The notes under the pieces: generated by a model
The model's input: the letters and a program-made list of their open reading frames with translations, nothing else
What the model was told of the DNA's origin: nothing
Databases searched by the model: none
Source: Stenotrophomonas aracearum
GTDB lineage: Bacteria; Pseudomonadota; Gammaproteobacteria; Xanthomonadales; Xanthomonadaceae
Assembly (NCBI RefSeq): GCF_031834615.1
Contig: NZ_CP115543.1
Coordinates: 1,437,001 to 1,501,000, forward strand
Reading direction: 5' to 3'
DNA: 64,000 nucleotides
Part shown: positions 1-64,000 of the stretch, piece after piece
Position numbering within the stretch: position 1 is the first letter of the stretch
How the letters are laid out: each line of letters starts with the position of its first letter
Made by a program: the position numbers and the translations under genes

Positions 1-1758
1 CTGCACCTGGACAGCCAGGGCCGCATGCTGCGGCGTTACGGCGCCGAAGACGGCCTGCCGGGCGGCAACATCCGTGCGATGAGCGTGGCCCGCGACGGCG
101 CGGTCTGGGCCGGTACCCAGAAGGGCGTGGCCCGGCTGGACGCCAACGGCGTGACCGTGCCGGACGTGCCGGGCATGCCGACCGGGCTGATCACCGCGCT
201 GGCGCATGACGCGGAAGGCGACCTGTGGATCGGCACCATCGAAGGCATCCGCGTGCTCCGTGGCGACCGCGTGCAGGCCATTGACCTGGCACCGCTGGGC
301 GGCGGGCGCAGCGTGTTCGGCTTCCAGCAGATCGGCGACGCGATGTGGATCAGCAGCGACCGCGGGCTGTACCGCTACCAGGACGGCAAACTGGCCCGGG
401 TCGGGCTGGAGCAGGGCATGCCGGTGGACACCGTGTTCCAGCTGGTGCCCGACCGCATCGGCAACGTCTGGATCAGCAGCAACCGCGGCGTGCTGCGCAC
501 CGACATGGCGATGCTCAACGACGTCGCCGACGGACGCACGCGCCGGATCGAAGTCGAGCATTACAACGAAATCGACGGCATGGCCAACTCGCAGGCCAAC
601 GGCAGCTCCGGTCCGTCGGCGATCCTGCGCCAGGACGGCACCTTCTGGGTGGTCACCGCCGGTGGCCTGAGCACGGTCGATCCGCTGCGCCTGCAGCGCT
701 TCCGTGAGCGGCTGGCACCGCCGGCGGCGATCGAAACGGTGCTGGTCGACGGCGTGCCGCTGCACTGGCAGGGCGCCAACCACAACACCCTGCCGGGCGG
801 GCGACGGCTGAGCATCAGTTACGTGGGCCTGAGCTACCTGATGTCCGAGCGGATCCGCTACCGCACCCGCCTGGACGGGCTGGACACCGCCTGGATCGAA
901 CGCGGCCAGCAGCGCAGCGTGGAATTCATCGGCCTGCCGCCGGGCGAGTACACGCTGCACGTGGGCGCCGCCCACCCGGGGGGTACCTGGGGCAGCAGCG
1001 AGGCGGTGTGGTCGTTCACCGTCGAGCCGTTCCTGTGGCAACGGCGCAGCGTGCAGTTCATCGGTGGCTTGTTCCTGCTCGCCGGGCTGGTGGCGCTGTA
1101 CCGCTATCTGATCAAACGTTACAAGGCCAGCAACGTGCGCCTGGCGCGCCGCGTGGATGCAGCTACCCGCGACCTGCAGGCGCAGACCGCGAGCCTGCAA
1201 GCGTTGAACGAGGAAAAGACCCAGCTGGCCGAGCGCCTGGCGCGGCAGTCCGAGCAGTTCGAGCGACAGGCGCGCGAGGATGCGCTGACCGGGCTGCCCA
1301 ACCGCCGCGCGTTCGACGAAGCGCTGGCGCGCGACTTCGCCCGCTCGCAGCGCAGCGGTCATTCGCTGTGCCTGGTGGTGCTGGACATCGACCACTTCAA
1401 GGACGTGAACGACCAGCACAGCCACAGCGTGGGCGACGTGGTGCTGGTGGAAGTGGCGCGGGTGATCGCCTCGGCCTGCCGCGATTCGGACATGCCGGCG
1501 CGTACCGGCGGCGAGGAATTCACCGTGCTGCTCAACGACACCCGCCTGGCCGAAGCAGCGCAGGTCTGCGCGCGCCTGCGCGGGCTGTTCCATGACCATC
1601 CGGACTGGGCCGGGGTGCCCGGCCTGCAGGTGACCTTCAGTGCCGGCCTGGTCGAGCTGGACGCCGCCGACCGCACCCCGATGCTGCTCTACCAACGCGC
1701 TGATCGCGCGCTGTACCGCGCCAAGAGCGAAGGTAGAGACCGGACCGCGATCGGTTGA
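1..1758 (+). CDS. Propeller-type sensor diguanylate cyclase (5' end outside window)
   Basis: The reading frame is already open at base 1, so the start lies upstream. The visible part has beta-propeller repeats of the two-component regulator type (about 25-700), a Y_Y_Y-like beta-sandwich (about 720-1030), one membrane helix (about 1050-1110), a coiled coil (about 1130-1270) and a C-terminal GGDEF domain. The catalytic motif is GGEEF at 1507-1521, and an RxxD inhibitory site (RDSD, 1480-1491) sits five residues before it. A periplasmic or extracellular propeller therefore probably controls c-di-GMP synthesis in the cytoplasm, with product inhibition. The ligand cannot be read from the sequence. 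Confidence 0.88.
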   Translation: MHLDSQGRMLRRYGAEDGLPGGNIRAMSVARDGAVWAGTQKGVARLDANGVTVPDVPGMPTGLITALAHDAEGDLWIGTIEGIRVLRGDRVQAIDLAPLGGGRSVFGFQQIGDAMWISSDRGLYRYQDGKLARVGLEQGMPVDTVFQLVPDRIGNVWISSNRGVLRTDMAMLNDVADGRTRRIEVEHYNEIDGMANSQANGSSGPSAILRQDGTFWVVTAGGLSTVDPLRLQRFRERLAPPAAIETVLVDGVPLHWQGANHNTLPGGRRLSISYVGLSYLMSERIRYRTRLDGLDTAWIERGQQRSVEFIGLPPGEYTLHVGAAHPGGTWGSSEAVWSFTVEPFLWQRRSVQFIGGLFLLAGLVALYRYLIKRYKASNVRLARRVDAATRDLQAQTASLQALNEEKTQLAERLARQSEQFERQAREDALTGLPNRRAFDEALARDFARSQRSGHSLCLVVLDIDHFKDVNDQHSHSVGDVVLVEVARVIASACRDSDMPARTGGEEFTVLLNDTRLAEAAQVCARLRGLFHDHPDWAGVPGLQVTFSAGLVELDAADRTPMLLYQRADRALYRAKSEGRDRTAIG

Positions 1759-1782
1759 TTACCGGGTAGCCCGGCACCGCGC

Positions 1783-1850
1783 GGACACGCATGGCGTGTC
1801 CCTACGCCGCATTGCCGCCGACCCGCGTAGCGACACGCCATGCGTGTCCC
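1783..1850. repeat. SMAG-type REP inverted dimer
   Basis: Two copies of an ACACGC/GCGTGT hairpin face each other. The first (1783-1805) ends in CTAC and the second (1827-1850) begins with GTAG. They lie between the convergent GGDEF gene and rnt and could act as a 3' RNA structure for either. Confidence 0.8.
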
Positions 1851-1863
1851 ACGGAATCCCAGA

Positions 1864-2526
1864 TCAGGGACGGGGCCAGGCGTTGGCGATGGTGCAGAAC
1901 AGCTTCGCCGTCTGCTCGGTGTCATACACCGCGCTGTGCGCTTCGTTGGCATCCCACCCCAGACCAGCGGCGGCCGCCGCGCGGGCCAGCACGGTCTGCC
2001 CATAGGCGATACCGGCCATGGTCACGGTGTCGAACACGCTGAACGGATGGAACGGGTTGCGCTTGTGCCCGACCCGGTTCACCGCCGCGTTGACGAAGCC
2101 CAGGTCGAAGTGCGCGTTGTGCCCGACCAGGATCGCGCGCTGGCAGCCGTATTTCTTCATCGCCACGCGTACCGGCGCGAAGATGTGGTCCAGCGCGTCC
2201 TTCTCGCTCTTGGCCAGGCGGAACGGGTGGTCGAGGATGATCCCGGTGATCTCCAGCGACTTCGGATCGATCTCCAGCCCTTCGGCCGGGATCACGTGCG
2301 CGCTGGCGGTCTGCCCCGGGTAGAGCAGGCCGTTGTCGTCCATCTCGATCGGCACTGCGGCGATCTCCAGCAACGCATTGCGGTTGCAGTCGAAGCCGCC
2401 GGTTTCCACGTCCACCACCACCGGCAGGAAGCCACGGAAGCGGGTCGCCATCATGCGCTGTCCCAGCGAGGGCACGTCCACGGCGTCCGCCGGGGCAGCG
2501 GCGGTCTGGGGGAGTTCGTCAGTCAT
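1864..2526 (-). CDS. rnt: Ribonuclease T
   Basis: This 220-residue protein is a DEDDh 3'-5' exoribonuclease that trims tRNA CCA ends and matures 5S and 23S rRNA as a dimer. Exo motif I (DVETGG), motif II ([10 protein letters not shown]) and the late H...D motif (HSAVYD) are all present. Length fits the family. The ATG at 2526 lies only 9 bp after the doxX stop, so it may be read through from the copper-peptide operon. That arrangement is probably positional, because rnt is a housekeeping gene and could have its own promoter inside the end of doxX. Confidence 0.92.
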
Positions 2527-2535
2527 CGGCCCAGT

Positions 2536-3051
2536 TTAGCAGAGCGGTCTGACCGCCCCGTTGCGGTGCCGGGCCAGCCAGCCATCCATGCTCAGTCGAC
2601 CGGCCCCGCCCAGCAGCAGCGGCAGCAGCATGGCGATGAACAGCACCGGCAGCTTGAAGTTGCCGTAGCCCTGGTCGCTGATCGCATAGCCCTGCGCCAG
2701 CGTGGCGAGCGAGTCCCACCCGGCCGGCCAGTGCACCGTCGCGGTGGCCACCACGGTCAGGCCGATCAGCAGCGCGGATGTGGTGCGGGTGGCCAGTCCC
2801 AGCAGCAGGCAGGCGCCGCCCAGCAGTTCCAGCCAGGTGGCGGCCTGCCAGTTGAGCGCCGAGGGCAGCCAGCGGAACGGCAGCGGGAAGTCGGCCTGCA
2901 CGCTGTCGAACCAGTTCGTGCCGCGCAGCTTCTCGCGTCCCGATTCGAAGTACTCCCAGGCCAGCAGCAGGCGCAGGCCGAGCGGTGCCAGCCAGGGGTC
3001 GAGCGCACCCAGGCGCGCGTGCGGTGCGGAAACGGGGGAGGGCAGTGGCAT
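2536..3051 (-). CDS. DoxX-family membrane protein of the bufferin-type operon
   Basis: A 171-residue protein with four hydrophobic segments and the DoxX start pattern ([19 protein letters not shown], residues 24-42). The start is ATG at 3051 with GGAG just upstream; the longer open frame to 3903 only shadows bufC. DoxX-like members are regular last genes of operons for DUF692/DUF2063-modified peptides (for example gigT in the gold-induced gig operon and the hvf operon). Their exact role is unknown; redox or membrane support of peptide maturation or export is a guess. It follows bufC by 77 bp and precedes rnt by 9 bp. Confidence 0.85.
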
Positions 3052-3128
3052 TGGAGACTCCAGGCAGCAGGAAGAGTCCAACAAGAGGTCCGCCACGCGG
3101 CACTGGATGCGCGCGCCGGGCGCGGGGT

Positions 3129-3881
3129 TCAGCTGCCGGTCGGGCGCGCCGGACCGATCACCCCGGTGGCCTGCAGCTGCGTCAGCAGCGCACGCCCGGG
3201 CTGTTCGAGCGCGGCGATGTCCAGGCCGTGGGCCTCGGCCAACTGCCGCAGGTGGTCGGCGCCGCTGCGTGCCACGGCGTCGTCCAGTTGCGCCAGCAGG
3301 GCACCGGCCAGCGGGCTGAGCTGCGAAAACACGATGCTGCCGTCGGCCACGCGCCGCGCGAGCAGGCAGGTGGGTTCGGGTGGTGGGGACTCGGGCTGGA
3401 ATCCGGCGCCGATCTGCTGCACCGGCCACGCGTAGACCAGCGGCCACGCCAGCGCCGAACGGGCGAGGGGGTCCTGCCATGGATCGAATCCCGCACCGCC
3501 TGCGGGCAGCGGCCGGGCCTCGCTCGACTGCAGCGCCAGTTCCACCCACTCGTAATGCGCCAGCTCGGCCAGGAACGGTCGCGGCAGCGACGGCTGCTGC
3601 TGCAGCCACTGCACGAACTCTCCAGCGACCTCGGTAAACAGCGGCGAGGCGCAGCGGTGCTCGATGAAGTAGCGCCGGCACAGCGCATCCCATTCGTCGG
3701 CGTCCAGGACCTGGAGCAGCACAGGGAAACTTCCGCCCAGCAGGCTTCGCAGGTTGTTGAACAGCAGATCGCGGTAGATCTGCAGCCGACGCGGTTCGAG
3801 TCCTTCGGGCGCGGGCTGGCCCCGTGGGTCGCGCAGGTGCAGGGTAAGGGCGGACTGCTGGTCGCGAAGAACCCCGCTCAT
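3129..3881 (-). CDS. bufC: DUF2063 partner protein of MNIO enzyme (BufC/HvfC-like)
   Basis: A 250-residue protein of the DUF2063 family. Its N-terminal half carries the family signature ([24 protein letters not shown]) followed by [20 protein letters not shown]. In studied systems this protein binds the DUF692 enzyme and recognises the leader of the precursor peptide. The ATG at 3881 overlaps the bufB stop in an ATGA, which indicates translational coupling and an equimolar pair with bufB. The upstream in-frame extension to 4037 overlaps bufB and is not credible as a start. Confidence 0.9.
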
Positions 3882-4735
3882 GCGGCCGCCCCGCGTGCAG
3901 CATCCCCGCCGCGGAGGATGCGCCGCATCTGCTGCAGTTCCGCGCGCAGTTCCGCGTAGGTTGGGAAGTTGAAGTCGCGTTCCAGCAGCGCCGGGCGCGG
4001 GCCGAAGCGGGCGCGCGCCTGCGCCAGCAACGCCCACACCGGGTCGATCACTGCGCTTCCATGCGTATCGATCTTCAGGTCGTCGGCTTCATCGTAGTGC
4101 CCGGCCACGTGCAGGCACACCACGCGCGACGCCGGTAGTCCGTCGATGAAGGCTGCCGGGTCGAAGCGATGGTTGATCGCATTGACGTACACATTGTTCA
4201 CGTCCAGCAGCAGGTCGCAGTCCGCTTCCTCAAGCACCGCCACGGTGAAGTCCAGTTCGCTCATCGCCGCGTGCGGGGTGAGATAGCTCGAGACGTTCTC
4301 GACCGCGATGCGCCGGCCCAGCCGGTCCTGCACCTGCGCGATGCGCGCGGCGGTGTGGCGCACCGCTTCGTCGGTGAACGGCAGCGGCAGCAGGTCGTAC
4401 AGGTGCCCGTCGTCGCTGCAGTAGCTCAGGTGCTCGCTGTACAGCCGCACCTTGTGCGTGTCCAGGAAGCGGCCGACCCGGTCGACGAAGTCCAGGTCCA
4501 GCGGCGCACTGCCGCCCAGCGACAGCGACAGGCCATGGCAGGTCAACGGGTAACGCGCGCTGAGCCCCTGCAGGCGCTCGCCGGGTACGCCGCCGAGTCC
4601 GATCCAGTTCTCCGGCGCGCATTCGAGGAAGTCGATATCGCCCGGCGGCGCCTGTTCCAGATCGTCGAGCAGGGCGCGGCGCAGGCCCAGTCCTACCGCC
4701 GCCGCAGGCAGCGGCGGCAGGACCACGGGGCTCAC
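3878..4735 (-). CDS. bufB: DUF692 multinuclear iron oxidase (MNIO), BufB/HvfB-like
   Basis: About 285 residues forming a TIM-barrel DUF692 (MNIO) enzyme. The expected metal ligands are visible: PEN near residue 41, [10 protein letters not shown] with H67, YSEH at 99-102, VEN at 145-147, DVNN at 178-181, HVAGH at 209-213, DTHG at 223-226 and ERDF at 252-255. Such enzymes use a mixed-valent iron cluster and O2 to convert cysteines of a peptide, for HvfA-type EGKCG motifs into oxazolone-thioamide. The start is uncertain: GTG at 4735, 13 bp after the bufA stop, is preferred, with another GTG at 4726. The open frame runs on to 4921 but there it only shadows bufA. Confidence 0.92.
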
Positions 4736-4748
4736 GCCGGCGCGCGGG

Positions 4749-5093
4749 TCAGTGCCCGGCACCGCACTTGCCTTCACCGCACTTGCCCTCAGCGGTCTTC
4801 TTTGCCGCAGGCGCAGGCTTGGCCTTGTCGGCCCCGCACTTGCCTTCGCCGCACTTGCCTTCAGCGGCCTTCTTGTCGGTGCCGTGCTGCTTGGCCTTCT
4901 CGGCGCCACACTTGCCTTCACCGCATTTGCCTTCGGCCGCCTTCGCGTCGGCCTTGGGCGCGGCCTGCGCAGCCAAGGCGTAGCCCTGGGCCAGGTCGGT
5001 CATCGACAGCGCCGAGGCGGTACCGGCCAGGCCAAGGCCGCCGGCGAGCGCGGCGCAGGCCAGCAGGGAGGCGTGTTTGGTGGACAGGGTCAT
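4749..5093 (-). CDS. bufA: Bufferin/HvfA-type precursor peptide with six EGKCG motifs
   Basis: A 114-residue precursor. Residues 1-29 form a Sec signal peptide (MTLSTKHAS, a hydrophobic core, then TASA). The core peptide has three doublets of EGKCG at residues 54-63, 78-87 and 102-111, an exact 24-residue period, joined by Ala/Lys-rich linkers, and it ends in GAGH. All six cysteines of the protein outside the signal peptide lie in these motifs. A strong AAGGAG ribosome site (about 5103-5108) precedes the ATG. In characterised relatives the modified cysteines bind copper in the periplasm; that function is inferred here from motifs and from the adjacent bufBC genes. Confidence 0.92.
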
Positions 5094-5173
5094 GGAAAAA
5101 TCTCCTTGTAGAGGCCCGGGGGCCAGGGTGGTGCCAATGAAGCATGCCGGATTTGCCGGCATGCGGGGGACGC

Positions 5174-5683
5174 TCAGGCCAGGTACTCGCGCGCCATGAC
5201 GCGGGCGCGGTGCAGGCGGGCCTTGATGGTTTCGGGGGTGATGGCCAGCCGCTCGGCCAGTTCGGCGATCGACAGGCCTTCCAGGTCGCGCAGCAGGATC
5301 ACTTCGCGATAGTGCGCCGGCAGCGATTCCAGCGCGGCGGCGCAGTCGCGGCGCAGCGCCACGTCGTCGCACTGCGCGGGTGGCAGGATCTCCTCGCGCA
5401 GCTCTTCGTGCCGCCACTGGCACCGCGCGCGCTTGAGCCGGTTGCACTCGCGCTTGACGATGCGGAACGCCCACGAGGTGAAGCACTCCACCAGGCGCAG
5501 GTCGCACAGCCGCCGCGACACGGTGATCAGGCTTTCCTGTACCGCGTCTTCGACGTCGTTGATGACGCAGTGGTATTCGGCATAGCGACGCAGGTGCTGG
5601 CGCGAGTGGCGCAGCACGCGGTCGAGCGCGGCGCGGTCGCCGGCATGGGCGGCGCTGAGTTCGAGCGGGCAGAGGGTCTGCAT
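5174..5683 (-). CDS. Cysteine-rich ECF sigma factor
   Basis: A 169-residue ECF-type sigma factor with region 2 (about residues 20-85, including the DVEDAVQESLI helix) and region 4 (about 110-165, ending LAITPETIKARLHRARVMAREYL). It is the first gene of the copper-peptide cluster, 80 bp before bufA, and probably drives that operon and itself. It is unusually cysteine-rich, with eight (positions 5, 39, 60, 67, 80, 88, 105, 114), and no anti-sigma gene is adjacent: upstream comes only a terminator and phoU. Direct metal or redox sensing is possible but not shown. Confidence 0.88.
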   Translation of the reverse strand: MQTLCPLELSAAHAGDRAALDRVLRHSRQHLRRYAEYHCVINDVEDAVQESLITVSRRLCDLRLVECFTSWAFRIVKRECNRLKRARCQWRHEELREEILPPAQCDDVALRRDCAAALESLPAHYREVILLRDLEGLSIAELAERLAITPETIKARLHRARVMAREYLA

Positions 5684-5797
5684 GCGGCAACGGGATCCTG
5701 ATGGGCTGGCACAGGATAAGAGCGCTGCCGGGGCAGGAAGGATGCGCGGGTGGATGGACGGGTACAGGCGCGATTCAGCGCTGGCGGTCCGTTTGCG

Positions 5798-5834
5798 ACA
5801 AAAACAACAAGGGCCGATACGCAGTATCGGCCCT
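5798..5834 (-). terminator. Rho-independent terminator after phoU
   Basis: On the minus strand an 11-bp stem (5810-5820 with 5824-5834) and a 3-base loop are followed by a U-rich stretch. It lies 32 bp past the phoU stop, closing the pst-phoU operon and separating it from the sigma factor gene. Confidence 0.88.
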
Positions 5835-5865
5835 CGCTTCGCCCGGACGCCTTGCGGCGACGGGG

Positions 5866-6570
5866 TTACAGCTTTTCGGTGCTGGTCTCGTCACGCTTCT
5901 CGCGCGGCGGCAGCGCCTGCTCGCCATGCACCAGGAACCACACGTTCTCGGCGATGTTGGTGGCGTGGTCGCCCACGCGCTCCAGGTTCTTGGCCATGAA
6001 CAGGAGGTGGGTGCACGGGGTGATGTTGCGCGGATCTTCCATCATGTAGGTCAGCAGCTCGCGGAACAGCGCGGTGTACTGCGCGTCCAGGCGCGCGTCA
6101 TCGTCGCGCAGGGCGAGTGCGCCGTCGGCGTCATTGTCGCGATAGGCCTCAATGGCGCGCCGGACCTGCTGCGCCGCAAGGCGGCCCAACGAACGCAGGC
6201 CCTGGATCTGCGGCAACGGCGGCATCTTGCTGAGGGCGATGGAGCGCTTGGCCACGTTGGCCGCATAGTCGCCGATGCGTTCGATGTCGGCCGGGATGCG
6301 CAGGCCGGCCAGGATTTCGCGCAGGTCGCGCGCCATCGGGCCACGCAGCGCCAGGCGCATGACATCGTGGCTGATCTGCTGTTCCAGGCTGTCGATCGCC
6401 TCGTCGTTGGCAATGATGCGTGCCGCGGCGTTGTCGTCGCGGCGTTCGATCACGTCCAGCGCCGCTTCCAGCTGTGCCACGGACATTTCGCCCATGCGCA
6501 CGATCTCGGCCACCAGCCGCTGCTGTTCTTCGTCGTAGCTCTTGACGATGTGGTCGTTCGGAATGTTCAT
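5866..6570 (-). CDS. phoU: Phosphate transport regulator PhoU
   Basis: A 234-residue all-helical PhoU with its two duplicated domains. The metal-binding signatures are visible as E/DxxxD patterns around residues 76-96 (RDLREILAGLRIPADIERIGDYA) and 178-205 (NLERVGDHATNIAENV). PhoU links the Pst transporter to PhoR to silence the Pho regulon when phosphate is plentiful. It is the last gene of the operon, 59 bp after pstB, and ends before a strong terminator. Confidence 0.95.
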   Translation of the reverse strand: MNIPNDHIVKSYDEEQQRLVAEIVRMGEMSVAQLEAALDVIERRDDNAAARIIANDEAIDSLEQQISHDVMRLALRGPMARDLREILAGLRIPADIERIGDYAANVAKRSIALSKMPPLPQIQGLRSLGRLAAQQVRRAIEAYRDNDADGALALRDDDARLDAQYTALFRELLTYMMEDPRNITPCTHLLFMAKNLERVGDHATNIAENVWFLVHGEQALPPREKRDETSTEKL

Positions 6571-6629
6571 TGTGATTCCCGTGGTGCCGGGCGGTGCCCG
6601 GCTGGTTTATCTGGAAACGTGCGGAAGGA

Positions 6630-7487
6630 TCAACCGAACCGGCCGGTGATGTAATCCTCGGTCTGCTGCTTGTTCGGCTGCGAGAAGATCACTTCGGTGC
6701 GGTCGTGTTCGATCAGGTCGCCCAGGTACATGAAGGCGGTGTAGTCGGACACGCGCGCGGCCTGCTGCATGTTGTGGGTGACGATCACGATGGTGTAGTC
6801 GTGCTTGAGCTCTTCGACCAGCTGCTCGATGCGGCTGGTGGAGATCGGGTCCAGCGCCGAGGTCGGCTCGTCGAGCAGCAGCACGTCCGGGCGCAGGGCC
6901 ACGGCGCGGGCGATGCACAGACGCTGCTGCTGGCCACCGGACAGGCCCAGCGCGCTCTGATTGAGCTTGTCCTTCACTTCGTCCCACAGCGCGCCCTGGC
7001 GCAGCGCATGCTCGACGCGGTCGTTCATGTCCGCCTTGGACAGCTTTTCGTGGTGGCGGATGCCATAGGCCACGTTCTCGAAGATGGTCATCGGGAACGG
7101 CACCGGCTTCTGGAACACCATGCCGACCTTGCTGCGCAGGCGGTTCATCGGGTACTTCGGCGACAGGATGTTCTCGCCGTCCAGCAGCACTTCGCCCTTG
7201 GCTTCCAGCTTGGGGTACAGCGCGTAGATGCGGTTGAAGATGCGCAGCAGGGTCGACTTGCCGCAGCCGGAAGGACCGATCAGCGCGGTGACGCGCTTTT
7301 CCGGAATCTCCAGGTTGATGTTCTTCAGCGCGTGGAACTTGTCGTAGTAGAAGTCCAGTCCGCGTGCAGCCAGCTTGGTCGGCGCCGGGTTGCCGAGGTT
7401 TTCATGCGAGGCCGGCACCGCGATGCGCTGCATCGGCACGGCATTGGTGAGGTCGTTCATGGCGATATCCGCGGAAAGGTCAGTCAT
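6630..7487 (-). CDS. pstB: Phosphate ABC transporter ATP-binding protein PstB
   Basis: The ATPase of the high-affinity phosphate importer. Walker A (GPSGCGKST), the signature LSGGQQQR, Walker B with [12 protein letters not shown] and the switch histidine (VTHNMQQA) are all intact. The ATG at 7487 overlaps the pstA stop by eight bases (ATGACTGA), which favours coupling; ATG at 7460 (MNDLTNAV) is a reasonable alternative giving 276 residues. Neither has a clear Shine-Dalgarno. It works with PstCA in the inner membrane. Confidence 0.95.
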
Positions 7488-8355
7488 GGGAGATGCGGTT
7501 GCGCAGCAGGATGCCACGCGCGGAGAGGCTGACCAGCAGTACGAACAGGGTCAGCACCAGCGCGCCGGCCCAGGCCAGCGTCTGCCAGGATTCATAGGGG
7601 CTGCCGGCAAACTGGTTCATCACCACTGGCACGCTGGCCATCGGCTGGAACACGTTGCTGTTCCAGTACTGGTTGCCGAAGGCGGTGAACAGCAGCGGGG
7701 CGGTTTCGCCGGAAATGCGGGCCAGCGCCAGCAGGATGCCGGTGATGATGCCTGCGGCCGCACTGCGGTACAGCACCTGCACGGTTACCTTCCACTGCGG
7801 GATGCCCAGCGAGAGGGCCGCTTCGCGCATCTGCGAAGGCACCAGGCGCAGCATTTCGTCGGTGGTACGCACTACCACCGGCAGCACGATGAAAGCCAGC
7901 GACAGCGCACCGGCGAACGCCGAGAACTGCCCACCGGTCTGCATCACGTACAGGGTGTAGACGAACAGGCCGAGCACGATGGACGGTGCCGAGAGCAGGA
8001 TGTCATTGACGAAACGCACCACCGTACCGGCCTTGCGGGCGTTGCCGTACTCGGCCAGCCAGGTACCGGCCAGCACGCCCAGCGGGGTGCCGATGGCGAT
8101 GGCCAGTGCACACATCACCGCGCTGCCGAAGAAGGCGTTGGCCAGGCCGCCTTCCTGCATGGGCGGCGGGGTCATCTTGGTGAACAGGTCCAGGTTGATC
8201 CCGGCCAGGCCCTTGGAGGCCAGGGTGAACAGGATCCAGCCCAGGAAGAACAGGCCGAACAGCGCGGTCAGGCACGACAGCAGCAGCGCGACGATGTTGA
8301 CGATGCGGCGGCGCAGGTACAGCGGCTGCGCGTTGGAAGCGACGGCGGTGGACAT
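7480..8355 (-). CDS. pstA: Phosphate ABC transporter permease PstA
   Basis: A 291-residue permease with six predicted membrane helices and the EAA-type loop that contacts PstB ([20 protein letters not shown]). Its start codon shares one base with the pstC stop (TGATG), and its stop lies inside the start of pstB, so the three genes form one coupled transcript. It pairs with PstC to form the phosphate channel. Confidence 0.95.
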
Positions 8356-9323
8356 CAGTTGCCCTCCTTGCGGGACAGGCGCATCAGCATCAGGCGGGCG
8401 ATTGCCAGCACCACGAAGGTCACGATGAAGAGGACGAAGCCGAGCAGCAGCAGCGCCGAGCGGTAGGTTTCGGTAGCCTCGCCGAAGTCATTGGCGATCA
8501 GCGCGGCGATGGTGGTGCCCGGTTCCAGCAGCGACGGCGACAGGCGCACGCTGTTGCCGATCACGAAGGCCACCGCCATGGTTTCACCCAGGGCGCGGCC
8601 GAGGCCGAGGAAGATGCCGCCGATCACCGCCGAGCGGGTGTAGGGCAGCACGATGTCCCAGCTCACTTCCCACTTGGTGGAGCCCAGCGCGTAGGCCGAT
8701 TCCTTCAGGCGGGTCGGCACGGTCAGGAACACTTCGCGCATCACCGAGGAGATGAACGGAATGACCATGATCGCCAGCACGAAGCCGGCGGTCAGCACGC
8801 CGATGCCCAGCGGTGGCCCCTGGAACAGCGGGCCGATGATCGGCCATTCGCCCAGGGTTTCATTGAGGGTGGGGGTGACGTACTCGGTCATCACCGGCAC
8901 CAGCACGAACAGGCCCCACATGCCGTAGATGATCGAGGGGATGCCGGCCAGCAGTTCGATGGCGGTACCGACCGGGCCACGCATCCAGCGCGGCGCCACT
9001 TCGGTGAGGAAGAAGGCGATGCCGAAGCTCACCGGCACCGCGATCACCATTGCGATCAGGGCGGTGACCAGGGTGCCGTAGATCGGTGCCAGTGCACCGA
9101 ACTTGTTCTCCACCGGATTCCAGTCGGAGGAGTAGAAGAAGCTCAGGCCCTGCTCCTGCAGGGCATGGCGGCCGCCCCACAGCATCGAGAGCGCGGCGCA
9201 GGCCAGGGCGACCAGCACCAGTACCACGGTGGTGATCAGCACCCATCGAAACAGTTTGTCGTTGCGGGCGTCACGCAGGTCGCGCGATGACGGTGCGGGT
9301 ACAGGCTGGGCGATGGCATTCAT
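8355..9323 (-). CDS. pstC: Phosphate ABC transporter permease PstC
   Basis: A 322-residue permease with six to seven hydrophobic segments and the EAA-like loop (KESAYALGSTKWEVSWDIVLPY). ATG 9323 (MNAIAQPV) is chosen. An in-frame GTG at 9377 would put the first 18 codons largely in a REP element, which is implausible. A hairpin and a REP sit between it and pstS, a layout that could leave PstS more abundant than the channel subunits. Confidence 0.93.
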   Translation of the reverse strand: MNAIAQPVPAPSSRDLRDARNDKLFRWVLITTVVLVLVALACAALSMLWGGRHALQEQGLSFFYSSDWNPVENKFGALAPIYGTLVTALIAMVIAVPVSFGIAFFLTEVAPRWMRGPVGTAIELLAGIPSIIYGMWGLFVLVPVMTEYVTPTLNETLGEWPIIGPLFQGPPLGIGVLTAGFVLAIMVIPFISSVMREVFLTVPTRLKESAYALGSTKWEVSWDIVLPYTRSAVIGGIFLGLGRALGETMAVAFVIGNSVRLSPSLLEPGTTIAALIANDFGEATETYRSALLLLGFVLFIVTFVVLAIARLMLMRLSRKEGN

Positions 9324-9358
9324 TGGAAAGGCTTGGGCCCGAGTGTGTGAAGGGTTTT

Positions 9359-9380
9359 GCCGGGCAGGGCCCGGCACTAC
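9359..9380. repeat. SMAG-type REP monomer
   Basis: GCCGGGCAGGGCCCGGC followed by ACTAC, the CTAC foot of this repeat family, in the pstS-pstC gap just downstream of a long hairpin. Confidence 0.7.
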
Positions 9381-9417
9381 AACCGGAGGGGCCTGCGCGT
9401 TGCGCAGGCCCCGGTTT
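9381..9417 (-). terminator. Strong intercistronic hairpin between pstS and pstC
   Basis: An 11-bp GC-rich stem (9388-9398 with 9402-9412) around a 3-base loop, extended by AACCGG/CCGGTT flanks. It begins three bases past the pstS stop. The U-run lies on the plus-strand side (TTTTCTT), so for the pstS transcript it is more likely a partial terminator or RNase block than a full stop. Confidence 0.55.
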
Positions 9418-9419
9418 TC

Positions 9420-10511
9420 TTATTTGAATTCAGCAGTCCAGTAGCCTTCGATCTGCTTGACCAGTTTCGCCGGCAGCGGCACGTAGTGCAGTTCGTTGGC
9501 CTGGGCCTGACCGTTCTCGAAGGCCCACTTGAAGAACGCCAGGGTGTCCTTGCTGCGCTTGGCATCCTTGGGCTGCTTGTGCATCAGCATGAAGTTGGTG
9601 GCGGTGATCGGCCACGCCTGGTCGCCCGGGGCGTTGGTGATGACCAGGTTGAAGTCCTTGGCGCTGGCCCAGTCGGCGCTGGCAGCGGCGGCGGCGAAGG
9701 TTTCAGCGCTCGGCTGCACCCAGTTGCCGGCGGCGTTCTGCATCGAGGCGTACGGCATGCCGTTCTGCAGCGCGTAGGCCAGTTCGACGTAACCGATCGA
9801 ACCCTTGATCTGCTTCACGTACGAGGCGACGCCTTCGTTGCCCTTGCCACCCACGCCGTCCGGCCACTGCACCGAGGTGCCTTCGCCGACCTTGCTCTTC
9901 CAGTCCGGGCTGACCTTGGACAGGTAGTTGGAGAAGTTGAAGGTGGTGCCCGAACCGTCCGAACGGTGGACCAGGGTGATCTTGCCGTCGGGCAGCTTCA
10001 CGCCCGGGTTGGCGGCGACGATGGCCGGGTCGTTCCAGGTCTTGACCTTGCCCAGGAAGATGTCGGCCAGCAGGGCGCCGCTCAGGCGCAGCTTGCCGGC
10101 TTCCAGGCCCTCGATGTTCACCACCGGGACCACGCCGCCGATGGCGGACGGGAACTGGCCGAGCCCGGCCTGGGCCAGCTCTTCGCTGGACAGCGGCTTG
10201 TCGGAGGAACCGAAGTCGACGGTGCCGGCCTTGATCTGGGCGATACCGCCGCCCGAGCCGATCGACTGGTAGTTGATCTTGGCGCCGGTGGCGGCGTTGT
10301 AGTCGGCCGACCACTTGGAGACCAGCGGGAAAATGAAGGAGGCGCCCGCGCCGGAGATCTCGGCGGTCACCTTGTCGCCCGCGGCCGGGGCGGCGGCGGG
10401 GGCATCTGCGGCCGGTGCCGTGGCCTGGCCTTCAGCGGCCGGCTTGCAGGCGGACAGGCCCAGCGCGATGGCCAGGGAAAGGGCGGCAAAGCTGGCCGAA
10501 TGCAGTTTCAT
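9420..10511 (-). CDS. pstS: Phosphate-binding lipoprotein PstS (copy 1)
   Basis: A 363-residue phosphate-binding protein with a lipoprotein signal (LSAC, lipidated C22), an Ala/Pro-rich linker (about residues 23-45) and the PstS fold. Phosphate-contact motifs are visible: GAGASFIFP, QSIGSGGGIAQI, FGSSDKPL and HRSDGSGTTFNF. It is adjacent to pstC and closely resembles the next gene upstream, so the two are tandem paralogues. The lipid anchor distinguishes it from copy 2. Confidence 0.95.
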   Translation of the reverse strand: MKLHSASFAALSLAIALGLSACKPAAEGQATAPAADAPAAAPAAGDKVTAEISGAGASFIFPLVSKWSADYNAATGAKINYQSIGSGGGIAQIKAGTVDFGSSDKPLSSEELAQAGLGQFPSAIGGVVPVVNIEGLEAGKLRLSGALLADIFLGKVKTWNDPAIVAANPGVKLPDGKITLVHRSDGSGTTFNFSNYLSKVSPDWKSKVGEGTSVQWPDGVGGKGNEGVASYVKQIKGSIGYVELAYALQNGMPYASMQNAAGNWVQPSAETFAAAAASADWASAKDFNLVITNAPGDQAWPITATNFMLMHKQPKDAKRSKDTLAFFKWAFENGQAQANELHYVPLPAKLVKQIEGYWTAEFK

Positions 10512-10566
10512 GCGTCACTCCGTAGCGGGATGGGGTGCCGGGCTGGCCGGCTGACGCTGCTATGAA

Positions 10567-10584
10567 ATGATGTTTTTGTTACAG
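10567..10584 (-). promoter_or_regulatory. Candidate Pho box before pstS copy 1
   Basis: On the minus strand CTGTAAC, four bases, then ACATCAT: the 7-4-7 layout of a PhoB half-site pair (consensus halves CTGTCAT). The match is moderate. It lies about 55 bp upstream of the ATG. Confidence 0.4.
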
Positions 10585-10665
10585 CTTGATGACGTCGTGA
10601 CAGAGGGCACGTTAAACCCCCGCAGGACAAGGCCTGGCGGCCCCCCGGGCGGGGCAGGGCGCCCA

Positions 10666-10695
10666 ATAAAAAAGCGCGGATCAACAGATCCGCGC
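10666..10695 (-). terminator. Rho-independent terminator after pstS copy 2
   Basis: Minus-strand stem GCGCGGATC/GATCCGCGC (10687-10695 with 10674-10682) followed by six U residues. It lies 115 bp past the copy 2 stop, beyond a REP dimer, and ahead of the pstS copy 1 promoter. Confidence 0.88.
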
Positions 10696-10750
10696 CGGAG
10701 AGGTGCCGCCAGGGGGAGAGAGGACCTGGCGGCACCTTTGCCTGGGTGGT

Positions 10751-10803
10751 GTATCGACCAGCGGTCGATACCTACCGTGGTAGGTCACGACCGCTGGTCG
10801 TGA
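10751..10803. repeat. SMAG-type REP inverted dimer
   Basis: GTATCGACC-AGC-GGTCGATAC followed by CTAC, then GTAG followed by GTCACGACC-GCT-GGTCGTGAC. The stems differ from the other sites but the GTAG/CTAC feet are the same. It begins 8 bp past the pstS copy 2 stop. Confidence 0.7.
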
Positions 10804-10810
10804 CGGCCAA

Positions 10811-11830
10811 TCAATATTTCAGGTTCTGCGACCAGTAGGTCTCGATCTGCTTGACCAGGCTGTCCGGCAGCGGCACGTAGTCCAGCTGCTTGGCCTGGGC
10901 GTCGCCGCTCTTGTAGATCCAGCGGAAGAACTCCTGGGTGGCCTTGGCGCTGTTCACGTTCTTCGGCTGCTTGCGGACCAGGATGAAGTTGGTGGCGGTG
11001 ATCGGCCACGCTTCGGCGCCCGGGGCGTTGGTCATGACCAGGTAGAAGTCCTTGGCGTTGGCCCAGTCGGCGCTGGCGGCAGCGGCGGCGAACGACTCGT
11101 CGCTCGGCAGCACGACCTTGCCCGACGCGTTCTTCATCGCGGCGTAGGACATCTTGTTCTGCAGGGCGTAGGACAGTTCGACGTAGCCGATGCCACCCTT
11201 GATCTGCTTCACGTAGGCGGCAACGCCTTCGTTGCCCTTGCCACCGATGCCGACCGGCCACTGCACCGAGGTGCCTTCGCCGACCTTGCTCTTCCACTCC
11301 GGGTTGACCTTGGAGAGGTAGTTGACGAAGTTGAAGGTGGTGCCCGAACCGTCCGAGCGGTGCACGACGGTGATCTTGCCGTCGGGCAGCTTGACGCCCG
11401 GGTTCAGGGCGGTGATGGCCGGGTCGTTCCAGGTCTTGATCTTGCCCAGGAAGATGTTGGCCAGGGTCGGGCCGTCCAGCTTCAGCGCGCCCGGGGCGAC
11501 GCCGGCCACGTTGATCACCGGCACCACGCCGCCGATCACCGACGGGAACTGGGCCAGGCCGGCCGAGGCCAGCTCTTCCGGCTTCAGCGGGGCGTCGGAC
11601 GAACCGAAGTCAACCGTCGCGGCCTTGATCTGGGCGATACCACCGCCGGAGCCGATCGACTGGTAGTTGACCTTCTTGCCGGTCGCGGTGCTGTAGTCGG
11701 ACGACCACTTGGACATGACCGGGTAAATGAACGATGCGCCCGCGCCGGTCACATCGGCGGCATTGGCGGCGAACACGGACGACGCGGCGAGGACGGCAAC
11801 AGCGGCGCGCGACTTGAAGGCGTGGATCAC
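10811..11830 (-). CDS. pstS: Phosphate-binding protein PstS (copy 2, soluble)
   Basis: A 339-residue PstS paralogue with a normal Sec signal peptide (cleavage near ANA-ADVTG, residues 22-25) and no lipobox cysteine, so it should be free in the periplasm. It shares GAGASFIYP, SIGSGGGIAQI, FGSSDAPL and HRSDGSGTTFNF with copy 1, and the two align over nearly their whole mature length. It has its own candidate Pho box and its own terminator, so it can be expressed separately from pstS1-pstCAB-phoU. Confidence 0.94.
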   Translation of the reverse strand: MIHAFKSRAAVAVLAASSVFAANAADVTGAGASFIYPVMSKWSSDYSTATGKKVNYQSIGSGGGIAQIKAATVDFGSSDAPLKPEELASAGLAQFPSVIGGVVPVINVAGVAPGALKLDGPTLANIFLGKIKTWNDPAITALNPGVKLPDGKITVVHRSDGSGTTFNFVNYLSKVNPEWKSKVGEGTSVQWPVGIGGKGNEGVAAYVKQIKGGIGYVELSYALQNKMSYAAMKNASGKVVLPSDESFAAAAASADWANAKDFYLVMTNAPGAEAWPITATNFILVRKQPKNVNSAKATQEFFRWIYKSGDAQAKQLDYVPLPDSLVKQIETYWSQNLKY

Positions 11831-11885
11831 GGGGTGGCTCCTGGGATGGATGATGGTGCGGGGTTTCCCGCCCGGTGCCTATTCC

Positions 11886-11903
11886 ATAACGGTTCCATGA
11901 CAG
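11886..11903 (-). promoter_or_regulatory. Candidate Pho box before pstS copy 2
   Basis: On the minus strand CTGTCAT-GGAA-CCGTTAT, an exact first half-site and an imperfect second with the correct 11-bp period. It lies about 56-73 bp upstream of the pstS copy 2 ATG. Confidence 0.6.
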
Positions 11904-11952
11904 CGCGAGGTCTGTGATATGACGCACCTGTGACACGCGTCATCTGCGGCTC

Positions 11953-12048
11953 CGGACACGCATGGCGTGCCCCTACGCGGCCGGAACCGGCACGGACGCA
12001 TGGCGTGACCACGGGCGCGATCGCGTAGCGACACGCCACGCGTGTCCC
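11953..12048. repeat. SMAG-type REP cluster
   Basis: Unit 1 (11953-11975, ending CTAC), a decayed middle copy lacking its foot (11993-12010) and an inverted unit (12025-12048, starting GTAG), all of the ACACGC/GCGTGT stem type. It lies between oprP and pstS copy 2. Confidence 0.75.
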
Positions 12049-12060
12049 ACGGAACCCCAA

Positions 12061-12094
12061 AAGAAAAAAGGGCGCAGCCCAAGCTGCGCCCTTT
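12061..12094 (-). terminator. Rho-independent terminator after oprP
   Basis: Minus-strand 11-bp stem (12068-12078 with 12083-12093), loop of four, followed by a run of U residues. It lies 24 bp past the oprP stop. Confidence 0.9.
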
Positions 12095-12117
12095 CCATTG
12101 CACAGGTGACGTACGAC

Positions 12118-13329
12118 TTACCAGAAGAACTGCAGGCGCGCTTCCAGGATGTTCGGATCGTCATTGACGAACGTGCGGCTGGTCGAGCTGTACTTCTTGC
12201 TGTCCACCATCACGTAGTTCAGCGCGAACTTGGTGTTGGAGCGCCAGTAGTAGTTCACGCCCACGGTCCAGATATCCATCTTGCCGCCGAGCACGCCGTC
12301 CACGATCGGCGGACGACCGGCAACCGGATTGGCGTTCAGATGGCCGTCGTCCAGGTTCATCGAGTCGTAACGCGCGCCCAGCTGCCACATGCCACGGCCC
12401 GGCTCGTCCGGCAGGCCGGTGGTCGGGGTGCCGCCCTTGTAGCCCCAGCTTTCGCCGGTGATGTTCCACAGGCCGCTGACGTAGAAGCCGTCGCTGGTGT
12501 AGTTGTCGCGCGTCATGCGCTTGGCTTCGCTGGTGTAGTACTCGGCCTGGGCCTTGAACGGGCCGCCGATGTACATCGCTTCCGCGCCGATCGTCTTGAC
12601 CCGGTCGGTGTCGGTCAGGTTGCCGCTGTCGACCAGGCGCGCGGTGGCCAGGTCGGCGTTCGGGCGGGCACGCACGCGCAGGGTGTCGGCGTCGGTGTCG
12701 TAGTCGACATAGCTCAGGCCGAAGTGCAGGACCTGGCCCTTCTCGTTGATCGGCGCCCAGGTACCACGCGCGCCGTAGCCGCTGCCGTGGGCCAGGTTGC
12801 GGGTCAGTTCGCGGCCGAAGGCGCTGGCGGTGACCGACCAGTTGGCGTCGCCGAAGCTGTACGCGCCACCGAGGCGACGGGCCACGGCGTAGGTGTTGGT
12901 GACCGCAGCCTTGGAGATGAAGTCGTTGTTCTTGGTGCTGGACAGTTCTTCCAGGCTGTTGGGCTGCTTGAACTGGCCCAGCTGCACGAAGTGGTTGGCG
13001 TTGCCCGCCAGCTTGTACTTCACGTTGGTGTCCAGGAACTTGTCGGCCTTGGCGTCATAACCGACCACCCATTCCACGTTGCCCGGGCCCTTGCCCTTGA
13101 GCACCAGCTCGGCACGGCGCAGCTCGAATTCGCTGTCCTTGCCGTTGGCGGCATCGCCACCGTTGAGGTCGGTCACATCGTTGTCGAACCAGTTGCCGTC
13201 GGCCTGGACCAGGCCTTCGAAGGTGATCTCCGAGCCGCCGATCACGTCGATGGCCACTTCAGCGTGGGCGGCCGGCACGAACAGCGCAGCAGCCACGGCC
13301 GCAGTGAGGAGTTGGCGATGCAGTTTCAT
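12118..13329 (-). CDS. oprP: Phosphate-selective porin OprO/OprP family
   Basis: A 403-residue outer-membrane porin with a clear signal peptide (AAHA-EV, cleavage near residue 23). The mature part is rich in alternating beta strands and ends in an aromatic residue (LQFFW), as outer-membrane barrels do. OprP-type trimers take up phosphate across the outer membrane under starvation. It is the most upstream gene of the phosphate locus, with its own candidate Pho box and terminator. Phosphate rather than pyrophosphate preference is inferred from context only. Confidence 0.9.
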   Translation of the reverse strand: MKLHRQLLTAAVAAALFVPAAHAEVAIDVIGGSEITFEGLVQADGNWFDNDVTDLNGGDAANGKDSEFELRRAELVLKGKGPGNVEWVVGYDAKADKFLDTNVKYKLAGNANHFVQLGQFKQPNSLEELSSTKNNDFISKAAVTNTYAVARRLGGAYSFGDANWSVTASAFGRELTRNLAHGSGYGARGTWAPINEKGQVLHFGLSYVDYDTDADTLRVRARPNADLATARLVDSGNLTDTDRVKTIGAEAMYIGGPFKAQAEYYTSEAKRMTRDNYTSDGFYVSGLWNITGESWGYKGGTPTTGLPDEPGRGMWQLGARYDSMNLDDGHLNANPVAGRPPIVDGVLGGKMDIWTVGVNYYWRSNTKFALNYVMVDSKKYSSTSRTFVNDDPNILEARLQFFW

Positions 13330-13383
13330 GGAAAGGAGCCTTGCAGGCAGGTGGGAAGATGCTGCGCAGGCTAATAAGTGAAG

Positions 13384-13401
13384 ATTGCGTAAATATGACA
13401 G
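13384..13401 (-). promoter_or_regulatory. Candidate Pho box before oprP
   Basis: On the minus strand CTGTCAT-ATTT-ACGCAAT, with a perfect first half-site and a weak second one. It lies 55-72 bp upstream of the oprP ATG, the same distance as the box of pstS copy 2. Confidence 0.5.
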
Positions 13402-13510
13402 TTTCAGACAAAGCGTCCCCAGGCCCGGGCCCGGTAGCAGCTGGGGTTGCCCACGCTGCCTGAAACAGATGACTGCCCGGTTGCGTCCAGATGGCAGTCG
13501 GAATGCCGGC

Positions 13511-14197
13511 TCAGGCGGCGGTTTTCTGCTTGAACCGGCACAGGTCGCGGATCACGCACTGCGGGCAGTCCGGCTTGCGCGCCTTGCACACGTAACGGCC
13601 GTGCAGGATCAGCCAATGGTGGGCGTCGAGCAGGAACTCGGCCGGAATCGTCTTCACCAGGCCGTCCTCGACGGCGCGGACGTCCTTGCCCGGCGCCAGC
13701 CCGGTCCGGTTGGCCACCCGGAAGATGTGCGTGTCCACGGCCATCACCGGTTCGCCGAAGGCGGTGTTGAGCACCACGTTGGCGGTCTTGCGCCCGACCC
13801 CGGGCAGGGCCTCCAGCGCGGCGCGGTCGCGCGGCACCTCGCCGCCATGTTGTTCGATCAGCAGCCGGCAGGTGGCAATCACGTTCTTCGCCTTCGCATT
13901 GAACAGCCCGATGGTGGCGATGTATTTCTTCAGCCCGTCTTCGCCCAGCGCCAGGATCGCCTGCGGTGTGTTGGCCACCGGGAACAGTTTGCGCGTGGCC
14001 TTGTTGACGCCGACATCGGTGGCCTGCGCCGACAGCGCCACGGCCACCAGCAGTTCGAACGGCGTGCTGTATTCCAGTTCGGTATTGGGATGCGGATTGA
14101 GTTCGCGCAGGCGGGTGAACATTTCCACCACGTCGGCCTTGGGCATGCGCGCGCTGCGCGGTGCGGCCCGGGGCGCGGCTTTTGCAACGGTTGGCAT
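13511..14197 (-). CDS. nth: Endonuclease III
   Basis: A 228-residue bifunctional DNA glycosylase/AP lyase for oxidised pyrimidines. The helix-hairpin-helix LPGVGRKTANVV holds the catalytic lysine, the catalytic aspartate is in AVDTHIFRV, and the C-terminal 4Fe-4S loop has the standard C-x6-C-x2-C-x5-C spacing (CKARKPDCPQCVIRDLC). The start codon shares a base with the stop of the upstream small gene (TGATG). The basic N-terminal extension of about 17 residues is longer than in E. coli. Confidence 0.95.
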   Translation of the reverse strand: MPTVAKAAPRAAPRSARMPKADVVEMFTRLRELNPHPNTELEYSTPFELLVAVALSAQATDVGVNKATRKLFPVANTPQAILALGEDGLKKYIATIGLFNAKAKNVIATCRLLIEQHGGEVPRDRAALEALPGVGRKTANVVLNTAFGEPVMAVDTHIFRVANRTGLAPGKDVRAVEDGLVKTIPAEFLLDAHHWLILHGRYVCKARKPDCPQCVIRDLCRFKQKTAA

Positions 14198-14610
14198 CAG
14201 GAAGGTTTTCCAGCGGCCTTGGCCTTGGCGCGCGCGAGGATCGCAGCAGCGGCTGGCGGCAGGGCCGGTTTCAGGTCGGGGGTGGGGGCGGGCGGGGCGC
14301 GGCGTGCCTCGCGTTCGGCCGCGCGTCGCGCCAGCCGTTGCGCGCGCGCCTGGTAGCGCTCACGCGCGGCCCAGGCGCGCTGCAACTGGCGCTGGGCCTG
14401 CAGCAGGCGGGCCGGCAGGTCGGGATGGCCAGGCACCAGGGTGTCGTCGCCGGGCGCGGGCACGTAATCCATCAACCCCGCCGCGAGCGCCGCGTCCAGA
14501 TCGTCGGCCAGCACGCAGCGCAGCACCTCACCTCCCTGAACCACGGAGCGGTTGACCGGGCGCGCAGGGGTGGCACCATCGTCGGCAACGGTCAGGGGCA
14601 CGTCGGCCAC
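14197..14610 (-). CDS. Small basic protein coupled to nth
   Basis: Not recognised with confidence. GTG at 14610 has a good AGGAG 8-12 bases upstream, and the stop overlaps the nth start (TGATG), so it is a real 137-residue gene co-translated with nth. The N-terminal 75 residues are acidic and unstructured-looking; the rest is a charged Arg/Ala-rich coiled coil (about 75-105) ending in a Pro/Ala/Lys tail (ILARAKAKAAGKPS). That tail resembles the C-termini of RnfB/RsxB and RnfC proteins, and rsxB lies next to nth in many gammaproteobacteria, but none of the ferredoxin cysteine motifs are here. Confidence 0.65.
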   Translation of the reverse strand: MADVPLTVADDGATPARPVNRSVVQGGEVLRCVLADDLDAALAAGLMDYVPAPGDDTLVPGHPDLPARLLQAQRQLQRAWAARERYQARAQRLARRAAEREARRAPPAPTPDLKPALPPAAAAILARAKAKAAGKPS

Positions 14611-14780
14611 GGCGGAAACTCCTGGTAAAACGTTAAAAAAAAGTGATTTTGAACTCTGGAAACGAAAGCAGGTCAAAGCCTCCGTCGTTAGTGGCGGTTC
14701 AACGTTGCGGCGGCTATCCTAACCCGTCGCCTCAGGGCGGCCCAATGCGTCCTGAGTTACCACCCCTGGAGAAACGTTTG

Positions 14781-15482
14781 ATGAAGTTGCGTTCTATCGC
14801 GGTCGCCGTCGCGGCCCTGGCCCTGACGGGCAATGCCTTCGCCCAGGACACTTCGTCCGAAAAGGGCAAGCTGAGCTATTACTTCGGTTACGACTACGGC
14901 AACAACCTGGCCGAGCTCACCCAGCGTGGCGAGCAGCTGGACATCAACTCGGTGGTGAAGGGCCTGCAGGATGCCTACGCCAAGAAGCAGCCGGCGATCA
15001 CCGCCGAGCAGCTCAAGCCGGCCGTTGAAGCGTTCCAGAAGCGTGAGCAGGGTCGTGCCCAGGCCGCCAAGGCCGAGTACGAAAAGGCTGCCGGCGAAAA
15101 CAAGACCAAGAGCACCCAGTTCCTGGCCGCCAACAAGGCCAAGGCCGGCGTGCAGACCCTGCCGAGCGGCGTGCAGTACCGCGTCGTTGAAACCGGCTCG
15201 GGCGCCAAGCCGACCCAGGCCAGCACCGTGCAGCTGGAAGTGGCTGGTCCGTACCCGTTCGGCCAGCGCCCGGCCGAAGCGCGTCCGGCCCAGCAGATTC
15301 CGTCGATCAAGGTCAGCGAAGTCGAAATGAAGGCCATGCGCGAAGTGCTGCTGCAGATGCCGGCCGGTTCCAAGTGGGAAGTCACCCTGCCGCCGGAGCA
15401 GGCCTACGGTGCCGATCCGCGCACCCCGTTCCCGCCGAACGTGGCCGTGCAGTTTGAAATCAAGTTGGTCAGCGTCAAGTAA
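14781..15482 (+). CDS. Periplasmic FKBP-like protein with divergent catalytic domain
   Basis: A 233-residue protein with a signal peptide (cleavage near AFA-QD, residue 22), an FKBP-type N-terminal dimerisation region (about 25-135, with LSYYFGYDYGNNL and long helices) and a C-terminal FKBP-like part (TLPSGVQYRVVETGSGAKPT...). The first half matches Mip/FkpA proteins, but the usual catalytic core (xVHYTGxxxDGxxFDSS) is replaced by unrelated sequence with VAGPYPFGQR, so isomerase activity is doubtful while a chaperone role is possible. ATG 14781 has GGAG 12 bases upstream. Confidence 0.85.
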   Translation: MKLRSIAVAVAALALTGNAFAQDTSSEKGKLSYYFGYDYGNNLAELTQRGEQLDINSVVKGLQDAYAKKQPAITAEQLKPAVEAFQKREQGRAQAAKAEYEKAAGENKTKSTQFLAANKAKAGVQTLPSGVQYRVVETGSGAKPTQASTVQLEVAGPYPFGQRPAEARPAQQIPSIKVSEVEMKAMREVLLQMPAGSKWEVTLPPEQAYGADPRTPFPPNVAVQFEIKLVSVK

Positions 15483-15498
15483 CAACGGCTGAAAACAG

Positions 15499-15534
15499 AA
15501 AACGCGTCGATGGCAACATCGGCGCGTTTTTTGT
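15499..15534 (+). terminator. Rho-independent terminator after the FKBP-like gene
   Basis: AACGCGTCGATG and CATCGGCGCGTT form a near-perfect stem with a GCAA tetraloop, followed by TTTTTGTTT. It lies 17 bp past the stop. Confidence 0.9.
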
Positions 15535-15590
15535 TTCTGGATTCGCGTTACTGTTGCCCCGTGCATTATCCGGAACATTCCCCCCATGCC

Positions 15591-16373
15591 ATGCCCAGCC
15601 CCTGCATCGGAATCTGCGCGCTCGACCGCGCGGGCCTGTGCGGTGGCTGCCTGCGCAACGTGGACGAAATCACCCGCTGGTCGACCATGACCCGACACGA
15701 ACAGGAACACGTGATGCAGCAGGTTTTGCCGCTGCGTGAGCAGCTGCGGCAGTCGCTGGGCAGCTCGCTGGCCGCGCACGAGCGCCTGCTGCGCGCGCTG
15801 CATCCGCTGGATGCGCCGCCCGGCGGCGATGGCTGGAACCGCAGCGAGCTGGCCGACCTGCTGCCCCCCGGGCCGCCGGTGGAAGCGGCGGTGCTGGCCG
15901 GCATCATTCCGCGTGCCAGCGGTGCGCAGGTGCTGCTGACCCGGCGCACCGACACCCTCCGCCAGCACGGCGGCCAGGTCGGCTTTCCCGGCGGACGCCA
16001 GGAGCCCGATGACCGCGACGCGGTGGCCGCGGCGATCCGCGAAAGCAACGAGGAGATCGCCCTGCAGCACGACCAGGTGCAGGTGCTGGGCTATCTCGAC
16101 CCCTTCGTGACCATCACCGGCTACCGGGTGATGCCGGTGGTTGCGGTGATCGACCCGGGGTTCGTGGCGGTACCGCAGCCCGATGAAGTGGCCGAAGTCT
16201 TTGAAGTACCGTTCGATTACCTGATGGATCCGGCCAACCTGCACCAGGTCGAGATCGACCACCGCGGCCGGATCCGCCATGTACTGGAGTACGGCTGGCC
16301 CGGCCAGCGGATCTGGGGCGCGACCGCCGCCATCCTGTACAACCTGCGCCGCCGCCTGGAGCAAACCGAATGA
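15591..16373 (+). CDS. DUF1289-NUDIX fusion (CoA pyrophosphatase-like)
   Basis: A 260-residue two-domain protein. Residues 1-45 are a DUF1289 zinc-type module (CIGICALD...GLCGGCLRNVDEI...W). The remainder is a NUDIX hydrolase with the CoA-pyrophosphatase lead-in (LLTRRTDTLRQHGGQVGFPGG region) and NUDIX box (GGRQEP...AAIRESNEEIAL). CoA or related diphosphates are the likely substrate by family. ATG 15591 is chosen because earlier frames run into the preceding terminator. Its stop overlaps the start of sseA (ATGA). Confidence 0.85.
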   Translation: MPSPCIGICALDRAGLCGGCLRNVDEITRWSTMTRHEQEHVMQQVLPLREQLRQSLGSSLAAHERLLRALHPLDAPPGGDGWNRSELADLLPPGPPVEAAVLAGIIPRASGAQVLLTRRTDTLRQHGGQVGFPGGRQEPDDRDAVAAAIRESNEEIALQHDQVQVLGYLDPFVTITGYRVMPVVAVIDPGFVAVPQPDEVAEVFEVPFDYLMDPANLHQVEIDHRGRIRHVLEYGWPGQRIWGATAAILYNLRRRLEQTE

Positions 16374-17278
16374 CTGCCCCGAATCCGGAAAGCTGGACCA
16401 CCCTGGTCGACGTTGCGACCTTGTCGAACGCGCTCGGCCAGCCGGACACCCGCCTGCTCGACGCGCGCGCCACCGCCAGTGCCCCGCCGCGCCTGCTGGA
16501 TGTGCGCTTTTCCCTGGCCGACCCGCAGTCCGGGGCGCAGGCCTACGCGCAGGGGCACCTGCCCGGTGCCGTGCAGGCCGATCTCAACCGCGACCTGGCC
16601 GACATGGACCGGGTCGGACAAGGCCGCCACCCGCTGCCGGACAGCGAGGCCTTCGCCGCCACGCTGGGACGTTGGGGCATCGGTCCGGACACGCAGGTGG
16701 TGGTGTACGACGGCGGCGATGGCAGCATGGCCGCCGCGCGGGCATGGTGGCTGCTGCGGCTGATCGGGCATGCCCGGGTCGCGGTGCTCGATGGGGGCGT
16801 GGCCGCCTGGCAGGCGGCGGGCCTGCCGCTGAGCACCGACGTGCCCGAAATCGCGGCGCTGCCGCCGTATCCCGGGCGTTTCGACATGGCCCAGGTCGCC
16901 TCGGTGGACGAAGTCGCCGCCCGACTGAAGCATGCGCCGGGCTGGTTGCTGGACGCGCGCGCCGGCGAACGCTTCCGCGGCGAGGTGGAACCGCTGGACC
17001 CGGTCGCCGGGCACGTGCCCGGTGCGGTCAACCGTCCGTTCGGGTTGAACGTGCACGCAGGCCGGCTGCGCCCTGCCGCCGAGCTGCAGGCCGAACTGCG
17101 GCCGTTGATCGGCCGCCATGACCCCAGCGAGGTGGTGGTCATGTGCGGCTCGGGCGTGACCGCCTGCCACCTGCTGCTGGCGATGGAAGTGGCCGGGCTG
17201 CACGGCGCCCGCGTGTACGCGGACTCGTGGAGCGGGTGGGTAGGCGATTCGTCGCGGCCGGTGGCGACCGGCGGCTGA
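16370..17278 (+). CDS. sseA: Thiosulfate/3-mercaptopyruvate sulfurtransferase
   Basis: A 302-residue tandem rhodanese. The N-terminal domain is catalytically silent, and the C-terminal domain has the active-site loop MCGSGVTACHL with the persulfide cysteine (CGSGVT is the mercaptopyruvate-type loop). A short repeat near residues 28-47 (LLDARATASAPPRLLDVRF) is absent from typical members and looks like a small internal duplication. Coupled by ATGA to the NUDIX gene; its stop directly abuts the ampD stop on the other strand. Confidence 0.88.
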   Translation: MTAPNPESWTTLVDVATLSNALGQPDTRLLDARATASAPPRLLDVRFSLADPQSGAQAYAQGHLPGAVQADLNRDLADMDRVGQGRHPLPDSEAFAATLGRWGIGPDTQVVVYDGGDGSMAAARAWWLLRLIGHARVAVLDGGVAAWQAAGLPLSTDVPEIAALPPYPGRFDMAQVASVDEVAARLKHAPGWLLDARAGERFRGEVEPLDPVAGHVPGAVNRPFGLNVHAGRLRPAAELQAELRPLIGRHDPSEVVVMCGSGVTACHLLLAMEVAGLHGARVYADSWSGWVGDSSRPVATGG

Positions 17279-17848
17279 TCAGGGCGCCAGCGGCTCCAGC
17301 GCCACCGCCGCCAACACCCGCGGCCACGGAAACAGCGGGCCCGGGTCGCGTTTGCGCGCCACCTGGCGTTCGGGGTCGTCGCTGGCCGGTTCCAGGCGCG
17401 TGTCCAGGCTTTCGTGCCCGGCGATGTGGCGCAGGCCTGGCAGGGTGTGGCACAGGTGCTGCAGCAGGTCGATCAACGCGGCGATCTGCGCGTCCGGGTA
17501 GGCCTCGGACATTTCCTGGTGGCGCGAGTCCAGCCAGTGCGGATAGCGCCCGCTGTTGACCAGCTCGATGCCGATCGAACGCGGGTTGTAGCCGCTCACA
17601 TGATGGGCGACGCGCTCCACCGGCACGTACTGCACGATGCTGCCGTCGCGGTCGATGTAGTAATGCCCGCTGTTGCCGCTGCCACTGTCGTACAGCACCC
17701 GCTCGCCATAGCGGCGGGCCATCTCCAGGTCCGGCAGTTCGGTGCAGTGGATCACCACCAGGTCCACCTCTGCCGGCGCGCGCTCGCCCAGCTGCGCCAC
17801 GTAGGGCAGCGGCTGCGGGTCGATCCGGGGCGGGGCGCGTTCGGGCAT
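17279..17848 (-). CDS. ampD: N-acetylmuramoyl-L-alanine amidase, AmpD family
   Basis: A 189-residue amidase_2 protein without a signal peptide, so probably the cytosolic anhydro-muropeptide amidase that recycles cell wall and keeps AmpR-dependent beta-lactamase induction low. Zinc ligands are visible as IHCTEL (first His), IAGHE (second His) and KRDPGPLFPW (Asp). The substrate-loop SGHYYIDRDGSIVQYV is typical. Stenotrophomonas carries more than one AmpD, so which one acts in beta-lactamase control cannot be told from here. Confidence 0.83.
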   Translation of the reverse strand: MPERAPPRIDPQPLPYVAQLGERAPAEVDLVVIHCTELPDLEMARRYGERVLYDSGSGNSGHYYIDRDGSIVQYVPVERVAHHVSGYNPRSIGIELVNSGRYPHWLDSRHQEMSEAYPDAQIAALIDLLQHLCHTLPGLRHIAGHESLDTRLEPASDDPERQVARKRDPGPLFPWPRVLAAVALEPLAP

Positions 17849-17905
17849 GCGCCGATGCTAGCATTCAGGGATGAGCGCTTACATCGATTTCCGCCCGGTG
17901 GCTGC

Positions 17906-18433
17906 ATGAGCCGCGGCCACTGCATCCTGTCCCATGGCTTTGAAAGCGGCCCCGACGCCACCAAGGTCACCGCACTGGCCGACGTGGCCGAGCGCCTCGG
18001 CTGGACCCACGAACGCCCCGATTACACCGACCTGGACGCGATGCGCGAGGTCAGCAGCGTGGGCGACGTGCCGGCCCGCCTGCAGCGCCTGGTGGAACGC
18101 GCCCGCGCGGCCGCCGCGCAGGGGCCGGTGGTGCTGGCCGGTTCGTCGCTGGGGGCCTACATCTCGGCCATCGCCTCGTTGCAGGTGCCCACCCGCGGCC
18201 TGTTCCTGATGGTGCCACCGACCCGGATGGGGCCAATGCCGAGGCTGGACGCGGCGCCGGTGCCGACCAGCGTGGTCCACGCCTGGCAGGACGAGCTGAT
18301 CCCGGCCGCCGAGGTGATCGCCTGGGCCCAGGCGCGCTCGGCCCGGCTGCTGCTAGTCGAAGACGGGCACCGCCTCGAAAACCACGTCGAGGCCTCCGCG
18401 CGCGCGTTCGAAGAGCTGTTGAAAGGCGTGTAA
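17906..18433 (+). CDS. Small alpha/beta hydrolase (YqiA/UPF0227-like)
   Basis: A 175-residue alpha/beta hydrolase. It shows the oxyanion-type start CILSHGFESGPDATK, the nucleophile elbow GSSLGAY (Ser about residue 80), an Asp in HAWQDELIPA and a His in VEDGHRLENH, so the full Ser-Asp-His triad is present. Family members are predicted esterases; the substrate is unknown. It stands alone, divergent from ampD and 74 bp before rlmL. Confidence 0.8.
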   Translation: MSRGHCILSHGFESGPDATKVTALADVAERLGWTHERPDYTDLDAMREVSSVGDVPARLQRLVERARAAAAQGPVVLAGSSLGAYISAIASLQVPTRGLFLMVPPTRMGPMPRLDAAPVPTSVVHAWQDELIPAAEVIAWAQARSARLLLVEDGHRLENHVEASARAFEELLKGV

Positions 18434-18507
18434 ATCGGGGGGTGTGACGGTCCCCCGGCTGCGGTCACGTACAATGCCCGGTCCGCTGACCTGCCGAACC
18501 TGATTCC

Positions 18508-20652
18508 GTGAAATTCTTTGTTTCCTGCGCCAAGGGCCTGGAATACCTGCTCGCCGACGAACTGCTGGCGCTGGGCCTGCTCCGTGCCACCGCCACCATT
18601 TCCGGCGTCAACGCCGAAGGCGACCTGCCGCAGGCGCTGAAGGTGGTGCTGTGGTCGCGCCTGGCCAGCCGGGTGCTGTGGCCGCTGGCCGAGTTCGACT
18701 GCCCGGACGAGGGTTCGCTGTACCAGGGCGTGTCGTCGATGCCGTGGGCCGACCACATCAGCCCGGAGCTGACCCTGTCGGTGGACGCGCATGTGTCCGG
18801 TACCGAGATCACCCACGCGCGCTTTGCCGCGCAGCGGGTCAAGGACGGCGTGGTCGACAGCCTGCGTGCGCAGGGCCTGGAACGGCCGTCGGTGAACACC
18901 GAGTTCCCCGACGTGCGCATCAACCTCTCGCTGCGCAAGGGCCGTGCCTCGATCTCGATCGACCTTGGCGGCGGCCCGATGCACCGGCGCGGCTGGCGCA
19001 TGGCGCAGAACGAAGCGCCGCTGAAGGAAAACCTGGCGGCGGCGGTGCTGATGCGCGCCAACTGGCCGAAGATCCATGCCGAAGGCGGTGGCCTGCTCGA
19101 CCCGATGTGCGGCAGCGGCACGCTGCTGATCGAAGGCGCGCTGATGGCCGCCGACGTCGCCCCGGGCCTGCAGCGCCACGGCAGCATTCCGCCGAGCCGC
19201 TGGCTGGGCTTCGACCGTGACGCCTGGAACAGCCTGATGGCCGACGCGCGCAGCCGCGAAACCGCAGGTCGGGCCGCGCTCAAGCAGGTCATCCATGGCA
19301 GCGACATCGACCCGCATGCGATCCGCGCGGCCAAGGAAAACGCGGAAACCGCCGGCGTTGCCGAGGCGATCTGGTTCGGTGTGCGCGACGTGGCCGACGT
19401 GCAGGTGCCGCCGCAGGAAACCGGCTGCGTGGTCTGCAACCCGCCGTACGACGAGCGCCTGGCCGCCGACGCGGTGCTGTACCGCCGCCTTGGCGACGCG
19501 CTCAAGCGGGCGGTGCCGCAGTGGCGGGCCAGCCTGCTGTGCGGCAGCGCCGAACTGGCGTTTGCCACCGGCCTGCGCGCCAACAAGAAGTACCAGCTGT
19601 TCAACGGCGCGATCGAATGCGCACTGATCGTGTGCGATCCCATCGCAGTGCCGCAGCGCGAGAACGCGGGCCAGCCGCGCGAGCTCAGCGAAGGCGCGCA
19701 GATGGTGGCCAACCGCCTGCGCAAGAACATCCGCAAGTTCAAGACCTGGAAGGCGCGCGAGCAGGTCACCTGCTACCGCGTCTACGACGCCGACCTGCCC
19801 GAGTATGCGGCTGCCATCGACGTGTACCAGGAAGATGGCGGCGCCGGCCGCACCTTCCTGCACGTGCAGGAATACGCGGCACCGGCCACCATTCCCGACG
19901 TCGACGTGCGTCGCCGCCGCAATGAACTGCTGTCGGCCGCGCGCGAGGTGTTCCAGGTGCCGGCCGAGCAGGTCGCGCTGAAGTCGCGCGAACGCGGCAA
20001 GGGCGGCAGCAAGTACGGCCGCTTCGAACAGCGCGGCGAGTTCGTGCTGGTGCGCGAGAACGATGCGCTGCTGCGCGTGAACCTGTTCGACTACCTGGAT
20101 ACCGGCCTGTTCCTGGACCACCGTCCGCTGCGCTGGCACATGGCGCAGGAAGCGCAGGGCAAGCGGTTCCTCAATCTGTTCTGCTACACCGGCGTGGCCA
20201 GCGTGCAGGCGGCGGTGGCCGGCGCGGCCTCCACCACCAGCGTGGACCTGTCCGGGACCTACCTGCAGTGGTGTGCCGACAACCTGGCGCTGAACGGCAA
20301 GGGCGGCAGCCAGCACCAGCTGATCCAGGCCGACGCGCTGGCCTGGCTGGAGGCGGAGCGGCACCGCTTCGACGTGATCTTCTGCGACCCGCCGACCTTC
20401 TCCAACTCGGCCCGCGCCGAAGACTTCGACGTGCAGCGCGAACATGTGCGCCTGCTGCGTGCGGCCGTGGCGCGGTTGAGCCCGGAAGGCGTGCTGTACT
20501 TCTCGAACAACTTCCGCCGTTTCAAGCTGGACGAAGAAGCGATCAAGGAATTCGCCGAGTGCCGCGAGATTTCCGCCGACACCATCGGTGAGGATTTCGA
20601 GCGGAATCCGCGCATCCACCGCGCGTGGGAGCTCAGGCGCTACGGCGCCTGA
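18508..20652 (+). CDS. rlmL: 23S rRNA m2G2445/m7G2069 methyltransferase RlmKL
   Basis: A 714-residue bifunctional enzyme. It has an N-terminal THUMP domain (about 1-160), the RlmL methyltransferase ([15 protein letters not shown] and the NPPYDERL catalytic motif) and the C-terminal RlmK methyltransferase ([14 protein letters not shown] and CDPPTFSNS). It acts on 23S rRNA during large-subunit assembly. Length and domain order match the E. coli fusion. A TACAAT motif at 18470-18475 may be its -10 element, but no well-spaced -35 is evident. Confidence 0.96.
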
Positions 20653-20676
20653 TGGATTGGCGGGGTCCGCGCGGTG

Positions 20677-21006
20677 TCACGCCACCGCGCTGATCACACC
20701 GACAACCGGCAACACCCACGCCAACGGCGCGATCCAGCGCGGTCGCCACGGGTACAGCCCAAAGGCGATCAGCACCCCGCTGATCGTCATCGCACCCAGC
20801 CACAGCACCGGCCCGGCGGCCCAGCCGTGGTCGGCGACACAGATGCCGAACGCCGTGGCCAGCAACGCCCAGCCCAGCCAGCGCCACAGCCGCATGCGCG
20901 CCGGTCCCGCATGCGCCTTGCCGTGCAGGTCCAGCTGGTGCTTTTCCATCGCCAGCGACAGCGCGGTGAAGGCGGAAAAACTCACGGTGATCGCCAGCAG
21001 CATCAT
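20677..21006 (-). CDS. DUF3325 small membrane protein of iron operon
   Basis: A 109-residue protein with three predicted membrane helices, family DUF3325. The ATG at 21006 overlaps the stop of the PepSY gene (ATGA). In many proteobacteria the trio DUF3649, PepSY-associated membrane protein and DUF3325 sits beside ferri-siderophore receptors and is iron-regulated. Its own biochemical role is not known. Its stop is 24 bp from the rlmL stop on the other strand. Confidence 0.85.
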   Translation of the reverse strand: MMLLAITVSFSAFTALSLAMEKHQLDLHGKAHAGPARMRLWRWLGWALLATAFGICVADHGWAAGPVLWLGAMTISGVLIAFGLYPWRPRWIAPLAWVLPVVGVISAVA

Positions 21007-22649
21007 GCGCTGGCCTCCGCCGTCTCCGCCGTCTGCGCCGAAGCAGCGGCAGCCGCCGCCATCTGGCGCTTCTTCTTTTCGGCCGCGCTCAGCGCCGGTT
21101 GCCAGCGCTGCATGCGCAGGCCGCAGTAGGCGAGCATTGCGCCGAAGGCCAGCATCACCAGGTCGAACCCGGCCAGCACCCAGTCGCCGTTGCGCAGGGT
21201 CACGCCAAGGTGCGCGTGGGTGGTGAAGGCATTGAGGAGCGGGATCAGCGCGAACAACGCGGCACCCAGGTACAGCTGCCAGGCCCACATCATGCGCTTG
21301 GGCCAGATGAAGGCGGCCAGCAGCGCCGCGCCCCACGCGTAGAAGAACACGCTGGCTTCGGCATCGGCGCGTTCGGCCAACTGCACCGGCAACAACCGGT
21401 TGCCCCAGAAGTAGGCGGCAAAGGCGATCGGCAGGCCGGCGACCGCGCCGATGTTGAGCGCATCCACCAGCCGCAGGCCGAAGCCGATGCGACCGCTCTT
21501 GGCATGCTTGGGACGTTCCTTGACCGCCCATAGCACCACACCGCTCGCCACCATCAGGCAGCCGACCAGGCCGGACAGGAAGAACAACGCGCGCAGGCCC
21601 CAGTCCGCGAAGCGGGCCAGGTGCAGGCCATACATCACTCCGCGCGTCTGGGTGGCGCCGCCTGGCACCGGGCTGTGTTCCACCAGTGCGCCGGTCACTG
21701 CGTTGTAGCGCAGCGATGGCGTGTCGATCGACAGGCGCTTGCCGTCGCGCTGGTAGATGTCGATCACCGCATTGGCCGCGCCCGGATGGAACACGGTGAA
21801 GCCACTCACCTGCGCGCCCTTCCACTCGGCCCGCGCGCTGTCCAGCAGCTGCTGGATCGGCAGCGAGGGGGTGCTGCCCGCGGCGGGCTCGGCAGGGTCG
21901 GCCAGGCGCGCGAACGCCTCGCTGAAGAAGGCGTCCTCATCCTTGGGATAGGCCACGCTCACGCCCTGCGGCAGGTACATGAACATCAGCGTGACGATGC
22001 CGGTGTAGGTGATCATCGCGTGGTAGGGCAGGGCCATCACCGCGCTGACGTTGTGGAAGTCCAGCCACGAACGAAGGCCTTTTTCAGGCCGGAAAGTGAA
22101 GAAGTCCTTGAAGATCTTCTTGTGGGTGATCACCCCGGTGATGATCGCCACCAGCATGAACATCGCGCAGAAGCCCACCAGGTAGCGCGCCCACAGCACC
22201 GGGATGTAGTGCAGGTCGAAATGCAGCCGATAGAAGAAGTCGCCGCCTCGCGTTTCGCGCGCCGCCACCTCCTCGCCACTGGCCGGGTCCACGGTTGCAT
22301 CGCCGAAGCGGCCGCCGCCGCGCCGGCGCTTCTCACCTTCCACCGGCGGCTTCACCATCGACTCGGGATTGCGCCAGAACATGCGCATGGCCGGGTTGCG
22401 CGGGTCGGGCAGGGTCACGTTCCAGCTCTCGGCCTGCGGCGCCTTGTGCTGCAGGAAGCTGATCGCGCGCTCGGCGGCGACCTCGCTGCTGACGCTGCTG
22501 CGCGGCAGCTCCGGGCGCATCCAGCGGCTGATTTCCTCGCGGTAGTAACTCGCGGTGCCGGCCATGAAGATCAGCAGCAGCAGCCAGCCGACCAGCAGGC
22601 CGGTCCAGGTATGCAGCCAGGCCATGGACTGCCGGAATCCGTTCTTCAT
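21003..22649 (-). CDS. PepSY-associated transmembrane protein (siderophore-iron reductase-like)
   Basis: A 548-residue inner-membrane protein with four main helices and PepSY domains. It begins with the family signature (MAWLHTWTGLLVGWLLLLIFMAG) and includes a long charged periplasmic loop, WLDFHNVSAVMALPYHAMITYTG with conserved helix histidines, and GLHLARFADWGLRALFFLSGL. Such proteins are thought to reduce or help release iron from siderophores at the periplasmic face. ATGA overlaps at both ends couple it to its neighbours. Confidence 0.88.
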   Translation of the reverse strand: MKNGFRQSMAWLHTWTGLLVGWLLLLIFMAGTASYYREEISRWMRPELPRSSVSSEVAAERAISFLQHKAPQAESWNVTLPDPRNPAMRMFWRNPESMVKPPVEGEKRRRGGGRFGDATVDPASGEEVAARETRGGDFFYRLHFDLHYIPVLWARYLVGFCAMFMLVAIITGVITHKKIFKDFFTFRPEKGLRSWLDFHNVSAVMALPYHAMITYTGIVTLMFMYLPQGVSVAYPKDEDAFFSEAFARLADPAEPAAGSTPSLPIQQLLDSARAEWKGAQVSGFTVFHPGAANAVIDIYQRDGKRLSIDTPSLRYNAVTGALVEHSPVPGGATQTRGVMYGLHLARFADWGLRALFFLSGLVGCLMVASGVVLWAVKERPKHAKSGRIGFGLRLVDALNIGAVAGLPIAFAAYFWGNRLLPVQLAERADAEASVFFYAWGAALLAAFIWPKRMMWAWQLYLGAALFALIPLLNAFTTHAHLGVTLRNGDWVLAGFDLVMLAFGAMLAYCGLRMQRWQPALSAAEKKKRQMAAAAAASAQTAETAEASA

Positions 22650-22981
22650 GCGCGCGCCCCCAGTGCGAGCGTGCCGAGCCAGAACAGCACGGCGGGCGCG
22701 GCGATCCCGATCCACGCGCGCAGTGCGGTGCGGGTGGCGAAGGCCCACAGTGCGGCGCAGGCGCACAGCACGATGGCCACCAACATGCCGGTCAGGACCG
22801 CCTGGGCGCGTGCGATCGGCAGGGCCACGGCAAAGAACATCGCGCAGGTCGCAGCCAGGGCGTAGCCACCGACAATGGCGGCGAGCGAGCGGGAAAGCAC
22901 GCCCAGCCAGGGGCGGGCGAAGAATCCACCGAAGCGGTTGAACCCGCTGGCAACTGGCGTGCTGTCCACGAACACCTGCAT
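22646..22981 (-). CDS. DUF3649 small membrane protein of iron operon
   Basis: About 111 residues with three membrane helices, family DUF3649 (a putative iron uptake protein). It is first of the three-gene coupled operon. ATG 22981 (MQVFVDS) is taken as start; an in-frame TTG at 22996 would add five residues, and neither has a clear ribosome site. The Fur-box-like site at 23093-23115 lies about 112 bp upstream, with a 10-bp inverted repeat (23002-23023) between. Confidence 0.8.
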   Translation of the reverse strand: MQVFVDSTPVASGFNRFGGFFARPWLGVLSRSLAAIVGGYALAATCAMFFAVALPIARAQAVLTGMLVAIVLCACAALWAFATRTALRAWIGIAAPAVLFWLGTLALGARA

Positions 22982-23001
22982 TGTCGAATCGAACAACGGA
23001 C

Positions 23002-23023
23002 GTCACCGGCCGGGGCCGGTGAC
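23002..23023. promoter_or_regulatory. Perfect 10-bp inverted repeat in the iron operon leader
   Basis: GTCACCGGCC-GG-GGCCGGTGAC lies between the Fur-box-like site and the DUF3649 start. It could be an RNA hairpin in the leader or an operator. No U-run follows it on either strand. Confidence 0.4.
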
Positions 23024-23092
23024 AGGAGAGGGTGGCCATCCGTGGCCAAGCCGCCGCACGGGGCGGGGGTATCCCTGGAGATCGTTTATTGC

Positions 23093-23115
23093 CTGAATGA
23101 TAGTCATTATCATTC
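23093..23115. promoter_or_regulatory. Fur box
   Basis: The 19-mer at 23093-23111 matches 15 of 19 bases of the Fur consensus GATAATGATAATCATTATC, and GAATGATA/TATCATTC forms a perfect 8-bp inverted repeat with a 5-bp centre (23095-23115). It lies in the divergent gap between the DUF3649 operon and the class V aminotransferase, so iron may control both. Confidence 0.75.
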
Positions 23116-23151
23116 ACTTCGACAAGGTCGATGGGCTGCAATACTCGACGC

Positions 23152-24387
23152 ATGAACAAGATTGAGCGCGATCCCTCGTTCCTCGATGCGTTGCCCGACC
23201 CCGCAGGGCGTGATCCGGCAGAACTGGCTGCAGACGACGCCTGGTGGGCGCAGGTAGCGGCGCAGTACAACCTCACCGATGACGTGGTGATGCTCGACAA
23301 CGGCTACTGGGGGTCGATGGCGCGCCCGGTGGTGCAGGCGTTCGAGCAGGCCACGGCCCTGGTGAACCGCGACAATGCCTGGTTCGGCCGGCGCGCGTTT
23401 CCGCCGCTGTTCGAACGGGCGCGTGTGCAGCTGGCCGAGGCGCTCGGTGTGGAGGCCGACGAGATCGCGCTGACCCGCGGCGCGACCGAGGCGATGCAGG
23501 TGCTGATCAGCGGCTATCGCAATCTGCAGCCCGGCGACACGGTGCTGTACGCCGACACCGACTACCCCAGCATGATCTCTGCGATGGAGTGGCTGCAGGC
23601 GCGGCGGGGCGTGACCGTGCAGCGCATTGCACTCCCGGAGCCGTTCGACCATGACAGTATCCTGGAGACCTACCGCAGAGCGCTGGATCAGAACCCGCGC
23701 ACACGGCTGGTGCTGCTGACCCAGGTCAGCCACCGCCACGGCCTGCTGCTGCCCGTCGCCGAGATCAGCGCGCTGGCACGCGCCGCCGGTGCAGGCGTGG
23801 TGCTGGATGCCGCGCATGGCATCGGCCAGGTCGACACGCCCTTGCGCGATCTCGATGTCGATTTCATCGGCATCAACCTGCACAAATGGATCGGTGCGCC
23901 GGTCGGAGCGGGAGCGGTCTACATCCGGCGCGGTCGCCTGGACGACATCGACCCGTACATGGGCGAGGCGGAGACCGGCCATATCGACTCTCGCGTGCAC
24001 ACTGGCACGGTCAATTTCGCGACCTTCCTGGCCCTGCCCGCAGCGCTGGCGCTGCACGAGCGGATTGGCGTGGCCAACAAGCGTGCGCGCCTGCTTCGCC
24101 TGCGCAACCAGTGGCTGGACGCCTTGCGCAACGACCCACGCATCCAACTACTCGCCTCACCCGACCCGCGCCTGTCCAGCGCCATCGCCGCCTTCCGTCT
24201 GCACGGGCAGTACGACATGGACGCGAACACCGCCACCGCGGAGCGGATGCTGCAGCAATCCGGCGTGTTCGTCGTAGCCCGCGAAGGCCTGGCCTCCGGT
24301 GCCTGCATCCGCGTCACCCCCGGCATTTTCAGCACGCCCGCGCAGATGCAGGCGCTGGTGGAGGCCATCAAGGGGATGGCGGGGTAG
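23152..24387 (+). CDS. Class V aminotransferase fold PLP enzyme
   Basis: A 411-residue PLP enzyme of the isopenicillin N epimerase/cysteine desulfurase-like branch. The cofactor-binding aspartate is in VVLDAAHGIGQVD, followed by the PLP lysine in GINLHKWIGAP. TRGATEAMQVL holds the phosphate-binding turn, and RVHTGTVNFAT is the usual loop before the C-terminal domain. The reaction is not determinable. Its start is only 36 bp beyond the Fur-box-like site, so an iron-linked role is possible. The ATG at 23152 fits the family N-terminus. Confidence 0.82.
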   Translation: MNKIERDPSFLDALPDPAGRDPAELAADDAWWAQVAAQYNLTDDVVMLDNGYWGSMARPVVQAFEQATALVNRDNAWFGRRAFPPLFERARVQLAEALGVEADEIALTRGATEAMQVLISGYRNLQPGDTVLYADTDYPSMISAMEWLQARRGVTVQRIALPEPFDHDSILETYRRALDQNPRTRLVLLTQVSHRHGLLLPVAEISALARAAGAGVVLDAAHGIGQVDTPLRDLDVDFIGINLHKWIGAPVGAGAVYIRRGRLDDIDPYMGEAETGHIDSRVHTGTVNFATFLALPAALALHERIGVANKRARLLRLRNQWLDALRNDPRIQLLASPDPRLSSAIAAFRLHGQYDMDANTATAERMLQQSGVFVVAREGLASGACIRVTPGIFSTPAQMQALVEAIKGMAG

Positions 24388-24407
24388 GGTAGTTCAGCTC
24401 CGGGGTG

Positions 24408-24695
24408 TTAAACCGGGGCAATGATCATGCGAACCCCAAGCGCGGCGAGCACCCGTTGCACGGTGTCAAAACGAGGGTGCGCACCGGGCTTCAACGCCTT
24501 GTAAAGACTTTCCCGACCGAGCCCCGACGCTTCGGCCACCTGGGTCATTCCCCGGGCGCGAGCCACTGCCTGCAATGCGTCCTGGAAGTGAACGGCATCG
24601 TCCGCTGCCAAGGCTTCGGTGAGATAGGTCGCTATCGCGGCATCGTCGACAAGATGATCGGCGGGGTCGAAAGCGACGAGGGCTGGCTTGCTCAT
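24408..24695 (-). CDS. higA: HigA-like addiction module antidote (HTH)
   Basis: A 95-residue antitoxin of the putative addiction-module antidote family. The first half has YLTEALAADDAVHFQDALQAVARARG, and the second is a Xre-type helix-turn-helix (TQVAEASGLGRESLYKALKP) ending in FDTVQRVLAALGVRMIIAPV. It follows the toxin gene by 40 bp, the toxin-first order of higBA-type pairs. It should bind the toxin and repress the shared promoter. Confidence 0.88.
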   Translation of the reverse strand: MSKPALVAFDPADHLVDDAAIATYLTEALAADDAVHFQDALQAVARARGMTQVAEASGLGRESLYKALKPGAHPRFDTVQRVLAALGVRMIIAPV

Positions 24696-24735
24696 GTTCG
24701 GGTCCTGGAGTGGCAGGAATGCAGTGCGGGCGGCA

Positions 24736-25038
24736 TCAGGAATCATGCAGATGGAGAGAGGCAAGCCTATGTGCGTGCTGGATGTCCGACGCCTGGCTGT
24801 CCTTGTCGCCCGCGCATAACAGGATGATGATCTCCCTGCCGCGCCGCGTGAAATACACGCGGTAGCCGGGGCCATGATGGATCCGCAGTTCGCTGAGACC
24901 GCAACCCAGCGATTTGACGTCGCCGGGCAGCCCATTGGCCATACGCTGGATGCGTTCGGCGATGAGTGCCCGGGCTCGCGTGTCGCGCAACCGGCGCATC
25001 CATTTGCCGAACTCTTCCGTTGCCTGCACCGATATCAT
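24736..25038 (-). CDS. higB: RelE/ParE-family toxin (HigB-like)
   Basis: A 100-residue toxin of the phage-derived Gp49-like/RelE superfamily. The core SLGCGLSELRIHHGPGYRVYFTRRG and IIILLCAGDKDSQ match the family, including the conserved R and Y of the fold. Such toxins are usually translation-dependent mRNA nucleases. It is full length, begins at ATG 25038 just downstream of an operator palindrome, and is the first gene of the pair. Confidence 0.88.
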   Translation of the reverse strand: MISVQATEEFGKWMRRLRDTRARALIAERIQRMANGLPGDVKSLGCGLSELRIHHGPGYRVYFTRRGREIIILLCAGDKDSQASDIQHAHRLASLHLHDS

Positions 25039-25045
25039 GCCGCAA

Positions 25046-25065
25046 CTGTATCCAAATAGATACAG
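25046..25065. promoter_or_regulatory. Operator palindrome of the toxin-antitoxin pair
   Basis: CTGTATC-CAAATA-GATACAG, a perfect 7-bp inverted repeat, 7 bp upstream of the toxin start. Its AT-rich centre and position fit an autoregulatory site for the antitoxin. Confidence 0.65.
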
Positions 25066-25102
25066 TGCGCAAGTCTAGTTGTCGGATTTGCCTTGTCGCC
25101 GA

Positions 25103-25504
25103 TCAGCGCGACGCGCAGGCCTTGGCGATCTCGCCGTTCATGCTTTCGGGAATGGGGCGGCCGAAGGCTTCGCCGAACTCGCGGCGGGACCGCAGTTCCT
25201 GACACTGCTCCGGATTGGCAGCGCCATCGATGACGGTGCCGCGTACCGGCGGTTGGTTGCGGCCGGCCTCGGCCTGCATGCGGCGGCGTGCGTCGTAGAG
25301 CTCGCGCTGGGCGCGATTGCGCTCTTCCCAGCTCAGATTGGGATCCCGGGTGATCGGCCGGGTCACGCCGGTGTCGTGCTCGGGGGCGCAGGGCACGGTC
25401 TGGTACACGGTCTGGCCGCCGACCGCGCACTTGTACACCCGCCCGGCGTGGGCATTGCAGGCCAGCGCACACAGCGCCAGCGTCACGATCATCCTTCGCA
25501 TCAT
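25103..25504 (-). CDS. DUF4124 periplasmic protein
   Basis: A 133-residue exported protein. It has a signal peptide (MRRMIVTLALCALACNAHA-G) and then the DUF4124 module (RVYKCAVGGQTVYQTVPC). The rest is a charged helical region and a C-terminal stretch with two further cysteines (EQCQELR and IAKACASR), suggesting disulphides. Function is unknown; DUF4124 often accompanies cell-wall enzymes, as in the transglycosylase at 55954. A run of ATG codons makes the exact start uncertain (25504, 25501 or 25492). Confidence 0.78.
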   Translation of the reverse strand: MMRRMIVTLALCALACNAHAGRVYKCAVGGQTVYQTVPCAPEHDTGVTRPITRDPNLSWEERNRAQRELYDARRRMQAEAGRNQPPVRGTVIDGAANPEQCQELRSRREFGEAFGRPIPESMNGEIAKACASR

Positions 25505-25611
25505 TCCCCCCGGACGGGCCACTCCAGCCCTGAATGCGCGGCAGAATACGCGAACCACGTCGCAAAAACACCCGGTCAAACTGTCAACCGACTCGCATCG
25601 ACCCCACCACG

Positions 25612-25637
25612 GTAGAGCCACGCCCTGCGTGGCTGCC
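25612..25637. repeat. SMAG-type REP monomer
   Basis: GTAG followed by AGCCACGCCCTGCGTGGCT, between the DUF445 stop and the DUF4124 gene. Confidence 0.75.
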
Positions 25638-25648
25638 CCGTCAGGCGC

Positions 25649-26944
25649 CTACCACCGCATCCACACCGTCAACGCATGCAGCAACAGTCCGATCAACCCA
25701 CCCACCAGGGTGCCGTTGAAGCGGATGAACTGCAGGTCCCGCCCCACGCTCAGCTCCAGCTGTTCCACCAGGTGCCGCTCGTCCCAGCCCTTCACGGTCT
25801 GCGCGATATGCGTGGTCACCCCTTCGCGCAGGCGGCTGGTCAGGCGCTCGGCACCGTCCATCAGGTGCTGGTTCAAGGCCTCGCGCAGCGACGGGTCGTT
25901 CTGCAGGGCCTGCCCGACCTTGGCCAGGCTGCGCCGCAGGTGCCCGGCCAGCGCCGAGTCCTCGCTGGACAGGTCCGCCCGCAGGCTGGCGTGGATGCGC
26001 GCCCACAGGCCCTGCACGTAGTCCTGCACGGCCGGGTGGTCGATCACCTGCTGCTTGAGCTGTTCAATTTTTTCGGCCAGTGCCGGGTCGTGGCGCAGGC
26101 GCTGGATGTAGTCGCCCAGCCACACCTCGTAGTCCTTGCGCAGCGGGTGCTCCGGCTCGGCCAGGATCTGCTGCAGTTCGGCCAGCACCGCGTGCGCCAT
26201 GCGCTCGGCCAGGCTGTCGCCGATCTCGTCGATCGGCTTGACCCAGTTCACCGTGCTGGCAAGCTTCGGCCACTCGCGCTGGATGTAACGCACAATGAGC
26301 TCGGAGGCGCGCTGCTTTACGGCCTCGTTGTCCATCCACCGGCTGATCCGGTTCAGGCCTTCGTCCAGCACCCGCTGGTGGCGGTTGTCGGCGGTGAGCA
26401 GGCCCAGCAGCTCGCCGGCCGTTGCGGCGGCGTTCCACTGCCGCAGTTGCTCAACCACGAAGCCCTGGATGCTGCGCCGAACCGCCGCTTCATCGAGGAA
26501 GTCCAACGCCTGCAATGCCCAGCCACGCGCCATGTCGGCCAGCAACCGCGAACGCGCCGGATCGGCCAGCCAGCTGCCGAGCCGGCTGGCCGGGTCGAAC
26601 ACCTGCAGACGGGCCAGCAGTGCCTGCGGCTCCAGGAACTGGTCGCGCACGAACACCGCCAGGCTGTCGGCGATGCGCGCCTTGCTGCGCGGAATGATCG
26701 CCGTATGCGGAATCGGCAGGCCCAGCGGGCGGCGGAACAGCGCCACCACCGCGAACCAGTCGGCCAGCGCGCCCACCGCGGCCGCCTCGCAGAACGCCGA
26801 CACCCAGGCCCAGATCCCGCGCTCGCCATTGAGGTGGCTGATGATGAAGCCGGCCAGCATCGCGGCCAGCATCAGCAGGGCGATGGTCTTCAGGCGACGC
26901 AGCTGGGCGCGGCGGGGGTCAACGGGAGTGGCGGACGAATTCAT
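25649..26944 (-). CDS. DUF445 (YjiN-like) membrane protein
   Basis: A 431-residue DUF445 protein. It has an N-terminal membrane helix (IALLMLAAMLAGFIISHL), a conserved GALADWFAVVALFRRPLGLPIPHTAIIP motif region (residues about 58-85), a long helical, probably coiled-coil body, and a C-terminal membrane helix (GTLVGGLIGLLLHALTVWM). Function is unknown; family members are inner-membrane proteins. It is a single gene flanked by REP elements on both sides. Confidence 0.85.
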   Translation of the reverse strand: MNSSATPVDPRRAQLRRLKTIALLMLAAMLAGFIISHLNGERGIWAWVSAFCEAAAVGALADWFAVVALFRRPLGLPIPHTAIIPRSKARIADSLAVFVRDQFLEPQALLARLQVFDPASRLGSWLADPARSRLLADMARGWALQALDFLDEAAVRRSIQGFVVEQLRQWNAAATAGELLGLLTADNRHQRVLDEGLNRISRWMDNEAVKQRASELIVRYIQREWPKLASTVNWVKPIDEIGDSLAERMAHAVLAELQQILAEPEHPLRKDYEVWLGDYIQRLRHDPALAEKIEQLKQQVIDHPAVQDYVQGLWARIHASLRADLSSEDSALAGHLRRSLAKVGQALQNDPSLREALNQHLMDGAERLTSRLREGVTTHIAQTVKGWDERHLVEQLELSVGRDLQFIRFNGTLVGGLIGLLLHALTVWMRW

Positions 26945-26985
26945 GCGCCCAGTCTATCCACAGCCAGATGATCAACGCTTGACGC

Positions 26986-27054
26986 GTAGTGCCGGCCGTT
27001 GGCCGGCTCCGCACGTTGCCGGATCTGCGTGGAGCCGGCCAGCGGCCGGCATCA
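26986..27054. repeat. SMAG-type REP inverted dimer
   Basis: GTAGTGCCGGCC-GTT-GGCCGGCTCC (26986-27010) and its inverted partner GGAGCCGGCC-AGC-GGCCGGCAT (27031-27053). It lies between the ParB-like gene and DUF445. Confidence 0.78.
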
Positions 27055-27915
27055 CCCCGCGCGCAGCGCGGCCAGCTGGCGCTTCAGCGCGTCGTTCTCG
27101 AGCGTCAGCGCAATGATCCGCTGGCGCAGCTCGGCGGGGCCTTCGCCCAGCGATGCCAGTGCGTCGGCGATCTCCGCTTCGCGACTGGCGTCGACCTCCA
27201 GCTCGCCATCGGCACTGTGCAATACCTCCTGCACCGGCTTGCGCGGCTTGCGCTTGGCTTCGCGCACGCGCTTGGCGGCCTGCTTCAACTCGTCCTTGCC
27301 GGCGACCGCTGCCGCGCGCTGTTCTTCTTCCGGCAGGTCGGACACCGCTGCCGCCGCGCTGATCGAGATCACCCCGCTCTTGACCGCCTCCACCAGCTCC
27401 GGCGCCGCCTGCTTGTGGATGCGTTCGATCATGGTGACCTGGCTGCTGCTGAGCCGCGCCTCGCGCGCCATGTCGGCCCGGCTGACCTTGGGGGCCGGCG
27501 CCCACGGCGGGCTGTCTTCATCGCCTTCGGGCGTGGCGTCGGCGATCTCGCCGTCGCTTTCGCGCTGCAGCTGGGCCTGGTCCGCGCGGTGGCGCTCGGC
27601 CAGGATGTCGCGCTTGCGCAGCGCCAGTACTCCGCGCTGGAAGTCGGAGACGCTGCGCCGGCCCAGGTGCTGCTCGATCATCCACAGGTGCACATCGTCC
27701 ATCGACTGGAAGCGGGTGTTCTGCACGGTCTGGAACGGCAGGCCGTGCTTCTGGCAGATGCCGAAGCGGTTGTGCCCGTCCACCAGCACGTCGTTCCACA
27801 GCACCAGCGCGTCGCGGCAGCCCTCGGCCAGGATGCTCCGCTCCAGGGCCTCGTGCTCGTCGGCGGTGAGCGGATCGATATAGGCCTTGAGTTCTTCTTT
27901 GACGACGATGTCCAT
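27052..27915 (-). CDS. ParB-like domain protein (plasmid partition-related)
   Basis: A 287-residue protein with a ParB/sulfiredoxin-type N-terminal domain, in which DGHNRFGICQKHGLPFQTV resembles the ParB CTPase/nuclease box. It continues with a helical middle and a KorB/ParB-like helix-turn-helix (MAREARLSSSQVTMIERI). A charged region rich in Lys/Arg/Glu follows, and the C-terminus is a short coiled coil. It is not beside a parA gene or parS-like sites here, so it is not the chromosomal ParB. Its role is unknown, perhaps DNA binding. Confidence 0.78.
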   Translation of the reverse strand: MDIVVKEELKAYIDPLTADEHEALERSILAEGCRDALVLWNDVLVDGHNRFGICQKHGLPFQTVQNTRFQSMDDVHLWMIEQHLGRRSVSDFQRGVLALRKRDILAERHRADQAQLQRESDGEIADATPEGDEDSPPWAPAPKVSRADMAREARLSSSQVTMIERIHKQAAPELVEAVKSGVISISAAAAVSDLPEEEQRAAAVAGKDELKQAAKRVREAKRKPRKPVQEVLHSADGELEVDASREAEIADALASLGEGPAELRQRIIALTLENDALKRQLAALRAG

Positions 27916-27951
27916 GCAATCCGGGGCGACGGGTAATGACCCGCCATTCTA

Positions 27952-29292
27952 TCAACCGGTGGCGCGGATCATCTCGCCAAGCACGTCCACGATCCGGTCG
28001 ATCTGCTCGCGCTCGATGATCAACGGCGGCGACAGGGCGATCACGTCACCGGTGCAGCGCACCAGCAGTTGGCCGTCGCGGAAGCAGCGCTCGAACACCT
28101 CGTAGCCGCGGCTGCCCGGCGCACCCTTGCGCGGCGCCAGTTCAACCGCGCCGATCAGCCCGAAGTTGCGGATGTCCACCACGTTCGGCAGCCCGCGCAG
28201 GCTGTGCAGCCGGGTCTGCCAGTACTCGCCCAGCTCGATGGCGCGGTCGAACAACCCTTCCGCCGCATAGGTGTCCAGGGCGGCCAGCGCCGCCGCACAG
28301 GCCAGCGGGTGACCGGAATACGTATAGCCATGGAACAGCTCGATCGCGCCCGGCGGGCCCTGCATGTACGCATCGTGGATGGCGTCGGAGACCAGCACCG
28401 CGCCCATCGGCACCGCGCCGTTGGTCAGTCCCTTGGCCATCGTCAGCAGGTCCGGGGTGACCCCGAAACGCTGGGCGGCGAAGGCGTTGCCGACCCGGCC
28501 GAAGCCGGTGATGACCTCGTCGAACACCAGCAGGATGCCGTGCTGGTCGCAGATTTCGCGCAGGCGCTGCAGGTAGCCCGGCGCCGGCAGGATCACCCCG
28601 GCCGACCCCGCAATCGGTTCGACGAACACGGCGGCAATGGTCGAGGCGTCGTGCAGCGCGATCAGGCGTTCCAGGTCCTCGGCCAGCTCGGCGCCATGGC
28701 GCGGCAGGCCCGGGCTGAACGCGTTGCGCGACAGATCCAGGGTGTGGCGCAGGAAATCGCTGCCGGCCAGCAGCGGGCCGAAGCCCTTGCGGTTGTTCGG
28801 CAGGCCGCCAATCGACAGGCCGCCGAAACCGACCCCGTGGTACGCCTTCTCGCGGCCGATGAAACGGGTGCGCTGGCCTTCCCCGCGCAGGCGGTGGTAG
28901 CCGAGCACGATCTTCATCGCCGTATCCACGGCTTCGGAGCCGGAGTTGGTGAAGAACGCGTGGTTGAGCGGCCCCGGCGCCAGCGTGGCCAGGCGTTCGG
29001 CCAGCACGAACGGCAGCGGCGAGCCCATCTGGAACGGCGGGGCGAAATCCAGCGTGGCGGCCTGCTGCTGGATCGCCTGCACGATGCGCGGCCGCGCATG
29101 CCCGGCGTTGCAGCACCATAGCCCGGCGGCACCGTCCAGGATCGGCCGGTCGTCCGCGTCGCGGTAGTACATGCCCTCGGCGCGCACCAGCAGGCGCGGT
29201 GCGGCCTTGAACTGGCGATTGGCGGTGAACGGCATCCACCAGGCGTCCAGCGAGTGCGGCCGGCCGTTGTGTGGCATGTCGGTGCGTGGCAT
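27952..29292 (-). CDS. Omega-amino acid:pyruvate-type aminotransferase (class III)
   Basis: A 446-residue class III PLP aminotransferase. The cofactor is held by FTNSGSEAVDTAMK, the aspartate of LVFDEVITGFGRVG and the lysine of TMAKGLTNGAVPMGAVLV. SLDAWWMPFTANRQFK matches beta-alanine:pyruvate transaminases. Possible donors are beta-alanine, GABA or putrescine-derived amines, which would suit the polyamine locus 5 kb away, but that link is inference. ATG 29292 is preferred over 29277. Divergent from the MHS transporter. Confidence 0.88.
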   Translation of the reverse strand: MPRTDMPHNGRPHSLDAWWMPFTANRQFKAAPRLLVRAEGMYYRDADDRPILDGAAGLWCCNAGHARPRIVQAIQQQAATLDFAPPFQMGSPLPFVLAERLATLAPGPLNHAFFTNSGSEAVDTAMKIVLGYHRLRGEGQRTRFIGREKAYHGVGFGGLSIGGLPNNRKGFGPLLAGSDFLRHTLDLSRNAFSPGLPRHGAELAEDLERLIALHDASTIAAVFVEPIAGSAGVILPAPGYLQRLREICDQHGILLVFDEVITGFGRVGNAFAAQRFGVTPDLLTMAKGLTNGAVPMGAVLVSDAIHDAYMQGPPGAIELFHGYTYSGHPLACAAALAALDTYAAEGLFDRAIELGEYWQTRLHSLRGLPNVVDIRNFGLIGAVELAPRKGAPGSRGYEVFERCFRDGQLLVRCTGDVIALSPPLIIEREQIDRIVDVLGEMIRATG

Positions 29293-29428
29293 GTGGCAAC
29301 CCCCGTGTTTACGGATGACCGCACTGTAGCGCAGCGCGGGGCAGGCAACTGTCACGGTTGCAACCATGCCGCCGGTGCGTGGCATCCGCGTGGCAGAATC
29401 GGGCAGCTGATCCTTTCGCCCGTGAACG

Positions 29429-30727
29429 ATGTCCACTTCCGCTGCCGCCACACCTGCCGTCAATTCGCCCCGTCGTGTGCTGCTGGCCAGCCTGATCGGC
29501 ACCACCATCGAATTCTTCGATTTCTACATCTACGCCACGGCGGCCGTGCTGGTGTTCCCGCACCTGTTCTTCCCCGACAGCAGCGAAGGCGCGGCGCTGC
29601 TGCAGTCGCTGGCGACCTTCGCGGTGGCGTTCATCGCCCGGCCGGTGGGTTCGGCGGTGTTCGGCCACTACGGCGACCGGATCGGCCGCAAGGCCACGCT
29701 GGTGGCGGCGCTGCTGACCATGGGCGTGTCCACCGTAGCGATCGGCCTGCTGCCCACCCATGCCAGCATCGGGCTGGTGGCGCCGGCGCTGTTGGCGCTG
29801 TGCCGGTTCGGCCAGGGCCTGGGGCTGGGCGGCGAGTGGGGCGGGGCGGTGCTGCTGGCCACCGAGAACGCGCCGCCGGGCAAACGCGCCTGGTACGGCA
29901 TGTTCCCGCAGCTGGGCGCGCCGCTGGGCTTCCTGCTGTCGGCGGGCATCTTCCTGCTACTCGGCCGCGCCATGAGCGATGCCGACTTCCTGCAGTGGGG
30001 CTGGCGCGTGCCGTTCCTGGCCAGCTCACTGCTGGTCGCGGTGGGCCTGTGGGTGCGCCTGAACGTCCATGAGACCCCGCAGTTCCAGGCCGCGCTGGAT
30101 CGCAACGAACGGGTGCGCCTGCCGATGTGGACCGTGCTGCGCCACCACCCGCGCACGCTGCTGCTGGGCACGCTCGGTGCGTTCGCCACCTTCGTGCTGT
30201 TCTACCTGATGACGGTGTTCACCCTGGGCTACGGCACCACCGTGCTCGGTTACAGCCGCGAGCAGTTCCTGCTGCTGCAGATGGTCGGCATCCTGTTCTT
30301 CGCCGCCGGCATTCCGATCTCGGCCAAGTATGGCGACCGCTGGGGCACGCGCCGCACCATGATCGTGGCCAGCGGGCTGATCCTTGGCTTCGGTGTGCTG
30401 TTCGCCCCGCTGTTCCAGGCCGGCCATCCGTGGATGGTGGTCGCGTTCCTGTCGCTGGGCCTGTTCCTGATGGGCCTGACCTACGGCCCCTGCGGCACCT
30501 TCCTGGCCGAGATCTACCCGGTGCAGGTGCGCTATACCGGCGCCTCGCTGTCGTTCAACCTGGCCGGCATCCTCGGCGCGGCGCCTGCGCCGTATGTGGC
30601 CACGTGGCTGGCCGGGCGCTTCGGCCTGGTAGCAGTGGGCTATTACCTGTGCCTGACCGCGGTGGTGACCATCGTGGCGCTGCTGGCCATGGGCCGGCCG
30701 GCCCGTCTCAGCGGAAAATCCGCTTGA
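29429..30727 (+). CDS. MHS-family major facilitator transporter
   Basis: A 432-residue, 12-helix major facilitator of the metabolite:H+ symporter type. The signatures are [18 protein letters not shown] in helix 1, the loop [13 protein letters not shown] between helices 2 and 3, and [15 protein letters not shown] in helix 4. The substrate is probably an organic acid or a compatible solute; the divergent aminotransferase suggests an amino-acid-related compound. Its last 20 bases overlap the end of the bacteriohemerythrin gene. Confidence 0.88.
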
Positions 30728-31169
30728 GCGTGCGGCCCAGCCAGGTGCCCTGCTGGTGGTCGCGGGCGAACTGGTTGAGGTGCTGCTTGACCGTTTCCGC
30801 GTAGGCCTTGTCGTCGCCGCGAATGTGGTTGAACAACCAGCGCGACAGCATGGTGCGCAGTTCGTCGGTGATGTCTTCGCCGGCCTGGAAGCGCAGTCGG
30901 TACTCGGCCACGCGCTTCCCGAAGATCTCGTGCACGCGCTTGTGCGCAGCGCAGAACGGATAGCCGGCTTCCTCCATCAGCTCTTCTTCGAAGGCGAAGT
31001 GCGACATGGTGTAGTCCACCAGTTCGTCGATCACCTCGGCCACGGCCAGCGTGTGCAGGCTGGTCTGCGCCACATGCAGGTGGTTGAGCATCTCCACGAT
31101 CCGCATGTGCTGGTGATCGATCACGTCGATGCCGATGTTGAGGTCGTCCTGCCAGACCAGAAGTGCCAT
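30708..31169 (-). CDS. Bacteriohemerythrin
   Basis: A 153-residue non-haem di-iron O2-binding protein. All seven iron ligands are in place: H21, H57 and E61 (HFAFEEE), H76 and H80 (HKRVH), H115 and D120 (HIRGDD). It probably binds, delivers or buffers O2 in the cytosol. An FNR-type box with a well-placed -10 lies upstream, so expression should rise at low oxygen. It overlaps the MHS transporter gene tail-to-tail. Confidence 0.93.
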
Positions 31170-31199
31170 GCTGCGTTCCCGTGCTGTATGCCGGGAACG

Positions 31200-31241
31200 A
31201 CTCTAGGCAGGGCAGCGCTACCGTGCGTTGATCTGGATCAA
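31200..31241 (-). promoter_or_regulatory. FNR/Anr-type box and -10 for bacteriohemerythrin
   Basis: 31228-31241 reads TTGATCTGGATCAA, a perfect match to TTGAT-N4-ATCAA. On the minus strand a TAGAGT -10 element lies at 31200-31205. The centre-to-centre distance is 32 bp, exactly that of a class II FNR promoter (site at -41.5). The predicted start is near 31193, 24 bp before the ATG. The box overlaps the stop of the next gene. Confidence 0.7.
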
Positions 31242-32578
31242 AGCACCAGTGCGGGTTCGCGCGTCGCCGTGGCCACGCCCGTGCTGCAGACCCGGTTGCG
31301 GCCAGCGGCCTTGGCCAGGTAGAGCTGGCGGTCCGCTTCGGAAATCAGCCCATGCAGCGCGTCGCCAGCCGGGCGCAGGCAGCACACGCCGATGCTGACG
31401 GTCATGCGCAGGATAGTGTGGCCAAGGTCGACTTCCAGCGCGGCGATGCGCTGGCGCAGGATCTCGAAATAATCGATGGCCTCATCTTCCTCCAGCCCCG
31501 GAACAAGCAGGCAGAACTCTTCGCCGCCGAACCGCGCGATCAGGTCCTGGTCGCGCGCGTGGTCGGCCACGGCGGCCGCGACCGCGCGCAGCGCATCGTC
31601 GCCGGCTTCATGGCCGTGGGTGTCGTTGATGTGTTTGAAGTGGTCGATGTCGATCATCGCCACGGCGACCTGCTCGCCCTTCAGCTCCAGTTTCGGCAAC
31701 TGGCGCTGGCTCTGCTCCAGGAAACAGCGACGGTTCGGCAGCCCGGTGAGGAAGTCGCGCGTGGCCAGGTCCTGCAGGGTGCCGATCAGCTCCAGCTGGT
31801 CCACGTTCTGCGAGACGCGGCAGAAGAATTCCTCGCGCGAAAAGGGCTTGCGCAGAAAGTCGTTCGCGCCGTTCTTGAGGAAGCGCGGGATCAGCGAGGG
31901 GTCGGTGTTGCCGGAAATGCCGATCACCGCGACCTTGTCGCGCGAGCGCAGGGTGCGCAGGCGACGGGTGAGCTCCACGCCCTCCATGCCCGGCATTTCC
32001 TGGTCCACCACCGCCAATCGGATCGCCGGGTGCGCTTCGATGGCCTTGAGGCCTTCGGCACCGTCGGCGGCCTCGTAGACCTCGTGGCCGTACATGCGCA
32101 GCAGGGAGGCCGCGTAGAGCCGTGCGGACATCGAGTCGTCCACCACCAGCGCGGCGATCCGGCGGTTGCGGTCCAGCCGCTGCACCAGCCACACCAGGTA
32201 GTCCACGCTGCCCGGCGTATTCTTCAGCACGTAATCGATGATCTGCTGCTGCAGCACGCGCTTGCGCAGGTCCTCGTCGTACACGCTGCTGACCACCACT
32301 GTGCGCAGCCCGCGCGACAGGAAGAAGTCCACCACGTGGTCGCGGTCGCCGTCGGCCAGCACCAGCCCGGTCAGCACCAGGAACCAGCCCTTCTCTTCGT
32401 CCAGCAGGCGCCCGGCCTCGGCCAGGCTGGTCGCCACCGACACCGGCAGCTCCAGCCGCTGCTCGATGGCCTCCTTGAGCATGCTGGTGAACGTGCGCGA
32501 GTTCTCGACCAGCAGAATCCGCTGAGGCAGGTCTTCCCCGGGGGCGCTGTCCAAAGCGCCCTGAAACAGTGCCGGCAT
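31238..32578 (-). CDS. Dual-receiver response regulator diguanylate cyclase
   Basis: A 446-residue protein with REC1-REC2-GGDEF order. REC1 (about 20-135) is degenerate: where the phospho-acceptor Asp is expected the sequence reads LTGLVLADGD. REC2 (about 145-260) has DDS near its start and the acceptor in VVDQEMPGM. The GGDEF domain is intact (ARFGGEEF) with an RxxD inhibitory site (RDQD) five residues before it. It should make c-di-GMP on phosphorylation of REC2. ATG 32578 fits the domain start. Confidence 0.9.
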   Translation of the reverse strand: MPALFQGALDSAPGEDLPQRILLVENSRTFTSMLKEAIEQRLELPVSVATSLAEAGRLLDEEKGWFLVLTGLVLADGDRDHVVDFFLSRGLRTVVVSSVYDEDLRKRVLQQQIIDYVLKNTPGSVDYLVWLVQRLDRNRRIAALVVDDSMSARLYAASLLRMYGHEVYEAADGAEGLKAIEAHPAIRLAVVDQEMPGMEGVELTRRLRTLRSRDKVAVIGISGNTDPSLIPRFLKNGANDFLRKPFSREEFFCRVSQNVDQLELIGTLQDLATRDFLTGLPNRRCFLEQSQRQLPKLELKGEQVAVAMIDIDHFKHINDTHGHEAGDDALRAVAAAVADHARDQDLIARFGGEEFCLLVPGLEEDEAIDYFEILRQRIAALEVDLGHTILRMTVSIGVCCLRPAGDALHGLISEADRQLYLAKAAGRNRVCSTGVATATREPALVL

Positions 32579-32720
32579 GTTGCGTACGCTCGAATCCGAG
32601 AGGGTCGGAAGTAATAGCGGCGCCTTCACGCCGGACTTTAGGGGCAATCTTCGGATCTGTGAGGTGGGTGTCGTTGGGAAAAAGCGGCCTGTCACATTCC
32701 CAGCGGCCATGAGCGTATCC

Positions 32721-32745
32721 GTAGCGCCGGGCTCTGCCCGGCGGC
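32721..32745. repeat. SMAG-type REP monomer
   Basis: GTAG followed by CGCCGGGCTCTGCCCGGCGGC, just past the puuB-like stop and upstream of the response regulator. Confidence 0.75.
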
Positions 32746-32746
32746 T

Positions 32747-34033
32747 TCACCCAATCACGTCCCGCAGCTTGTACCAGGACATCGCCGCCACCAGCAGCGG
32801 GGTGCGCAGCAGCTTTCCGCCCGGGAAGCGCTTGTGCGGAATGCGTTCGAATACGTCCAGGCGCTCGTTCTGCCCTGCAATCGCCTCGGCGATCACGTCG
32901 CCGGCCAGGCCGGTGGCGGCGACACCATGGCCGGAAAAACCCTGTGCGAAGTACACGTTCGGGGTCAGCCGGCCCCAGTGCGGGGCGCGGTTGCGGGTGA
33001 TGTCCACGTAGCCGCCCCAGACCTGCTCCATGCCAACGTCGGCCAGCTGTGGAAACACCTGGTGCATGCGCCGGGTCATCACCCCCCGCAGGTTGGGCGG
33101 CGGCAGCGCCGAATAGCTGGCGCGGCCGCCGAACAGCAGGCGGTGGTCGGCGCTGAGCTTGAAGTAGTCCAGCGCCCAGCTCACGTCGGCCACGGCCATG
33201 TCGTTGCGGATCAATGTGCGGGCGCGCGCTTCGCCCAGCGGGGCGCTGGCGCCGATGTAGGTGCCCACCGGCATGATCCGGCTTTCCAGCTCCGGCGCGA
33301 TGCCCTGCAGCCAGGCATTTCCGGCAATCACCACCTGGTTGGCCGTGACCGTGCCGTGCGCGGTACGCAGCTGCGGGCGGGCGCCGCGCACCAGCGCCTG
33401 CACGGGGCTTGCTTCATGGATCACCACGCCCAGGCTTTCGGCTGCTCGCGCCAGCCCCAGCGCATACGCCAGCGGGTGCAGGTGGCCGCTGGCCGGATCG
33501 AACATCGCGCCCCGGTAGCGCGGGCTGTCCAGCTGGCCACGCAGCTGCTGCCGGTCCCACCACTGCAGCGGATAGTCGTAGCGTTCCACCAGCGCCTGCA
33601 TGCCCTGGCGCAGTCCACGCTCCTGGCGCGCATTGATCGGCACGCTGGCATGGCCGTCGCGCCAGTCGCAGGCGATGGCGTAATGCTGCAGACGCTGGCG
33701 CAGCAGGGCCATGCCCTCGCGTGAAAAATCGAACAGGCGGCGTGCGTCGGGGTGGCCGACCAGGTGTTCCAGCGTGTCCACCTCGCAGCCGTAGCCGACG
33801 ATGGCCTGGCCGCCGTTGCGACCGGACGCGCCCCAGCCGACCCGGTGGGCTTCCAAGACCGTCACCCGGTAGCCGCGCTCGGCGAGCGAGAGCGCGGCCG
33901 ACAAACCGGTGTAGCCCGCGCCGAGCACGCAGACATCGGTGGCCTGGTCGCCGCGCAGCGGCGCCCGCAACGGCTCGGCCGGCAGGCTTTCGGCATACCA
34001 GCTGGGCGCGTGGGCCAGGCCGGCCTGGCTCAT
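32747..34033 (-). CDS. puuB: Gamma-glutamylputrescine oxidase-like FAD oxidoreductase
   Basis: A 428-residue DAO-family flavoprotein. The N-terminal FAD motif is VCVLGAGYTGLSAALSLAERG, then GWGASGRNGGQ. The C-terminal part has FAQGFSGHGVAATGLAGDVIAEAI, typical of PuuB/OrdL. It should oxidise gamma-glutamylputrescine made by the divergent PuuA-like enzyme, releasing ammonia and H2O2. Start ATG 34033 is 135 bp from the puuA-like start on the opposite strand, so the two share a promoter region. The open frame continues far upstream, but only as a shadow. Confidence 0.87.
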   Translation of the reverse strand: MSQAGLAHAPSWYAESLPAEPLRAPLRGDQATDVCVLGAGYTGLSAALSLAERGYRVTVLEAHRVGWGASGRNGGQAIVGYGCEVDTLEHLVGHPDARRLFDFSREGMALLRQRLQHYAIACDWRDGHASVPINARQERGLRQGMQALVERYDYPLQWWDRQQLRGQLDSPRYRGAMFDPASGHLHPLAYALGLARAAESLGVVIHEASPVQALVRGARPQLRTAHGTVTANQVVIAGNAWLQGIAPELESRIMPVGTYIGASAPLGEARARTLIRNDMAVADVSWALDYFKLSADHRLLFGGRASYSALPPPNLRGVMTRRMHQVFPQLADVGMEQVWGGYVDITRNRAPHWGRLTPNVYFAQGFSGHGVAATGLAGDVIAEAIAGQNERLDVFERIPHKRFPGGKLLRTPLLVAAMSWYKLRDVIG

Positions 34034-34168
34034 CGGCGGCACCGGGGAACTGGGGAAAGGGCAACGCTCATGGGGCACAGCATGCCAGCAACCGGTGTTC
34101 ACGGCAGGTGCGCCCGTCGTGACGTGGTTGGTTGCGCCCGTGCAGGGGGCAGGGGTAACGTGCCCGGC

Positions 34169-35620
34169 ATGACCACTCGAACGCGCTCGCGCAAAGCCAC
34201 GTCCCCGTCGCGCAAGGCCGCTGCGCCTTCGCGCAAGGCGCCGTCCCGCAAGGCCGCGCCCAAGCCGGTGGCCGAAGAGAGCGCGCTGCTCCGCTGGCTC
34301 AAGGAGCGCCACATCACCGAGGTGGAGTGCCTGGTGCCGGACATCACCGGCAACGCGCGCGGCAAGATCATCCCGGCCGACAAGTTTTCGCATGACTACG
34401 GCACGCGCCTGCCCGAGGGCGTTTTCGCCACCACGGTGACCGGCGAGTACCCCGACGATTACTACGAGCTGACCTCGCCGTCGGACTCGGACATGATCCT
34501 GCGCCCGGACCCGGACACCGTGCGCATGGTGCCGTGGGCCACCGACCCCACCGCACAGATCATCCACGACTGCTACACCAAGCACGGCGAGCCGCACGAG
34601 CTGGCCCCGCGCAACGTGCTGCGCCGGGTGCTGGACGCCTATGCCGAGCTGGGCCTGCGCCCGGTGGTCGCACCGGAACTGGAATTCTTCCTGGTGCAGA
34701 AGAACACCGACCCGGACTTCCCGCTGCTGCCGCCGGCCGGTCGCTCCGGCCGCCCGGAAACGGCGCGGCAGTCGTATTCGATCGACGCGGTCAACGAATT
34801 CGACCCGATCCTCGACCTGATGTACGACTACTGCGACGCGATGAAGCTGGACGTGGACACGCTTATCCACGAATCCGGTGCGGCGCAGCTGGAGGTCAAC
34901 TTCACCCACGCCAATGCGATGGACCTGGCCGACCAGGTGTTCCTGTTCAAGCGCACCATGCGCGAGTCGGCGATGCGGCACGGGGTGTACGCCACCTTCC
35001 TGGCCAAGCCGATGGAAACCGAGCCGGGCAGTGCCATGCACATCCACCAGAGCCTGGTGCGGATCAGCGATGGCCACAACGTGTTCAGTGGCGATACCGG
35101 CGGCGAGGAATTCAGCCCGCTGTTCGGGCATTACCTGGCCGGGCTGCAGAAGTACGTGCCGGCGGCGATGGCATTCTTCGCCCCGAACGTGAATTCCTAC
35201 CGGCGGCTGGTGTTCGGCGAGGTTTCCCCGAGCAACGTGCACTGGGGTTTCGACAACCGCACCTGCGGCCTGCGGGTGCCGATGGATACGCCGGAAAACA
35301 TGCGGGTGGAAAGCCGCTTCGCCGGTTCCGACGCCAACCCCTACCTGGCCATTGCCGCCACCCTGGCCGCCGGCCTGCTGGGCATCCGCGAGCGGGGCTC
35401 GCCGACCGCGCCGGTCAGCGGCAGCGCCAAGGAGCTCGGCTACGAGCTGCCGCGCTCGCTGGGCGAGGCGCTGGACGGGCTGGAAGGGTGCCCGGAGCTG
35501 CGCGAGATGCTGGGCGAGCGCTTCTGCCGGGCCTACGTGTCGGTCAAGCGCAAGGAATACGAGACTTTCTTCCGGGTGATCAGCTCCTGGGAGCGCGAGT
35601 TCCTGCTGCTGAACGTGTAA
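34169..35620 (+). CDS. puuA: Gamma-glutamylputrescine synthetase-like glutamine synthetase
   Basis: A 483-residue type I glutamine synthetase-like ligase. Motifs visible are EVECLVPDITGNARGK, PELEFFLV, the metal-binding EVNF and GSAMHIHQSL, and the ATP/substrate loop NRTCGLRVP. It likely joins glutamate to putrescine, given the PuuB-like neighbour and polyamine transporter. Residues 5-31 form an odd basic tail with four or five SRKA repeats not normally found in the family. ATG 34169 is the first plausible start; a later one would lose the tail. Confidence 0.87.
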   Translation: MTTRTRSRKATSPSRKAAAPSRKAPSRKAAPKPVAEESALLRWLKERHITEVECLVPDITGNARGKIIPADKFSHDYGTRLPEGVFATTVTGEYPDDYYELTSPSDSDMILRPDPDTVRMVPWATDPTAQIIHDCYTKHGEPHELAPRNVLRRVLDAYAELGLRPVVAPELEFFLVQKNTDPDFPLLPPAGRSGRPETARQSYSIDAVNEFDPILDLMYDYCDAMKLDVDTLIHESGAAQLEVNFTHANAMDLADQVFLFKRTMRESAMRHGVYATFLAKPMETEPGSAMHIHQSLVRISDGHNVFSGDTGGEEFSPLFGHYLAGLQKYVPAAMAFFAPNVNSYRRLVFGEVSPSNVHWGFDNRTCGLRVPMDTPENMRVESRFAGSDANPYLAIAATLAAGLLGIRERGSPTAPVSGSAKELGYELPRSLGEALDGLEGCPELREMLGERFCRAYVSVKRKEYETFFRVISSWEREFLLLNV

Positions 35621-35753
35621 GCGGCCGAGCCGCCCGATCAGGCATGGCCGGGCGGGCGCCGTGCTGGGAAAATGGCCAGTTGCCCGTTAGGCTGGCACCG
35701 TCGTGCCGGTCTGGCCGGTTCCCCCACCTCGCTCCTGACCTGTGGAGAGTCCG

Positions 35754-36857
35754 ATGAAGCTTCGTATCCTCACCCTCGGCATTGCCGTCACCCTGCTCAG
35801 CGCCTGCGGTGGCGCCAAACAGGACGACAGCAAGGTGCTGAACGTCTACAACTACAGCGACTACATCGCTGAAGACACCATTCCGAACTTCGAGAGCGCC
35901 ACCGGCACCAAGGTGACCTACGACGTGTTCGACAGCGACGAGATGGTGGAAACCAAGCTGCTCGCCGGTGGCAGCGGCTACGACGTGGTGGTGCCGACGC
36001 TGAACTTCTTCGGCCGCCAGATCCAGGCCGGGGTGTTCCTGCCGCTGGACAAGAGCAGGATCCCGAACCTGGCCAATCTCGACCCGGAGATGATGAAGCG
36101 CATCGCGCAGCAGGATCCGGACAACAAGTACGGCGTGCCGTACATGATCGGCACCACCGGCATCGGCTACAACGTGGAGATGCTCAAGGAGCGCTTCGGC
36201 GGCAGCACCGAGATCGCCAACAGCTGGGACCTGATCTTCAAGCCGGAAAACATCGCGAAGATGAAGGACTGCGGGATCACGATCCTGGATACCCCGGCCG
36301 ACATGATCCCGATCGCGCTGCATTACCTGGGCGAAGACCCGCACAGCCATGATCCGGCGGTGATCCAGAAGGCGGCCGACCTGCTCAAGAGCATCCGGCC
36401 GTACGTGCAGAACTTCCACTCCTCGCAGTACGTCGGGTCGCTGGCCAATGGCGGCACCTGCCTGGTGGTGGGCTGGTCGGGCGACATCATCCAGGCCCGC
36501 GACCGCGCGGCCGAGGCGGCCAACGGCGTGACCGTGGCCTACTCGATCCCGAAGGAAGGCGCACCGCAGTGGTTCGACATGCTGGCCATTCCCAAGGACG
36601 CCAAGCATCCGGAAGCGGCCTACGCCTTCATCAACTACCTGCTCGACCCGAAGGTCGCGGCGGCCAACACCAACTTCATCCACTACGCCAACCCGGTGAG
36701 CGCGGCCACCCCGCTGGTGGACGAAGCGATCCGCAACGACCCGACCATCTACCCGCCGGCCGAGGTCGCCGCGAAGATGTTCACCTACTCGATCAACCCG
36801 CCGGAAGTGGACAAGCTGTACACGCGGCTGTGGACCGAGGTGAAGACGGGCCGCTGA
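35754..36857 (+). CDS. potF: Polyamine-binding lipoprotein PotF
   Basis: A 367-residue spermidine/putrescine-binding protein. It has a lipobox (LLSAC, C18), the polyamine-binding opening VLNVYNYSDYI and later NGGTCLVVGWSGDI, matching PotF. A clear GGAGAG ribosome site precedes ATG 35754. It is separated from potGHI by about 4 kb of unrelated genes, although the four are normally contiguous. It should deliver putrescine to PotGHI in the inner membrane. Confidence 0.93.
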   Translation: MKLRILTLGIAVTLLSACGGAKQDDSKVLNVYNYSDYIAEDTIPNFESATGTKVTYDVFDSDEMVETKLLAGGSGYDVVVPTLNFFGRQIQAGVFLPLDKSRIPNLANLDPEMMKRIAQQDPDNKYGVPYMIGTTGIGYNVEMLKERFGGSTEIANSWDLIFKPENIAKMKDCGITILDTPADMIPIALHYLGEDPHSHDPAVIQKAADLLKSIRPYVQNFHSSQYVGSLANGGTCLVVGWSGDIIQARDRAAEAANGVTVAYSIPKEGAPQWFDMLAIPKDAKHPEAAYAFINYLLDPKVAAANTNFIHYANPVSAATPLVDEAIRNDPTIYPPAEVAAKMFTYSINPPEVDKLYTRLWTEVKTGR

Positions 36858-36872
36858 TAGCCGGCATTGCGT

Positions 36873-36934
36873 GGGACACGCGTGGCGTGTCGCTACGTTG
36901 ACGGTTCCCGCGTAGTGACACGCCATGCGTGTCC
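36873..36934. repeat. SMAG-type REP inverted dimer overlapping a gene end
   Basis: GGGACACGC-GTGGCGTGTCG followed by CTAC (36873-36896) and GTAG followed by TGACACGCC-ATGCGTGTCC (36912-36934). Its bases also encode the last 13 codons and stop of the flavin monooxygenase gene on the minus strand. Confidence 0.8.
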
Positions 36935-38284
36935 TGCAGGGTGGTTGGCAAGGTGGGACTGGATATGCGGCAGCAACGCTTCGGCGTCGCGGCCGCCGTT
37001 GCACAGGTAGCTGGAACTGACCCGCTGCAGGTTGTACAGACCGACGAAAAACAGGCCCTGTTGCGGTGACACCCCGTACTCGCCCAGCGGGTAGCCGCGG
37101 GTGTCGAACACGTTGTCCAGCTCCAGCCACGACCAGTCCGGCGCGAATCCCGTCGCCAGCAGCACCGAGCGAATGCCTTCCGCTTCAAGATCCAGCACGT
37201 CACGCGCGTGCTCAGGCTCCCAGTCCAGGTAGACCTCTTCGGGCAGGTAGCGCGCATCATCGGTGCGCGCTTCCACCGCACCGGCGAAATGCGCATCGGC
37301 CACCGCATGCAGGCGCTGGTACTCCACCCGCGTCGCTGCGATCGCGTCACGCACCTGCGGGCGCACATCGTTGAACCGCGCCACCTGGCCCTGCAGCGCC
37401 TGCAGCCGGCCCAGCAGCACCACCCCCTGCCGGTGCATCGAGAGCAGGCTGATCGAGCTGCCTTTGCCCTGTTCGCCCTTGCCCGACACCAGGGGGAACT
37501 CGGCGTTGCGCGCGCTGCGCAATGCCCCCGGCACCCCGGCCAGTACCGCCGGATGCTGGCTCACATGCCGGTGGATCAGCCCCGACTGGATCCACCAATC
37601 CAGCGAATCCCGCCCGCGCAGCCGGCGCAGGTTCATCGCCCGCGAGGCGATCGACCAGTAAACGCTGCGCCCGGCCGCGCGCAGGTCCTGGGCGATCTGC
37701 GCCCCGGACTGCCCACCGCCCACCACCAGCACACCGCCCTCGGGCAGCTGTCCGGCGTGCCGGTAGTCGCCCGAGTGCAGTACCGAAAGCCCGGGGCAGG
37801 GCACGAACGGCACCCGCGGCAACTGCGGCCGCCGGTACTCGCCGGTCGCCACCACCACCGCCCGTGCCCGCAGCGGGCCCTTTCGGGTCTCGATCCGGTA
37901 CCCGTCCGCATCGCGCGTGACCCGGCGCACCGGGCATTGCTCGATCACCGGCAGCGCCTGCTCGCCGGCATAGCGGCCCAGCAGCGCGACCACCTCCTCG
38001 CCGGTAGCGAATCCCTCCGGGTCGTTTCCGGTATAGACATATCCGGGCAGCGCCGTCGTCGCATTGGGCGTGTTGGTCTGGAACGAGTCCCAGCGGCGCC
38101 GCCAGGCGCAGCCCACGGTCTCCGCTTCCAGGACCAGGTGGCGCACGCCGGCACGCACCAGGGTCGCGCTGACCGCGAGTCCGGACTGGCCGGCCCCGAT
38201 CACCACCACCTCCCACGGAACGGCCCCGTCGTCATCGGCCACGTTGAATGCTTCATCGGGTGCCCACCGGGTGTGCTGCAGCAT
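36893..38284 (-). CDS. Flavin-containing monooxygenase-like oxidoreductase
   Basis: A 463-residue FAD/NADPH protein. It has two Rossmann motifs: VVIGAGQSGLAVSATLVRAG (FAD) and VLVVGGGQSGAQIAQDL (NADPH). The distal FAD-binding ATG motif is VLLATGFAPDW. Family members oxygenate S, N or ketone groups; the substrate is unknown. The C-terminal 13 residues and the TAG stop come from a REP element. It lies between potF and the AT-rich island, on the opposite strand to the pot genes. ATG 38284 has GGGAGAA upstream. Confidence 0.83.
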   Translation of the reverse strand: MLQHTRWAPDEAFNVADDDGAVPWEVVVIGAGQSGLAVSATLVRAGVRHLVLEAETVGCAWRRRWDSFQTNTPNATTALPGYVYTGNDPEGFATGEEVVALLGRYAGEQALPVIEQCPVRRVTRDADGYRIETRKGPLRARAVVVATGEYRRPQLPRVPFVPCPGLSVLHSGDYRHAGQLPEGGVLVVGGGQSGAQIAQDLRAAGRSVYWSIASRAMNLRRLRGRDSLDWWIQSGLIHRHVSQHPAVLAGVPGALRSARNAEFPLVSGKGEQGKGSSISLLSMHRQGVVLLGRLQALQGQVARFNDVRPQVRDAIAATRVEYQRLHAVADAHFAGAVEARTDDARYLPEEVYLDWEPEHARDVLDLEAEGIRSVLLATGFAPDWSWLELDNVFDTRGYPLGEYGVSPQQGLFFVGLYNLQRVSSSYLCNGGRDAEALLPHIQSHLANHPAGHAWRVTTREPST

Positions 38285-38940
38285 GCGTCGTTCTCCCTGT
38301 TCGATCCTTGGATGACCGGGGAATGTCGTGGTCGCTGGCGAAACGGGTCAACGCGGGGAGAACCAGAATGTGATGCTGCCAGCCCTTCTGCGGATCGGAG
38401 CCGCGCAGGTGTGTCGCCGGTCAACATCCCGCGTTTTCCCGCATGTTCCGTGATCGGAAACGTCACCCGCTCCAACGTTTTTGGACCCTTCCATCAGCCG
38501 CTGTAGGGGCAGCAGGTCAAGGGGGTGTATCCACATGTTCGAGAAAGGTGCAGAAGTCGACCTCCCAGTGACGTGACCTGCTCGCTCGAAAGACTCCTGG
38601 GGAATGGTTTGTGCTGTCGACTTCGTCTGGCAGCTTGCCAGGGACGGCGCAGCGCGAGTTCCGGTGTTCTACGCTGTCGAAGTAGGGGGTGTCTGACGGA
38701 CGACCAGTCGCCAGGCGGTTAGCGTCATGTGTTGGTGTGCTGAGACGGAGGGTCGTGCCCTGGATTTGCGAACCGCATCTCCTTGCGAACAGGAACGGCT
38801 GCACAGAAATGATCGAATGCATTGGATGAGTGCAATTGCGATCCTTGAGGTGAGGTTGATCATGGTAGAAATCGCCCCGCTGCTCTGGTCAATATTTGAT
38901 AGTGCAGTGAGCCGCCATCTACGTTACAGGATCAAAGATT
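38285..38940. other. Gene-free stretch, left edge of AT-rich island
   Basis: 656 bp between the monooxygenase start and the hydroxylase start. It should hold the promoters of both. Open frames here (for example 38517-38822 on the minus strand) have no recognisable domain or ribosome site. No transposase remnant, tRNA or clear direct repeat was found. Base composition shifts to lower GC from about 38520 onward. Confidence 0.5.
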
Positions 38941-39813
38941 ATGACCTCACGCATCATTGGCAAGATCAACTTGGATTCGTACGACTTCAGTACGGACGTA
39001 GCGTTTCTGAACGCCATTGAGAAAAGTCCGGAGGAATACGACGAATTCGCTTTCGGGTACTGGAAGAACCTATCGCTCTATAACGGGTCCGGGCGAACTG
39101 ATGACACGCAGTACCGCAATTGCGACGTTGCGAAGCCCACTGAGTACATGAGTGGATGTCCGTCGATCGCCAGGATGCTCTCCGACAACTTTGATCTATC
39201 GTTGGTCAAGATGGTTCGTGCCAGGAATTTGATCTCAGGTCTCGTCATTCCGCATCGAGACTTTGTAGAGCTTGATCCCAATGTTTCCTACTTCCGCGTC
39301 TTCATTCCGATTGAGCTGAACCTGGATTCTTATCACTCGGATGAGTCCGGAGTGTTCCAGATGAAGCCGGGGGAGGTCTGGTTCCTGGATGCAGCGGTCA
39401 GCCATGCAGCCGTGAACTTCTCGAGCGAGAGCAGGATGTTCATCTGTCTCGACTTCGCTTTCGATGGCGCGTTCGCAGAGGACGAAATTTTCGCCGCATC
39501 TGCGCAGGTTGCGAGCAGCTCCCGCGACATCCACGTGCTGAGGCCCAGCCTGCCGTCGAATACTCTGAGTGAGATGCTTGATACCTTCACACATGGCATT
39601 GATGCCGGCGCCATAAAACAGCAGATTCTTGAAGCTGCGAAGGTCCACTTTCGATTCAACGTCCCAATTGAATCCTGCTATGACTGGCTGATCAAGGCAG
39701 CGTTGGCGTCCCCAGTTGCGAGTGCCGATGTTGCCGAGCGGCTCAGGGGGATGAAGAGATATCTCCTGGAGGCCCGTGGCATGAATGAACGTTTCTCCCT
39801 CGATTCGCAGTGA
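38941..39813 (+). CDS. L-proline cis-3-hydroxylase-like Fe(II)/2-oxoglutarate dioxygenase
   Basis: A 290-residue protein strongly resembling the Streptomyces proline 3-hydroxylases over its full length, including EEYDEF, the start of the catalytic domain and the end MNERFSL. The iron triad is visible as H105-R-D107 (IPHRDFVELD) and H155 (AAVSHAAVNF), with R165 for 2-oxoglutarate; these align with H107, D109, H158 and R168 of the known enzyme. It should hydroxylate free L-proline or a close analogue. G+C is well below the window average, and an amino-acid-exporter-like gene follows in 24 bp. Confidence 0.86.
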   Translation: MTSRIIGKINLDSYDFSTDVAFLNAIEKSPEEYDEFAFGYWKNLSLYNGSGRTDDTQYRNCDVAKPTEYMSGCPSIARMLSDNFDLSLVKMVRARNLISGLVIPHRDFVELDPNVSYFRVFIPIELNLDSYHSDESGVFQMKPGEVWFLDAAVSHAAVNFSSESRMFICLDFAFDGAFAEDEIFAASAQVASSSRDIHVLRPSLPSNTLSEMLDTFTHGIDAGAIKQQILEAAKVHFRFNVPIESCYDWLIKAALASPVASADVAERLRGMKRYLLEARGMNERFSLDSQ

Positions 39814-39837
39814 GTTGCTGTGGATAGGTCGAACGTC

Positions 39838-40725
39838 ATGCTGAAGCTTGCGCCGTTTGCGTTCCTCGTAATGTGGGGCAGCGGCGCTGTGTTCGTGAAG
39901 CTGGGACTTGAAGAAGTGTCAGTCTGGCCATTCCTGGCGGTCAGGGCAGTGGGGGCCTTTCTGGTGCTCACCACAGTCTGCATTTTTGCATTCAGGGGGC
40001 AGATTGCTGCCAGGCTGTTCGGATACCCTGCCGCGGTTCTAGGGAAGATATTGGCGGCTGGTGTTCTTCTGCAGGTCGCTTATCAAGGCGCCTTCTTTCT
40101 TGCCATCAGTGAGGGAATGTCTCCGGGCTTGTTGGCCATCATTCTTGGACTTCAGCCCATTCTTGCTTCGCTGATCGGCCGGGAGGATGCCGGCGTCAAG
40201 GGGTATCTGCTGCTGGCTTGCGGATTCCTGGGCCTGGCCGTTTCAGTTGCAGGATCACGTGAGATCGGCGGGCTGGGCTTTTCAGGTGCAGCGTTCGGTG
40301 TCCTGTCCGTCGCTTCGATCAGCGCAGGTTCTGTCCTCCAGCAACGCGTTACCGTACACCCGCTGGCGTCCTCGTTTCACCAAAGCTTGGTTGCAGCTGT
40401 GGTTTTTCTGGTTGTGATGCTGTTCACTGATGCTCTTTGGGCGCCGGGGGCGAAATTCGTGCTGGCTGCCTCGTGGATGATCGTCGTGGTTTCCACGGGC
40501 GCAACACTGCTTCTGCTCTACATGCTCAAGCATGATTCTGCGGGCAAGGTCGGATCATTGTTCTACTTGGTACCCGCCGTGGCGCTTGCATTTGACTACT
40601 TGATGTTCGGGCAGAGCGTGTCCTTGATGACAGTGGCGGGCGCTCTTCTTGTAGTGACTTCGATCATTCTCTATCGCAGGCATCAAACAGGATCGAGCTC
40701 GGTCAAACGGACGTCAAGGGGCTGA
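39838..40725 (+). CDS. EamA-family exporter (DMT superfamily)
   Basis: A 295-residue, ten-helix drug/metabolite transporter with two EamA repeats. Family exporters move amino acids and related metabolites out of the cell. It follows the hydroxylase with a 24-bp gap and has the same low GC, so the two form one acquired unit, and hydroxyproline or a product made from it is a plausible cargo. ATG 39838 has GGATAGG 10 bases upstream; a GTG at 39820 is the alternative. Confidence 0.84.
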   Translation: MLKLAPFAFLVMWGSGAVFVKLGLEEVSVWPFLAVRAVGAFLVLTTVCIFAFRGQIAARLFGYPAAVLGKILAAGVLLQVAYQGAFFLAISEGMSPGLLAIILGLQPILASLIGREDAGVKGYLLLACGFLGLAVSVAGSREIGGLGFSGAAFGVLSVASISAGSVLQQRVTVHPLASSFHQSLVAAVVFLVVMLFTDALWAPGAKFVLAASWMIVVVSTGATLLLLYMLKHDSAGKVGSLFYLVPAVALAFDYLMFGQSVSLMTVAGALLVVTSIILYRRHQTGSSSVKRTSRG

Positions 40726-40927
40726 CCCGGACCGCCAGCGGCTCGATCGGCGGTGCGCCTGGGTCCGGGACGTTCACACAGGTTCAGCGGGTGACCGGCT
40801 AGGGTTTGCCAGGGGGCCGGGAGGGGCAAGGTAGGTGCTCGTTGCCCCGATCCGGTATCGCAGCTGTCGCCAACGGTCGCTAAAATGGCCCATTCCCCAC
40901 CTGATGCCGCTCTCGGAGCCGCTGCCC

Positions 40928-42061
40928 ATGCCATTTGAAGCCAAGCCGGAAGGTGAGGTCGTCCCGGTCCTGGAGCCGGGCTATCTGTCCATCCGCGCGC
41001 TGCGCAAGGAATTCGACGGCTTCGTCGCGGTCGACGACGTCAACCTGGACGTGCGCAAGGGCGAGATTTTCGCCCTGCTGGGCGGGTCGGGCAGCGGCAA
41101 GTCGACCCTGCTGCGCTGCCTGGGCGGCTTCGAGACCCCCACCGCCGGCAGCATCCAGCTGGACGGCCAGCGCATCGACGCGCTGCCGCCGTACCAGCGG
41201 CCGATCAACATGATGTTCCAGTCCTATGCGCTGTTCCCGCACATGACCGTGGAGCAGAACATCGCCTTCGGCCTGAAGCAGGACGGGCTGGCCCGCGACG
41301 CCATCCAGCGCCGGGTCGGCGAAATGCTGGACCTGGTGCAGCTGCAGAAGCTGGCCAAGCGCAAACCGCACCAGCTGTCCGGCGGCCAGCAGCAGCGCGT
41401 GGCGCTGGCGCGCTCGCTGGCCAAGGGGCCCAAGCTGCTGCTGCTGGACGAGCCGATGGGCGCGCTGGACAAGAAGCTGCGCTCGCAGATGCAGCTTGAG
41501 CTGGTCTACATCATCGAAACCTCGGGCGTGACCTGCGTGATGGTCACCCACGACCAGGAAGAAGCGATGACCATGGCCACCCGCATCGCGGTCATGGACG
41601 CAGGCTGGATCCAGCAGGTGGGCAAACCGGACGAGATCTATGAGCAGCCGTCCAACCGCTTCGTGGCCGGCTTCATCGGCTCGGTCAACCTGTTCGAAGG
41701 GGTAATCGACGAAGACCTGCCCGAGTACGTGACCGTGCGCACCCCGCTGTTCCCGTCCCCGATCTACGTCGCGCATGGCATCACCTGCTACGAAGGGCAG
41801 GAGGTGGCGTTCGCGCTGCGCCCGGAGAAGGTGATGATCGGCAAGGACGAACCGGCCGGCGACACCAACAAGGCGCAGGGCGTGATCGAAGAGATCGCCT
41901 ACTTCGGCAGCCACTCGGTCTACCACGTGCGGCTGCCCAGCGGCGCCAAGGTGCTGTCCAACTTTGCCAATTCGCAGCGCTGGGCCAGCGACGGCCTGAC
42001 CTGGGGCGACAGCGTCTGGGTGCACTGGCGCGACAACGACGGCGTGGTGCTCACCGCATGA
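40928..42061 (+). CDS. potG: Polyamine ABC transporter ATP-binding protein PotG
   Basis: A 377-residue ATPase. Walker A is GGSGSGKST, the signature [15 protein letters not shown], Walker [13 protein letters not shown], and a C-terminal TOBE domain follows (about 300-375). It powers import of putrescine with PotHI. ATG 40928 has CGGAG 9-13 bases upstream. Its stop overlaps the potH start (ATGA). Confidence 0.94.
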
Positions 42062-42969
42062 ACGCCACCGGCTGGAAGCGCTGGCTCCCGGGTACGCGCA
42101 GCGGCGTGATCGCCGCGCCCTACCTGTGGCTGCTGCTGTTCTTCGCGGTGCCGTTCGTGATCATCCTGATGATCTCGTTCGCCCGCACCCAGGTCGGCTC
42201 GCCGCCGTACACCTGGCTGCTGGAATACGTGGACGGTGCGTTCTCGCTCAAGCTGCACCTGGGCAACTACGCGGCGCTGGTGAAGGACAGCCAGTACGCG
42301 CTGGCCTACCTGAGCTCGATCAAGATCGCGGTGATCGCCACGCTGTTCACGCTGCTGATCGGCTACCCGATGGCGTACGTGATCTCGCGGATGTCGCCGG
42401 CCGCGCGCAACGTGGCGATGATGCTGGTGGTGCTGCCGTCGTGGACCTCGTTCCTGATCCGCGTATACGCGTGGATCGGCATCCTCGACCGCAACGGCCT
42501 GCTCAACCAGCTGCTGCTGAAGATCGGCCTGATCGACGCGCCGCTGCAGATCCTGTACACACCCACCGCCGCGTACATCGGCATCGTGTACTGCTACCTG
42601 CCGTTCATGGTGCTGCCGCTGTATGCCAACCTGGTCAAGCTGGACAACCGCCTGCTGGAGGCGGCCTACGACCTCGGCGCCAGGCCGTGGCAGGCGTTCC
42701 TGCGCATCACGCTGCCGCTGTCGCGCACCGGCATCATCGCCGGCTGCATGCTGGTGATGATTCCGGCGGTGGGCGAATTCGTGATTCCGGAAATGCTCGG
42801 CGGGCCGGACACGCTGATGATCGGCCGCGTGCTGTGGGGCGAGTTCTTCAACAACCGCGACTGGCCGACCGCCTCGGCGGTGGCGATCGTGATGCTGGCC
42901 CTGCTGCTGGTGCCGATCCTGCTGTTCAACCGGGTGCAGCAGCGTGAGTTGGAAGGGAAGCTGACATGA
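42058..42969 (+). CDS. potH: Polyamine ABC transporter permease PotH
   Basis: A 303-residue permease with six membrane helices and the EAA loop (EAAYDLGARPWQAFLRITLPLS). ATGA overlaps couple it to potG and to potI. It forms the channel with PotI. Confidence 0.94.
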   Translation: MNATGWKRWLPGTRSGVIAAPYLWLLLFFAVPFVIILMISFARTQVGSPPYTWLLEYVDGAFSLKLHLGNYAALVKDSQYALAYLSSIKIAVIATLFTLLIGYPMAYVISRMSPAARNVAMMLVVLPSWTSFLIRVYAWIGILDRNGLLNQLLLKIGLIDAPLQILYTPTAAYIGIVYCYLPFMVLPLYANLVKLDNRLLEAAYDLGARPWQAFLRITLPLSRTGIIAGCMLVMIPAVGEFVIPEMLGGPDTLMIGRVLWGEFFNNRDWPTASAVAIVMLALLLVPILLFNRVQQRELEGKLT

Positions 42970-43811
42970 GCATGGTGCGCCGCAGCCGCTGGCTGGGCTG
43001 GACGGTCCTCGGGCTGGGCTTTGCCTTCCTGTACCTGCCGATCCTGCTGTTGATGATCTATTCGTTCAACGCGTCCAAGCTGGCCACGGTGTGGTCGGGC
43101 TTTTCCACGCGATGGTACGGCGAGCTGTTCAACAACCGGCAGATCCTCGATGCGCTGTGGATCAGCCTGAAGGTGGCGTTCTGGACCGCCAGCGCTGCGA
43201 CGGTGCTGGGCACCATGGCCGCGATGGTGATGACGCGCTTCAAGCGCTTCCCCGGCAAGACCATGTTCGGGGCGCTGATCACCGCGCCGCTGGTGATGCC
43301 CGAAGTGATCCTGGGCTTCTCGCTGATGACGCTGCTGGTGGCGATGGGCGGTATTCCCGGCTTCCCCAGCCGCGGCGTGGGCAGCATCTGGATCGCGCAC
43401 GTGACCTTCACGCTGTCCTTCGTGACGGTGATCGTGTCCTCGCGCCTGCAGGAGCTGGACCGTTCCCTGGAAGAGGCGGCGATGGACCTGGGCGCCAGCC
43501 GCCTGAAGGTGTTCTTCCAGATCACCCTGCCGATCATCGCACCGGCGCTGGTGGCCGGCTGGCTGCTCGCCTTCACGCTGTCGCTGGACGACGTGGTGAT
43601 CGCCAGCTTCGTGGCGGGGCCGAATTCGACCACCCTGCCGATGAAGGTGTTCGCCTCGGTGCGCATGGGCATCAAGCCGGAGATCAACGCGCTGGCCACG
43701 CTGATGGTGCTGGCCGTATCGGTGGCGGCGGTGGTGGGCTGGTTCATCACCTCGCGCAGCGAAAAACGCCGCCAGCGCGACATGCAGATGGCGTTGCAGG
43801 ACCCCGCGTGA
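42966..43811 (+). CDS. potI: Polyamine ABC transporter permease PotI
   Basis: A 281-residue permease with six membrane helices and the EAA loop (EEAAMDLGASRLKVFFQITLP). It is coupled by ATGA to potH and completes PotFGHI. A REP pair follows the stop. Confidence 0.94.
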   Translation: MSMVRRSRWLGWTVLGLGFAFLYLPILLLMIYSFNASKLATVWSGFSTRWYGELFNNRQILDALWISLKVAFWTASAATVLGTMAAMVMTRFKRFPGKTMFGALITAPLVMPEVILGFSLMTLLVAMGGIPGFPSRGVGSIWIAHVTFTLSFVTVIVSSRLQELDRSLEEAAMDLGASRLKVFFQITLPIIAPALVAGWLLAFTLSLDDVVIASFVAGPNSTTLPMKVFASVRMGIKPEINALATLMVLAVSVAAVVGWFITSRSEKRRQRDMQMALQDPA

Positions 43812-43817
43812 TTCCTG

Positions 43818-43879
43818 CCGGGCAGAGACCGGCACTACCGGTGGACGCTGCATCGTAGCGCCGGGCTCTGCCCGGCCGC
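43818..43879. repeat. SMAG-type REP inverted dimer
   Basis: GCCGGGCAGAGACCGGCA followed by CTAC, then GTAG followed by CGCCGGGCTCTGCCCGGC. It starts 7 bp past the potI stop. Confidence 0.78.
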
Positions 43880-43986
43880 CGTTCGCGACGCTGTGTCGCA
43901 CCTGCGGAACGTGCTTCGCCAGTTCCAGCAACATCCGGCTCACAAGGGCAGGCGCACACTGGTGCCCTGTCTTTCGGAGCACCGCG

Positions 43987-45351
43987 ATGACCGTCGAAAT
44001 CGTCAATCCCGCCACCGGCCTGGTGACCTACCGCCATGAACTGCTGAAGGCCGCCGAGGTCGAACAGCGCCTGGCCGCCGCCGCCGGGGCCTTCCCGCAG
44101 TGGGCGGCACAGACGCTGCAGGCGCGCGGCACGATCCTGCGCGGTATCGCCGCCCAGCTGCGCGCGCGCAAAGACGACATCCAGCACGCCATGACCACCG
44201 AGATGGGCAAGCTCAAGGGGGAGGCGCTGGCCGAGGTGGAGAAGTGCGCGCAGGCCTGCGAGTACTACGCCGACCACGCCGCCGACTACCTCAAGCCGCA
44301 GCTGATCGATACTGAAGCCCAGCGCAGCTACGTGCGCTACGAGCCGATCGGCTGCGTGTTCGCGGTGATGCCGTGGAACTTCCCGATCTGGCAGGTGTTC
44401 CGCTTTCTTGCTCCGGCATTCATGGCCGGCAACGTGGCACTGCTCAAGCACGCCAGCAACGTGCCGCAGTGCGCCGACCTGATCCTGGCGGTGTGCCGCG
44501 ACGGCGGCTTGCCAGACGGCGTGTTCGATGTGCTGCACATCGACAACGACCAGGCCGCCGAGGTGCTGCGCGACAAGCGGGTCAAGGCGGTCACCCTGAC
44601 CGGCAGCGAGCGGGCAGGGCGCTCCATCGCGGCCAATGCCGGCGACCAGCTCAAGAAGTGCGTGATGGAACTGGGCGGCAGCGACGCCTTCGTGGTGCTG
44701 GACGACGCCGACCTGGACAAGACCGTGGCTGCCGCTGTGAAGTCGCGCTTCGACAACAGCGGCCAGACCTGCATCGCGGCCAAGCGTTTCATCGTGGTCG
44801 ACGCGATTGCCGACGCGTTCGTGGAGAAATTCGTCGCGGCCGCGGCGGCACGCGTGTACGGCGACCCGCAGGACGAAAAAACCACCCTGGCGCCGATGGC
44901 GCGTGCCGACCTGCGCGAGGAACTGCACAAGCAGGTCCAGGCCAGCGTTGCGGCCGGGGCCACGGTGCTGCTCGGTGGCGAACCGGTGCCCGGCACCCAC
45001 GCCGGCTACCCGGCCACGATCCTGGACAACGTGGTGCCGGGCATGCCGGCCTATGACGAGGAGCTGTTCGGCCCGGTGGCCGCGATCCTGCGCGTGCACG
45101 ATGACGCCGACGCGCTGCGCGTGGCCAACGACAGCACCTTCGGGCTGGGTGGCAGCGTGTGGAGTGGCGACCCCGTGCGCGGCGAAGGCATCGCCAAGCG
45201 CCTGGAGTGCGGTGCGGCGTTCGTCAACGCCATCGTCAAGAGCGACGTACGCCTGCCATTCGGCGGCAGCAAGCGCTCAGGGTTCGGGCGCGAATTGGCC
45301 GACCATGGCATCCACGAGTTCATGAACATCAAGACGGTTTACGTCGCCTGA
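43987..45351 (+). CDS. NAD(P)-dependent succinate-semialdehyde dehydrogenase (Sad/GabD-like)
   Basis: A 454-residue aldehyde dehydrogenase. The catalytic cysteine is in FDNSGQTCIAAKRF and the general base glutamate in MELGGSDAFVV. The PWNFPIWQVFRF and TGSERAGRSIA motifs match Sad-type enzymes. It would convert the succinate semialdehyde formed from putrescine via GABA into succinate, which fits its place after potGHI. It could also act on other omega-aldehydes of the pathway. Confidence 0.88.
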   Translation: MTVEIVNPATGLVTYRHELLKAAEVEQRLAAAAGAFPQWAAQTLQARGTILRGIAAQLRARKDDIQHAMTTEMGKLKGEALAEVEKCAQACEYYADHAADYLKPQLIDTEAQRSYVRYEPIGCVFAVMPWNFPIWQVFRFLAPAFMAGNVALLKHASNVPQCADLILAVCRDGGLPDGVFDVLHIDNDQAAEVLRDKRVKAVTLTGSERAGRSIAANAGDQLKKCVMELGGSDAFVVLDDADLDKTVAAAVKSRFDNSGQTCIAAKRFIVVDAIADAFVEKFVAAAAARVYGDPQDEKTTLAPMARADLREELHKQVQASVAAGATVLLGGEPVPGTHAGYPATILDNVVPGMPAYDEELFGPVAAILRVHDDADALRVANDSTFGLGGSVWSGDPVRGEGIAKRLECGAAFVNAIVKSDVRLPFGGSKRSGFGRELADHGIHEFMNIKTVYVA

Positions 45352-45379
45352 CGGATTGCGTCGCGAGACATGGCATCGC

Positions 45380-45456
45380 CTGGGTCGGCCAACGGCCGAC
45401 GCTACCGAGGGGTGGGCGTGTTTCCACGGGTAGCGCCGGCCGTTGGCCGGCCCAGG
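45380..45456. repeat. SMAG-type REP inverted dimer
   Basis: CTGGGTCGGCC-AAC-GGCCGACG followed by CTAC (45380-45405), and GTAG followed by CGCCGGCC-GTT-GGCCGGCCCAG (45430-45454). It sits between the convergent ends of the dehydrogenase and corA genes. Confidence 0.78.
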
Positions 45457-45460
45457 CGGT

Positions 45461-46450
45461 CTACAACCACTTCGCCCGCTTGAACAACCAATACAACCCG
45501 ACACACACCGCCCCAACCCCCACGATCATCGCCGGATACGCCCACGACTTGTCCAGCTCCGGCATGTGCGCGAAATTCATGCCATACCAGCTGGTGATCA
45601 ACGTAGGCGCGGCCAACAACGCCGCCCAGGCACCCAACCGCTTCACCGTCTCGCCCTGCGCCAGCGTCACCAGCGACAGGTTCACGTTCAGCGCCGTGCC
45701 CAGCATCTCGCGAAGGGTGTCGATCACATCGCTGATCCGCACCGCATGGTCGTGCACGTCGCGGATGTACAGCTTCACTTCGTCGGGGATCAGCTCGCCG
45801 GGGTAGCGGCGCAGCTGCGCCAGCACGTCCTGCAGCGGCGCCACCGCCATCCGCATCTTGTTGAGTTCGCGCTTGAGCTCATACAGGCGCACCACGGTGC
45901 TGCGCTGGTAGCTGTCGGCGAAGATGTCCTTCTCCAGCGAATCCAGGGTGTCGCGGAAGTCGGTGGTGATCGGCAGGTAGTTGTCGACCACGAAATCCAG
46001 TACGCCGTACAGGCAGTACGAGGCCCCCATGGTCAGCAGCTGCGGCTCGCGCTCGACCCGGGCCCGCACCGGCGCATACGACAACGACGCGCCATGACGC
46101 ACCGTGACCAGGAAGCGGGGGCCGAGGAACGCGTGGGTTTCGCCATACTCGATGCGGTCGTGCACCCGCTGCGCGGTGGTGACCACCACGAACAGCGTAT
46201 TGCCGTAGGCCTCCACCTTCGGGCGCTGGTGCGCGTTGCGCGCGTCGTCGATGGCCAGGTCGTGCAGGCAGAACTCTTCCTGCAGCTTGAGCAGCACCGA
46301 ATCGGCCGGGTCGTACAGTCCCACCCAGACGAACCCGTTGTTGCTGGCGATCACATCGCTGATGTCATCCAGCGCGATGTCGTGGCGCTTGCCCTGGTCG
46401 TCGTAGTGCACGCAGTTGATGACGCAGGTGGGATTGGCAGGGCTTTCCAT
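45461..46450 (-). CDS. corA: Magnesium/cobalt transporter CorA
   Basis: A 329-residue CorA with a large cytosolic domain, long stalk helix, and two C-terminal membrane helices separated by the selectivity motif YGMNFAHMPEL. It imports Mg2+. ATG 46450 has AGGA 8-11 bases upstream and is preferred over ATG 46459. It is the last gene of the phoH-ybeY-corC group, 15 bp after DUF4105. Confidence 0.94.
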   Translation of the reverse strand: MESPANPTCVINCVHYDDQGKRHDIALDDISDVIASNNGFVWVGLYDPADSVLLKLQEEFCLHDLAIDDARNAHQRPKVEAYGNTLFVVVTTAQRVHDRIEYGETHAFLGPRFLVTVRHGASLSYAPVRARVEREPQLLTMGASYCLYGVLDFVVDNYLPITTDFRDTLDSLEKDIFADSYQRSTVVRLYELKRELNKMRMAVAPLQDVLAQLRRYPGELIPDEVKLYIRDVHDHAVRISDVIDTLREMLGTALNVNLSLVTLAQGETVKRLGAWAALLAAPTLITSWYGMNFAHMPELDKSWAYPAMIVGVGAVCVGLYWLFKRAKWL

Positions 46451-46465
46451 GGACGACATCCTGCG

Positions 46466-47674
46466 TCAGCGACCCGTGACAGCCAGGTCACGACGGCCCA
46501 GCACCCACGCCAGCGCCACATGAACCGGCAGCAGCAGCACGATCCACTGCAGATTGATCTGCGGCTGCAGGGTCAGCCAGTGCAGCACCAGCCCGAGCGC
46601 GGACAGCGCCGCCACCGCCCACAGCAGCACCCGGAACCGCGCGCGCGGGGTGCGCCCGCGCAGCAGGGTGACCGCGCCCGGCAGCAGCAGCAGGCACAGC
46701 GGCGACAGCTGCAGCAGGTTGCGGTTGGCCCAGGCGGCATGGTGCGCGCTGAAGCCCCACAGGAAGGTCAGCAGCGCGCCGGCAATGCCGCAGAACAGCC
46801 ACAGCGGCAGGGCCAGCCCACCGAGCAGGCGCGGCCGGCGACGCAGCGCGACCACGCCGGCAGCCAGCACCAGCCCGCACAGCAGCCACGGCCACCAGCG
46901 GCGCGCGAACTCCGCCGGCTCCGGTGCGATCCGGTGCGGCAGCAGTTCCTGTTCGGACTGCACCAGCGGGCGACCTTCGCTGTTGCGTACTTCGCGCAGG
47001 GCCGCAGCCAGGCGCATCGGCACGAACGCTTCCTGCCAGCGCGACAGCGGCTGGTCGGCGAACGGCCCCAGGCCGATGTCGAAGCCCAGCCACATCCACG
47101 GCGCCGGCGAGGCCAGCCGCACCGATTCGCTGCGGTAGGTGTTGCCGCGCGAGCGGCCGGACAGCTGCGAATGCAGTCCGCCGCCGAGCGCACCATCGAT
47201 CGCATCGCGGACCATGGTGGCGCAGTTGGCGGTGTAGTAGTCGTAGCGGTAGCGCGCGTTTTCAGGCTTGGCGCGTTCGGCGAGCGAAGCGGCGAGGGTA
47301 CGCGCCTGCTCCGGACTGAGGTCCAGCCACTGCAGGTTGGCGCCGCGGCCGCTCTCCTGGTAGTACGACAGGTCCTGCTCCAGCGGCAGCGCCACCAGGT
47401 AGTACATCATGTCGCCGCGGATGAAGCGGCTGATGAAATCCGGTTCGCCGGGATCGAAGTAGCCGAAGTTGTACGAGGTGGCCGCGCCGGTTACCGGGTC
47501 GACTACCACGATGGCGTCATGCCCGAAGCGCTCGAAGAAGATCGAGCCGGGCTGCATGGTGACGATGCCGATCCGCGGCGGTGGCGTTTCGGCCACCGCA
47601 AACGACGACAGGCTGGCCAGCACCAGCAGGAACAACAGGCGGCACAACGGCCACCGCATCAGCAGGGGCCGCAT
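46466..47674 (-). CDS. DUF4105 membrane protein
   Basis: A 402-residue protein with a signal/anchor sequence (about 8-30), a periplasmic DUF4105 domain (residues about 35-250; RIGIVTMQPGSIFFERFGHDA, YDYYTANCATMVRDAID) that may be hydrolase- or NlpC-like with a Cys and His, and four to five C-terminal helices. The function is unknown. ATG 47674 is chosen, 8 bp after the corC stop, with GAGGA upstream; corC and corA flank it in one operon. Confidence 0.83.
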   Translation of the reverse strand: MRPLLMRWPLCRLLFLLVLASLSSFAVAETPPPRIGIVTMQPGSIFFERFGHDAIVVVDPVTGAATSYNFGYFDPGEPDFISRFIRGDMMYYLVALPLEQDLSYYQESGRGANLQWLDLSPEQARTLAASLAERAKPENARYRYDYYTANCATMVRDAIDGALGGGLHSQLSGRSRGNTYRSESVRLASPAPWMWLGFDIGLGPFADQPLSRWQEAFVPMRLAAALREVRNSEGRPLVQSEQELLPHRIAPEPAEFARRWWPWLLCGLVLAAGVVALRRRPRLLGGLALPLWLFCGIAGALLTFLWGFSAHHAAWANRNLLQLSPLCLLLLPGAVTLLRGRTPRARFRVLLWAVAALSALGLVLHWLTLQPQINLQWIVLLLPVHVALAWVLGRRDLAVTGR

Positions 47675-47682
47675 GGCGTGGG

Positions 47683-48564
47683 TCAATCCTCGATGGAGAT
47701 GTCGGGCGGCAGCACGGTCACGTGGAACGCCTGCACGCGGCGCGCGTCGGCACGGGCCACCCGGAACACGAAGCGGTCCAGGGTGAGCTCATCGCCGGTT
47801 TCGGGCAGGTGCCCGATCGCCTCGGTGACCAGGCCACCGATGGTGTCGTAGTCGTCGTCGGAGAACCCGGCGCCGAAGCGCTCGTTGAAGTCCTCGATCG
47901 GGGTCAGCGCGTCGACCACGTACTGGCCGTCGGCCTGGATCGCGATCTGCGCGGTGTGGTCCTCGGCCTCGTCGTGCTCGTCGTCGATCTCGCCGACGAT
48001 CTGCTCCAGCACGTCCTCGATGGTGACCAGTCCGGCAACGCCGCCGTACTCGTCGACCACGATCGCCATGTGGTTGCGCGACAGGCGGAATTCCTTGAGC
48101 AGCACGTTGAGCTTCTTGGCCTCGGGGATCAGCACCGCCGGGCGCAGCAGCTCGCGCACGTTGGCCGGCCCGTTGTCGGCGACCACGCCGCGCAGCAGGT
48201 CCTTGGCCAGCAGCACGCCCAGGATGTCGTCCTTGTTGTCGCCGTGCACCGGGAAGCGCGAATGGCCGGATTCGACCACCTGCTTCATCAGTTCCAGGAA
48301 GGGGGCTTCCACCGGCAGCGAGACCATCTGCGAACGCGAGATCATCACGTCGCCTACGGTGAGCTCGGCCACCGAGATCGCGCCTTCCATCATCCGCAGG
48401 GTGTCGGCGGCAACCAGGCCGTCGTCGTGCGCGGTGTGCAGGACCGCCACCAGCTCGTCGCGGGTGTGGGGTTCGCCGGAGAAGGCAGAGGTCAGGCGTT
48501 CCAGCCAGCTGCGCTTCTTTTCATTTTGCTCCGGGAGGGAGCTACTACTGTCGTCTTCAGACAT
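47683..48564 (-). CDS. corC: CorC-family CBS-domain protein
   Basis: A 293-residue cytosolic protein with two CBS domains (about 60-190) and a C-terminal transporter-associated domain (DTIGGLVTEAIGHLPETGD). The family is linked to Mg2+/Co2+ efflux and membrane integrity. ATG 48564 gives a normal N-terminus (MSEDDSSSS); an in-frame extension to 48606 is less likely. Confidence 0.92.
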   Translation of the reverse strand: MSEDDSSSSLPEQNEKKRSWLERLTSAFSGEPHTRDELVAVLHTAHDDGLVAADTLRMMEGAISVAELTVGDVMISRSQMVSLPVEAPFLELMKQVVESGHSRFPVHGDNKDDILGVLLAKDLLRGVVADNGPANVRELLRPAVLIPEAKKLNVLLKEFRLSRNHMAIVVDEYGGVAGLVTIEDVLEQIVGEIDDEHDEAEDHTAQIAIQADGQYVVDALTPIEDFNERFGAGFSDDDYDTIGGLVTEAIGHLPETGDELTLDRFVFRVARADARRVQAFHVTVLPPDISIED

Positions 48565-48628
48565 CTCTGCAAAAAAGGCACCCGGCGAGCCGGGCGTTGG
48601 GGCCAATATAGCAGGATGCGGGCCGCTG

Positions 48629-49288
48629 TCAGCGCTGGTCCACCGGGGTGTTCACGGACGGGGGCAGGGTCCCGGTCGGCGCGGCAGGGGTCTCCGCAGG
48701 CGTCGGCGCCTGCTCGTCCTCGGCCGGCAGGTCCAGGCTGTAGGTGCAGCCGGCCAGGGTCTTGCCCGGGTGGGTCTTGACCGTGGACACGCTGAGGATG
48801 ATGGACTCGATCATCGGCTCCCCGGTGCGCGGATCGGTCACGTCGCGGGCGACCACTTCGCGGCCGGCCATGAACTTGTCCGGGTTGTCGACCCCGTCTT
48901 CCAGCTTCAAGGCCTTGGCCAGCGGGCGCGGGTCGGCCACGTCCAGGATCGCCATGATGCTGGCGCCGGACACGGTGACCAGCTCGGTGCGCTGGTCGAA
49001 CACCGTCAGCGGCGTGGCCAGGCGGAACTCGCTCATGAACTGGTTGGTCTGCGGCAGCGGCGCCATGCCGTTGGCCACCGCTTTGAGCGGGTCGGCCACC
49101 ACGCCGGCCACGGCGTCATAGTCGGCCACGCGCTGGCGGCATTCGATCAGGGCGGCCAGGTCCAGGCGTGGCGTCGTGCTGGCGGACGCCTCGGGGGCGG
49201 GCGCCTGCGGAGCTGCCTTTACCGGGGAGGAGGACAGTGCGGCGGCCAGGATCATCGGGCCCAGGCAGGCGGTGCGCAGCAGCGTCAT
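48629..49288 (-). CDS. Conserved periplasmic hypothetical protein
   Basis: Not recognised. A 219-residue protein with a signal peptide (MTLLRTACLGPMILAAALSSSPVKA). The mature part has two cysteines (IECRQR and AGCTYS) likely forming a disulphide, and a Pro/Thr/Ala-rich C-terminal tail. It starts 4 bp after the ybeY stop and lies 64 bp before corC, so it is expressed with the operon. No catalytic motif is evident. Confidence 0.75.
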   Translation of the reverse strand: MTLLRTACLGPMILAAALSSSPVKAAPQAPAPEASASTTPRLDLAALIECRQRVADYDAVAGVVADPLKAVANGMAPLPQTNQFMSEFRLATPLTVFDQRTELVTVSGASIMAILDVADPRPLAKALKLEDGVDNPDKFMAGREVVARDVTDPRTGEPMIESIILSVSTVKTHPGKTLAGCTYSLDLPAEDEQAPTPAETPAAPTGTLPPSVNTPVDQR

Positions 49289-49292
49289 GGGC

Positions 49293-49778
49293 TCAGCGCT
49301 CGCCGGCATAGGGGTCGGCGATGCCGAGGTCGGCCAGGATCTCGCGCTCCAGCTGCTCCATCGCCTCGGCTTCCTTGTCGTCCTCATGGTCCCAGCCGAG
49401 CAGGTGCAGCGCACCGTGTACGGTCAGGTGCGCGTAGTGCGCATTGAGCGCCTTGCCCTGTTCGACCGCCTCGCTGGCCACCACCGGGGCGCAGATCACC
49501 AGGTCGCCCAGCAGCGGGAACTTGACCCCCTTGGGCAGGCCTTCGGGCAGTTCCGCCGGGAAGCTCAACACGTTGGTGGCGTAGTCCTTGCCCCGGTAAT
49601 GCCGGTTCAGCGACTGGCCTTCCTTCGCGTCCACCACCCGGATCGCCAGGTCGGCTTCGCGAATGCGGCCCTTCAGCGCGGCGGCCACCCACTTGCGGAA
49701 GCTCACCGCCGACGGCAACCCGGCCCGGGGCAGGGCATAGCTGACGGCAACATCGAGGCGGACGGGGCCCTTGGTCAT
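49293..49778 (-). CDS. ybeY: Endoribonuclease YbeY
   Basis: A 161-residue metalloprotein needed for 16S rRNA 3' maturation and ribosome quality control. The zinc motif is [14 protein letters not shown] (H-x3-H-x5-H). [17 protein letters not shown] matches the family signature. ATG 49778 is chosen. A REP sits in the 99-bp gap to phoH. Confidence 0.94.
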
Positions 49779-49839
49779 GGCAGATTCCGGTGTTTCACGA
49801 CAGAAGACGCCCATTATTACGCGCACGCCCCCACGCGCG

Positions 49840-49864
49840 GTAGAGCCACGCCCCGCGTGGCTGC
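49840..49864. repeat. SMAG-type REP monomer
   Basis: GTAG followed by AGCCACGCCCCGCGTGGCT within the phoH-ybeY gap, inside the operon. Confidence 0.75.
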
Positions 49865-49877
49865 GCCGCCGGATGCT

Positions 49878-50858
49878 TCACGCGTCCGGCTTGACCTGCT
49901 GCAGATCCCGCCGGTCATACGCGCCCACGATCCGCGCCACCAGCGGGTGGCGCACCACGTCGCGCGCTTCGAAGAAGGTGAAGCTCACCCCGTCCACGTC
50001 GCGCAGCACCTCGACCGCGTCGCGCAGGCCGGACTTCACGTGCTTGGGCAGGTCGGTCTGGGTCAGGTCGCCGGTCACCACGGCGGTGGAGCCGAAGCCC
50101 AGCCGGGTCAGGAACATCTTCATCTGTTCCACGGTGGTGTTCTGCGCTTCGTCCAGGATCACGTAGGCATCGTTGAGGGTACGCCCGCGCATGTAGGCCA
50201 GCGGCGCGATCTCGATGACATTCTTCTCCAGCAGCTTGACCACTTTTTCCACGCCCAGCATTTCATACAGCGCGTCGTACAGCGGGCGCAGGTACGGGTC
50301 GACCTTCTGGCTCAGGTCGCCGGGCAGGAAGCCGAGCTTCTCGCCGGCCTCCACCGCCGGGCGCACCAGGATCAGCCGCTGCACGCGCGACTCGTTGAGC
50401 GCATCGACCGCGCTGGCTACCGCCAGGAAGGTCTTGCCAGTGCCGGCCGGGCCGATGCCGAAGTTGATGTCATGGGTGGCGATCTGGTGCAGGTAGCGCG
50501 CCTGGTTGGCGCCACGCCCGCGCACCGTGCCGCGCTTGACCTTGATCGCCACGTCCTGCGCTTCGTAGCTGCGCTCGACCAGCTGCTCCACATTGGCCTG
50601 GTTGAGCCGCAGGTGGATGGCGTGGCTGTCGAAGGTGGTGTCGGCGGCCTCCACGTACAGCGCTTCGATCAGCGCCTGCGCCTCTTCGGCCACCGCCTTC
50701 GGCCCGGTCACCCGGAACACATGGCCGCGGTTGGCGATCTCGACGCCCAGTTTCAGTTCGATCTGGCGCAGGTGTTCGTCGAATGGGCCGGCCAGGTTGG
50801 CCAGGCGCTCGTTGTCTTCAGGGGCCAGGGTGAAATCGCGGTGTGCCAGTGCGGTCAT
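49878..50858 (-). CDS. phoH: PhoH-like ATPase
   Basis: A 326-residue PhoH/YbeZ NTPase. Walker A is GPAGTGKTFLA and Walker B VILDEAQNTT; an N-terminal KH-like domain precedes it. It is thought to act with YbeY in rRNA processing. ATG 50858 (MTALAHRDF) is chosen. In many gammaproteobacteria miaB lies directly upstream; here an exporter cassette on the other strand separates them. Confidence 0.93.
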   Translation of the reverse strand: MTALAHRDFTLAPEDNERLANLAGPFDEHLRQIELKLGVEIANRGHVFRVTGPKAVAEEAQALIEALYVEAADTTFDSHAIHLRLNQANVEQLVERSYEAQDVAIKVKRGTVRGRGANQARYLHQIATHDINFGIGPAGTGKTFLAVASAVDALNESRVQRLILVRPAVEAGEKLGFLPGDLSQKVDPYLRPLYDALYEMLGVEKVVKLLEKNVIEIAPLAYMRGRTLNDAYVILDEAQNTTVEQMKMFLTRLGFGSTAVVTGDLTQTDLPKHVKSGLRDAVEVLRDVDGVSFTFFEARDVVRHPLVARIVGAYDRRDLQQVKPDA

Positions 50859-51266
50859 TGCGTCCGGCGGCCGCAGTCGCAACGACCGTGCCGCGTAATG
50901 AAAGGGGACAGACAGGGTAGCGCGCCCCCGGTGACGGCCGCTACACGCCCGAACTTCTCCACACCCACTGTGCAACAGCACTTCAGCAACCTGTGGATAG
51001 TTCCCCACGAACCTACTCCCGCAACGCCCGCCACCCCATGGTCAAAAAATGGACACAACCGCCCGGGTTTTCCACACCGCTTGTGGGCCGCTGCTGGAGA
51101 AACATGTGGATAACCGCGCGCGCCCCAGCAACCGCAAGGGTTACGAAAGCGTGATCATTTAGTGACCACCGTCCACGCTTCAGTGATCGAGATGACCCGT
51201 CCTTCACGTGGGCATGCGCAAGGTGATGACTTCCACCACCGCCCTGACCGCGCCCGGGATCCGCCG
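50859..51266. other. Divergent intergenic region with DnaA-box-like cluster
   Basis: 408 bp between phoH and the exporter genes. It holds four DnaA-box-like 9-mers: TTCTCCACA (50955, plus), CTATCCACA (50992-51000, minus), TTTTCCACA (51068, plus) and a perfect TTATCCACA (51105-51113, minus). Two similar motifs, GTGATCATTTAGTGACC (about 51151) and CAGTGATCGAGATGACC (about 51180), may be operator remnants. No gene is evident. Confidence 0.5.
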
Positions 51267-52241
51267 ATGCCTGCAGCCCGCTACCTGCCCCTGCGTGGAC
51301 TCCTGCTGGCGATCGCCGGCTGCGCGCTGTCCGGCTGCAAGCCCACCCCGCCCGCCGCACTCGGCACCCTCGAGTGGGACCGCATCACCGTCCCCGCATC
51401 GGCCGCCGAAACCATCGTCGGCATCGGTGTGCGCGAAGGCCAGCAGGTCGCGGCCGGCGCCGCGCTGCTGCAACTGGAGCCGATCCGCACCGCCGCCCAG
51501 CTGCAGGCGCTCGAGGCCCAGGCCAGCCAGGCCGGGGAGGCCCTGCGGGAACTGCGCGATGGCCCCCGCCGCGAAGACATCGACCAGGCCCGCGCCACGC
51601 TCGCGTCCGCCCGCGCCGAGGCGGTGGACGCCTCGGCGTACTACCGTCGCCTGCAGCCGCTGGGTCGCCAGCAGCTGGTCGCCGCGTCCGACGTGGACCG
51701 CGCCCGCGCCGCAGCCGGCAGCGCGCAGGGTGCAGTGCGCGCGGCAGAGCAGGCGCTGTTGGCGCTGGAGCACGGCACCCGTGTCGAGCAGGTCGCGCAG
51801 GGCGAAGCCGCGTTGCAGGCCGCGCAGGCGCAGGTGGCCGCACAGGCGGTGACCCTGCGCAAGCTCGACCTGGTCGCGCCGCGCGCCGGCCGGGTCGACG
51901 CGCTGCCCTACAAGCTGGGCGACCAGGCGCCGGTCGGTGCGCCGCTGGTGGTGCTGCTGGTCGGCGAACGCCCGTATGCGCGGGTCTACCTGCCCGAACC
52001 CCTGCGGCTGAAGGTCCGGGTCGGGCAGGCCGCGCAGGTGCACCTGCAGGGCCGCGACGGCGCATTGCCGGGTCGCGTGCGCAGCATCCGCAGCGATCCG
52101 ACCTTTACGCCTTACTACGCGCTCAGTGGCGAGGACGTCTCGCGACTGAGCTGGCTGGCCGAGATCGAACTGGACCCTGCCGACGGCAGGGCGCCCTTGG
52201 CGGATCTCCCCGCAGGCGCGCCGGTACGGGTCGAATTTTGA
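51267..52241 (+). CDS. HlyD-type membrane fusion lipoprotein
   Basis: A 324-residue periplasmic adaptor with a lipobox (ALSGC, C24), a barrel-sandwich lipoyl domain, a long Ala/Gln/Arg-rich coiled-coil hairpin (about residues 75-195) and a beta-barrel end. It matches the YbhG/YhiI type that partners ABC-2 exporters. ATG 51267 gives the correct signal peptide. The stop overlaps the TTG start of the ATPase gene, so adaptor, ATPase and permease are coupled. Confidence 0.87.
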   Translation: MPAARYLPLRGLLLAIAGCALSGCKPTPPAALGTLEWDRITVPASAAETIVGIGVREGQQVAAGAALLQLEPIRTAAQLQALEAQASQAGEALRELRDGPRREDIDQARATLASARAEAVDASAYYRRLQPLGRQQLVAASDVDRARAAAGSAQGAVRAAEQALLALEHGTRVEQVAQGEAALQAAQAQVAAQAVTLRKLDLVAPRAGRVDALPYKLGDQAPVGAPLVVLLVGERPYARVYLPEPLRLKVRVGQAAQVHLQGRDGALPGRVRSIRSDPTFTPYYALSGEDVSRLSWLAEIELDPADGRAPLADLPAGAPVRVEF

Positions 52242-53224
52242 GCGCCACCGCGCCCGGTAAGGCAGCTGACGATACCCAGCCGCTGGCGATCCGCGCGCGT
52301 GGCCTGACCAAGCGTTTCGGCAACTTGGTGGCGGTCGACCATGTCGACCTCAGCGTGCCGCGCGCCAACGTCTACGGATTCCTCGGCCCGAACGGCTCGG
52401 GCAAGTCGACCACCATCCGCATGCTGTGCGGCCTGCTCACGCCGACCGAAGGCGAAATCGAAGTGCTGGGCCTGCGCATTCCCGAACAGGCCGAAACGCT
52501 GCGCCGTCGCATCGGCTACATGACCCAGCGTTTTTCGCTGTTCGAAGACCTCACCGTGCGCGAGAACCTGGAGTTCCTGGCCGCCGTGCAGGACATCCCG
52601 CGTGCCAAGGCCGCGCAGCGCATCGACACGCTGCTGCAGCAGTACCGGTTCGAGGACCGCCAGAAGCAGCTGGCCGGCACCATGAGCGGCGGCCAGAAGC
52701 AGCGGCTGGCCCTGGCCGGGGCGGTCATCCACGAACCGGAGCTGCTGTTCCTGGACGAACCGACCAGCGCGGTCGACCCGGAATCGCGGCGCGATTTCTG
52801 GGAAAAACTCTTCGACCTGGCCGACGCCGGCACCACCCTGCTGGTCTCCACGCACTACATGGACGAGGCCGAACGCTGCCATCGGCTGGCCATCCTCGAC
52901 CGTGGCGTGCTGGTCGCCGACGGCAGCCCGGCCGAGCTGACCGCGGCATTGCAGGGGCGCACCCTGGAAGTGCATGCCGCGCAGCCGCGGCAGGCGCAAC
53001 GCGCGCTGTCCGGCCTGCCGGGCGTGCTCAGCGTGGCCCAGATCGGCAACACGCTGCGCGTGCTTCTCGACAGCAGCGATGATGCGCAGCCGCGACTGCA
53101 GCAGGCGTTGCGCGAGGACGGGAAGGGTGCGGAGGTGGTGCGCAGCGAGCCCAACCTGGAAGACGTGTTCGTCTCGGCCACGCGCGGACGCGAGGCACCG
53201 GCTGACGCCGAGGCCACGCGATGA
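52238..53224 (+). CDS. ABC exporter ATP-binding protein (YbhF-like half)
   Basis: A 328-residue ATPase. Walker A is GPNGSGKST, the signature MSGGQKQRLALAGA, Walker B LLFLDEPTSAVDPE and the switch THYMDEAE. It probably starts at TTG 52238, whose last bases overlap the previous stop (TTGA). Family members work in drug or toxin efflux. It is coupled by ATGA to the permease gene. Confidence 0.88.
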   Translation: MSATAPGKAADDTQPLAIRARGLTKRFGNLVAVDHVDLSVPRANVYGFLGPNGSGKSTTIRMLCGLLTPTEGEIEVLGLRIPEQAETLRRRIGYMTQRFSLFEDLTVRENLEFLAAVQDIPRAKAAQRIDTLLQQYRFEDRQKQLAGTMSGGQKQRLALAGAVIHEPELLFLDEPTSAVDPESRRDFWEKLFDLADAGTTLLVSTHYMDEAERCHRLAILDRGVLVADGSPAELTAALQGRTLEVHAAQPRQAQRALSGLPGVLSVAQIGNTLRVLLDSSDDAQPRLQQALREDGKGAEVVRSEPNLEDVFVSATRGREAPADAEATR

Positions 53225-54336
53225 ACCTGCGCCGGCTGTGGGCGATCGTGCTCAAGGAACTGCGTCAGATGCGCCGCGACCGCATCACCCTGGCCATGAT
53301 CGTCGGCATTCCGGTGATGCAGCTGGTGTTGTTCGGGTACGCGATCAACCTCAACCTGCGCAACCTGGACACCGGCATCGCCGACCAGGCCGGCACCTCG
53401 GCCTCGCGCGCGCTGCTGATGGACATGGTCGCCACCGGCGTGATCACGCCGACCCTGCACGTGGACACGCCCGAACAGCTGATGACCGCGCTGCGGCGCG
53501 GGCAGGTCAGCCTGGGCATCGTGATTCCGCCGGATTTCGAGCGCCGTCGCTTCGACGGCCGCGAAGCGGTGCAGGTGCTGGTGGACGGCAGCGATACCGT
53601 GGTGCAGAGCGCGGCGGTGCAGCTGGCGCAGGTGCCGCTGGATACCCAGCCGCTGCGCAATGACCGGCCGCTGCGTGCCGGCGCGGCGGGGTCTGCGGGG
53701 CAGATCAGCGTGGTGGCCTTCTACAACCCGGAGCGGCGCTCGGCGATCAACATCGTGCCGGGGCTGATCGGGATCATCCTGACCATGACCATGGTGATGT
53801 TCACCGCCGTGGCGATCGTGCGCGAACGCGAGCGCGGCAACATGGAACTGCTTATTGCCACACCGTTGAGCAGCAGCGAGCTGATGGTGGGCAAGGTGCT
53901 GCCGTACGCGGCGATCGGGCTGATCCAGACCACGCTGGTGCTGCTGCTGGGGATGTGGCTGTTCCAGGTGCCGGTGCGCGGCAGCGTGCTGGACGTCTAC
54001 CTGGCGGCGGTGCTGTTGATCGCGGCGAACCTGTCGCTTGGCCTGCTGATCTCGACCAAGGCGCAGTCGCAGTTCCAGGCCATGCAGATGACGATGTTCG
54101 TGTTCCTGCCATCGATCCTGCTGTCCGGCTTCATGTTCCCGTTCGCCGGCATGCCGCGCGTCGTGCAGTGGGTGGCGGAGATCCTGCCGCTCACCCATTT
54201 CCTGCGCCTGGTGCGCGGCATCATGCTGCGCGGCGCACGCTGGTGGGAGCTATGGCCGGAAGTGCTGGCGCTGCTGGCCTTCATCGTGGTGATGATGACG
54301 CTGGCGATTCTGCGGTTCCGCAAGCGATTGGATTGA
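53221..54336 (+). CDS. ABC-2 exporter permease (YbhR/YhhJ-like)
   Basis: A 371-residue ABC-2 permease. It has an N-terminal helix, a large periplasmic domain (about 40-170), then five C-terminal helices and the signature ERERGNMELLIATPLSSSELMVGK. Only one permease gene is present, so it probably homodimerises. The stop abuts the miaB stop on the opposite strand with no gap. The set likely exports a toxic compound or lipid; the substrate is not known. Confidence 0.88.
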   Translation: MNLRRLWAIVLKELRQMRRDRITLAMIVGIPVMQLVLFGYAINLNLRNLDTGIADQAGTSASRALLMDMVATGVITPTLHVDTPEQLMTALRRGQVSLGIVIPPDFERRRFDGREAVQVLVDGSDTVVQSAAVQLAQVPLDTQPLRNDRPLRAGAAGSAGQISVVAFYNPERRSAINIVPGLIGIILTMTMVMFTAVAIVRERERGNMELLIATPLSSSELMVGKVLPYAAIGLIQTTLVLLLGMWLFQVPVRGSVLDVYLAAVLLIAANLSLGLLISTKAQSQFQAMQMTMFVFLPSILLSGFMFPFAGMPRVVQWVAEILPLTHFLRLVRGIMLRGARWWELWPEVLALLAFIVVMMTLAILRFRKRLD

Positions 54337-55785
54337 TCAGGCGACCACCAACCGCCCGCGCAGCGAATTGCTGTACGCCTCGGTGATTTCCACGTCGACC
54401 AATTGCCCGACCAACCGCGCCTGGCCCGGGAAATTCACCGAGCGCATGTTCTCGGTCTTGCCGGTCAGCTCGTCTGCATTGCGGCGCGAGGGGCCTTCCA
54501 CCAGCACCGTCTGCACCGTGCCGACCATCGCCTGCGAAATGGCCGCGGCCTGCTCGTTGATGCGCGCCTGCAGGCGCGACAGGCGTGCATGCTTCTCGGC
54601 GTCGGTGATCGTATCTTCCAGGTCCGCCGCCGGGGTGCCGGGGCGACGCGAATAGATGAAGGAGAAGCTCTGGTCGAAGCCCACGTCTTCGATCAGCTTC
54701 ATGGTCTTCTCGAAGTCCGCCTCGGTTTCACCGGGGAAGCCCACGATGAAGTCCGAACTGATCGAAATGTCCGGGCGCACCGCACGGAGCTTGCGGATCT
54801 TCGCCTTGAACTCCAGCGCGGTGTAGCCGCGCTTCATCGCCGACAGCACGCGGTCGCTGCCGGCCTGCACCGGCAGGTGCAGGAAGTTGGCCAGCTGCGG
54901 CACGTCGCGGTAGGCATCCACCAGCGAGTCGCTGAACTCCAGCGGGTGCGAAGTGGTGAAGCGGATCCGGTCCACGCCGTCGATCTCGGCGATGGTGCGG
55001 ATCAGCAGCCCGAGGTCGGCGAGCTCGCCGTCGCCGTACGGACCGCGATAGGCGTTGACGTTCTGGCCCAGCAGGTTGATCTCGCGCACGCCCTGTGCGG
55101 CCAGCTGTGCCACTTCCACCACCACGTCCTCGAACGGGCGGCTGACTTCGGTGCCACGGGTGTAGGGCACCACGCAGAACGAGCAGTATTTGGAGCAGCC
55201 TTCCATGATCGAGACGAAGGCCGAGCCACCCTCGGCCCGCGGTTCGGGCAGGCGGTCGAACTTCTCGATCTCCGGGAAGCTGATGTCGACCTGCGATTTC
55301 CCCGATTCGCGGCGCTGGCGGATCAGCTCCGGCAGGCGGTGCAGGGTCTGCGGGCCGAACACCAGGTCCACGTGCGGGGCGCGCTTGATGATCGCCTCGC
55401 CTTCCTGCGAGGCCACGCAGCCCCCCACCCCGATGATCACGCCACGACCGTTGTTCTTCAGTGCCTTCCAGTAACCGAGCTGGCTGAACACCTTCTCCTG
55501 CGCCTTCTCGCGGATCGAGCAGGTGTTCATCAGCAGCACGTCGGCCTCGGCCGGGTCGTCGGTCAGCTCCAGGCCTTCTTCGGCGGCAAGCACGTCGGCC
55601 ATCTTGGTCGAGTCGTACTCGTTCATCTGGCAACCGTGGGTCTTGATGTACAACTTGCCGCGCACCGGGCCGGCCACCTGCGGGCGGGCGCCGGGCAGGG
55701 GCAGCAGGTCGGGGCGGGGCGAATCGGTGGCAGGCACGGCGGTGCCGGCCGAGGTCGGCAGGGTCGAAGCTGGCGTCCCGGTCAT
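54337..55785 (-). CDS. miaB: tRNA-2-methylthio-N6-dimethylallyladenosine synthase MiaB
   Basis: A 482-residue radical-SAM methylthiotransferase acting on i6A37 in tRNAs. It has the N-terminal UPF0004 domain with three cysteines ([25 protein letters not shown]), the radical SAM motif GCSKYCSFC and a C-terminal TRAM domain. An N-terminal extension of about 40 residues is rich in Pro/Thr. It is divergent from the transglycosylase gene; the usual phoH-ybeY-corC genes follow only after a 3.3 kb exporter insertion. Confidence 0.95.
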
Positions 55786-55953
55786 GGCGCTTATTCCAGT
55801 CGGGTGGGCGGGCGCGCGGCCCTGGGCGGGGCGGCGGAATGGGCGGGCATTGTACCGGTTCCGGGGCCGGGCCCCCGGGCGGAACGTGACGCGCTATGTG
55901 AATGTCGCGTCAAACCCTTGGCAAGGGCCCGCGAAACGGAGACACTCCGCGCC

Positions 55954-56928
55954 ATGAAGGGGATTCTGGGGATCGCTGCGCTGGCCTTGGCTGCGCTGAC
56001 CGCTATGCCGGCCAGTGCGGGCACCCTGTACAAGTGCGTCGGTGCCGACGGCATCTCCAACTACGTCAGCAAGCGCCTGCCCGGTGCCAGCTGCAGCGTG
56101 GTCAGCAGCTACCGCCCGGACCGCAGCGCCCCGCGCCGCTACGTTCCGCCACCGGCCGCCGCCCCCGCGCCAACTGCTGCCGCCGCAGCGGTCGCGACCA
56201 CCGCAGGCACGCCGGCCCCCGCAGCGGCCGACGGCGCCAAGGCGGCCAGCGCCATCACCCCCGCCTCGGCCCCGGCCCAGCCCGCCACCGTGCTCACCGC
56301 CGCCTCGGCCCCGGCCGCCGCACCCTCAGGTGGCAAGGCGCCGCGGGTGGTCAACGGGCAGGTCTACTCCTACATGCAGGACGGGGTGCGCCACTACACC
56401 AGCCAGCGGCCGGCGCAGCTGGCCAGCCTCGGCCAGGTCCGCACCATCCGCTACAGCTACATCGAGCGCTGCTATGCGTGCGGCGCCAACCCGGGCGTCA
56501 ACTTCGGCTCGGTCCGCCTCAACACCACCGCGTTCCAATCCGAGATCTCCGCCGCCGCGCGCGAGTTCGGGGTGGAAGAAGCGATCGTGCGCGCCATCAT
56601 CCATGCCGAATCGGCCTACAACCCGACCGCGCTCAGCCGCGCCGGCGCGCAGGGCCTGATGCAGCTGATGCCGCCCACCGCGCGTCGCTTCGGCGTCACC
56701 GACTCCTACGACGCCGCGCAGAACATCCGCGGCGGCGTGCAGTACCTGTCGTGGCTGCTCAAGCGCTTCAACGGCAACCTGACCCTGGCCGCCGCCGGTT
56801 ACAACGCCGGCGAAGGCGCGGTCGACCGCCATGGTGGCGTGCCGCCGTACAGCGAAACCCAGTACTACGTGAAGCGCGTGGCCCAGTTGGCCGAGCGCTA
56901 TCGCGGTGCCACCAGCACGGCGCAATGA
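55954..56928 (+). CDS. Periplasmic lytic transglycosylase with DUF4124 domain
   Basis: A 324-residue exported protein. It has a signal peptide (ending MPASAG), a DUF4124 module (LYKCVGADGISNYVS), a long Ala/Pro/Thr linker (about 60-125), a middle Cys-containing part (ERCYACGANPG) and an SLT lytic transglycosylase domain (about 190-320). The catalytic Glu is in IHAESAYNP; GLMQLMPPTA and AAGYNAGEGAV are intact. It cleaves peptidoglycan glycan strands. ATG 55954 has ACGGAG upstream. Confidence 0.9.
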   Translation: MKGILGIAALALAALTAMPASAGTLYKCVGADGISNYVSKRLPGASCSVVSSYRPDRSAPRRYVPPPAAAPAPTAAAAAVATTAGTPAPAAADGAKAASAITPASAPAQPATVLTAASAPAAAPSGGKAPRVVNGQVYSYMQDGVRHYTSQRPAQLASLGQVRTIRYSYIERCYACGANPGVNFGSVRLNTTAFQSEISAAAREFGVEEAIVRAIIHAESAYNPTALSRAGAQGLMQLMPPTARRFGVTDSYDAAQNIRGGVQYLSWLLKRFNGNLTLAAAGYNAGEGAVDRHGGVPPYSETQYYVKRVAQLAERYRGATSTAQ

Positions 56929-56962
56929 TGTCCGGATCCCGTCGATCATCGGACTGAATGCG

Positions 56963-56992
56963 TTGTGCGCAGGACTTTGCTTCCGCTATAGT
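56963..56992 (+). promoter_or_regulatory. Candidate promoter of petABC
   Basis: TTGTGC (56963-56968), 18-bp spacer, TATAGT (56987-56992), about 80 bp before petA. The -10 is good and the -35 moderate. Confidence 0.4.
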
Positions 56993-57071
56993 CGTTCCTG
57001 ATTCATTGTGGACTGGCCCCCACCGGTCTGCTGGCAGCCTCAAGCTACCTAAATCAATATCGGAGTGCCGG

Positions 57072-57692
57072 ATGGCCAACGATGGGGTAAACGATCCAGT
57101 AAACACTGGACGTCGACGATTTCTTTCAGCAACCACTGCAGTGGTGGGAGCGGTCGGCGTCGGTTTTGCAGCAGTTCCGTTCATCAAGTCCTGGAATCCC
57201 AGTGCCCGCGCCAAGCTGGCCGGTGCGCCCGTGACTGCCGACATCAGCGCGCTGCAGGAAGGCCAACGACTGGTCATGGAGTGGCGAGGCCAGCCGATCT
57301 GGATCGTCAAACGCTCCAAGGCCATTCTCGAGTCGTTGCCCGGGCTGGACGGTCGACTGCGCGATCCGCAGTCCGAGAACAAGGACCAGCAGCCGGCCTA
57401 CGTGCTCAAGCAGAACCCCGAATTCCGTTCGATCAAGGCCGAGGTCTCGGTCCTGGTCGGGCTGTGCACGCACCTGGGCTGCTCGCCGGAAATGATCGCC
57501 GAGATCCGCCCCGAGCCGTTCGACCCCGAGTGGAAGGGCGGCTACTTCTGCCCCTGCCACAAGTCGCGCTTCGACATGTCCGGCCGCGTCTTCCAGGGCG
57601 TCCCGGCGCCGATCAACCTGCTGGTGCCGCCGCACCATTACCAGGACGACAGCACCATCATCATCGGCGTTGATCCGCAGGGGGCAGCGTAA
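57072..57692 (+). CDS. petA: Rieske iron-sulfur subunit of cytochrome bc1
   Basis: A 206-residue Rieske protein with a twin-arginine signal-anchor (RRRFLSATTAVVGAVGVG). The cluster ligands are in CTHLGC and CPCHKS; the second motif has Lys where CPCHGS is more common. ATG 57072 has CGGAG upstream. It passes electrons from ubiquinol to cytochrome c1 and begins a tight three-gene operon. Confidence 0.95.
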   Translation: MANDGVNDPVNTGRRRFLSATTAVVGAVGVGFAAVPFIKSWNPSARAKLAGAPVTADISALQEGQRLVMEWRGQPIWIVKRSKAILESLPGLDGRLRDPQSENKDQQPAYVLKQNPEFRSIKAEVSVLVGLCTHLGCSPEMIAEIRPEPFDPEWKGGYFCPCHKSRFDMSGRVFQGVPAPINLLVPPHHYQDDSTIIIGVDPQGAA

Positions 57693-57694
57693 GC

Positions 57695-58954
57695 ATGGCC
57701 AACATCCTTTCCCGTACCGCCACCGGCGTCGCCGACTGGGTCAACGCGCGCGCGCCCGGGCTGATGCCGGTGTACCGCAAGCATGTCAGCGAGTACTACG
57801 CGCCGAAGAACTTCAACCTCTGGTACTACTTCGGCTCGCTCGCCCTGCTGATCCTGGTCAACCAGATCGTCACCGGCATCTTCCTCACCATGCATTACAA
57901 GACCAGCGCGGCGGAAGCGTTCGCGTCGGTCGAGTACATCATGCGCGACGTGGAGTGGGGCTGGCTGATCCGCTACATGCACTCCACCGGGGCCTCGCTG
58001 TTCTTCATCGTGGTCTACCTGCACATGTTCCGCGGCCTGATGTACGGCAGCTACCAGAAGCCGCGCGAGCTGGTCTGGATCCTGGGCATGCTGATCTACC
58101 TGGTGCTGATGGCCGAAGCCTTCATGGGCTACGTGCTGCCGTGGGGGCAGATGTCGTTCTGGGGCGCGAAGGTGATCATCTCGCTGTTCGGTGCGATCCC
58201 GGTGATCGGCAACGGACTCACCGAATGGATCATGGGCGACTACCTGCCCAGCGACGCCACCCTCAACCGCTTCTTCGCACTGCACGTGATCGCACTGCCG
58301 CTGGTGCTGCTGCTGCTGGTCGTGCTGCACCTGGGCGCGCTGCACGAAGTGGGCTCCAACAACCCGGACGGCGTGGAGATCAAGAAGGGCCCGAAGGGCA
58401 ACCGCTGGTCGCCGACCGCGCCCACCGACGGCATCCCGTTCCATCCGTATTACACCCTCAAGGACGGCGTGGGCGCCGGGTTCCTGCTGGTGCTGGCGGC
58501 CTTCATCATCTTCTTCGCGCCGGGCTTTGGCGGGCTGTTCCTGGAACACGACAACTTCACCGAGGCCAACCGCCTGGTCACCCCCGAGCACATCAAACCG
58601 GTCTGGTACTACACGCCGTACTACGCGATGTTGCGCGTGGTGCCCAACAAGCTGGGTGGCGTGATCGTGATGTTCTCGGCCATCGCCATCCTGTTCCTGG
58701 TGCCATGGCTGGACCGCGCGCGGGTCAAGTCGTACCGCTACCGCGGGGTGCTGTCCAAGGCACTGCTGGGGGTGTTCGCGGTGTGCTTCATCTGGCTGGG
58801 CGTAATCGGCTCCGGCCCCGGCACCGACGCGCATGAAACCTATGTCGGGCGCGTGCTGACCTTCCTCTACTTCGCCTTCTTCATCACCATGCCGATATGG
58901 ACCAAGCTGGACAGGACCAAGCCGGTACCGGACCGGGTGACCACGCATGACTGA
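57695..58954 (+). CDS. petB: Cytochrome b of the bc1 complex
   Basis: A 419-residue cytochrome b with eight membrane helices. Haem-binding histidines are visible in the MHSTGASLFF and ALHVIALPLV helices, and GAKVIISLFGAIPVIG and PEW-like EHIKPVWYYTPYYAML mark quinol-site regions. It starts 2 bp after petA and overlaps petC by eight bases (ATGACTGA). Confidence 0.95.
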   Translation: MANILSRTATGVADWVNARAPGLMPVYRKHVSEYYAPKNFNLWYYFGSLALLILVNQIVTGIFLTMHYKTSAAEAFASVEYIMRDVEWGWLIRYMHSTGASLFFIVVYLHMFRGLMYGSYQKPRELVWILGMLIYLVLMAEAFMGYVLPWGQMSFWGAKVIISLFGAIPVIGNGLTEWIMGDYLPSDATLNRFFALHVIALPLVLLLLVVLHLGALHEVGSNNPDGVEIKKGPKGNRWSPTAPTDGIPFHPYYTLKDGVGAGFLLVLAAFIIFFAPGFGGLFLEHDNFTEANRLVTPEHIKPVWYYTPYYAMLRVVPNKLGGVIVMFSAIAILFLVPWLDRARVKSYRYRGVLSKALLGVFAVCFIWLGVIGSGPGTDAHETYVGRVLTFLYFAFFITMPIWTKLDRTKPVPDRVTTHD

Positions 58955-59693
58955 CCACTGGATTGTCCGGCTGGCCTGCGCGGCCGCCCTGATGCTGGCG
59001 AGTACCGTGGCCGGTGCCGCCGAAGGCGGCAAGACCCTGCAGGCCGGCAACGACCTGGGCGACCGCGCGTCGCTGCAGCGCGGCGCGCAGCTCTACATGA
59101 ACTACTGCTCGGGCTGCCACGCGCTCAAGTACCTGCGTTACTCGCGCATGGCCGCGGACCTGGGGCTGAGCGAAGAAGAGGTCATGAACAACCTCAACTT
59201 CACCGGCGTGCCGATCGGCGAACCGGTGCCGGTGACCATGCCGCATGCCCAGGCCGAGAAGTGGTTCGGCAAGATGCCGCCGGATCTCAGCCTGATCTCG
59301 CGGGTGCGTGGCAGCGACTGGGTCTACACCTACCTCAAGTCGTTCTACCTGGACCCGACCCGGCCGCTGGGCTGGAACAATGCCTTGTTCCCCAATGCCT
59401 CCATGCCCAACCCGCTGTGGGAAATGCAGGGCCTGCAGCATGCGGTGAAAGGCAAGCCGGAAGCACCGGGCGCCGATGCGCCGGTGACCGGACTGACCCT
59501 GGCCCAGCCCGGCAGCCTCGACCCGGGGCAGTACGACCAGGCGGTGCGGGACATCACCAATTTCCTGGAGTACGCCGGCGAGCCGGCCGCGTTGAAGCGG
59601 CAGCAGCTGGGCGTGTGGGTGGTGCTGTTCCTGGCGTTGCTGACCTTCCTGATCTACCTGTTGAAGAAGGAGTACTGGAAGGACGTGCACTGA
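58947..59693 (+). CDS. petC: Cytochrome c1
   Basis: A 248-residue protein with a signal peptide (VAGA-AE), a CSGCH haem c site (MNYCSGCHALKYLRYSR), the axial Met probably in NASMPNPLW, and a C-terminal membrane helix (VVLFLALLTFLIYLL). It completes the bc1 complex. Confidence 0.95.
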   Translation: MTDHWIVRLACAAALMLASTVAGAAEGGKTLQAGNDLGDRASLQRGAQLYMNYCSGCHALKYLRYSRMAADLGLSEEEVMNNLNFTGVPIGEPVPVTMPHAQAEKWFGKMPPDLSLISRVRGSDWVYTYLKSFYLDPTRPLGWNNALFPNASMPNPLWEMQGLQHAVKGKPEAPGADAPVTGLTLAQPGSLDPGQYDQAVRDITNFLEYAGEPAALKRQQLGVWVVLFLALLTFLIYLLKKEYWKDVH

Positions 59694-59840
59694 GGTTTGC
59701 GATTGGCGGCGTCTATCTACATCGATCGGCCTATTGGCTTTTGTGATGGGCAGTTGCACACTCGGGACCTGTGACGACTGTCGGCAATGGGCCGGCGGCG
59801 CCGATGCAGTCGACGGATATCGACTGCTGGAGAGCCTTTG

Positions 59841-60476
59841 ATGGCGGCGAGCGTACGCATGCGGAATACCCTGACGCTGTTTTCCTCGAACGACGACGTG
59901 CTGTGCCATCGCGTGCGCCTGGTGCTGGCTGCCAAGGGCGTTACCTATGATTTCGTCCCGGTCGACCCGCAGAACCCGCCCGAGGACCTGATCGACCTCA
60001 ACCCGTACCACTCGGTGCCGACCCTGGTCGAGCGCGAGCTGGTGCTGTACGCGGCCTCGGTGGTCAGCGAATACCTCGACGAACGCTACCCGCACCCGCC
60101 GCTGATGCCGGTCGACCCGCTGTCGCGTGCGCGCATCCGCCTGGCGATGCTGCGCATCGAACACGACTGGGTGCCGCAGGTGCAGGCGATCCAGCTCGGC
60201 AACAAAACCCAGGCCGAAGCCGGTCGCAAGCGCCTGAAGGAACTGCTGACCAGCGCGGTGCCACTGTTCAAGGCCAGCAAGTTCTTCCTCAACCCGGAAA
60301 TGAGCCTGGCCGATTGCGCCATGGCGCCGATCATCTGGCGCCTGCAGTCGCTGGACGTGCCGCTGCCCAAGGACGGCAAGTCGATCGAGGACTACGGCAA
60401 CCGCATCTTCCGCCATCCCGGCTTCATCCGCAGCCTCACCGACCAGGAAAAGAAGCTGCGCGAGCTGCCGGCCTGA
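59841..60476 (+). CDS. sspA: Stringent starvation protein A
   Basis: A 211-residue glutathione S-transferase-fold RNA polymerase-associated protein. The N-terminal thioredoxin-like domain (LFSSNDDVLCHRVRLVLAAKG, residues 10-30) and the C-terminal helical domain match SspA; the catalytic GST residues are absent as usual. ATG 59841 has GGAGAG upstream. It lies between petC and sspB, the standard gene order. Confidence 0.93.
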   Translation: MAASVRMRNTLTLFSSNDDVLCHRVRLVLAAKGVTYDFVPVDPQNPPEDLIDLNPYHSVPTLVERELVLYAASVVSEYLDERYPHPPLMPVDPLSRARIRLAMLRIEHDWVPQVQAIQLGNKTQAEAGRKRLKELLTSAVPLFKASKFFLNPEMSLADCAMAPIIWRLQSLDVPLPKDGKSIEDYGNRIFRHPGFIRSLTDQEKKLRELPA

Positions 60477-60512
60477 GAACCGTTTCGCTGCGCGGACGCG
60501 TACACTTGCGGC

Positions 60513-60953
60513 ATGACTGAAGACACTTTCCGCATGACCAGCCACCGCCCGTACCTGTTGCGGGCCCTGGTGGAATGGATCAACGACAACGACCTGACCC
60601 CGCACATCCTGGTCGACGCCGGCATGCCCGGCGTGCAGGTGCCGCCGAGCGCGGTGAAGGATGGTAGGGTGGTGCTCAACATCGCCGAACGCGCGGTGGT
60701 GCGCCTGCATATCGACAACGACAGCGTGAGCTTCTCGGCGCGCTTTTCCGGCACCAGCTACCCGGTGCAGGTGCCGATCTCGGCCGTGCTGGCGGTCTAC
60801 GCCCGCGAGACCGGGCAGGGCATGGCACTGCCGGACGACATTCCCGGCCACGAGCCGAGCCCGGACGATACGCTGCCGCCGGACGACAGCCCGACCCCGG
60901 ACGACACCCCGCCCAAGCCCAGCGGCCGTCCGCACCTGCGGGTGGTGAAATAA
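60513..60953 (+). CDS. sspB: ClpXP specificity-enhancing factor SspB
   Basis: A 146-residue adaptor that delivers ssrA-tagged proteins to ClpXP. It has the SspB core (RPYLLRALVEWINDNDLTPH...), an acidic Pro/Asp linker made of short repeats (about 109-134) and the C-terminal ClpX-binding motif RPHLRVVK. ATG 60513 or 60534 may be the start. Confidence 0.94.
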   Translation: MTEDTFRMTSHRPYLLRALVEWINDNDLTPHILVDAGMPGVQVPPSAVKDGRVVLNIAERAVVRLHIDNDSVSFSARFSGTSYPVQVPISAVLAVYARETGQGMALPDDIPGHEPSPDDTLPPDDSPTPDDTPPKPSGRPHLRVVK

Positions 60954-60987
60954 AAAATCGCCGCCCCATGGGCGGCGATTTCTTTTT
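60951..60987 (+). terminator. Bidirectional terminator after sspB
   Basis: An 11-bp stem (60956-60966 with 60970-60980, ATCGCCGCCC paired with GGGCGGCGAT), 3-base loop, with T-runs on both sides. It serves sspB and the convergent DUF3301 gene. Confidence 0.88.
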
Positions 60988-60989
60988 CC

Positions 60990-61346
60990 CTATACGTCTT
61001 CAGCGCCGCTGGTATCCACGCTGCGGCGGATCTCGCTGATGCGCGCCGCCGACGGCCCCACGAACGCCACCAGCTGGTCGCCACGCAGCACCATGCGGCC
61101 GGTGTGGCGGTCGATGCCGTCGTGCGAGTACTCGAACCGGTAGGTCCGCTCCCAGCCCAGCCAGCCGTTCTCCTTGCGGCACACGCGGATGCTGCTGGCA
61201 TGCACGGCCTGGTCCAGCCACTGCACGTCGGCGGCGCGGCAGGCGTTGCGGCCCAGTTCGATCGCGCGCTCGGCGGCGGCGCGCGACGAGTTCCAGAACG
61301 CGTAGGCGAAGGCACCGCCAATCATCAACAGGATCAAGCTGGGCAT
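60990..61346 (-). CDS. DUF3301 membrane-anchored protein
   Basis: A 118-residue protein with an N-terminal membrane helix (MPSLILLMIGGAFAYAFW), then a soluble DUF3301 domain (ERAIELGRNACRAADVQWLD..., YRFEYSHDGIDRHTGRMVL). Two cysteines are conserved in position with the family. Function is unknown. It follows the DUF2272 gene by 61 bp. Confidence 0.85.
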   Translation of the reverse strand: MPSLILLMIGGAFAYAFWNSSRAAAERAIELGRNACRAADVQWLDQAVHASSIRVCRKENGWLGWERTYRFEYSHDGIDRHTGRMVLRGDQLVAFVGPSAARISEIRRSVDTSGAEDV

Positions 61347-61407
61347 CGTCGGCTCGGCACGGCATCGGGGTCAGGAACCTCCAAGATGGCGACGAACCGG
61401 TCGCGGA

Positions 61408-62544
61408 TCAACCCGGCTGCGGTTCGTCCACCTTGTTGGGCGGCTGCTGCGGCTGCGGCGGCGGAGGAGGCGATTGCGGCGACTGCGGCGGCACGGGTCG
61501 CGGTGGAACCACGCGCGGGAAGGTCAGCTTCTGCGGCGGCGGGGTCGTCGGTACGCCCGGCTGGGCGGTTGTAGGTGGTGGGGGAGTGGTCGGCGCATAC
61601 GCGGGCACGGGCGCCGTCGCAGACGTTGGCGCTGGCGGGTAACTGGGCGTGTATCCCACCGGCGAGGTCGCCACCAGCTTCAGCAGGGCTGCCCAATCCT
61701 GGCGGTTGAAGTTGCACTCGTCTTCGCGGCCCGGCGTGCAGCCGATGCCGTACGGATCGTAGGAGCGGGCCGGCGGCAGCTGGATGCGGCCGTTGCGGTC
61801 CAGCGGCAGTTTACGCATCGCCACCGTGTTCATGACGTTGCCGCCGATCAGGTACAGCGTGTGGTCGCCGCCCATGTTGGCCGCGATCACCACCTCGCAA
61901 TGCGATTTCCAGTTCGCCACCTTGCCCCCGCTGAGCTGCTGTACCAGTCCGGCGTAGCTCAGCGTCTCGTCGCGGTCGCGCAGGTAGCACAGCAGGTCGC
62001 CGGGGGCGGGTTTTTCCTGCGCCGGGTCGCTCATGCGGTACGGGCCGCTGTTCTGGTACGCCGCGCGGATGTAGTCGATGTGGCGCGGCGAGCGGGTAAA
62101 GCCCGGCACGCCGGCCCGGCTCATTACCCAGGAAATGAACGCCGCCGACCACGGGTTGTCGATCAGGAAGGCCCGGCAGTCGCTGTCGCTGTAGCGCGTG
62201 CCGAACGGCTGCATGCAGCTGGTCGCGCCGGGCTGGCTGCCCATGGGGCCCAGGGTGCCGCTGTCGCGCCAGTACGCAACCACGCGCTGCCAAGCCGGCA
62301 TGCTGTCGTCGGAAAGGTACAGCCGCTCGGCCTCGCTGACGCCGAGGTTGGCGGCGCGTCCTTCGGCGTCGATGAAGGGCCGGTACCACAGGCGGTGCTC
62401 GTTGCAGGCGGTGCGCACGATGCTGACGGCCAGCGGGCTCAGTCCATAGCGCGGTGGGATGTCGCAGACTTCGGCGGCGGCAGCGGTGCCCGGCAGCAGC
62501 AGCGCTGCGGGCGAGAGGCAGGCAAGCAGGAGCAGGGGGCGCAT
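61408..62544 (-). CDS. DUF2272 exported protein
   Basis: A 378-residue exported protein. It has a signal peptide (MRPLLLLACLSPAALLLPGTAAA) and a DUF2272 domain (about 30-260; NPWSAAFISWVMSRAG and HCEVVIAA suggest a CHAP/NlpC-like fold). A Pro-rich tail of about 90 residues follows, perhaps spanning the cell wall. The function is unknown; a cell-wall hydrolase-like role is only a guess. ATG 62544 gives the signal peptide. Confidence 0.8.
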   Translation of the reverse strand: MRPLLLLACLSPAALLLPGTAAAAEVCDIPPRYGLSPLAVSIVRTACNEHRLWYRPFIDAEGRAANLGVSEAERLYLSDDSMPAWQRVVAYWRDSGTLGPMGSQPGATSCMQPFGTRYSDSDCRAFLIDNPWSAAFISWVMSRAGVPGFTRSPRHIDYIRAAYQNSGPYRMSDPAQEKPAPGDLLCYLRDRDETLSYAGLVQQLSGGKVANWKSHCEVVIAANMGGDHTLYLIGGNVMNTVAMRKLPLDRNGRIQLPPARSYDPYGIGCTPGREDECNFNRQDWAALLKLVATSPVGYTPSYPPAPTSATAPVPAYAPTTPPPPTTAQPGVPTTPPPQKLTFPRVVPPRPVPPQSPQSPPPPPQPQQPPNKVDEPQPG

Positions 62545-62620
62545 ACGCGCTCTCCAGGTGGGGGCACGCACAGCGTCGCAAACACGCCTTGCCCGCACCG
62601 TGAAAATCCGGAATCCGACG

Positions 62621-63478
62621 CTACCGCGGCGGATCGCCCAGCTTCAACGACAGATCGATCGCCTGCACATGCTTGGTCAAGCCCCCGATCGAGATGCAGT
62701 CCACTCCGTCTTCGGCAATCGCCCGCAGCCCAGCGAGATCCACGCTGCCGGACACCTCCAGCGGAATCCGCCCGGCGGCAATGCGCACCGCCTCGCGCCG
62801 CATGGCGGCGTCGAAGTCGTCGATCAGGATCCGGTCGCACCCCACGGCCAGCGCCTCACGCAGCTGGTCCAGGTCTTCCACCTCCACCACCAGCGGCAGC
62901 TGCGGCCACTGCGCGCGTGCAGCCTGCACCGCTGCGGTCAGCGACCCGGCGGCGCGGATGTGGTTTTCCTTGAGCATCACCGTATCGAACAGGCCCTGGC
63001 GGTGGTTGTCGCCACCACCGCAGCGTACTGCGTACTTCTGCGCCACGCGCAGCCCGGGCAGGGTCTTGCGCGTGTCCAGGATGCGCGTGCCGGTCCCGGC
63101 CACGGCAGCCACGTAGCGGGCCGTGGTAGTCGCGGTGCCGGACAGCGTCTGCAGGAAATTCAGCGAGGTGCGCTCGGCACTGACCAGGCTGCGGTTGCGC
63201 CCGTGCAGGATCGCCAACACCGTGCCGGCGGCGACCGTATCGCCTTCAGCGACCCGCCACTCGATCCGCACGTCCGGATCCAGCGCCTGGTGGGTGGCGT
63301 CGAACCACGGCCGACCGGCGATCACCGCGTCCTGCTTGCACAGCAGGTAGGCGCTGTCCGGGCGGTCCGGGAGCAGGGCGGCGGTGACATCGCCGCTGCC
63401 GATGTCCTCGGCCAGGGCGCGGGCCACGTCGGCCTGGACCTGCGCCGGGGCCGGAGGCGTCAGCGGGGCCGGGCTCAT
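62621..63478 (-). CDS. nadC: Quinolinate phosphoribosyltransferase (decarboxylating)
   Basis: A 285-residue NadC that makes nicotinate mononucleotide from quinolinate and PRPP in NAD synthesis. Motifs: LNFLQTLSGTAT, DTRKTLPGLR, GGGDNHRQGL and LKENH. The start overlaps the Trm112-like stop (ATGA), so the two are coupled. Confidence 0.95.
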   Translation of the reverse strand: MSPAPLTPPAPAQVQADVARALAEDIGSGDVTAALLPDRPDSAYLLCKQDAVIAGRPWFDATHQALDPDVRIEWRVAEGDTVAAGTVLAILHGRNRSLVSAERTSLNFLQTLSGTATTTARYVAAVAGTGTRILDTRKTLPGLRVAQKYAVRCGGGDNHRQGLFDTVMLKENHIRAAGSLTAAVQAARAQWPQLPLVVEVEDLDQLREALAVGCDRILIDDFDAAMRREAVRIAAGRIPLEVSGSVDLAGLRAIAEDGVDCISIGGLTKHVQAIDLSLKLGDPPR

Positions 63479-63744
63479 TTTTCCGGGAAGTTGGCGATCT
63501 GCGCGGTGTCGATGGCCTCTTCGGCCAGCAGCACCGGAATGCCGTCGTCCACGCGGAAGACCTGCGTGCGGTCGCGGGTCAGCAGTGCCTCGCGCAGCTT
63601 CTCGCCCTGCGGGTCGCCGCTTGCCTTGGCCACGGCACCGGCCGCGATGGCCTGGTTCAGCGCCTCAAGGCCCGTGGCGTCAAGGAGGGACAGGGGCTGG
63701 CGGGTGTTCGGCGAGCACAGCCGATCGATGACTTTGCGATCCAT
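63475..63744 (-). CDS. Trm112-family small protein
   Basis: An 89-residue protein of the Trm112/YcaR family. The usual N-terminal LxCP motif is altered to DRLCSPNTRQPLSL, and the C-terminal half has FRVDDGIPVLLAEEA. Bacterial members may support methyltransferases. It is coupled by ATGA to nadC and divergent from purE. The zinc-binding pair of the second knuckle is missing, as in several bacterial relatives. Confidence 0.85.
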   Translation of the reverse strand: MDRKVIDRLCSPNTRQPLSLLDATGLEALNQAIAAGAVAKASGDPQGEKLREALLTRDRTQVFRVDDGIPVLLAEEAIDTAQIANFPEK

Positions 63745-63773
63745 GGGGTTCTTCGTAATGCGTGGAAGGCGGC

Positions 63774-63779
63774 TAGAAT
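63774..63779 (+). promoter_or_regulatory. Candidate -10 element of purE
   Basis: TAGAAT, 25 bp upstream of the purE start, with a weak -35 (TTCGTA near 63754). Within the 60-bp divergent gap. Confidence 0.3.
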
Positions 63780-63804
63780 ACGTCTTTAAGGCAGGTGACG
63801 GCCA

Positions 63805-64000
63805 ATGACCCCCAACCAATCCGCGCCGCTCGTCGGCATCGTCATGGGTTCCCGCTCCGACTGGGAGACCATGCAGCATGCGGCGCAGAAGCTCGACGCG
63901 CTCGGTGTTCCCTACGAAGTCAAAGTAGTATCCGCGCACCGGACCCCGGACGTGCTGTTCACCTACGCCGAACAGGCCGGCCCGCGTGGCCTGCGCGCGA
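63805..64000 (+). CDS. purE: 5-(carboxyamino)imidazole ribonucleotide mutase PurE (3' end outside window)
   Basis: The first 65 codons are present, and the frame is open to the window edge. The phosphate/CAIR motif [14 protein letters not shown] and the catalytic SAHRTPD are intact. PurE converts N5-CAIR to CAIR in purine synthesis. The GTG/ATG context and family length fit ATG 63805. Confidence 0.95.

Follow-up and report, generated by a model that had tools for sequence, protein, structure and literature searches.

How is a peptide operon of the oxazolin/captophorin type switched on when its first gene encodes an ECF sigma factor and no anti-sigma gene can be recognised beside it? A locus of this kind lies in the window analysed here, a stretch of 64,000 nucleotides of Stenotrophomonas aracearum (contig NZ_CP115543.1, positions 1,437,001 to 1,501,000 of the forward strand). 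By one account, captophorins count among the largest classes of peptides in public genomes (PMC13097082). Their switch-on has been worked out in few cases, and the published sigma-controlled ones that we found have a described or predicted anti-sigma partner. The type of peptide operon is already known, and its regulation is the new part. Judged from the sequence, the novelty appears to lie in an operon-encoded sigma factor, the first gene of the operon, without a neighbouring anti-sigma; in a likely promoter that can be read in the DNA at three places; in a small predicted regulon; and in close relatives whose peptide genes stand without a sigma gene and are mostly preceded by a different conserved element. 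This opens trigger, regulon and rewiring to direct testing. In the open-licence PMC literature, we found no paper on the Lysobacteraceae sigma-hvf operon or its promoter.

Gene content of the operon

Five genes follow one another on the minus strand at 2536-5683, in the order ECF sigma, hvfA, hvfB, hvfC and hvfX (Table 1), all of them where the original prediction had placed them. The hvfB and hvfC genes overlap by 4 nt. The operon is flanked by phoU, itself preceded by pst genes, on one side and by an RNase T gene on the other. Across 77 loci (76 named loci and the window), the clustered stretch holds a phoU-family gene in 38 and an RNase T-family gene in 49. Among named records, Stenotrophomonas sp. 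VV52 is nearest, at 99% in the sigma protein. By its sequence features, the locus is a complete hvfA-hvfB-hvfC-hvfX operon of the oxazolin/captophorin type with an ECF sigma gene at its head.

Table 1. Features of the sigma-led peptide operon, in positions of the window
Feature	Position	Strand	Basis
ECF sigma factor, 169 aa	5174..5683	-	profile matches; subfamily tied to hvf operons
hvfA, precursor (signal peptide, six EGKCG motifs)	4749..5093	-	profile match and motif count
hvfB, MNIO (DUF692) peptide-modifying enzyme	3878..4735	-	profile matches; alignment to 3bww_A
hvfC, DUF2063 partner protein	3129..3881	-	profile matches
hvfX, DoxX-family membrane protein	2536..3051	-	profile matches
promoter-like signature (GCGCATCC ... 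CTCTTATCC) 5' of the sigma gene	5718..5746	-	pattern match, own genome
promoter-like signature, second copy, hvfC-hvfX gap	3083..3111	-	pattern match, own genome
inverted repeat GCATGCCGG-N5-CCGGCATGC, sigma gene-hvfA gap	5142..5164	.	read from sequence

The HvfA precursor of 114 aa carries its EGKCG motifs as three pairs behind a signal peptide that looks Sec-type by eye, in line with the precursor originally proposed. It matches the NCBIfam domain NF050137 with 59.8 bits (cut-off 19.5). The narrower equivalog NF050188 is matched with 68.1 bits, below its cut-off of 95, and the protein is therefore assigned by its sequence to the HvfA family by domain and not to the HvfA equivalog. No Pfam family matches the precursor, so that the DUF2282 domain of the Bufferin Buf1/gig type is absent.

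Profile searches bore out the assignments first proposed for the three remaining peptide genes. The MNIO enzyme scores 338.7 bits against PF05114 (cut-off 25) and 410.8 against NF003818 (cut-off 360), and 271.1 bits against MNIO_BufB, below the 310 required there. The DUF2063 partner matches PF09836 (82.9 bits, cut-off 27.2) and NF050145 (259.3, cut-off 142), and the DoxX protein matches PF07681 (70.6 bits, cut-off 23.6) and NF050144 (137.8, cut-off 80). A precursor with repeated EGKCG motifs and a signal peptide, next to an MNIO gene that adjoins a DUF2063 partner, is the feature set of the captophorin or Buf_EGKCG-oxazolin class. The MNIO is the only one found in its one-contig genome of 4.33 Mb. 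It aligns to the solved chain 3bww_A with an E value of 2.9e-70, and stretches including LERDFNFP, which we take to hold the iron ligands, are kept. PMC13097082 discusses both of the closest solved relatives by sequence, 3bww for the MNIO and 3dee for the DUF2063 partner, as belonging to such clusters. In the same paper, Arg15-Arg16 and Asp249-Phe250 of FonB are linked to EGKCG substrates, and the GLGLRR and LERDF stretches of the window MNIO resemble these places by eye.

The modification of the EGKCG peptide class is now described as a 5-thiooxazole, and purified peptides of the captophorin/oxazolin class bind copper (PMC13097082, PMC13419390); the thiooxazole has been shown for fontiphorin and oxazolin (PMC13097082). 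The chemistry expected for this class has to be revised, since the two papers report 5-thiooxazole and not oxazolone/thioamide. By analogy with these homologues, we infer thiooxazole modification, export and copper binding for the HvfA product, which would presumably buffer copper in the periplasm. A negative association between EF-hands in HvfA and the presence of DoxX was also considered, and it failed when cases were counted as independent events.

The sigma factor and a promoter-like signature

The sigma factor at the operon head, also part of the original prediction, matches Sigma70_r4_2 with 58.4 bits (cut-off 25.7) and TIGR02937 with 70.3 (cut-off 42.9). Its score of 22.8 bits against Sigma70_r2 lies just below the cut-off of 24. 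As in ECF sigma factors, the protein consists of regions 2 and 4 only and ends right after region 4. Among 198 genomes of the family, 57 have a match to it at 1e-15 or better. We defined its subfamily as 54 loci at about 50% identity or more, 30 including the window and 24 fetched further. Genes of the hvf type adjoin the sigma gene in 49 of these 54 Lysobacteraceae loci, a few of the 49 being cut by contig ends, which upholds the link between sigma factor and operon. In the remaining loci, another MNIO is near in three (L177, L181, L182) and no MNIO lies beside the sigma gene in two (L176, L183). For L181, and for L095, which represents the same contig stretch as L177, the MNIO scores as BufB type. 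The sigma gene also occurs without adjoining hvf genes in some genomes (L064, L066, L072).

A signature, A[A/T]CC-N17/18-CTCTT, recurs in the regions upstream of the sigma gene, often in the form GCG[A/C]A[A/T]CC...CTCTT. Two blocks separated by a spacer of 17/18 nt are the form of an ECF promoter. The signature precedes the sigma gene in 24 of the 54 family loci (shuffle mean 0.17, maximum 2, in 200 shuffles), its exact form being absent in the other 30, and in 40 of the 77 named loci and window (shuffle mean 0.2, maximum 1, in 50 shuffles). Within its own genome, a related pattern gives 8 matches, against 2 for a backwards control. Three of the eight precede genes: the sigma gene, hvfX, and an unlinked gene for a DM13-domain protein (G000:C1:736400-736828). 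The remaining five fall within a called gene or straddle one and were not counted as promoters. In five sigma-bearing relatives pooled, the pattern and the control give 22 matches each, so that position and not number carries the promoter argument; further matches examined in relatives had no clear promoter position, and none was counted.

In the gap between hvfC and hvfX, the signature occurs in 7 of 33 named loci with hvfX (the window, L032, L035, L038, L040, L093 and L101). This internal site had not been mentioned in the original prediction. Orthologues of the DM13 gene, whose family is called 'Electron transfer DM13' in Pfam, were found in Stenotrophomonas only, in 7 genomes among the 198 of the family. 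The exact signature precedes this gene in 3 of 6 sigma-bearing genomes, versus 0 of 5 sigma-less genomes that have the gene. In the other sigma-bearing genomes, two keep CGCTCTTGTC, the CTCTT half, with an altered first half, and one has a weak match. Going by the position of these sites, the probable targets of the sigma factor are the operon that it heads, hvfX through a promoter of its own, and a small regulon. Both the DM13 gene and this second promoter hint at parts of the system that have not yet been considered.

The signature co-occurs with the sigma gene in Stenotrophomonas

Most Stenotrophomonas run the peptide operon without the sigma gene: MNIO is present in 79 of 91 genomes of the genus and a sigma orthologue (86% identity or more) in 8, while six others have remote matches only, at 31-41%. 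For the comparison within the genus, we took in all 105 MNIO matches listed, counted once two loci that had been fetched twice, and applied one rule for the signature to both classes; the earlier pattern, used for the 7 of 33 above, omitted the GAACC form. The signature is present in all eight sigma-led operons and in none of the 65 sigma-less operons that adjoin phoU. The other classes also lack it: contig ends on the RNase T side (0/2), unclear cases (0/3) and a second cluster type with DoxX upstream (0/27). The gap between hvfC and hvfX behaves in the same way, with the signature in 5 of 8 sigma-led versus 0 of 54 sigma-less cases and a median length, between match ends, of 97 nt with the sigma gene versus 49 nt without. 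The three inexact sigma-led gaps read CGCATCG...CTCTT in two and GCGCATCC...CTCCC in one. A different conserved upstream element is found in 52 of the 65 sigma-less operons, versus none of the eight sigma-led ones.

Of the stretches read around the sigma-led operons, six contain phoU as well as the RNase T gene; a seventh contains RNase T alone, and the eighth lacks both. Twenty phoU loci drawn from the genus have phoU directly next to RNase T in three (L240, L244, L245), and most of the others have phoU next to hvfA without a sigma gene between. Searching the 65 sigma-less phoU-hvfA gaps by tblastn gave no remnant of the sigma gene. On a tree of HvfB, the distribution of the sigma gene requires 5 changes, or 4 once one long branch and two contig-end rows are left out. 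Because sigma-led operons occur across the family, repeated loss within the genus Stenotrophomonas is the simpler scenario, although the tree has a root for drawing purposes only. The eight sigma-led operons are close kin and yield only three well-supported independent pairs, of which two to three agree with the co-occurrence and none opposes it; a sign test on these pairs was not significant (median p 0.5), three being too few for significance.

Regulation, trigger and known systems

We consider it likely that the whole is a sigma-driven oxazolin/captophorin operon with feed-forward, an internal hvfX promoter and a DM13 target. HvfA would be made with its signal peptide, HvfB and HvfC would convert its six EGKCG cysteines to 5-thiooxazoles, and the modified HvfA would reach the periplasm and probably bind copper, with HvfX acting at the membrane. 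The ECF sigma factor would drive transcription through A[A/T]CC-N17/18-CTCTT, feed forward on its own operon, restart hvfX from the internal promoter and turn on at least one unlinked gene, that of the DM13-domain protein. With no recognisable anti-sigma gene beside it, its trigger would be intrinsic or come from an unlinked regulator. Gene content, the signature and its co-occurrence with the sigma gene are seen directly in the sequences, and the pairing of sigma factor and promoter, like the trigger, is inferred.

The signature might also be the site of another regulator, or a lineage relic of the spacer on the phoU side. Such a reading could draw on the many Stenotrophomonas operons that do without the sigma gene, on the relatedness of the rows compared and on the sigma loci in which the exact form is missing. 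We nevertheless regard it as very unlikely: copies of the signature also precede hvfX and the unlinked DM13 gene, and the signature has the spacing of an ECF promoter and is missing from all sigma-less phoU operons, most of which carry the different element that the sigma-led ones lack.

If the signature is the promoter of the sigma factor, what holds the sigma factor back? The hvfABCX operon of Haemophilus influenzae (RpoE2-HrsE) and the homologous target operon of SigE-MseR in Neisseria consist of the same four genes as the window operon. Haemophilus HvfA has three paired motifs, that is six cysteines, like window HvfA (PMC13419390), and its operon is likewise under an ECF sigma factor (PMC7907618). 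However, the sigma gene of Haemophilus and Neisseria lies outside the operon, in one transcript with the gene for a small zinc-type anti-sigma, whereas that of the window is the first gene of its operon. The fontiphorin (FonABC)/captophorin class shares EGKCG repeats, MNIO and a DUF2063 partner with the window (PMC13097082); we found no operon-encoded sigma factor or promoter described for fon, whereas the window operon has a sigma gene and a predicted promoter. MNIO and DUF2063 genes are also linked to an ECF sigma in the published Buf1 clusters sigF-nrsF of Caulobacter, which has DoxX as well, gigPABT-rpoQ-rsqA of Cupriavidus and rpoE7-ecfR7 of Sinorhizobium. The original prediction had named Haemophilus, Caulobacter and Cupriavidus as bearing the same gene set. 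As regards the precursor, this holds for Haemophilus hvf with its EGKCG motifs, but not for the other two, whose precursors are given as DUF2282-type (Caulobacter sigF cluster, PMC3511200; Cupriavidus Buf1/DUF2282 bufferin, PMC12452194). As described, these Buf1 clusters come with a membrane anti-sigma partner, none being recognisable beside the window sigma gene, and the Sinorhizobium promoter is GTAAC...CGAA-like, as against A[A/T]CC...CTCTT. According to PMC12452194, sigma and NrsF genes occur in Buf1 and not in Buf2 clusters, and EGKCG clusters are described there mostly by their core genes.

In the accounts cited, all these relatives have a partner (HrsE, MseR, NrsF, RsqA, EcfR7), and an unlinked anti-sigma of another family could hold the window sigma as well, the missing neighbour being a matter of gene order only. 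The genome-wide search covered two families, and others could be present: neither NrsF nor zf-HC2 gave a match in the complete genome, and a diverged ZAS partner could escape the zf-HC2 search. On the other side, gene families found in at least four of the 77 loci (within 5-6 kb, genes of at least 60 aa) yielded no candidate anti-sigma on inspection by eye, and near the window sigma gene no plausible frame encodes an HxxxCxxC protein. We lean slightly against an unlinked partner. The missing neighbour had not been mentioned in the original prediction. As for the trigger, the Haemophilus operon is induced by HOCl through RpoE2, along with methionine sulfoxide repair genes (PMC7907618). Since that operon answers to hypochlorite, copper need not be the inducing signal, and the trigger in the window may be copper, hypochlorite or both. 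The peptide could even serve mainly in defence against oxidants (hypochlorite or peroxide) with copper binding incidental, a role that the presence of an 'Electron transfer DM13' family gene in the predicted regulon would also suit; but purified peptides of the class do bind copper (PMC13097082, PMC13419390), and we find this reading somewhat unlikely.

An intrinsic trigger has a partial precedent in the CorE-like copper-sensing ECF sigma factors of Myxococcus, which work in a metal setting without an anti-sigma (PMC8999054), as the window sigma may do. CorE senses through a cysteine-rich domain at its C-terminus together with a linker CXC motif, whereas the window sigma stops after region 4 and has no CXC. 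In region 2, all 54 subfamily sigma factors have His38-Cys39 and Cys80. Eleven remote ECF sigma factors have Cys39 in none and Cys80 in five, which led us to drop Cys80 as a hallmark of the subfamily, and E. coli sigma-E lacks both cysteines at the corresponding positions. Conservation was judged from a whole-protein similarity search; the 76 named loci had been found by a contig scan with the peptide patterns RRYAE[YFH]HC and FRIVKREC and are unusable for this purpose. About 62 of 169 columns are invariant in a 25-row alignment, so invariance of the cysteines by itself is weak evidence, and a structure model of the sigma factor, likewise from 25 rows, was poor (mean pLDDT 64.7). That the sigma factor, without an anti-sigma, reads metal or oxidant through the invariant His38-Cys39, with Cys80, and is so freed for its own operon, hvfX and the DM13 gene seems to us quite unlikely; if true, it would place a metal/redox switch within the sigma core, unlike the C-terminal extension of CorE. 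As a minor observation, repeats similar to the inverted repeat between the sigma gene and hvfA are present in intergenic sequences of loci L032-L035.

Upstream element of the sigma-less operons

In Stenotrophomonas, 52 of the 65 sigma-less hvf operons adjoining phoU carry a conserved element, approximately CACGAAANNTTGA...GAGGATTC, upstream of the precursor gene hvfA, about 100-130 nt ahead of the HvfA match. It was found in none of the 8 sigma-led operons of the genus and differs from their promoter-like signature, A[A/T]CC-N17/18-CTCTT. The element probably represents a different promoter or a site bound by some other regulator.

Sigma genes lacking hvf neighbours

Three loci (L064, L066 and L072) retain the sigma gene with no adjoining hvf genes, the next gene encoding RNase T, and at L062 no hvf match follows the sigma gene. 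Elsewhere in the genomes of L064, L066, L072 and L062, which are mostly incomplete metagenome bins, we counted 0, 1, 0 and 2 MNIO genes, respectively. The sigma factor may have additional targets.

EF-hands in HvfA precursors

One or two EF-hand motifs lie between the EGKCG blocks in 27 of the 65 HvfA precursors from loci L032-L107 and the window, and Pfam confirmed an EF-hand_5 match in that of L104. In contrast, PMC12452194 describes an EF-hand type of precursor with the motif at the C-terminus; the EF-hands observed here are not C-terminal only. DoxX is missing at 24 of these 27 loci, an association without support as independent events.

Other MNIO clusters and a putative sensor gene

A second cluster type, ordered DoxX-hvfA-like-hvfB-hvfC, occurs at 27 Stenotrophomonas loci, distant from phoU and devoid of both sigma gene and signature. 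At L095, a sigma relative adjoins a BufB-type MNIO gene and a DUF2063-like gene, together with a fusion of a VTT domain to a pyridine nucleotide-disulphide oxidoreductase and a small KC-rich protein with no Pfam or NCBIfam match. A 577-aa protein encoded on the plus strand of the window resembles a sensor when its sequence is read by eye, with apparent beta-propeller repeats and, at its C-terminus, a likely GGDEF domain.

Features and example loci
Feature	Location	Strand	Basis
CACGAAANNTTGA...GAGGATTC element	L226, L288, L303		
HvfA with EF-hands	L045, L075, L087, L104		
Second MNIO cluster	L204, L205, L207		
Sigma relative with BufB-type MNIO	L095:4706-11102		
Putative sensor protein	window 25-1758	+	judged by eye
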